Positions 1 to 11,778 of a stretch of DNA of 11,778 nt are shown piece after piece. The number at the start of each line of letters is the position of its first letter. Within the stretch, counting starts at the first letter, position 1. The stretch is taken from the NCBI RefSeq assembly GCF_018854495.1, contig NZ_JABBDR010000112.1, forward strand, positions 1 through 11,778. The letters run 5' to 3'. The notes beneath the pieces were generated by a model. That model was given only the letters and a program-made list of their open reading frames with translations, ran no database searches and was not told where the DNA came from. Source of the DNA: Acidithiobacillus ferruginosus. GTDB taxonomy: Bacteria > Pseudomonadota > Gammaproteobacteria > Acidithiobacillales > Acidithiobacillaceae. The translations under genes were made by a program, and so were the position numbers.

Positions 1-97
1 TAGATTTGAACCCGCAGCGACAGGATAAAAAGGCTGCTTAAAAAATGGGAGACGCGACAACTACCTTGACAGACGCCGCCGGGAGACCAATGAGGGG

Positions 98-328
98 ATG
101 GCGTTTTCCCATAACCTACTGCTTGATGCACTGATTGCGCTTACGCAGGGAGACACCGGAACCGTTGGCGCTTATTCACCGGTCTTCGCGCGTGGCACCC
201 CCATGGAACAAGTGCATGCCGAGATCAAGCAACTGAGTCTTCGCTATCCGCTTCGGATTGCCGACCCGATTTATTGTGACCCGGATACGGGTGCTTTGTC
301 CTTACAGGACGAACTGTCATGCCATTGA
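98..328 (+). CDS. Hypothetical protein, 76 aa, upstream of pyrC
   Basis: I do not recognise this protein. It runs from the first ATG in its frame (no earlier ATG, GTG or TTG after the in-frame stop at 26-28) to a TGA 67 bp before pyrC. The product is soluble-looking, with a hydrophobic first helix (residues 5-16, ending in LIALTQGD), a central helix rich in charged residues (about 36-48) and an Asp/Pro-rich tail containing DPIYCDPDTG. There is no signal peptide, membrane segment or metal-binding pattern beyond two scattered Cys. The ribosome site is poor: GAGG lies only a base or two before the ATG. Codon choice resembles the neighbouring genes, and the orientation would let it be co-transcribed with pyrC. 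It may be a genuine small gene, a remnant, or chance. Confidence 0.4.
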   Translation: MAFSHNLLLDALIALTQGDTGTVGAYSPVFARGTPMEQVHAEIKQLSLRYPLRIADPIYCDPDTGALSLQDELSCH

Positions 329-395
329 AAAAATGAACACGGTAAAACCCGACCCGGATGGTTATACTCCGACTTTATGCGCCAGGAAGGTACCC

Positions 396-1433
396 ATGGT
401 GAAGCGACTGACGCTCATACGCCCCGACGATTGGCATCTCCATCTTCGGGATGGCGCGATGATGGCGGCGGCACTCCCCGACACCGCGAGGTGCTTTGCG
501 CGCGCCATTGTCATGCCCAATCTTCAACCCCCCATCACGACAGTCGATTTGGCGCAGGACTATCGCGACCGCATCCTCGCGGCACTCCCAGCGGATATGC
601 GCTTCGAGCCGCTCATGACCCTTTATCTCACGGACAATATGCCGGTGTCCGAGATCGGGAAGGCCAGAGCAAGCGGCTTCGTGCACGCGGTCAAGTACTA
701 CCCAACCGGGGCGACCACCCATTCCGAGCATGGCGTGACCGATCTGAAGCGTGCCTATTCAGTGCTCGCGGCGATGGAAAAGCAGGATCTGCCGTTGTTG
801 CTGCACGGCGAAGTGACCGATCCGACCGTGGACGTGTTTGACCGTGAGGCGGTGTTCATTGACCGGCACCTCATGCCCTTGACGCGCGATTTTCCCGGCC
901 TGCGCATGGTGCTGGAGCACATCACCACACGCGCGGCGGTCGAGTTCGTTCGGCAGGCCCCCGACAACGTCGCCGCGACGATTACCGCACACCATTTGCT
1001 GCTCAACCGCAACGCGCTATTCGAGGGCGGGTTACGGCCACATTATTACTGCCTGCCGCTCCTGAAGCGGGAGACGCAGCGCTCAGCGCTTATCGCCGCC
1101 GCCACGAGCGGCAACCCGAAGTTTTTTCTCGGCACCGACAGCGCGCCGCATCCGCGCCAGGCCAAGGAGTCCGCCTGCGGCTGTGCCGGCATCTATAGCG
1201 CGCATGCCGCAATGGAACTGTATGCCGAAATTTTTGAGCGCGCCGGTGCGCTCGACCGCCTGGAGGCCTTCGCGAGCTTCCACGGACCCGATTTCTACCG
1301 ACTGCCGCGCAACAGGGACACCCTCACCCTGGAGCAGCGGATCTGGACGGTGCCCGAAGAACTGCATTTCGGGCAGGACACGGTGGTGCCATTGCACGCC
1401 GGCAAAACGATGGCGTGGGCAGTGCTGACATAA
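396..1433 (+). CDS. pyrC: Dihydroorotase, class II (PyrC)
   Basis: Catalyses the reversible cyclisation of N-carbamoyl-L-aspartate to L-dihydroorotate, the third step of de novo pyrimidine synthesis, in the cytosol. I chose the ATG at 396 because AGGAAGG (384-390) stands five bases before it and because it gives a 345-aa protein, close to the 348 aa of E. coli PyrC. With this start the binuclear zinc ligands fall at family positions shifted by two: His14 and His16 in the WHLHLRDG motif, Lys100 (the carboxylated lysine, in VKYYPTGATT), His137 (LLLHGEV), His175 (LEHITTR) and Asp248 (GTDSAPHP). The loop THSEHGVTD is also present. The frame stays open further upstream to 258, but that extension lacks family similarity. 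ilvD follows 78 bp later on the same strand. TATACT at 363-368 could be a -10 box, but I see no matching -35. Confidence 0.96.
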   Translation: MVKRLTLIRPDDWHLHLRDGAMMAAALPDTARCFARAIVMPNLQPPITTVDLAQDYRDRILAALPADMRFEPLMTLYLTDNMPVSEIGKARASGFVHAVKYYPTGATTHSEHGVTDLKRAYSVLAAMEKQDLPLLLHGEVTDPTVDVFDREAVFIDRHLMPLTRDFPGLRMVLEHITTRAAVEFVRQAPDNVAATITAHHLLLNRNALFEGGLRPHYYCLPLLKRETQRSALIAAATSGNPKFFLGTDSAPHPRQAKESACGCAGIYSAHAAMELYAEIFERAGALDRLEAFASFHGPDFYRLPRNRDTLTLEQRIWTVPEELHFGQDTVVPLHAGKTMAWAVLT

Positions 1434-1502
1434 GCCAGCAGCGTGTCGGCCGCCAGGATTCCGTAAATTTCCGCTGTATTTTGCCGCGGCTTACACATAC
1501 TC

Positions 1503-1509
1503 AGGAGGG
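1503..1509 (+). promoter_or_regulatory. Ribosome binding site of ilvD
   Basis: AGGAGGG is a near-consensus Shine-Dalgarno sequence. It is only two bases from the first ATG (1512) but five from the second (1515). The second ATG is therefore the more likely initiator, and the product would start MSDNRRS. Confidence 0.6.
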
Positions 1510-1514
1510 TAATG

Positions 1515-3188
1515 ATGTCTGACAACCGCAGAAGCAAAACCATCACGCAGGGCGTGCAACGCTCGCCCAACCGGGCCCTGCTGCGTGCGGTGGGGTTTGG
1601 TGATCGGGACTTCGACAAACCTATCGTCGGCGTGGCGAATGCGCACAGCAGCATCACCCCTTGCAATATCGGCATCGGCGCGCTTGCCACGCGTGCGGAA
1701 GCGGCACTCAAGGCGGCTGGGGCGATGCCGCAAACCTTTGGCACCATCACCATTTCCGATGGTATTTCGATGGGTACCACCGGCATGAAATATTCGCTGG
1801 TGTCACGCGAAGTGATTGCCGACTCCATTGAAACGGTGTGTCAGGGCCAGAGCATGGACGGCGTGCTCGCCCTCGGCGGCTGCGACAAGAACATGCCGGG
1901 CGCAATGATCGCCATCGCCCGCATGAACATTCCGGCAGTTTTCGTTTATGGCGGCACCATCAAGCCGGGCCACTACCGGGGCCAAGATCTGACCATCATG
2001 AGTGCCTTTGAGGCGGTGGGGCAATACACCGTCCATAAAATTGACGACGAAGAACTGCTGGAAATCGAGCGTCGCGCCTGCCCTGGCGCGGGCTCCTGCG
2101 GCGGCATGTATACCGCCAACACCATGTCTTCCATCTTCGAAGCCATGGGCATGAGCTTGCCGTACTCCTCCACCATGGCGACGGAGGATGCGGAAAAAGC
2201 GGAGAGTGCGGCACAGTCCGCAGAGGTATTGGTAAGCGCCATCCGAAAGCAAATCCTGCCGCGCCAGATATTGACGCGGCAGGCGTTTGAAAACGCCATT
2301 GCGGTGGCCATGGCCGTGGGCGGCTCCACCAACGCGGTATTGCATCTGCTGGCCATTGCGCATGCGGCACAGGTACCACTCACCCTTGATGATTTCGAGG
2401 CCATGCGTGGGCGTGTGCCGGTACTCTGCGACCTGAAACCATCGGGCCGTTACGTCGCTACCGATCTGCATCGCGCGGGCGGCATTCCCCAGGTGATGAA
2501 AATACTGCTCGCCCACGGCGTGTTGCACGGCGATGCGCTGACCATCAGCGGTCAGACGCTTGCAGAAGTTTTGCAGGATGTGCCGAGCGAAGCGCGTACG
2601 GATCAGGAGGTGATACGCTCGTGGAACAATCCCATTTATGCCCAAGGGCACCTTGCCATCCTGAAGGGGAATCTCGCGCCGGAAGGTGCTGTGGCGAAAA
2701 TAACCGGCTTTATAACGCACAAGATTACTGGTCCGGCACGGGTTTTTGAATCCGAGGAGTCGTGCATGGAAGCGGTCCTGGCGCAGAAAATCAAGCCCGG
2801 CGATGTCGTGGTCATCCGCTACGAAGGACCCAAAGGCGGCCCCGGCATGCGCGAAATGTTGTCTCCCACCTCGGCGATCATCGGTGAAGGACTGGGCGAT
2901 TCGGTCGGCCTCATTACCGACGGTCGCTTTTCCGGGGCGACATACGGCATGGTGGTCGGTCATGTCGCGCCGGAAGCTGCAGTGGGGGGCACGATTGCCC
3001 TCGTCATCGAGGGCGACTCGGTGACTATAGATCCCGAACAGCGTTTGCTGCAACTCAATGTGTCTGATGAAGAAATAGAACGCCGCCGCGCCGTCTGGCA
3101 AGCACCCGCACCGCGCCACACGCGCGGTGTATTGGCGAAGTACGCCAAATTGGTTTCCTCGGCCAGTAAGGGGGCCGTAACAGATTGA
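1515..3188 (+). CDS. ilvD: Dihydroxy-acid dehydratase (IlvD)
   Basis: Dehydrates 2,3-dihydroxy-isovalerate and 2,3-dihydroxy-3-methylvalerate to the 2-keto acids, the penultimate step of valine and isoleucine synthesis. The 557-aa product has the family length for the shorter IlvD group. Numbered from the second Met, the three iron-sulfur cysteines are Cys50 (ITPCNIG), Cys123 ([10 protein letters not shown]) and Cys195 ([14 protein letters not shown]). [26 protein letters not shown] and the catalytic-serine motif TDGRFSGAT are all intact. The three-cysteine pattern fits the Fe-S dehydratase family; whether the cluster is 2Fe-2S or 4Fe-4S cannot be decided here. The ATG at 1512 is an alternative start but sits too close to the ribosome site. 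The gene ends 3 bp from the stop codon of the convergent sua5 gene, with no clear terminator between them. Confidence 0.96.
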
Positions 3189-3191
3189 ACG

Positions 3192-4178
3192 TTAGAAACG
3201 AGAGGCTGTATGCGCTGATGCGGCGCGCGTCAGTCGGTCGCTTACGGCCTGCCAGTCGGCGCCGCTGGGTGGTGCCTCGATCAGCAGACCATCGAGCCCT
3301 TGCTGATCCAGAGCGCGCAACTGCGCGTAGAGTTCGCGGGCCCACCCTGTCGGATGCGGCGGCATATGGTGCCGGAGACAGGATTCGGGCAGCTGCGTGG
3401 CGGACATCGCCAGCACTCCGATGCGTTGCCCCTGCCTGAGGCGCCGGCATATTTCCGCTTTCAGATGCCCCGTCGGCACCAAGTAGAGAGGGGTTCTTGG
3501 GGCGTAATGGGAGCGCAGCATCCCCGGTGCCCGTGGCGCATTGTTTTCCGGTGATGCGACGGGCTGCTCCAGGACAGCTTCGATCTCAGCAATCGTAATC
3601 GCGCCTGGACGCAGCAGCCGGGGCTGCTGCCCGCTCAGGTCGAGAATGGTGGACTCAATGCCGACCCGACAAGGTCCGCCATTCAGAAGGATATCCACGG
3701 CATCGCCTAGCTCCTCGCGCACGTGTGCTGCGGTGGTGGGGCTTATCTGGCCAAAAAGGTTGGCCGAAGGAGCAGCGATGCCGCCGCCAAAAACTTCGAG
3801 CAGCGCCAGGGCGAGGGGATGATCGGGAACTCGCAATCCTACCGTATCCTGACCGCCGGTCACCATATCGGGCAAACGGCAGGCGCGGCGCAGGATCACG
3901 GTGAGTGGACCTGGCCAATAACGCTGCGCGAGGCGAAAGGCCGCTGGCGGAATATCCCTGGACCATCGGCCAAGAGGGTCACTATGCGCCATGTGAACGA
4001 TCAGCGGATGGTCGGCTGGCCTGCCCTTTGCCGCAAAAATGCGGGCCACGGCTGCGGGGTTTTCCGCATCGGCCCCGAGGCCGTAGACCGTCTCAGTGGG
4101 GAAGGCGACGAGGCCACCACGGTGCAGGACAGCCGCAGCTTCCTGCACTGTGGCGCGAAATTTCTTACTCGAAGTCAT
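3192..4178 (-). CDS. sua5: L-threonylcarbamoyladenylate synthase, Sua5/TsaC2 type
   Basis: Makes threonylcarbamoyl-AMP from threonine, bicarbonate and ATP, the first step of t6A37 modification of tRNAs that read ANN codons. At 328 aa it is the long two-domain Sua5 form. The YrdC domain (about residues 8-200) carries PTETVYGLG (27-35), KGRPADHPL (51-59) and the later SANLFGQISPT segment. A linker with APGMLRSHYAPRTPLYLV leads into the C-terminal Sua5 domain (about 235-328). The ATG at 4178 is preceded by GGGGAG about ten bases upstream, which lies inside the end of the preceding 64-codon ORF. The gene is the last of the minus-strand run and converges on ilvD. It is a housekeeping function, so its place at the end of a carboxysome operon is notable. 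Confidence 0.92.
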   Translation of the reverse strand: MTSSKKFRATVQEAAAVLHRGGLVAFPTETVYGLGADAENPAAVARIFAAKGRPADHPLIVHMAHSDPLGRWSRDIPPAAFRLAQRYWPGPLTVILRRACRLPDMVTGGQDTVGLRVPDHPLALALLEVFGGGIAAPSANLFGQISPTTAAHVREELGDAVDILLNGGPCRVGIESTILDLSGQQPRLLRPGAITIAEIEAVLEQPVASPENNAPRAPGMLRSHYAPRTPLYLVPTGHLKAEICRRLRQGQRIGVLAMSATQLPESCLRHHMPPHPTGWARELYAQLRALDQQGLDGLLIEAPPSGADWQAVSDRLTRAASAHTASRF

Positions 4179-4181
4179 GGT

Positions 4182-4376
4182 TTAGTTGCTCCCCGCCGCG
4201 GCTGGCAGCGCCGAACGCTGGTCATGAGAGGACCACTCCCACCGCTGCCGGTAGAGTCTCAGCCAGACAGTGTTTCGGCCAATAAAGACTAGATTTGGGT
4301 TGTAGGTGGGCGGGTGTATCTCTTTGTCTTCAGCCAGCGCCCTGTTCACATCACACAGAATGGCCCTCTGATTCAT
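4182..4376 (-). CDS. Possible small protein, 64 aa, between bioD and sua5
   Basis: Unrecognised ORF that fills the gap between bioD and sua5 exactly. Its ATG overlaps the bioD stop as ATGA, and its TAA is three bases from the sua5 ATG. It has no Shine-Dalgarno of its own, so translation would depend on ribosomes finishing bioD. The product has an acidic-to-mixed N-terminal half (NRALAEDKE), then a basic, Trp-rich stretch with three Trp between about residues 40 and 50 (WLRLYRQRWEW), and an Ala-rich tail. There is no signal peptide or known motif. It uses AGG twice plus ATA, CTA and AGA, codons that the neighbouring genes largely avoid. It could be a coupled gene, a transferred or decaying fragment, or an untranslated spacer that is open by chance. 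Confidence 0.33.
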   Translation of the reverse strand: MNQRAILCDVNRALAEDKEIHPPTYNPNLVFIGRNTVWLRLYRQRWEWSSHDQRSALPAAAGSN

Positions 4377-5155
4377 TCATGCGCAGCACAGTTTGCGTTA
4401 GAGTTCGCTTTTGGCGTGGCGTGGGTGGCCGCAAGCCGATTGGCCAAGCCGTGAAGAAACGGACCAATGGCCGTCCACGCGGGTGCCTGGTGCCCCGGCC
4501 GATGCGGCACCCGCTCCACCGGACAGTCCAGCCAGTGCGCCACGTCTGCGACGTTATCCATAAGCAGATCGGTCATCGGCCCCGCTTGATTGAGCACCAC
4601 GCCAACCAGTGGTAATGCCCGGTGCTGTAATACCTCCACAGTGAGCAGGGTGTGGTTGATGACGCCGAGGCGATCGGCGGCTACTACCAGCACCGGCAGC
4701 CGCAGTGCGGCGGCCAAGTCGGCGTTGGTAGTTCCCGCCGCCAGCGGGGAGAGCAGGCCGCCAGCCCCTTCCACCAGCAAGAAGTCGTCTGCGCCAATGC
4801 CCGACTGGCAAGCGGTTACCAGTTGATCCAGATTCAGCGTCCGACCCTCCAGGGCAGCAGCCCGCTCCGGTGAGAACGCCGCCCGCAGTGGATAAGCACA
4901 AACCTGTTGCAGCGATTCGGTACTGCCCGCAGCCTCCCAGAGCGCGACAGCGTCCTGGGGCAGCAGGCCATCCTCGCCCGGGGCACACCCGGATTCCACC
5001 GGTTTGCGCGGGCGCACCAATAGGCCCCGCTGCACCAGGAGACGGGTCAGTGCCGCAGCCACCCAGGTTTTGCCGACGCCCGTGTCAGTACCAGTAACAA
5101 AAAGTCCGGTGAGGCCTGCCATATCCGACTCAACGGCGTATTGAATGCTTTTCAT
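4373..5155 (-). CDS. bioD: Dethiobiotin synthetase (BioD)
   Basis: ATP-dependent carboxylation of 7,8-diaminopelargonic acid with CO2 to form the ureido ring of dethiobiotin, the penultimate step of biotin synthesis. The 260-aa product shows the P-loop GTDTGVGKT (residues 22-30), the KPVESG substrate segment (Lys51), LLVEGAGGLLSPL (Glu129) and the VVLNQ guanine/adenine-proximal strand. The first ATG overlaps the stop of the upstream aldolase-like gene as ATGA, with only a weak GGAAAG before it. This implies translational coupling. An internal Met12 (MAGLTGLFVTGTD) would give the more usual length at the N-terminus and is a possible alternative start. The C-terminal tail (THATPKANSNANCAAHE) is low-complexity and longer than in E. 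coli BioD. No other bio gene is in the window. Confidence 0.94.
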   Translation of the reverse strand: MKSIQYAVESDMAGLTGLFVTGTDTGVGKTWVAAALTRLLVQRGLLVRPRKPVESGCAPGEDGLLPQDAVALWEAAGSTESLQQVCAYPLRAAFSPERAAALEGRTLNLDQLVTACQSGIGADDFLLVEGAGGLLSPLAAGTTNADLAAALRLPVLVVAADRLGVINHTLLTVEVLQHRALPLVGVVLNQAGPMTDLLMDNVADVAHWLDCPVERVPHRPGHQAPAWTAIGPFLHGLANRLAATHATPKANSNANCAAHE

Positions 5156-6333
5156 AAGCTTTCCATGGCGTAGTCGATGCTGATTTCTCTGTCTGCCACG
5201 GGCCGGAAACGCCGGTTGGTGAAGGCTGCATAGTCAGGGTGCCTATGGTAGGAATCAATCACTTCCGGTGCCGCAAAACGCACCTGCCAGCAGTAGCGGT
5301 ATTGAGCGTGTTCTCTCATCGCCTTACCCGTAATCACTGACCGCACTCCCGGAATGGTGCTCAGCGTCTGCTGCCCCTCGATCATCATCGCGGTCACTTC
5401 TTTTTCAGAAATACCAATTACATTATGGATAATCAGGTGTTCCACGGGTGCCCAGGGTCGACAGCATGCCAACACCTCGGCGGCCCTCCCGGCAGCACCC
5501 CACACGCGCATACAGCGTTCGGCCTCGGCACTGATCGCCGCACCAACGCCCTGAACCAAATCCAGGTAGCCAGCACCCGGCGCCGATCTTGCCTGGGCGC
5601 GGATCGCCGCGTTCGCGGCTTCAGCCAAAGCTGTAAAATAGTTGATCTTGGCCACGCCATGGACAATGAGTCGCCGAAATTGGTCATCGTCGATCCGGAC
5701 CCTGCAGTGGATTGCCAGCGGAATACCAAGTGCGCGGTTGATGCTGCGAAGGCGCTGAATATCCAGCTTGGCTTTACTATTTGGACAGATCTGTTCCGCT
5801 CCAATGGACACCTCGAGGAAGTCTACTCCCGTGCGCTCGACAAAGCCTTTCGCCTCGGCCACAGTGGTGTAGGGTAACGTGGCAGGATGCCCTTGGGCGT
5901 TTATATCCGTTGCATCCGGGATGTAACCCAAATCTCCTTCGACAGGCACACCGCAGGCGTGGGCCATCTCGACTACGGTCTTTGTATGCGCCAGGTTATC
6001 GGAGAAAGTCGACTGGGAGGCGTCCACCATCACGCCGTTGCAGCCCAGGCGGATGGCCCGCACCGCCGCCTCCAGGTTCGCTCCACGGTCAAGATGAAGG
6101 GCCACCGGTACCGAACTACGGCGAGCCGCTGCCTCCACCCCTGACATCAGCAGTTCGAAGGCGTAGTGCTCCAGTTGCGACTCGGCCAGAGAAAGGATTA
6201 CGGGTGCGCGAGACCGCTCGGCAGCGGCCATGACGCCCTCAACGAACTCCAGACTCACGACGTCGAAAGCACCTACCGCGTATCCATGCGCATAGGCATG
6301 GTTCAGCAGATCTTTCATGTGCACCAAAGACAT
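5152..6333 (-). CDS. Class II aldolase-like protein with altered metal site, fused to a C-terminal Dabb domain
   Basis: Residues 1-290 follow the class II fructose/tagatose-bisphosphate aldolase fold closely: start MSLVHMKDLL, AYAVGAFDV-type first strand, VPVALHLD (75-82), NGVMVDAS (99-106), PVEGDLGYIPD, and KINYFTA (229-235). The active site is not standard. The zinc histidine after HLD is Arg83. The GTAHG motif reads GAEQI, so the second zinc histidine is Gln181. The third, His209, remains, but the following GGSG phosphate loop is CRVR, and the usual ELG acidic residue is Asp134. Residues about 296-393 look like a Dabb (stress-responsive A/B barrel) domain: VEHLIIHNV, IPGVRSV, SYHRHPDYAAF and a final IDYAM strand. 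Start: GGGGGA stands seven bases before the ATG. Annotation pipelines would call it fba or cbbA, but aldolase activity is doubtful. It overlaps bioD by four bases. Confidence 0.85.
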   Translation of the reverse strand: MSLVHMKDLLNHAYAHGYAVGAFDVVSLEFVEGVMAAAERSRAPVILSLAESQLEHYAFELLMSGVEAAARRSSVPVALHLDRGANLEAAVRAIRLGCNGVMVDASQSTFSDNLAHTKTVVEMAHACGVPVEGDLGYIPDATDINAQGHPATLPYTTVAEAKGFVERTGVDFLEVSIGAEQICPNSKAKLDIQRLRSINRALGIPLAIHCRVRIDDDQFRRLIVHGVAKINYFTALAEAANAAIRAQARSAPGAGYLDLVQGVGAAISAEAERCMRVWGAAGRAAEVLACCRPWAPVEHLIIHNVIGISEKEVTAMMIEGQQTLSTIPGVRSVITGKAMREHAQYRYCWQVRFAAPEVIDSYHRHPDYAAFTNRRFRPVADREISIDYAMESL

Positions 6334-6443
6334 AACGCTATCCCCCGAATGAATCCTTTACGGAAAGATTTCCGTTCCGATCGTCGCATCACAGGATCCA
6401 CCTCCTGTAATGCCTGACCCTGAACAAAGCGCTCACCCATCAT
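6315..6443 (-). CDS. Possible small ORF or leader peptide, up to 42 aa, before the aldolase-like gene
   Basis: An open frame in phase with cbbO but beyond its stop. It begins at ATGATG (6443) or, more plausibly for initiation, at a GTG (6392) eight bases after a perfect AGGAGG (6401-6406). From the first ATG the peptide is 42 aa, with a central VQGQALQEVDPV segment and a very basic part (MRRSERKSFRKGFIRG). It ends 16 bases inside the aldolase-like gene, where its TGA forms an ATGA with Met6 of that gene. No family is recognised. The strong ribosome site with no annotated gene behind it is the only real argument. It could be a coupled micro-protein, a translated leader, or chance. Confidence 0.22.
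   Translation of the reverse strand: MMGERFVQGQALQEVDPVMRRSERKSFRKGFIRGIALCLWCT
6360..6375. repeat. Inverted repeat upstream of the aldolase-like gene
   Basis: ACGGAAA-GA-TTTCCGT is a perfect 7-bp inverted repeat with a two-base centre, 27 bases before the ATG of the aldolase-like gene. As RNA it could fold only with a larger loop (ACGGA/TCCGT). As DNA it has the symmetry of an operator. There is no following T tract, so it is not an intrinsic terminator. No regulator can be assigned. Confidence 0.35.
6391..6408 (-). promoter_or_regulatory. Hairpin that encloses a consensus Shine-Dalgarno
   Basis: On the minus-strand transcript ACAGGA pairs with TCCTGT around the six-base loop GGTGGA. The AGGAGG at 6406-6401 is half in the stem and half in the loop, so folding would partly hide it. 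It lies in the 125-bp gap between cbbO and the aldolase-like gene. The stem is short (6 bp), so its importance is uncertain. Confidence 0.28.
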
Positions 6444-6458
6444 CGTACGGCAGGTTTT

Positions 6459-8810
6459 TCATCGGGTGAGGCCCATGTAGAGGATCGGCAGCTTTTCGGG
6501 CAGCCTCTGCACGTGATCCAGAACCACATAGTTCTTCGCGCCAAAAATGCGGGATACATACTGGTCGGCTCTGGGATCGAGGCTCAGGCAGTAGGGAGCG
6601 ATGCCCGCTTGAGTCAGCTCTTCCACCGCTTTCCTGGCGTCATATCGCAGGTATTGGGGATCGCGCACATCGTTATCTGCCGGCTCACCGTCGGTGATCA
6701 CCAGCAACAGTTTTTTGTTGCTGGGCTGACGTTTCAAAATCGAGCCGGCATGACGGATCGCCGCGCCCATGCGCGTGGATAACTGTCCGCTCATACCTGC
6801 CAGGCGGGATTTGGCCTGATCGTTGTAAGACGCACCGAAATCCTTGTAGCGAAAATATTCCACATCGTGGCGGCCGTTTGAATCGAATCCATGAATGGCG
6901 AAGGGATCGCCGATCTTGTCGAGGGCATCGGCGAGCAGCACCGTGGCCTCACGTGCCAGTTGTAACACGGTGCTGTCCGAACCGAGCACCGGGTCATTGG
7001 TAGATTCGGATAAGTCGATCAGCAGCAGCACCGAAAGATCACGCACATTGCGCACATTGCGCATCATGATGCGCGGATCGGGCTGCTCGCCCATACGCAT
7101 CTCGATCATGGCGCGCACAGCAGCGTTCAGGTCGATTTCGTCGCCATCCTCCTGCTTGCGCAGACGCTGCATACCTTGCGGCTGCAGGGCGTCGATCAGA
7201 AACTTGAGTCGGCCGATGATAGGTTTGTGCTTGGCCACAATTTCATTGATGGTCTCCAACGTGCCACTCTTGGCTCGCTTTTCCAGTACGGTGCACCACT
7301 CTGGGCGCTCCAACTGCATCTGGTAGTCCCACTCCGGGTAATGGTAGGGATCCGGCGGTGGCTCGCGCCCCTCTTGCTGGTTCAGACTGGTGGATTCCTC
7401 GTCGCGGAAAAATTCGCTGGATAGCACCCATATTTCGTTTGCGTCGTCGCCTGCGCCAGGTACGTCGAGGGCGTTGACCATTTCCATCACGCTGACGTAC
7501 TTGCGGATTTGCTGCGTGGTGACGCCGGCGATCACCTGCCCGTCTGCGCGGATATCCTCGAACTCCCACATATAACGGTTGTCGTCGCGGTAGGGGATGT
7601 CCGGCAGGTCAGCAGTGGCTGAATAGGCCACACCGAGCTGCAGCATTTCCGCGGCAAGGCGCAGCCCGACCTCACGCGACCATTCGGTGGAGACCAGCCG
7701 TTCCTGTCTCTCGTTGAATATCTGGCGACCCATCGCCACCCAAGGGTGGTCATCGCGGTAATCCGGGTCCAGTAGTGCATGCGCCAAACGCGCCATCAAG
7801 GACGCGGCTTCATTGCCGGACGCTGGCGTTGCCGTGTGCAGCGGCAACCAAATTTGCCTGAGGCCAGGAAATTGCTTGAGGGCAATGGCTTCCACGCGCG
7901 CATCTTCGATCAGGCCAATGAGCGCACTTTGCAATGCACTCAGCCCGGTGCTGTCGAATTGGTCTGTGGTGTATACCTGATGGCAGGCCGCGTGGGCGGC
8001 ACTGGCGCGGTATAGTTCAATGCCGGAAATGCACATTTCCTCACCTGACGGTAACTGCCACACCAGATCATCGTATGCATCGGGGAGATGTATGATGTAC
8101 CCCTCGATCGAGGGGCGGTAGCCTTCGCGCTGCTCGAAGTCGCCGCTGGTGGGACGCATGAAGAAATCGCGGCCCCACAAGGCGCGCAAATACATGCCGA
8201 TGCGGCGCTGCACATCGATGAACAGCGTGCCCTTGCGTTCCTTTTGCAGTACGCCGATGGATTCCGGGCTTTCCAGCGCGAAATATTTTGCCTGACCGTC
8301 GAAGTCGGTCTTGTGCGCCTGCGCACCCCACAGCGCCCAGCGCCGCAGCCCGCCCAGGGTGAGCTGGCCCAGGAGTGTGCTGAGGTGATCCAGCATCGGA
8401 CGCACCCCGCGCGGCGCTTGCGCGAGCAGGGTGTCGAGCAAGTGCAAATAGCCACGGAACAGCTCCGGATCACCCAGTCGCGCAGCCGCCACAGGACTGG
8501 TGGAAAACATCGCGGCAATGACAGTAGCGCTGGTCTTGGAGTACATCTTGATGGCGGCGGCCAGCATTTCGTGAACGGCATCTTCGCCCAGCTCGCGTGC
8601 CACCGCTGGTGCGCTCTGAATGAACGACACCACTAGATCGGTGCCACGTCCCAGGGACTTCAGGCTGGTCGCGCCATTTAAATAGTAATTTTCCAGTCCA
8701 CGCGGGGTGAATACCCGCGCTGCCTCATCCCAGGAGGCACGCAGCACCTCGCCGGCGTGCTCCCCGAGTTCGGCCAATATGTCCTGGTACTTTTCGAGTT
8801 CGACCGCCAT
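6459..8810 (-). CDS. cbbO: CbbO, VWA-domain subunit of the CbbQO Rubisco activase
   Basis: CbbO is the adaptor that links the CbbQ AAA+ ring to inhibited Rubisco, allowing ATP-driven release of inhibitory sugar phosphates. The 783-aa length is normal. The first ~570 residues are the helical CbbO-specific region (start MAVELEKYQDILAELGEH). The C-terminal ~200 residues are a von Willebrand A domain with an intact MIDAS: Asp599-x-Ser601-x-Ser603 (LIDLSES), Thr679 (STRMGA) and Asp707 (TDGEP). The protein ends LPILYMGLTR in the usual style of the family. GGAG stands six bases before the ATG, and the gap to cbbQ is 15 bp, so the two are surely co-transcribed. Its place directly after mcdAB and cbbQ marks it as the carboxysomal copy (often cbbO1). 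A 9-bp tandem repeat and a 16-bp palindrome lie inside the gene near 7042-7074. Confidence 0.95.
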   Translation of the reverse strand: MAVELEKYQDILAELGEHAGEVLRASWDEAARVFTPRGLENYYLNGATSLKSLGRGTDLVVSFIQSAPAVARELGEDAVHEMLAAAIKMYSKTSATVIAAMFSTSPVAAARLGDPELFRGYLHLLDTLLAQAPRGVRPMLDHLSTLLGQLTLGGLRRWALWGAQAHKTDFDGQAKYFALESPESIGVLQKERKGTLFIDVQRRIGMYLRALWGRDFFMRPTSGDFEQREGYRPSIEGYIIHLPDAYDDLVWQLPSGEEMCISGIELYRASAAHAACHQVYTTDQFDSTGLSALQSALIGLIEDARVEAIALKQFPGLRQIWLPLHTATPASGNEAASLMARLAHALLDPDYRDDHPWVAMGRQIFNERQERLVSTEWSREVGLRLAAEMLQLGVAYSATADLPDIPYRDDNRYMWEFEDIRADGQVIAGVTTQQIRKYVSVMEMVNALDVPGAGDDANEIWVLSSEFFRDEESTSLNQQEGREPPPDPYHYPEWDYQMQLERPEWCTVLEKRAKSGTLETINEIVAKHKPIIGRLKFLIDALQPQGMQRLRKQEDGDEIDLNAAVRAMIEMRMGEQPDPRIMMRNVRNVRDLSVLLLIDLSESTNDPVLGSDSTVLQLAREATVLLADALDKIGDPFAIHGFDSNGRHDVEYFRYKDFGASYNDQAKSRLAGMSGQLSTRMGAAIRHAGSILKRQPSNKKLLLVITDGEPADNDVRDPQYLRYDARKAVEELTQAGIAPYCLSLDPRADQYVSRIFGAKNYVVLDHVQRLPEKLPILYMGLTR
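7042..7074. repeat. Tandem 9-mer next to a 16-bp palindrome, inside cbbO
   Basis: CGCACATTG occurs twice in tandem (7042-7050, 7051-7059). It runs directly into GCGCATCATGATGCGC (7059-7074), a perfect 16-bp palindrome sharing one base with the second copy. In the protein the repeat encodes the doubled Arg-Asn-Val of RNVRNVR, just before the VWA core. It may be a replication-slippage product tolerated in a linker. Confidence 0.55.
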
Positions 8811-8825
8811 TTTTGGCTCCGGATA

Positions 8826-9629
8826 TCAGAAAAATGTACCCACCGCCGCGTCAAGCGCATCGCGCATGTCGGGGTCATCGGTGATCGGGCGCACCAACGT
8901 CACGCGGCACGCCGCCAGGGGTTCCACACCTTTTGTAATGAGGCTGCCGGCGTAGATCAGCATGCGCGTGGAGATACCCTCGTCGAGTCCATGTCCCTTG
9001 AGGTTGCGCGCGCGTTCGGCGATGGACACCAGCTTGCCGGCAATTTCAGCGCTGACGCCGGTTTCGTGGGCGACGATCTCGGTTTCTATGTCGTGTGCGG
9101 GATAGTTGAAATCCAGTGCACCGAAACGCTGTTTGGTAGACTGTTTCAGGTCTTTCATCAGACTCTGATAGCCCGGGTTGTAGGAAATCACCATCTGGAA
9201 ATCGGGATGGGCCTGCACCAGTTCGCCCTTCTTCTCCAGCGGCAGCACACGCCGCGCGTCGGTGAGCGGGTGGATCACCACTGTGGTGTCCTGGCGGGCT
9301 TCCACCACTTCGTCGAGATAGCAGATGGCCCCAAAACGCGCGGCAATGGCCAGCGGGCCGTCCTGCCAGCGGGTGCCGGAAGCGTCGAGCAAGAAACGGC
9401 CGATCAGGTCGGATGCCGTCATATCTTCGTTACACGCCACAGTGATCAGTGGCTTACCCAGTTTCCACGCCATGTATTCAATAAAGCGCGTCTTCCCGCA
9501 GCCAGTGGGTCCTTTCAGCATCATCGGCATGCGTACCGAATAGGCGGCTTCGTACAGGTCGACTTCGTCGGCTACGGTGCGGTAATAAGGCATATTACGA
9601 ACGAGATATTGATCAATTTCCGGTGACAT
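8826..9629 (-). CDS. cbbQ: CbbQ, MoxR-type AAA+ ATPase of the Rubisco activase
   Basis: CbbQ forms a hexameric AAA+ ring that, with CbbO, reactivates Rubisco. The 267-aa protein has Walker A GPTGCGKT (residues 40-47, Lys46), Walker B ICYLDE (Asp106, Glu107), a sensor-1 region around SYNPGYQ, and the arginine-bearing [14 protein letters not shown] segment typical of CbbQ/NorQ proteins. The NorQ alternative is ruled out in practice by the cbbO neighbour and the carboxysome context. AGGAG is placed seven bases upstream of the ATG. The gap to mcdB is 30 bp and to cbbO 15 bp. In several autotrophs the CbbQ of this locus associates with the carboxysome shell; that is family knowledge, not visible here. 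Confidence 0.96.
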
Positions 9630-9659
9630 TTTTCACTCCTGAAGCCAAAAATGAGGCAT

Positions 9660-9914
9660 TTAATCAGGCCAAACCCGACGCGGGTGCAGCCTCTGGTGAT
9701 GTTCTGAGCGAGGTGCAGAGGGCCGTTTTTCCTCAGTTGAGTTCGATAATGGCGGAGGCCTCTCGCCCGGACGGACCGTGCTCAGGGCATTCGGTTGGGC
9801 GTCTGGTGCCGCAGCAGCACACGCGTCTACTATCGGTGCCGACTCTTCGACTTGCTGCGCTTGAACCTGGCGTACCCCTTGCGCCAGTTTGGATCCCAAT
9901 TTCTTCACAGGCAT
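9660..9914 (-). CDS. mcdB: McdB-like carboxysome positioning adaptor
   Basis: McdB links the carboxysome to the McdA ATPase, stimulating its release from the nucleoid so that carboxysomes spread evenly. I assign this from three things: position immediately after and overlapping the ParA-type mcdA gene by 10 bp; small size (84 aa); and composition. The N-terminus is basic and amphipathic (MPVKKLGSKLAQGVRQVQ), followed by a Gln-rich stretch, an Ala/Pro-rich middle (ACAAAAPDAQP) and a disordered Pro/Arg/Ser tail. The tail ends HPRRVWPD, with a single Trp (Trp82) near the very C-terminus. A conserved C-terminal Trp is a recognised feature of proteobacterial alpha-type McdB. Sequence similarity in this family is low, so the call rests mainly on context. 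The other frame open here (to 9927) is a shadow without these features. Confidence 0.78.
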   Translation of the reverse strand: MPVKKLGSKLAQGVRQVQAQQVEESAPIVDACAAAAPDAQPNALSTVRPGERPPPLSNSTEEKRPSAPRSEHHQRLHPRRVWPD

Positions 9915-10540
9915 AAGACCTCCTCAATGATCGCTTCCATATCCGCTACGGCTGTTTGGGCGCGCTTGCCCAGTCCGTAGACGCTTACCCCTTCGACCGC
10001 AGCGCTGCGGTAAGCCGCACGCCGCTGCATGCCGGCCTGCAATATCGGTACGTCGAACTCCGCCAGGGCCTCGCGCATGGCGCGGGACAGGGCATTACGC
10101 GATTCCAGTTGATTCAGCACCAGTCCTGCGCGCAAGCCTGGATTCAACCGCCGGGACTCGCCTACCGCCGCTGCCATCCCCACGCTGGCCCACAGATCAA
10201 TCGGGGAGGGCAACACCGGAATTAATATCACCTGAACCGAGCGCATCACCGCTGCGACCACGTCACCCTGAATGGCAGGCGGGCAGTCCACTACCACGTA
10301 GCGGTAGGTGCATGCCAGTTGCGTAATGGTAGCGAAGGGATCACGACCAGCCTGCGCCACCGGCGGCAGTCCGGCGTTACCATCTGCCATGGCGACCCAC
10401 TGACTGATTGAACCCTGAGGATCGGCATCTACCAGGTGAGTAGAACCCCGCCGAGCCAAGCCCGCCGCGAGATTCAACGCCAGGGTAGTCTTGCCGGTAC
10501 CGCCCTTTTGGTTGACTACCGCGATGATGCTGTCCGCCAT
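9905..10540 (-). CDS. mcdA: McdA, ParA-family carboxysome positioning ATPase
   Basis: A small ParA/MinD-type ATPase that binds nucleoid DNA when ATP-bound and positions carboxysomes with McdB. The 211-aa protein has the deviant Walker A KGGTGKTT (residues 12-19) with the signature Lys12 and catalytic Lys17, Walker A' LVDADPQGS (Asp38, Asp40) and Walker B YVVVDCPP (Asp85). It lacks the N-terminal helix-turn-helix of plasmid ParA proteins, and there is no parB or parS-like gene nearby. This argues against a chromosome or plasmid segregation role. AGGGG stands five bases before the ATG. The 3' end overlaps mcdB by 10 bp, so the pair is probably translationally coupled. The generic symbol parA is often used. 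Confidence 0.9.
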   Translation of the reverse strand: MADSIIAVVNQKGGTGKTTLALNLAAGLARRGSTHLVDADPQGSISQWVAMADGNAGLPPVAQAGRDPFATITQLACTYRYVVVDCPPAIQGDVVAAVMRSVQVILIPVLPSPIDLWASVGMAAAVGESRRLNPGLRAGLVLNQLESRNALSRAMREALAEFDVPILQAGMQRRAAYRSAAVEGVSVYGLGKRAQTAVADMEAIIEEVLCL

Positions 10541-10576
10541 GCTTGCCCCTGGTGCCGATTCTATCGGTCCGCCGGT

Positions 10577-10855
10577 TTAGGTTCTTTCCGTAACGGCCAG
10601 CGCTTCCATCTCGCCAGTGAAGCTGGAGTTGCGCTCGGCCAGCTCAGCCCGACCTTCGGTATCAATACTGATGTTGACGTAGGTTTTGCCGAAGCTCACA
10701 TTCGGAAAGTAGCCCTCGCGTTTGGAAAGATCAGCCATTTGATCCAGAAAATGGCGTGTCTGAACGTAACTTCCAAACTCAAATCGCCAGTTCAGCGTGG
10801 GCAGACGTTCCTGTGGTCCTGATGAGGCCGCATTCAGATCCTTTACAGCGTTCAT
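10577..10855 (-). CDS. acRAF: acRAF, PCD-like alpha-carboxysome Rubisco assembly factor
   Basis: A 92-aa protein with the pterin-4a-carbinolamine dehydratase fold, placed at the conserved acRAF position between the bacterioferritin-like gene and mcdA. Characterised homologues help form I Rubisco fold or assemble and lack dehydratase activity. Consistent with this, the HHP catalytic motif of true dehydratases is replaced by YFPN (residues 49-52), followed by the family-like VSFGKTYVNISI strand. The first 17 residues are a flexible, Ser/Ala-rich lead. Translation start is well supported: AAGGAG lies seven bases before the ATG, and the bacterioferritin-like stop is 11 bp upstream. The gap to mcdA is 36 bp. 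Confidence 0.85.
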   Translation of the reverse strand: MNAVKDLNAASSGPQERLPTLNWRFEFGSYVQTRHFLDQMADLSKREGYFPNVSFGKTYVNISIDTEGRAELAERNSSFTGEMEALAVTERT

Positions 10856-10866
10856 GATGTTGCTCC

Positions 10867-11295
10867 TTAATGCATCTCGATCAACAGGTGATCCAGGTCG
10901 CGCAAGTGACCCAATTCCTCTTGCAGGAGGCCGGCGAACAGGGCTTGTAACTCTTCTGCGCGCATGCGGGCGCAGTAGTGGGCCGCTTCTTCGTACAGGC
11001 GGATCACGTCGATCTCCAGCCCGCGATCGATCAGTAGCATCTCCTCCAGGGATCGACCCGGACGAATGGGCGGCAGTTGCGTGCCATTGGAAGCAATACC
11101 CAATATCAACATGCGTTCAATCAACTGCTGTGCATGTCCGAGCTCTTCTTCCGCATCACGGCGGAAACGGCTACTGTATTCCTTCAACTGCCACATCGCG
11201 GTCAGGCTGGCCTGGGTGAGATACTGTTGCACGGCGGCTATCTCGGCACTGAGTGCGCGCATCAGGTAGCCCGTCATTCGCGGATCGTTCGCCAT
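10867..11295 (-). CDS. Bacterioferritin-like diiron protein of the carboxysome operon, lacking haem Met
   Basis: A four-helix ferritin-like protein. With the start at 11295 (MANDPRM) it is 142 aa, and the six ferroxidase ligands fall at the exact numbers of E. coli bacterioferritin: Glu18, Glu51, His54, Glu94, Glu127 and His130 (the EELGH motif appears twice, residues 50-54 and 126-130). This agreement is why I prefer it to the longer frame beginning at 11358, which would overlap csoS1 by 50 bases. The haem-ligating Met52 is Leu here, so inter-subunit haem is not expected. The C-terminus is about 16 residues shorter than in E. coli Bfr. The ribosome site is weak; a GTG two codons earlier is a possible start. 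Bfr-like genes are common in this operon position, but their carboxysome role is unsettled. The symbol bfr would be a loose fit. Confidence 0.88.
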   Translation of the reverse strand: MANDPRMTGYLMRALSAEIAAVQQYLTQASLTAMWQLKEYSSRFRRDAEEELGHAQQLIERMLILGIASNGTQLPPIRPGRSLEEMLLIDRGLEIDVIRLYEEAAHYCARMRAEELQALFAGLLQEELGHLRDLDHLLIEMH

Positions 11296-11308
11296 GGCCA
11301 CGCCGACG

Positions 11309-11647
11309 CTAGCTGAGTGACTGGCTGACCACGCCATCCAGCCCGCTGTCACCGGCATCGGGCGTCTTCGGTAGTATGTTTTCTACCTCTGAGTGCACGC
11401 GGGCGATGATGTGGGCGGCTACCAGTCCGTCGCCGACACGCTCACACGCATCCGCCCCGGCCCGCACCGCAGCATTCACCGCACCGGTCTCACCTCGCAC
11501 CAGCACGGTGACATAGCCGCCGCCCACGAACTGGCGGCCCACCAGGCGCACTTCCGCCGCCTTGGTCATCGCGTCTGCCGCCTCAATCGCCGGCACCAGG
11601 CCGCGTGTCTCGATCATACCCAGTGCCACTCCGCTGACGTTTGCCAT
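11309..11647 (-). CDS. csoS1B: CsoS1 carboxysome shell hexamer protein (CsoS1B-like, with C-terminal extension)
   Basis: A single-BMC-domain protein that assembles as hexamers to form the facets of the alpha-carboxysome shell; its pore is thought to pass bicarbonate and RuBP. Residues 1-98 match the CsoS1 family nearly word for word ([50 protein letters not shown]), including the FVGGG pore loop. About 14 further residues ([14 protein letters not shown]) extend beyond the usual CsoS1A/C end. CsoS1B of Halothiobacillus also has a short C-terminal extension and is also the last csoS1 copy, so I call it csoS1B. I start at 11647 because GGAG is eight bases upstream. The Met two codons earlier is only two bases from it, and the frame open to 11686 adds non-family residues. 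The gap to the bacterioferritin-like gene is 13 bp. Confidence 0.94.
11393..11437. repeat. Direct repeat, copy in csoS1B
   Basis: This 45-bp block matches 11734-11778 with three mismatches, including 27 identical bases at its left end. It encodes the conserved C-terminal helix of the BMC domain in two neighbouring csoS1 copies. It reflects paralogy, and the run of identical third positions suggests recent duplication or gene conversion. Confidence 0.8.
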
Positions 11648-11691
11648 TTTCATCACTCCATGTTCCTGTTCGGTTGATCCGTTCAAACCAT

Positions 11692-11778
11692 TTATTCCGT
11701 CGGGCTGCTGGGCAGAATATTCTCCACTTCGCTGTGCACGCGGGCGATGATGTGGGCGGCCACCAGGCCATCGCCGAC
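11692..11778 (-). CDS. csoS1A: CsoS1 carboxysome shell protein, 3' end only
   Basis: The last 28 codons of a second csoS1 gene, cut by the window edge. They read [20 protein letters not shown] and then LPSSPTE before TAA, the canonical end of the 98-residue CsoS1A/CsoS1C proteins. Unlike the downstream copy it has no C-terminal extension. It lies 44 bp upstream of csoS1B on the same strand. By the operon order known from Halothiobacillus (csoS1C, A, B) it is most likely csoS1A, but A and C cannot be told apart from the tail alone. Confidence 0.92.
11734..11778. repeat. Direct repeat, copy in the partial csoS1 gene
   Basis: Second copy of the 45-bp block at 11393-11437, three mismatches apart. 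It reaches the window edge, so the true length of the similar stretch is not visible. Confidence 0.8.

Follow-up and report, generated by a model that had tools for sequence, protein, structure and literature searches.

The window, 11,778 nucleotides of Acidithiobacillus ferruginosus DNA that make up one whole contig (G000:C16), carries on its minus strand, in order of transcription, genes for the shell protein CsoS1, a bacterioferritin-like protein, an acRAF-like open reading frame (ORF), a ParA-type ATPase, a small unnamed ORF, CbbQ, CbbO, an aldolase-like fusion protein that we call FbaDabb, and BioD. The fbaDabb gene is located inside the cso locus, as is asked of alpha-carboxysome accessory proteins, and its frame runs from ATG to TGA (6333 to 5152), the stop codon overlapping the bioD start (ATGA). 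The features are as follows, from upstream to downstream.

11309..11686, minus strand: CsoS1 carboxysome shell protein, at the contig end (NF053791, 186 bits, cut-off 166)
10867..11358, minus strand: bacterioferritin-like protein (profile match)
10577..10855, minus strand: acRAF-like ORF, named by position and from the published operon table; without a Pfam match
9905..10540, minus strand: ParA-type ATPase, mcdA-like (NF041546, above cut-off)
8826..9629, minus strand: cbbQ, AAA+ Rubisco activase (CbbQ_C, 116 bits)
6459..8810, minus strand: cbbO, VWA-domain protein, directly upstream of fbaDabb; name taken from the published operon
5152..6333, minus strand: FbaDabb, fusion of a class II aldolase barrel and a Dabb domain, 393 amino acids; published as cbbA of the cbb1 operon
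5485..6324, minus strand: F_bP_aldolase barrel (PF01116), residues 4-283 (226.4 bits)
6085..6087, minus strand: Arg83 in place of the first zinc His, in HLDRG, which starts at residue 80 (codon read, homologue alignment)
5932..5934, minus strand: Asp134 (DLG) in place of the Glu of EGELG (homologue alignment)
5791..5793, minus strand: Gln181 in place of the second zinc His, in GAEQI from residue 178, for GTVHG (codon read, alignment)
5695..5709, minus strand: retained His209, followed by C210-R211-V212-R213 instead of GGTG (homologue alignment)
5170..5409, minus strand: Dabb domain (PF07876), residues 309-388 (34.4 bits, cut-off 25)
4373..5155, minus strand: bioD, next downstream of fbaDabb (TIGR00347, 143 bits, cut-off 83)

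This gene order is that of the tail of the Acidithiobacillus ferrooxidans cbb1 operon, in which the fusion gene also comes last. According to the accessible text of the original report, the cbb1 operon, cbbA included, is one transcription unit by RT-PCR (PMC2942843), and its cbbA (ACK80290.1 / AFE_1676), alike to FbaDabb in position and Pfam domains, is annotated there as fructose-bisphosphate aldolase, EC 4.1.2.13, with Pfam01116 and Pfam07876 (PMC2942843; also PMC6458275); that text does not mention the loss of a zinc site. The cbbA primer of the RT-PCR paper is an exact match to one of the Acidithiobacillus sequences analysed here (L106) and differs from the window at one position; the L106 protein carries Arg83 and Gln181 as the window protein does.

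An aldolase barrel without its zinc site

In class II aldolases, three histidines bind the catalytic zinc and a Gly-rich loop after the third of them binds phosphate. A family search returned 2224 proteins at E <=0.001 among 7996 scored candidates, and the consensus of the best 120 of these 2224 homologues reads HLDHG, GELG, GTVHG and HGGTG. A sequence-only reading of this DNA had described a class II aldolase-like ORF at 5152..6333 with HLDRG, GAEQI, HCRVR and DLG at these places, which our alignment with carboxysome-locus homologues and aldolase structures, the check it had proposed, confirms residue by residue. His209 is thus the only one of the three zinc ligands (H83, H181, H209) present in the window protein, which also retains the catalytic Asp82 as well as Asn231 and Thr234. 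All three histidines are retained in 102 of the best 120 relatives, those without the full set being P0001-P0015, P0017, P0018 and the fragment P0024, and 119 of the 120 contain both Pfam domains (P0046 has the barrel only). The Dabb domain and the intact site of most close homologues go beyond the earlier reading, as does the recurrent loss in other carboxysome loci described below.

The fold itself appears to be kept. An AlphaFold model built from 45 aligned sequences has a mean pLDDT of 86.4 and a pTM of 0.87, with stretches 138-153 and 180-185 at pLDDT <50, and superimposes on 8q59 with a TMt of 0.90. The titles of the 50 listed PDB matches are nearly all those of class II aldolases, and the Dabb region has a PDB sequence match in 3bde_A. 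FbaDabb aligns with the structures of ketose-bisphosphate aldolases (KbaY/GatY, FBA, SqiA), with which it shares the barrel (residues 1-286) and Asp82, His209, Asn231 and Thr234; its identity to the 50 structures listed as matches is 26-33%. It differs from them by H83R, H181Q, E134D, the change of HGGTG to HCRVR, the added Dabb domain and a score of 173.4 bits with the NCBIfam model of the cbbA subfamily (TIGR00167), below the cut-off of 215.6. Among four intact fusions used as controls, three pass this cut-off (L048, 243.7; L065, 243.9; L025, 222.9) and one falls just below (L026, 213.5); since intact fusions fall below them too, NCBIfam equivalog cut-offs do not discriminate.

From the replacement of zinc ligands and phosphate loop we infer that the aldol reaction has been lost, and FbaDabb is very probably no working zinc aldolase. 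Weak or altered catalysis is possible, because Asp82, His209, Asn231 and Thr234 remain. That it would be an ordinary Calvin-cycle aldolase in spite of its substitutions, as the annotation EC 4.1.2.13 has it and as the fold and several retained substrate-binding residues might suggest, is hardly credible given two replaced zinc ligands, a replaced phosphate loop, a score below a cut-off that three of four intact fusions pass, and a canonical paralogue in the same genome. This paralogue, which the sequence-only reading had recommended looking for, is a class II aldolase on another contig (G000:C309; 317 bits) with all four catalytic residues, and it passes the NCBIfam cut-offs for both FruBisAldo_II_B and cbbA. 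Its neighbours, compared by eye from the beginnings of their ORFs, resemble the published cbb3 operon. The annotation that had been foreseen is in print, where, in the accessible text, the A. ferrooxidans gene appears as cbbA and EC 4.1.2.13.

Shared changes and purifying selection in the Acidithiobacillus clade

The fourteen closest relatives (P0002-P0015, 89-96% identical to the window protein) share its changes: Gln181 is present in 13 of 14 (Pro in P0012), Arg83 in 13 of 14 (His in P0014), and the phosphate loop is altered in all 14. Sequencing error and changes unique to the window sequence, which the earlier reading had named together among the circumstances that would speak against it, are both ruled out by their presence in related clusters and genomes. 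The A. sulfuriphilus protein (L025) and that of a Ferrovum metagenome-assembled genome (MAG) (L026), encoded at the same operon position, retain Asp82, His83, His181 and His209. A. ferrianus (L024) and P0014 combine His83 with Gln181 and an altered loop, and the remaining clade members also have Arg83, except the fragment P0024, which lacks that region. These two intermediates suggest that replacement began with the second zinc His and the phosphate loop and reached His83 afterwards.

Six clade members, compared in 14 pairs, give dN/dS values of 0.105-0.164, indicating purifying selection; a 15th pair, L104 and L106, is nearly identical and is not counted in this range, and the 14 pairs are not independent because of that near identity. 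The barrel alone gives 0.103-0.181 and the Dabb domain alone 0.079-0.349 in the same pairs. Thirteen comparison pairs, two of which involve degenerate copies (window-L025, L070-L073), range from 0.045 to 0.196, and eight pairs within degenerate groups from 0.085 to 0.281, with 0.51 for the very divergent pair L202-L210. FbaDabb thus shows what defines a pseudoenzyme, namely lost catalytic residues, a conserved fold and purifying selection. The changes are no random error, as the earlier reading held, being common to the clade and concentrated at the active site of a gene under purifying selection. Its claim of a repurposed protein stands as far as this shared active-site loss under selection goes; the sensor, scaffold or new chemistry that it offered as roles are conjecture.

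Two such roles can be weighed on the residues of the clade. It is unlikely that the former active site serves as a non-catalytic ligand sensor, binding RuBP, XuBP or FBP and reporting to CbbQO or CbbR. Arg83, Arg211 and Arg213, each present in 14 of the 15 proteins P0001-P0015, would bring positive residues into that site, PDB titles list an H180Q variant of the Helicobacter pylori aldolase with FBP and with DHAP, so that, as far as titles tell, binding may survive a His-to-Gln change at that ligand, and 24 of 135 tree rows have a LysR gene no more than 2 kb away. However, the arginine set is not common to other degenerate lineages, so the sensor would be a clade-specific solution, loop 180-185 is modelled at pLDDT <50, and the window's own operon is without an adjoining LysR gene. 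An active enzyme of different chemistry, with a metal site rebuilt from Glu180, Cys183, His209 and Cys210, is a still more doubtful proposition: these four residues are fixed in 15 of 15 clade proteins (P0001-P0015), whereas nine relatives (P0016-P0025 without P0024) have Val180 in nine and Arg183 in eight, but divergence in the clade is low (dN 0.037-0.080 in the 14 pairs), so that fixation is weak evidence, and the loop is again a low-confidence part of the model.

Gene neighbourhoods and distribution of the family

Neighbouring genes were located through tblastn searches that took reference proteins as queries. Of 135 tree rows, 59 have a match to cbbO (42), cbbX (15) or cbbQ (2) at most 4.7 kb upstream in the same orientation. 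The fetched stretch contains a Rubisco or activase match of some kind in 70 rows, and 46 rows are without any Rubisco, activase, carboxysome, Dab, Sbt or adjacent LysR match. A position downstream of a Rubisco activase gene is therefore common for the fusion, not the rule. Intact fusions (e.g. L048, L025) have the domain architecture of FbaDabb, and many share its place after cbbO or cbbX; they differ in retaining the zinc site and the phosphate loop.

At phylum level 11 of 398 genomes matched at E <=1e-50, six of these belonging to one family and matching in the barrel part only, and in the class sample 53 of 369 genomes matched at E <=1e-60. Repeating the class search with an alignment model added 13 genomes. 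Five of these contain CsoSCA (G065, G118, G150 and G234 were used, G291 was left out). Among the eight without CsoSCA, G298 (L218) was counted as unlinked and degenerate, G188 holds a fragment, G124 (L220) was left out, and so were the barrel-part matches of G089, G218, G286, G342 and G381. CsoSCA was found in 68 of the 369 class genomes and the fusion in 22 of these 68 (window genome counted, G291 left out). Where the fusion of a CsoSCA genome lies on another contig or far off, it is intact in L144, L160, L161, L164 and L168, has Gln181 in L145 and L174, is degenerate in L184 and incomplete in L190. In the genus sample, CsoSCA was present in 13 of 17 genomes and a full-length fusion in six, with a barrel-only match in G007 and fragments in G012, and for six genus genomes with CsoSCA the search of the 17 found no FbaDabb match. 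Because such CsoSCA genomes exist, FbaDabb is not essential to carboxysomes and no universal part of them. Some genomes hold an altered and an intact copy side by side, namely G031 (L110, L109), G151 (L173, L159), G096 (L175, L152), G340 (L169, with partial L185/L191) and Thiogranum (L030, in which only His80 is changed, and L041).

Recurrent loss in carboxysome loci

For the comparison across loci, a protein was called degenerate when any of Asp82, His83, His181 or His209 was changed, and linked when at least two of csoS2, csoSCA, csoS4A, csoS1, bfr, acRAF and mcdA were matched in the fetched stretch. Unlinked means without a carboxysome match in that stretch, usually up to some 10 kb on each side, so that linkage over a greater distance can go unnoticed; L070, the sister row of L073 (which is linked), was scored unlinked because its contig begins 0.9 kb upstream. 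The tree was built from proteins of at least 290 residues. Of 137 rows, 17 with less than 9 kb of DNA and no carboxysome match (including the degenerate L110 and L188) were counted as neither linked nor unlinked, L190 was left unscored, and two canonical outgroups were excluded from the linkage table.

Degenerate copies make up 19 of the 25 linked rows (six of the 19 being the window's clade) compared to 14 of 93 unlinked rows (seven being the Q181 clade; the other 79 are not degenerate), with a Fisher p of 1.4e-8 that ignores kinship. The four residues are kept in the six linked rows L025, L026, L030, L205, L206 and L207. A likelihood-ratio test was run with our own script under irreversible loss from an intact, unlinked root, on a 'quick' tree in which some branches are long (L202, L203, L107, L193 and others). 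It supports a loss rate that depends on linkage and is about 15-fold higher in linked copies (with real branch lengths, likelihood ratio 11.7 and p 6.3e-4). With capped, square-root and unit lengths p is 4.3e-4, 1.8e-4 and 4.2e-5, and when eight rows are removed (L107 and the seven of the L195-L203/L210 group) it is 0.0058 (real), 0.011 (capped) and 0.00096 (unit). An independent-pairs test gave five pairs on well-supported branches and was not significant (mean of 200 random pairings: 1.5 with, 0.1 against, 3.4 no difference), and with so few pairs it neither supports nor refutes an effect of linkage.

Unordered parsimony requires at least nine changes of state. Judged site by site from the replaced residues, and assuming no regain, there may have been about 14 separate losses, seven of which would fall in carboxysome loci: those of the window's clade, L107, L040, L073/L070, L076, L208/L209 and the L195-L203/L210 group.

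Where the losses fall

Among positions invariant in the family (at least 97% in 99 intact rows), and with the four class-defining positions excluded, 11 active-site positions were lost in a mean of 5.2 events each compared to 1.7 for 49 others (p 1.4e-5). Taken per event, with the class-defining positions included, the active site is enriched at p <0.05 in nine of 13 loss events; the events without enrichment at 0.05 are L073 (0.68), L089 (0.14), L212 (0.07) and the Q181 clade (0.052). Residues without variation in an alignment of 27 rows include His12, Ala13, Tyr18, Ala19, Pro76, Gly97 and Gly226, and in the linker Gly279, Arg283, Ala284, Cys291 and Trp294.

This concentration of losses at the active site, the full-length open frames in six genus genomes and the low dN/dS of the window's clade disfavour a decaying gene that is kept by operon position alone and is heading for loss. 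Such decay is improbable for FbaDabb, even if some related lineages are strongly eroded, for instance L107 from another Acidithiobacillus, which has lost three of the four residues Asp82, His83, His181 and His209 as well as its Dabb match, and even if L202 and L210 evolve under the weaker constraint given above.

The Dabb domain was also scanned in eight other degenerate copies, of which L040, L076 and L184 score above the cut-off and L176 below it, with no Dabb match found in L107, L195, L194 and L181. The domain is less constant among degenerate copies, and a role based on Dabb alone and common to all of them is therefore unlikely.

A possible role beside Rubisco and its activase

The reading that we favour, by a modest degree of belief, is that FbaDabb is a pseudo-aldolase that no longer carries out the aldolase reaction and has kept a non-catalytic function in association with Rubisco or its activase. 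Its ancestor would have been a Dabb-fused class II aldolase with a zinc site, of a kind whose gene often goes with Rubisco operons and follows that of the activase. Within the alpha-carboxysome operon of Acidithiobacillus, the phosphate loop and the second zinc His, and afterwards His83, would have been replaced while the frame stayed under purifying selection. If the carboxysome context makes the catalytic job dispensable, this would explain the repeated losses in carboxysome loci. That it now assists Rubisco or its activase as a partner, structurally or in regulation, is conceivable, somewhat short of an even prospect; FbaDabb might offer CbbQO, Rubisco or the carboxysome a folded partner or scaffold, and it might perhaps still bind a sugar phosphate. 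According to the accessible text of a study on A. ferrooxidans, the carboxysomal CbbQO of this species can reactivate its Rubisco in vitro, much enhanced by PEG (PMC8718961). CbbQO works there without FbaDabb, so that the latter is not strictly needed and could matter under cell conditions.

XuBP is an inhibitor that arises from Rubisco misfire and is released by the activase. For the intact parent fusions we considered, as a lead, the cleavage of FBP or, more boldly, of XuBP. In the bolder case the intact fusion would be an enzyme that repairs Rubisco damage; it would cleave xylulose-1,5-bisphosphate to dihydroxyacetone phosphate and glycolaldehyde phosphate and would be the aldolase counterpart of the phosphatase CbbY. 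Packing of Rubisco into alpha-carboxysomes would make this repair dispensable, and the enzyme would repeatedly have lost its catalysis and become a partner protein of the activase or carboxysome. We arrive at this idea from the 59 of 135 rows in which the gene follows cbbO, cbbX or cbbQ, the losses in carboxysome loci, and the synthesis of XuBP in vitro by enzymatic aldol addition, as given in the accessible part of its source. As a whole it is quite unlikely, and XuBP as substrate is a guess. CbbY, the XuBP phosphatase of cbb operons, offers a possible analogy as an accessory protein encoded in such operons (PMC10212915, accessible text), with the difference that it is a HAD-family phosphatase and FbaDabb an aldolase barrel.

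As far as their accessible text goes, the open-licence papers searched contain no assay of a homologue and no described case of XuBP with an aldolase, and a pseudo-aldolase, Dabb fusion or carboxysome-locus aldolase came up only in the two A. ferrooxidans papers (PMC2942843, PMC6458275). The accessible parts of a 2026 review of alpha-carboxysome proteins (PMC12918739), the taxonomy of BMC loci (PMC4207490), a survey of atypical carboxysome loci (PMC9164163) and a survey of Calvin-cycle genes (PMC7895386) do not mention the degenerate family.

Conclusions

A gene that is co-transcribed with the alpha-carboxysome genes in a model acidophile has been filed as a Calvin-cycle enzyme and probably does not carry out that reaction, so that pathway maps counting it are likely wrong. 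The same active site appears to have been lost repeatedly, about 15 times faster in carboxysome loci by one tree-based estimate, which points to an overlooked accessory protein and raises the question of what the encapsulation of Rubisco makes unnecessary and what the job of the surviving protein may be.

Gene neighbourhoods of FbaDabb

A separate clade of loci bearing FbaDabb, the fusion of a class II aldolase barrel and a Dabb domain, comprises L145, L158, L169, L174, L175, L176 and L177, together with L188, and its operons are mostly of the non-carboxysome cbbLSQO type. The second zinc histidine, His181, is replaced here independently by Gln, with Arg at this position in L188; Val also stands in place of Glu132, and Gln in place of His80. 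Within carboxysome loci, SulP-like, SbtA-like and PII-like SbtB genes are followed by a very degenerate FbaDabb in L195, L196 and L200. Another degenerate copy is adjoined by a LysR gene, and 3' of the copy lies an ORF that, judged by eye, resembles a beta-carbonic anhydrase:

L218 (genome G298), 2814-3897: degenerate FbaDabb copy, on a short contig

One further ORF in the vicinity of FbaDabb, with matches in L181, L040, L030, L149, L183 and L187, is possibly a CsoS1D-type shell protein:

L170, 9244-9858: BMC-domain ORF of 204 aa

Shortly 3' of FbaDabb in several Acidithiobacillus genomes, dabB- and dabA-like matches occur with cbbO-like fragments in L024/L197 and L051/L112, and L023 carries such fragments with a dabB match only, without dabA. 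A further 3' fragment of FbaDabb lies 7.5 kb beyond in L051/L112, as if an insertion were flanked by a duplication. This downstream arrangement is absent from the window, where FbaDabb runs directly into the biotin gene bioD:

Window, 5152-5155: overlap (ATGA) of the FbaDabb stop and bioD start codons

Given this overlap, translation of bioD may depend on that of the carboxysome operon through coupling.
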